A stretch of 5,571 bases of DNA from an uncultured Anaerosolibacter sp. (GTDB lineage Bacteria > Bacillota_A > Clostridia > Peptostreptococcales > Thermotaleaceae): assembly GCA_937948705.1 (NCBI GenBank), contig CALECF010000086.1:1-5571 (forward strand). The letters are read 5' to 3'. A program made the position numbers and the translations under genes. Under the pieces are notes generated by a model that was not told the origin of the DNA, did no database searches, and was given only the letters and a program-made list of their open reading frames with translations. Position 1 is the stretch's first letter. Every line of letters begins with the position of its first letter. Positions 1 to 5,571 of this stretch are shown here, piece by piece.

Positions 1-482
1 CGATCCACATATTTTCCCGCCATTTCAATCAGTCTTTCATCAGCTCCGGGAATCGCTTTTAGATGAATATATCCATTGAAATTTTCTTCCTCCCGAAGCT
101 TTCTTACCGTCTGCAACAATAACTCCATGGTATGATTAGGATGCTTATGGACAGCGGCACTTAAAAACAATCCTTCTATATAGTTCCTTCTATAAAAGTT
201 AATGGTCAGATCCACGATTTCCTGGGGCGTAAAGGCCGCTCTCGGTATATCATTAGAGGATCGGTTCACACAATAAAGGCAGTCATACACACAGTAATTT
301 GTCATGAGGATTTTTAAGAGAGAGATACATCGCCCATCCTCTGACCAACTATGGCAAATACCACTGCTGTGGGTGTTCCCGATACCTCCTTTTTTATTAC
401 TGCGATTGCTTCCACTAGAAGAACAGGAAACATCATACTTAGCAGCATCGGATAAAACTTTTAGTTTGTCTAAAACCTCCAT
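1..482 (-). CDS. Radical SAM protein, putative DNA modification/repair family (5' part, runs off left edge)
   Basis: The open frame gives 160 complete codons from ATG at 482 and continues beyond base 1, so the C-terminal part is missing. Residues 64-71 read CVYDCLYC, a CX3CX2C radical SAM motif expected to bind a 4Fe-4S cluster that cleaves S-adenosylmethionine. Further cysteines lie at 20, 43 and 52. The N-terminal stretches AAKYDVSCSSSGS (14-26), GICHSW and RCISLLKILMTNYC, followed by VNRSSNDIPRA and GYIHLKAIPGAD, match what I remember of the roughly 400-residue family TIGR03916 (rSAM_link_UDG). That family is normally encoded beside a partner with a uracil-DNA-glycosylase-like domain; the partner would lie outside this window. 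The reaction is unknown. The start is supported by GAGGTGA four bases upstream. It has its own promoter flanked by two LexA boxes, so it is not part of the transporter operon. The family call is firm; a repair role is inference. Confidence 0.9.
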   Translation of the reverse strand, partial: MEVLDKLKVLSDAAKYDVSCSSSGSNRSNKKGGIGNTHSSGICHSWSEDGRCISLLKILMTNYCVYDCLYCVNRSSNDIPRAAFTPQEIVDLTINFYRRNYIEGLFLSAAVHKHPNHTMELLLQTVRKLREEENFNGYIHLKAIPGADERLIEMAGKYVD

Positions 483-492
483 AAAATCACCT

Positions 493-506
493 CGAACATA
501 TGTTTA
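493..506 (-). promoter_or_regulatory. LexA (SOS) box, start-proximal
   Basis: The plus-strand sequence CGAACATATGTTTA matches the Bacillus-type LexA/DinR consensus CGAACRNRYGTTYC at 13 of 14 positions. The core AACATATGTT is a perfect palindrome. It lies just downstream of the predicted -10 box, at about the transcription start and running into the ribosome binding site of the radical SAM gene. Bound LexA there would block transcription. No LexA gene is in the window, so binding is inferred. Confidence 0.82.
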
Positions 507-514
507 TATAGCTT

Positions 515-543
515 ATATTACCATGGTCTCCATGTTTTTACAA
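515..543 (-). promoter_or_regulatory. Sigma-A promoter of the radical SAM gene
   Basis: On the minus strand, TTGTAA (538-543) and TAATAT (515-520) are separated by exactly 17 bp. This places the start of transcription near 508, about 26 bases before the ATG. One LexA box covers the -35 element and the other covers the start region, which fits an SOS-repressed promoter. Each hexamer is one or two mismatches from consensus. Confidence 0.68.
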
Positions 544-554
544 ACATATGTTCC
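541..554 (-). promoter_or_regulatory. LexA (SOS) box, promoter-distal
   Basis: On the minus strand this reads GGAACATATGTTTG, matching CGAACRNRYGTTYC at 12 of 14 positions and keeping the full GAAC-N4-GTTT core. It has the same AACATATGTT palindrome as the other box, with centres 48 bp apart. It overlaps the predicted -35 hexamer of the radical SAM promoter. Two near-identical sites around one promoter make chance unlikely. Confidence 0.8.
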
Positions 555-589
555 TATAATCAAACATTTTAAACCCATAAAAAAAACTT

Positions 590-622
590 AAAAAAAACAT
601 GACATTCTGCGCCATGTTTTTT
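590..622 (-). terminator. Rho-independent-type terminator of the transporter operon
   Basis: On the minus strand AAAAAACATG and CATGTTTTTT can pair, with a G-U and a C-G pair closing a seven-base loop. The 3' arm runs into eight Ts (597-590). It starts 10 bases after the permease stop codon. The stem is mostly A-T, so it may be a leaky terminator. On the plus strand the same element ends in six Ts, but no plus-strand gene leads into it. Confidence 0.62.
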
Positions 623-632
623 AATACTCACC

Positions 633-1607
633 CTATTTTTGTTTTCTGCTCTGAAACAAAACTGCGAGGATAATGATAATTCCTTTTACCAATCCTGTAA
701 GGAATGGAGGTATTTTTGCTGCAATCAGAATTCCTTCAATCATCTGCAACATAATGGCCCCCAGAAAAGTACCGACAACTTTTCCCCTGCCCCCATTCAT
801 CGCTGTTCCACCTATGGCAACCGCAGCGATGGCATCTAACTCAAAAGATGCCCCTGCATTGGGCGCTGTGATGGATGTGAGGCGAGAAGAAAGCAAAAAT
901 GCTGAGATCCCTGTTAAAAATCCAGTGATGGTAAAGCAAAGAACCTTTATACGATCCACATGAATCCCTGTCAATCTTGCCGCATTTTCATTGGACCCTA
1001 CGGCGTAAACATATCTACCAAATTTCGTATTACTCATGATAAAAGCAATAGCTGCCACAATGATGACAAAAACAATCGCCAGATTTGGAATACCAAGGAC
1101 CGTACCCGCAGCAATCATCCTGAATTTATCAACCAAATCATAGCTAACATTGAAGGGTCCACCCTGACCTAACTGAACAATAATGGAGCGATACGCACTC
1201 ATGGTTGCCAAGGTTACAATAAATGCTGCAATTTTTCCCTTTGTAACCAAAAGTCCATTCACTAACCCTAATACTGCTCCAAATACCATACAAAAAATTA
1301 ACATCACGAAGGGGCTTTGTGTGTTATTTAAGACGACTACCCCTAACCCTGCAACGAGTGCACAAGTAGAGCCTACTGAGAGATCAATTTGCCCAGATAT
1401 GATCACCAAAGTCATTCCTAAAGCAATGATGCCTTTAATCGATGCCTGAAGCATCAATGTGGATAAATTGGAATAAGTTAAGAATTGTTCATTCACGATG
1501 GCCGCGATGGCGATTAATACGATAAAGGAAAATAAGTACGTATACTCTGAGTAGAATTTCTTAAATCTTAACATTGATTCTTTTTTTAACATCGTTTCTG
1601 TATTCAT
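633..1607 (-). CDS. Sugar ABC transporter permease, RbsC/BPD_transp_2 family
   Basis: This 324-residue integral membrane protein has about the usual length for RbsC-type permeases. They form the channel of sugar importers, usually as homodimers. It begins with a charged cytoplasmic stretch (1-22), then a first membrane helix at about 23-40 and many hydrophobic segments up to the C-terminal helix at about 303-318. Family landmarks are SGQIDLSVGS (71-80), the ATPase-coupling loop GRYVYAVGSNENAARLTGI (197-215), and AIGGTAMNGGRGKVVGT (264-280). The ATG overlaps the stop of the ATPase gene in an ATGA (1604-1607), which suggests translational coupling. A GGAGGGAG Shine-Dalgarno lies just upstream, inside the ATPase gene. 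It is the last gene of the operon. The substrate cannot be read from the sequence; ribose, xylose, galactose or another monosaccharide are all possible. Confidence 0.93.
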   Translation of the reverse strand: MNTETMLKKESMLRFKKFYSEYTYLFSFIVLIAIAAIVNEQFLTYSNLSTLMLQASIKGIIALGMTLVIISGQIDLSVGSTCALVAGLGVVVLNNTQSPFVMLIFCMVFGAVLGLVNGLLVTKGKIAAFIVTLATMSAYRSIIVQLGQGGPFNVSYDLVDKFRMIAAGTVLGIPNLAIVFVIIVAAIAFIMSNTKFGRYVYAVGSNENAARLTGIHVDRIKVLCFTITGFLTGISAFLLSSRLTSITAPNAGASFELDAIAAVAIGGTAMNGGRGKVVGTFLGAIMLQMIEGILIAAKIPPFLTGLVKGIIIILAVLFQSRKQK

Positions 1608-3097
1608 CTTACTCCCTCCATATTCGAGCCGGTAGCATAATACATTACCTCCACCTCTGTCAAATCTTCCCTCGTTAATTCAGCACTGATGTTACCTTTG
1701 TACATAACAAGACATCGATCCGCTACTTTATAAATTTCAGGAAACTCTGCACTAAAAACAATAATGCTCTTTCCTTTTTTGGCCAGTTCATGAATGATTT
1801 TGTATATTTCAAACTTCGCCCCCACATCAATTCCCTGGGTAGGATTATCTAAGATATACAAATCTGAGTCCATCTCCAACCAGCGGGCAATAATCACCTT
1901 CTGCTGATTCCCACCGCTAAGTGAAGTAATGTAATCATAGGGAGTTCCCACTCGAATGGATATTGCATCTTTATTGTGGTGAAATCGTTTCACTTCATCG
2001 TTCTTATTTACAAGAAGACCACTATTATTGACGAGGCCTGCAATTGATAGATTATCTAGGATATTCATGTCTTTAATGATGGAGCGTTCTTTCCGATTCC
2101 TAGGTACCATACCAACACCAGCCTTCATGACCTGCCGAATACTATTTAAGTTTAAGGGTTTGTTGTGAAAGAGAATTTGTCCACCCGTAGTGGCCCGTGC
2201 TCCAAATAGTGCCTCGGCAAGTTCCCCTCTTCCATCCCCGTGTAGTCCAGTTATCGCCAACACTTCCCCTTTTCTAACTTCGAAGCTAATATCGGAGAAG
2301 GCAGGTGTGCAGCCTAAATGCTGTACTTGAAGAATTACTTCTCCAAAGTTATTCTCATATTGCCTTTTTTCGTCCTTAATGCTTCTTCCCACCAAGAGCT
2401 CTGTGGCTTTTTTCTCATCAATATCAGCAAAATTACCGCTTTCTATTAACTTACCATCTCGCAATACCGTATATCGATCGCAGATTTCAAACAACTCAGG
2501 CATTTTATGGGATATATATATGATGCTTACCCCTTGTTCTTTGAGACCCTTCATAATCACAAACAAATTGTCTATTTCTTTGTTCGTCAACGCCGTTGTA
2601 GGTTCATCCATGATGATAAGCTTGGACTCAAATAATAATGCCTTTGCAATTTCAACCAACTGTTTTCTGGATGTATCTAGATTCTCAACTTTTTCTTGGG
2701 AGTCAATATCAATATTCATTCGCTTAATCACAGCATCTGATCTTCTAATCATTTCCTTTTTATCCAAAAGCCCATATTTGTTTTTTAACTCTTCTCCAAG
2801 GAAAAGATTCTCATATACCTTTAAATCATTGACCAAATTTAATTCCTGGTGTATAAATCGTATTCCTAGTTCATTTGACTTACGGGTTGTCATATTTTCC
2901 TGAATCATTCCATTTAGATAAATCTCACCCGATGTAGGCGGGAAGGTTCCAGCCAGTATATTCATTAATGTTGATTTGCCAGCACCGTTTTCACCTAGCA
3001 ATCCGTGTATCTCTGAGCTGTTAACTTCTAGACAAACATCATCCAGAGCTTTTACCGCACCAAAATCTTTCGTAATGTTTTTCATTTGCAAGAACAT
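1604..3097 (-). CDS. Sugar ABC transporter ATP-binding protein, double-NBD RbsA/MglA type
   Basis: This 497-residue cytoplasmic ATPase has two fused nucleotide-binding domains, the normal size for RbsA/MglA/XylG proteins. Domain 1 has Walker A GENGAGKS (35-42), Q-loop Gln84, an unusual signature region LDTSRKQ (140-146) followed by VEIAKAL, Walker B IIMDEPT (161-167, Glu165) and switch His197. Domain 2 has a degenerate Walker A GLHGDGRGE (284-292) without the lysine, a canonical signature LSGGNQQK (393-400) and Walker B ILDNPTQG, where Asn418 replaces the catalytic Glu. Domain 1 is therefore probably the site of hydrolysis. I chose the ATG at 3097 because AGAGGA lies nine bases upstream and the family homology starts there. 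An in-frame TTG at 3130 and ATG at 3118 would add an unlikely lysine/glycine-rich tail. It overlaps the permease gene by 4 bp and follows a hairpin after the binding-protein gene. Confidence 0.94.
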   Translation of the reverse strand: MFLQMKNITKDFGAVKALDDVCLEVNSSEIHGLLGENGAGKSTLMNILAGTFPPTSGEIYLNGMIQENMTTRKSNELGIRFIHQELNLVNDLKVYENLFLGEELKNKYGLLDKKEMIRRSDAVIKRMNIDIDSQEKVENLDTSRKQLVEIAKALLFESKLIIMDEPTTALTNKEIDNLFVIMKGLKEQGVSIIYISHKMPELFEICDRYTVLRDGKLIESGNFADIDEKKATELLVGRSIKDEKRQYENNFGEVILQVQHLGCTPAFSDISFEVRKGEVLAITGLHGDGRGELAEALFGARATTGGQILFHNKPLNLNSIRQVMKAGVGMVPRNRKERSIIKDMNILDNLSIAGLVNNSGLLVNKNDEVKRFHHNKDAISIRVGTPYDYITSLSGGNQQKVIIARWLEMDSDLYILDNPTQGIDVGAKFEIYKIIHELAKKGKSIIVFSAEFPEIYKVADRCLVMYKGNISAELTREDLTEVEVMYYATGSNMEGVR

Positions 3098-3106
3098 GCT
3101 TCCACA

Positions 3107-3112
3107 TCCTCT
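3107..3112 (-). promoter_or_regulatory. Ribosome binding site deciding the ATPase start
   Basis: AGAGGA on the minus strand lies nine bases before the ATG at 3097. It overlaps the region between the two upstream in-frame candidate starts (3118 and 3130), neither of which has a comparable site. It supports the shorter 497-residue protein. It is weaker than the GGAGGGAG sites of the binding-protein and permease genes. Confidence 0.6.
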
Positions 3113-3150
3113 CTTCATTTTGATAAGCAATCTAAATTCACAATAGCTTT

Positions 3151-3186
3151 AAAAAGAGAGAACCGACCAGGAAAATCTCCTGGTCG
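3151..3186 (-). terminator. Intercistronic hairpin with T tract (partial terminator or mRNA-stabilising stem)
   Basis: CGACCAGGA (3164-3172) and TCCTGGTCG (3178-3186) form a perfect 9-bp, G/C-rich stem with a five-base loop. On the minus strand the stem is followed by GGTTCTCTCTTTTT. It starts 25 bases after the stop of the binding-protein gene and ends upstream of the ATPase ribosome binding site. The T run begins several bases after the stem, so full termination is unlikely. Partial termination, or protection of the upstream mRNA from 3' exonucleases, would both give more binding protein than ATPase and permease, as is usual in such operons. Confidence 0.7.
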
Positions 3187-3211
3187 ACTACAATCCATTG
3201 ACCATTATCGT

Positions 3212-4234
3212 TTATATTCCACTCTCATAACGGACTTTATAGATATCGGATTTGCGGAACTCTTGTTCATTGCTTAAATCTATTTCTAGTGTATCAATCA
3301 AATACAAGCCTGAAAGCTTCTCGCCGCCTAAAAGTTTAGCACCATATTCCACTGCATCTCGAACCATGGTTGGTGAAAATAAGTATGTTACTTGATCAAT
3401 ATTATTTTTTTCTTTATAAGGTTTGAAAGTATCTAAGTTCTCACGACGACCACCAACACCTGTTAATATACGAATGTCTAATTTTGCAGGTCCCTTGTAG
3501 TTTGTAATAGCGTCTAAAACACCAAGTACAACTTCATCATCGTGGGTAAAAACACCTTTTATGCTTTCTATTGTTTTTGCATCACTAGTTGTTAAGAATG
3601 TTTCCATCTGCTCTTGTGCCTTTGCTCGCTGCCAGTCAGTACTAAATTGTTGAACGACCTTTATTTTCTTATCTGCAGTCTCACTAAATCCATCAGAACG
3701 TTGCTGCGGTACTGTGGAGTTATCACCCTTGAATTCAAGTATGTTCACTTCGCCTTTTGCCAAATCTTCTGCAAAGTATTTGTTTAAGTATTTACCAGTT
3801 TCTTGACCTATGGTCACATTATCACCCATTACTTCGGCCGTTGGTTTGAAATTATTGATTAGACGATCATAGATAATTAGAGGTATACCAGCATCCATGA
3901 CTTTTTGGGCACCTGATCTAAGCTCATCCCCATTATGTGGCCATAAAACAATACAATCAACCTTTTCATTAATCAGTGTATCTAGTTGGTTATTTTGTTC
4001 AGAGGATTCTGCTGATGTTAAAAATTTGTATTCAAATCCATTTTTTTCTGCTAGCTTCTTTGTAGCATCTTCAGCATGTTTGATACTCTCTCCTAAGAAC
4101 CCGTGCGTAGCATTCGGCATAACTACCGCCAATACTTTGCTTTTTGGAGTATCTGTAACTGGGGTACTTTGTGAACATCCTGCCAACGTAAAAATCATGA
4201 TTAACGTCAAGATCAAAGCCACTAATTTTTTCAT
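3212..4234 (-). CDS. Sugar-binding lipoprotein of ABC transporter, Peripla_BP_4/RbsB-like
   Basis: This 340-residue extracytoplasmic substrate-binding protein delivers a sugar to the permease. Residues 1-20 form a lipoprotein signal: MKK, a hydrophobic core and the lipobox LAGC, with Cys20 expected to be lipidated and anchored to the outer face of the membrane. A Ser/Thr/Pro-rich linker (21-31) leads to the first fold strand VLAVVMPN (34-41). Residues that align with sugar contacts in the RbsB/XylF group are YDR (122-124), Arg179 in QQRSDGF and Asp232 in THDDEVVLG. This supports a monosaccharide ligand but does not name it. ATG 4234 was chosen because GGAGGGAG ends three bases upstream. The in-frame GTG at 4249 would lie within or before that site and spoil the signal peptide. 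It lies between the regulator and the ATPase genes, and is followed by a strong hairpin. Confidence 0.93.
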   Translation of the reverse strand: MKKLVALILTLIMIFTLAGCSQSTPVTDTPKSKVLAVVMPNATHGFLGESIKHAEDATKKLAEKNGFEYKFLTSAESSEQNNQLDTLINEKVDCIVLWPHNGDELRSGAQKVMDAGIPLIIYDRLINNFKPTAEVMGDNVTIGQETGKYLNKYFAEDLAKGEVNILEFKGDNSTVPQQRSDGFSETADKKIKVVQQFSTDWQRAKAQEQMETFLTTSDAKTIESIKGVFTHDDEVVLGVLDAITNYKGPAKLDIRILTGVGGRRENLDTFKPYKEKNNIDQVTYLFSPTMVRDAVEYGAKLLGGEKLSGLYLIDTLEIDLSNEQEFRKSDIYKVRYESGI

Positions 4235-4268
4235 AATCTCCCTCCACACTCTTAAGATTTATTTATTG

Positions 4269-4291
4269 ATAGGGCCCTCGTACTGCCCTAT
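4269..4291 (-). other. Inverted repeat in the regulator/binding-protein gap
   Basis: ATAGGGC (4269-4275) and GCCCTAT (4285-4291) are perfect inverted arms around a nine-base spacer, in the 83-base gap between the regulator stop and the binding-protein start. On the minus strand the sequence after it is CAATAAATAAATC, which has no T tract, so an intrinsic terminator is unlikely. It could be an mRNA processing or stabilising stem that separates regulator and transporter message levels, or a protein-binding site. Its centre does not resemble the operator upstream of the regulator gene. Confidence 0.5.
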
Positions 4292-4317
4292 AATACAAAT
4301 GGATATGCTACCCTTCC

Positions 4318-5307
4318 CTACCGGGTGGATTCTCTTAAAATCAGTTCATGGGGTAAAACAATACCTTTGTTAACCACCTTCATGTCCCTGATTTTCTCTA
4401 CAACAAGGTCTACGGAAACCGTTCCTAAATCGTATCTTGGCTGTGACACCGTAGAAATGGTAGGGTCATACACCCTTGTAATGGAAGCATTGTCAAAGCC
4501 TATGATTTCGATATCTTTTCCTACTGAAATACCTATACTTTTCAAATATTTAATCGCGCCGATTGCCAGTGTATCAGAAACTGTCAATATAGCTGTCGGT
4601 GGTTCAGAGAGATTCAACAACTCACGGCACATCTCCATTCCACCCTCAGGTTTGTAATTACTTTTAAAAATATATTTCGAATCAAAGGTGAGTCCTGCAT
4701 CAACAATGGCGTCTTTATAGCCTTGTTCCCGAGCTCTTTCTGAGCTTTCATAAAATGAACCACTAATCATACCGATTCGTTTGTGTCCATGGGAAATAAA
4801 ATACTTTGTTGCTGCATAGGCTGCCTTTTTATTATCAATCATTACATATGGCAATTGGGCTCCTTCGGTATACTCACAGCACTGGACAAATGGATATTTC
4901 ATCACCAAGTTGTTTAATTCCTCAGCGCTTAATGTGGAAAATAGTGATATCACGCCATCTACCTGTTTCATCTCTAAAATCTTAAGATATTTTTTCTCCG
5001 TTTTTAACTCATGATGGGTTACGCTGACCAAAACACCATATCCTAATTCACTTGCTCTTTGTTCAATCCCCTTCAGAATTTTTGCGTAAAAAGGATTTGA
5101 AAGGGTTGGCAGCATCACCAGGATCATATCACTTTTTGATTTTCTTAGATTACGACCTGCGGTATTCGGCACATAATTTTCTTCTCTTATCGTCTGTAGA
5201 ACCTTCATCCTGGATTTTTCTGCTACGCCAGGGTCCTCATTCACGACCCTTGATACTGTTGCTACGGAAACACCTGCAATCTTTGCAATATCTTTTATAG
5301 TTTTCAT
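4318..5307 (-). CDS. LacI-family transcriptional regulator of the sugar transporter operon
   Basis: This 329-residue repressor-type protein has the normal LacI/GalR length. The N-terminal helix-turn-helix spans about residues 3-23 (KDIAKIAGVSVATVSRVVN), followed by the hinge region YVPNTAGRNLRKSKS (45-59). The sugar-sensing core starts at ILVMLPTLSNPFY and carries HGHKRIGMISG (173-183) and the C-terminal landmarks IIGFDNASITRVYDPTIST (268-286). ATG 5307 is chosen because it begins directly at the helix-turn-helix and has AAGGTG seven bases upstream. Longer in-frame readings up to 5379 would start inside the promoter and operator. It is the first gene of the operon and probably binds the operator at 5332-5345, repressing itself and the transporter until the sugar or a derivative is present. 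The effector is unknown. Confidence 0.93.
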   Translation of the reverse strand: MKTIKDIAKIAGVSVATVSRVVNEDPGVAEKSRMKVLQTIREENYVPNTAGRNLRKSKSDMILVMLPTLSNPFYAKILKGIEQRASELGYGVLVSVTHHELKTEKKYLKILEMKQVDGVISLFSTLSAEELNNLVMKYPFVQCCEYTEGAQLPYVMIDNKKAAYAATKYFISHGHKRIGMISGSFYESSERAREQGYKDAIVDAGLTFDSKYIFKSNYKPEGGMEMCRELLNLSEPPTAILTVSDTLAIGAIKYLKSIGISVGKDIEIIGFDNASITRVYDPTISTVSQPRYDLGTVSVDLVVEKIRDMKVVNKGIVLPHELILRESTR

Positions 5308-5314
5308 ATGTACA

Positions 5315-5320
5315 CACCTT
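5315..5320 (-). promoter_or_regulatory. Ribosome binding site deciding the regulator start
   Basis: AAGGTG on the minus strand is seven bases before ATG 5307, which begins exactly at the LacI-type DNA-binding domain. It rules out the longer in-frame reading, which would overlap the promoter. Confidence 0.6.
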
Positions 5321-5331
5321 ATCTCTGCAAA

Positions 5332-5345
5332 TGTAATCGTTTTCA
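5332..5345 (-). promoter_or_regulatory. LacI-family operator (possible cre site) overlapping the transcription start
   Basis: TGTAATCGTTTTCA on the plus strand fits the LacI/GalR consensus TGNAANCGNTTNCA at every defined position, with the central CG at 5338-5339. The flanking A and T extend the symmetry to 16 bp. It starts six bases downstream of the -10 box, so it covers the expected start near 5344, a classic repression position. The adjacent regulator is the obvious ligand. CcpA cre sites share this consensus, so catabolite repression through the same site, instead of or in addition, cannot be excluded. Confidence 0.82.
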
Positions 5346-5350
5346 TTTTC

Positions 5351-5379
5351 ATTATAAAATCTTCCCGAAATGTTGTCAA
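5351..5379 (-). promoter_or_regulatory. Strong sigma-A promoter of the regulator/transporter operon
   Basis: On the minus strand TTGACA (5374-5379) and TATAAT (5351-5356) are both exact consensus hexamers, with the ideal 17-bp spacer. Transcription should start near 5344, giving a leader of about 37 bases. No comparable promoter is seen before the binding-protein, ATPase or permease genes, so all four genes probably depend on this one. Confidence 0.9.
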
Positions 5380-5571
5380 TATGATTTTGAATATTTAGTA
5401 AACATTTTTCTTTAAAATTTACTAGCTTTTTCATAAAATATTCTTTTTTACAAGCTAACTGTTCTATCCTTGTATTTTCAATGCATTCATCATCAAAAAC
5501 ACTTTCTTCTTATTTTCTCGTTTTAAAAAAAATATAGAACTTAGCTAAATATTCTAAATTATTATGTATTT

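Follow-up and report, generated by a model that had tools for sequence, protein, structure and literature searches.

Predicted LexA operators upstream of a TIGR03916 radical SAM gene in Anaerosolibacter and its clostridial relatives

The role of TIGR03916 radical SAM enzymes in DNA modification or repair is putative, given by the name of the family. Two palindromes at the promoter of one such gene, in DNA of an uncultured Anaerosolibacter, raise the question of whether this enzyme is under SOS control and acts in the response to DNA damage. The stretch analysed (the window) is 5571 bases long. Its open reading frame at positions 3–482 of the minus strand holds the first 160 codons of the gene, which runs off the window. 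This 5' part matches NCBIfam TIGR03916 with an E-value of 6.7e-87 (profile positions 2–158 of 415) and scores 292.3 bits over these 157 profile positions, the cut-off of 343.5 bits being set for full-length proteins. In the closest relative found, Anaerosolibacter carboniphilus, the protein is 94% identical and scores 675.8 bits at full length. The radical SAM motif CxxxCxxC is present and reads CVYDCLYC, with C64, C68 and C71 invariant across 44 relatives. Genes for a sugar ABC transporter (permease, ATPase and binding protein) and a LacI-type regulator occupy positions 633–5304, upstream and on the same strand; in the seen stretches of A. carboniphilus (L001) and of L229, the genes upstream of the radical SAM gene are different ones. 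A terminator-like hairpin at 592–622 (minus strand), with a 13-pair stem including three G-C pairs and a T-rich tail, separates the sugar transporter genes from the radical SAM gene. Two terminator-like sites were found in the region 380–760, against a shuffle mean of 0.1.

Two boxes around one promoter

The distal box, GGAACATATGTTTG, lies at 541–554 and the proximal box, TAAACATATGTTCG, at 493–506, both on the minus strand. They have the core AACATATGTT in common and their starts are 48 bp apart, at the positions and distance given by a sequence-only reading of this DNA. The match counts of that reading also hold: on the plus strand, 13/14 positions at 493–506 and 12/14 at 541–554 agree with CGAACRNNYGTTYG, which we take to be the consensus. 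Against the palindrome CGAACATATGTTCG, each box has two mismatches, and at least two sites with at most three mismatches to it arise in 4 of 200 shuffles of the whole window. A sharper measure comes from a matrix of 111 sites upstream of clostridial lexA genes (46 regions, 43 of which gave sites). These sites were chosen at a minimum of 8/10 matches to CGAAC-N4-GTTCG, with the known consensus as starting point, and no radical SAM promoter enters the matrix. By this matrix the distal box scores 17.5 bits and the proximal box 15.3 bits; they are the two best places in the 5571 bases, the next best having 8.9 bits. Among 5000 dinucleotide shuffles of the 200-bp upstream region, one site of at least 15.3 bits occurs in two and a pair of such sites in none. 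Among 300 whole-window shuffles, the corresponding numbers are four and none. Near this promoter, the sequence thus has what is expected of operators of the Bacillus/Clostridium-type LexA (SOS) regulon.

The promoter elements were read by eye, all on the minus strand. Along the gene, the distal box is followed by a putative −35 element TTGTAA (538–543), which overlaps the end of the box, then by a 17-bp spacer and a putative extended −10 element TGG-TAATAT (515–523), by the proximal box near the expected transcription start, by a Shine-Dalgarno-like AGGTGA (487–492), which abuts the proximal box, and by the ATG start codon at 482. This geometry agrees with the claim that one box covers the −35 region and that the other spans the start of transcription and reaches the edge of the ribosome binding site. 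A generic scan for promoters missed the one of the radical SAM gene, because each hexamer matches at 4/6 positions and the total of 8/12 falls below the threshold of 9. Its placement is supported by the conservation of a block similar to the putative −10 element in 11 aligned promoters, where the GGTG of the ribosome binding site is invariant. A site equivalent to the distal box is found near −70 in close relatives.

Boxes in relatives and the presence of LexA

The recurrence of the boxes was followed in 196 genomes of the class to which A. carboniphilus belongs; a TIGR03916 match over the cut-off is present in 80 of them. Examined were 86 loci in 84 genomes (80 loci over the family cut-off and six below it), leaving out a split gene in G037 and short weak matches. 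A box was counted at 10 bits or more within 200 bp upstream, by the lexA-promoter matrix. Six genomes were scored as lacking LexA (G083, G106, G122, G173, G179 and G053), a group that may include assembly gaps; G150 and G202 were scored as having LexA from E-values, without a listed row. Boxes precede 73/80 loci in genomes with LexA versus 1/6 loci in genomes scored as lacking it (Fisher p 1.3e-4, an optimistic value because the genomes are related). When restricted to loci over the family cut-off, the numbers are 71/75 and 1/5, as counted by hand. In the controls, 10 bits are reached in 1.8% of shuffles and in 1/80 gene interiors. The search for enriched LexA boxes upstream of clostridial TIGR03916 homologues, as proposed by the sequence-only reading, is therefore strongly positive, and the predicted operator is conserved in orthologues. 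Seven of the 80 loci from genomes with LexA are without a 10-bit box, four of them over the family cut-off. Genome G106 (loci L194 and L226) has a perfect box before its radical SAM gene and the strict box nowhere else, with no LexA found; this is either an assembly gap or a relic.

Of the 44 Firmicutes loci nearest to the query, only 28 reach 10 bits. Boxes are kept in relatives whose upstream genes differ. Only 1/253 other promoters in these loci reaches 10 bits, namely that of lexA in L007. This number excludes 14 promoters that overlap the radical SAM upstream region; before their removal, 8/267 passed, seven of genes transcribed divergently to the radical SAM gene and one of lexA. In L007, about 3 kb separate the radical SAM gene from lexA (9309–9935) downstream, which has a strong box of its own. 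In L022, a box occurs about 280 bp upstream, outside the 200-bp limit. Many of the misses are in Anaerococcus, Peptoniphilus and Finegoldia. No site above 6/10 consensus positions was found in the eight Anaerococcus loci, and in the three Anaerococcus genomes tested no LexA match exceeded the cut-off, the best matches covering only about residues 76–202 of the model. Peptoniphilus and Finegoldia have LexA, yet their radical SAM genes are without good boxes. The lexA upstream regions of Finegoldia and Peptoniphilus in L092, L096 and L097 yielded no site either. The LexA operator may have changed in these two genera, which would explain the missing boxes.

LexA is found in both nearest genomes (G001, A. 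carboniphilus, and G002, the genome of L002). The strict pattern CGAACRNNYGTTYG occurs at four places in A. carboniphilus, namely at lexA, uvrB, the radical SAM gene and one place without evident target, and at three places in G002, namely at lexA, uvrB and the radical SAM gene. The place without evident SOS target in A. carboniphilus is the strict box at position 1501 of L228. A reversed control pattern matches six times in G001 (versus four) and three times in G002 (versus three). As these counts of the strict pattern do not exceed those of the control, it is by position, targets and conservation that the sites stand out, not by abundance. The strict pattern is absent from 7/12 genomes searched, including G003, which has LexA. 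An asymmetric variant, CGAAC-N4-GTTTG, is found in 35/46 lexA upstream regions and in 36/86 radical SAM upstream regions; the probable reason is that its end also serves in the −35 element.

Predicted repression by LexA and its rivals

The reading best fitted to these data, with a probability of about 0.92, is that both boxes are LexA operators, predicted to keep the radical SAM gene and its partner gene repressed until DNA is damaged. Directly observed are the boxes, how they are conserved and co-occur with LexA, and the pairing of the two genes in relatives; from this the following course can be proposed. In an undamaged cell, LexA dimers would occupy both boxes, the distal one at the −35 element and the proximal one at the start of transcription, up to the edge of the ribosome binding site, and would so keep the two genes off. 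Upon DNA damage, RecA filaments would promote self-cleavage of LexA, both sites would be emptied and the operon would be expressed. The enzyme, with its radical SAM core and helix-hairpin-helix-like segment, would then act with its partner on damaged DNA; as to the chemistry, the best guess is that lesions are removed or reversed. Because LexA boxes bracket the promoter and recur in many relatives, the gene is very probably part of the response to DNA damage. The proposal that SOS-type control is evidence for such a role gains support from the conservation of the boxes and from their co-occurrence with LexA.

Two other origins of the palindromes have to be weighed. They could bind another regulator with a similar half-site, such as a local repressor, AACATATGTT being a simple AT-rich palindrome that is missing from some loci in genomes with LexA. 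Yet the boxes are found by a matrix trained only on lexA promoters, their presence follows that of LexA, and in both nearest genomes the strict box is found at lexA and uvrB as well; moreover, the sole regulator gene in the window is of the LacI type and lies beyond the sugar transporter genes. Such a regulator is very improbable. Chance palindromes, or a conserved promoter element without regulator, are more improbable still: both cores do sit in AT-rich promoter sequence, but the 5000 shuffles never produced two sites, the only box among the 253 other promoters is that of lexA, and differing upstream genes have not removed the boxes from relatives.

A variant compatible with LexA control concerns the division of work between the two boxes. 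Their arrangement around the start site suggests tighter repression or a loop. Alternatively, LexA binds and the distal box alone sets repression, the proximal one being redundant, which fits the single box of most loci: only 25/130 Firmicutes locus records (the 44 nearest and the 86 of the class sample, some genes being recorded twice) have two or more sites that score at least 8 bits. Against it, the pair is kept in both closest relatives, at 48 and 49 bp, and several other loci have their best box at about −23 to −33. Redundancy of the proximal box is therefore possible, though on balance unlikely. Pairs at 46–49 bp are seen in the window, L001, L002 and L007, where the second site is weak (8.4 bits), and at 45–50 bp in L135, L138 and L199.

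The LexA link is not new in kind. In Clostridium acetobutylicum, LexA control was predicted in 2013 for the operon CAC3343–CAC3344, where footprinting and expression data had led to a LexA site, and RegPrecise was stated to list no orthologue (PMC3828012). As far as the available extracts of that paper go, it deals with a single species, without paired boxes and without comparison with genomes lacking LexA. In the open-licence literature, it is the sole paper found with these locus tags, and no paper naming TIGR03916 was found. The present link correctly rediscovers this in a new organism and extends it to the level of the class; box loss in genomes scored as lacking LexA is a further control, beyond what the extracts of the 2013 study contain.

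The partner gene and a second operator in Bacteroidota

In relatives, the partner is a stand-alone DUF4130/TIGR03915 protein. A Pfam scan of 36 partners, from relatives only as the window ends before the neighbour, found DUF4130 in all 36 and a UDG domain in none, so that the UDG-like neighbour of the sequence-only reading is not borne out in this lineage. A weak helix-hairpin-helix segment in the radical SAM protein of a relative gives some further support for work on DNA. The predicted fold of the A. carboniphilus partner (L001, 6308–7042) resembles proteins of the DHH superfamily (PAP phosphatase, RecJ and Cdc45), and it has a conserved N-terminal YDGSFxGLLT where the first DHH motif could be. 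Profile comparison of the partner gave no support for the DHH/RecJ superfamily. Another radical SAM enzyme of DNA repair, the spore photoproduct lyase SplB, is SOS-linked in several bacteria, according to the parts of two papers at hand (PMC8565304 and PMC3765255), and belongs by name to another family. SplB is absent among the 50 fold-comparison matches listed, which excludes nothing.

Outside the Clostridia, 36 further loci of the homologue set are from Bacteroidota by title, except for one bin (L044). In 29/36, the 400 bp upstream of the orthologue contain two to four GGA-N5-TCC sites, for which positions around −80, −57, −39 and −16 are frequent; CTAA-N5-TTAG was found upstream in 0/36. 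Shuffles gave at least two GGA-N5-TCC sites in 0.3% and at least one in 7.9%, and any such site was seen in 1/36 gene interiors. The 36 loci are not independent, because many are close relatives. COG4277 is presumably the same family as TIGR03916. For Bacteroidetes, the consulted part of a 2021 paper predicts SOS control of a UDG/COG4277 operon (COG1573–COG4277) by a non-canonical LexA and reports gel shifts of S24-type proteins on motifs of the GGA-N5-TCC type (PMC8565304). That operon resembles the clostridial loci in its SOS-type upstream operator, and the Bacteroidota loci have the same motif. It differs in repressor and operator, and in the UDG described there, whereas only DUF4130 was seen in the partners scanned here. 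Bacillus-type boxes in Clostridia together with GGA-N5-TCC sites in Bacteroidota point to SOS-type control of this family under two unrelated repressors.

A putative label becomes a testable claim through LexA-type control across the class and through an independent operator of the SOS type in a second phylum, which together designate DNA damage without oxygen as the condition under which the activity and phenotype of the radical enzyme should be sought. It is tempting, if rather doubtful, to go further and see in the radical SAM and DUF4130 proteins a core module of the damage response that retained or recovered its SOS control as the LexA system itself was replaced, with boxes of the Bacillus type in Clostridia and GGA-N5-TCC arrays beside a regulator gene of the phage-repressor type in Bacteroidota. 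The partner would be a degenerate DHH-fold DNA protein, RecJ- or Cdc45-like. If so, the pair would be an oxygen-independent lesion-processing machine of a type still to be assayed. In 27 of the 36 loci, nearly all from Bacteroidota (e.g. L037, 4104–4865), a gene for an HTH and peptidase S24 repressor is divergent from the radical SAM gene and adjacent to it; these include L077, only 31% identical to the query. A likely SOS regulator and the radical SAM target share one intergenic region.
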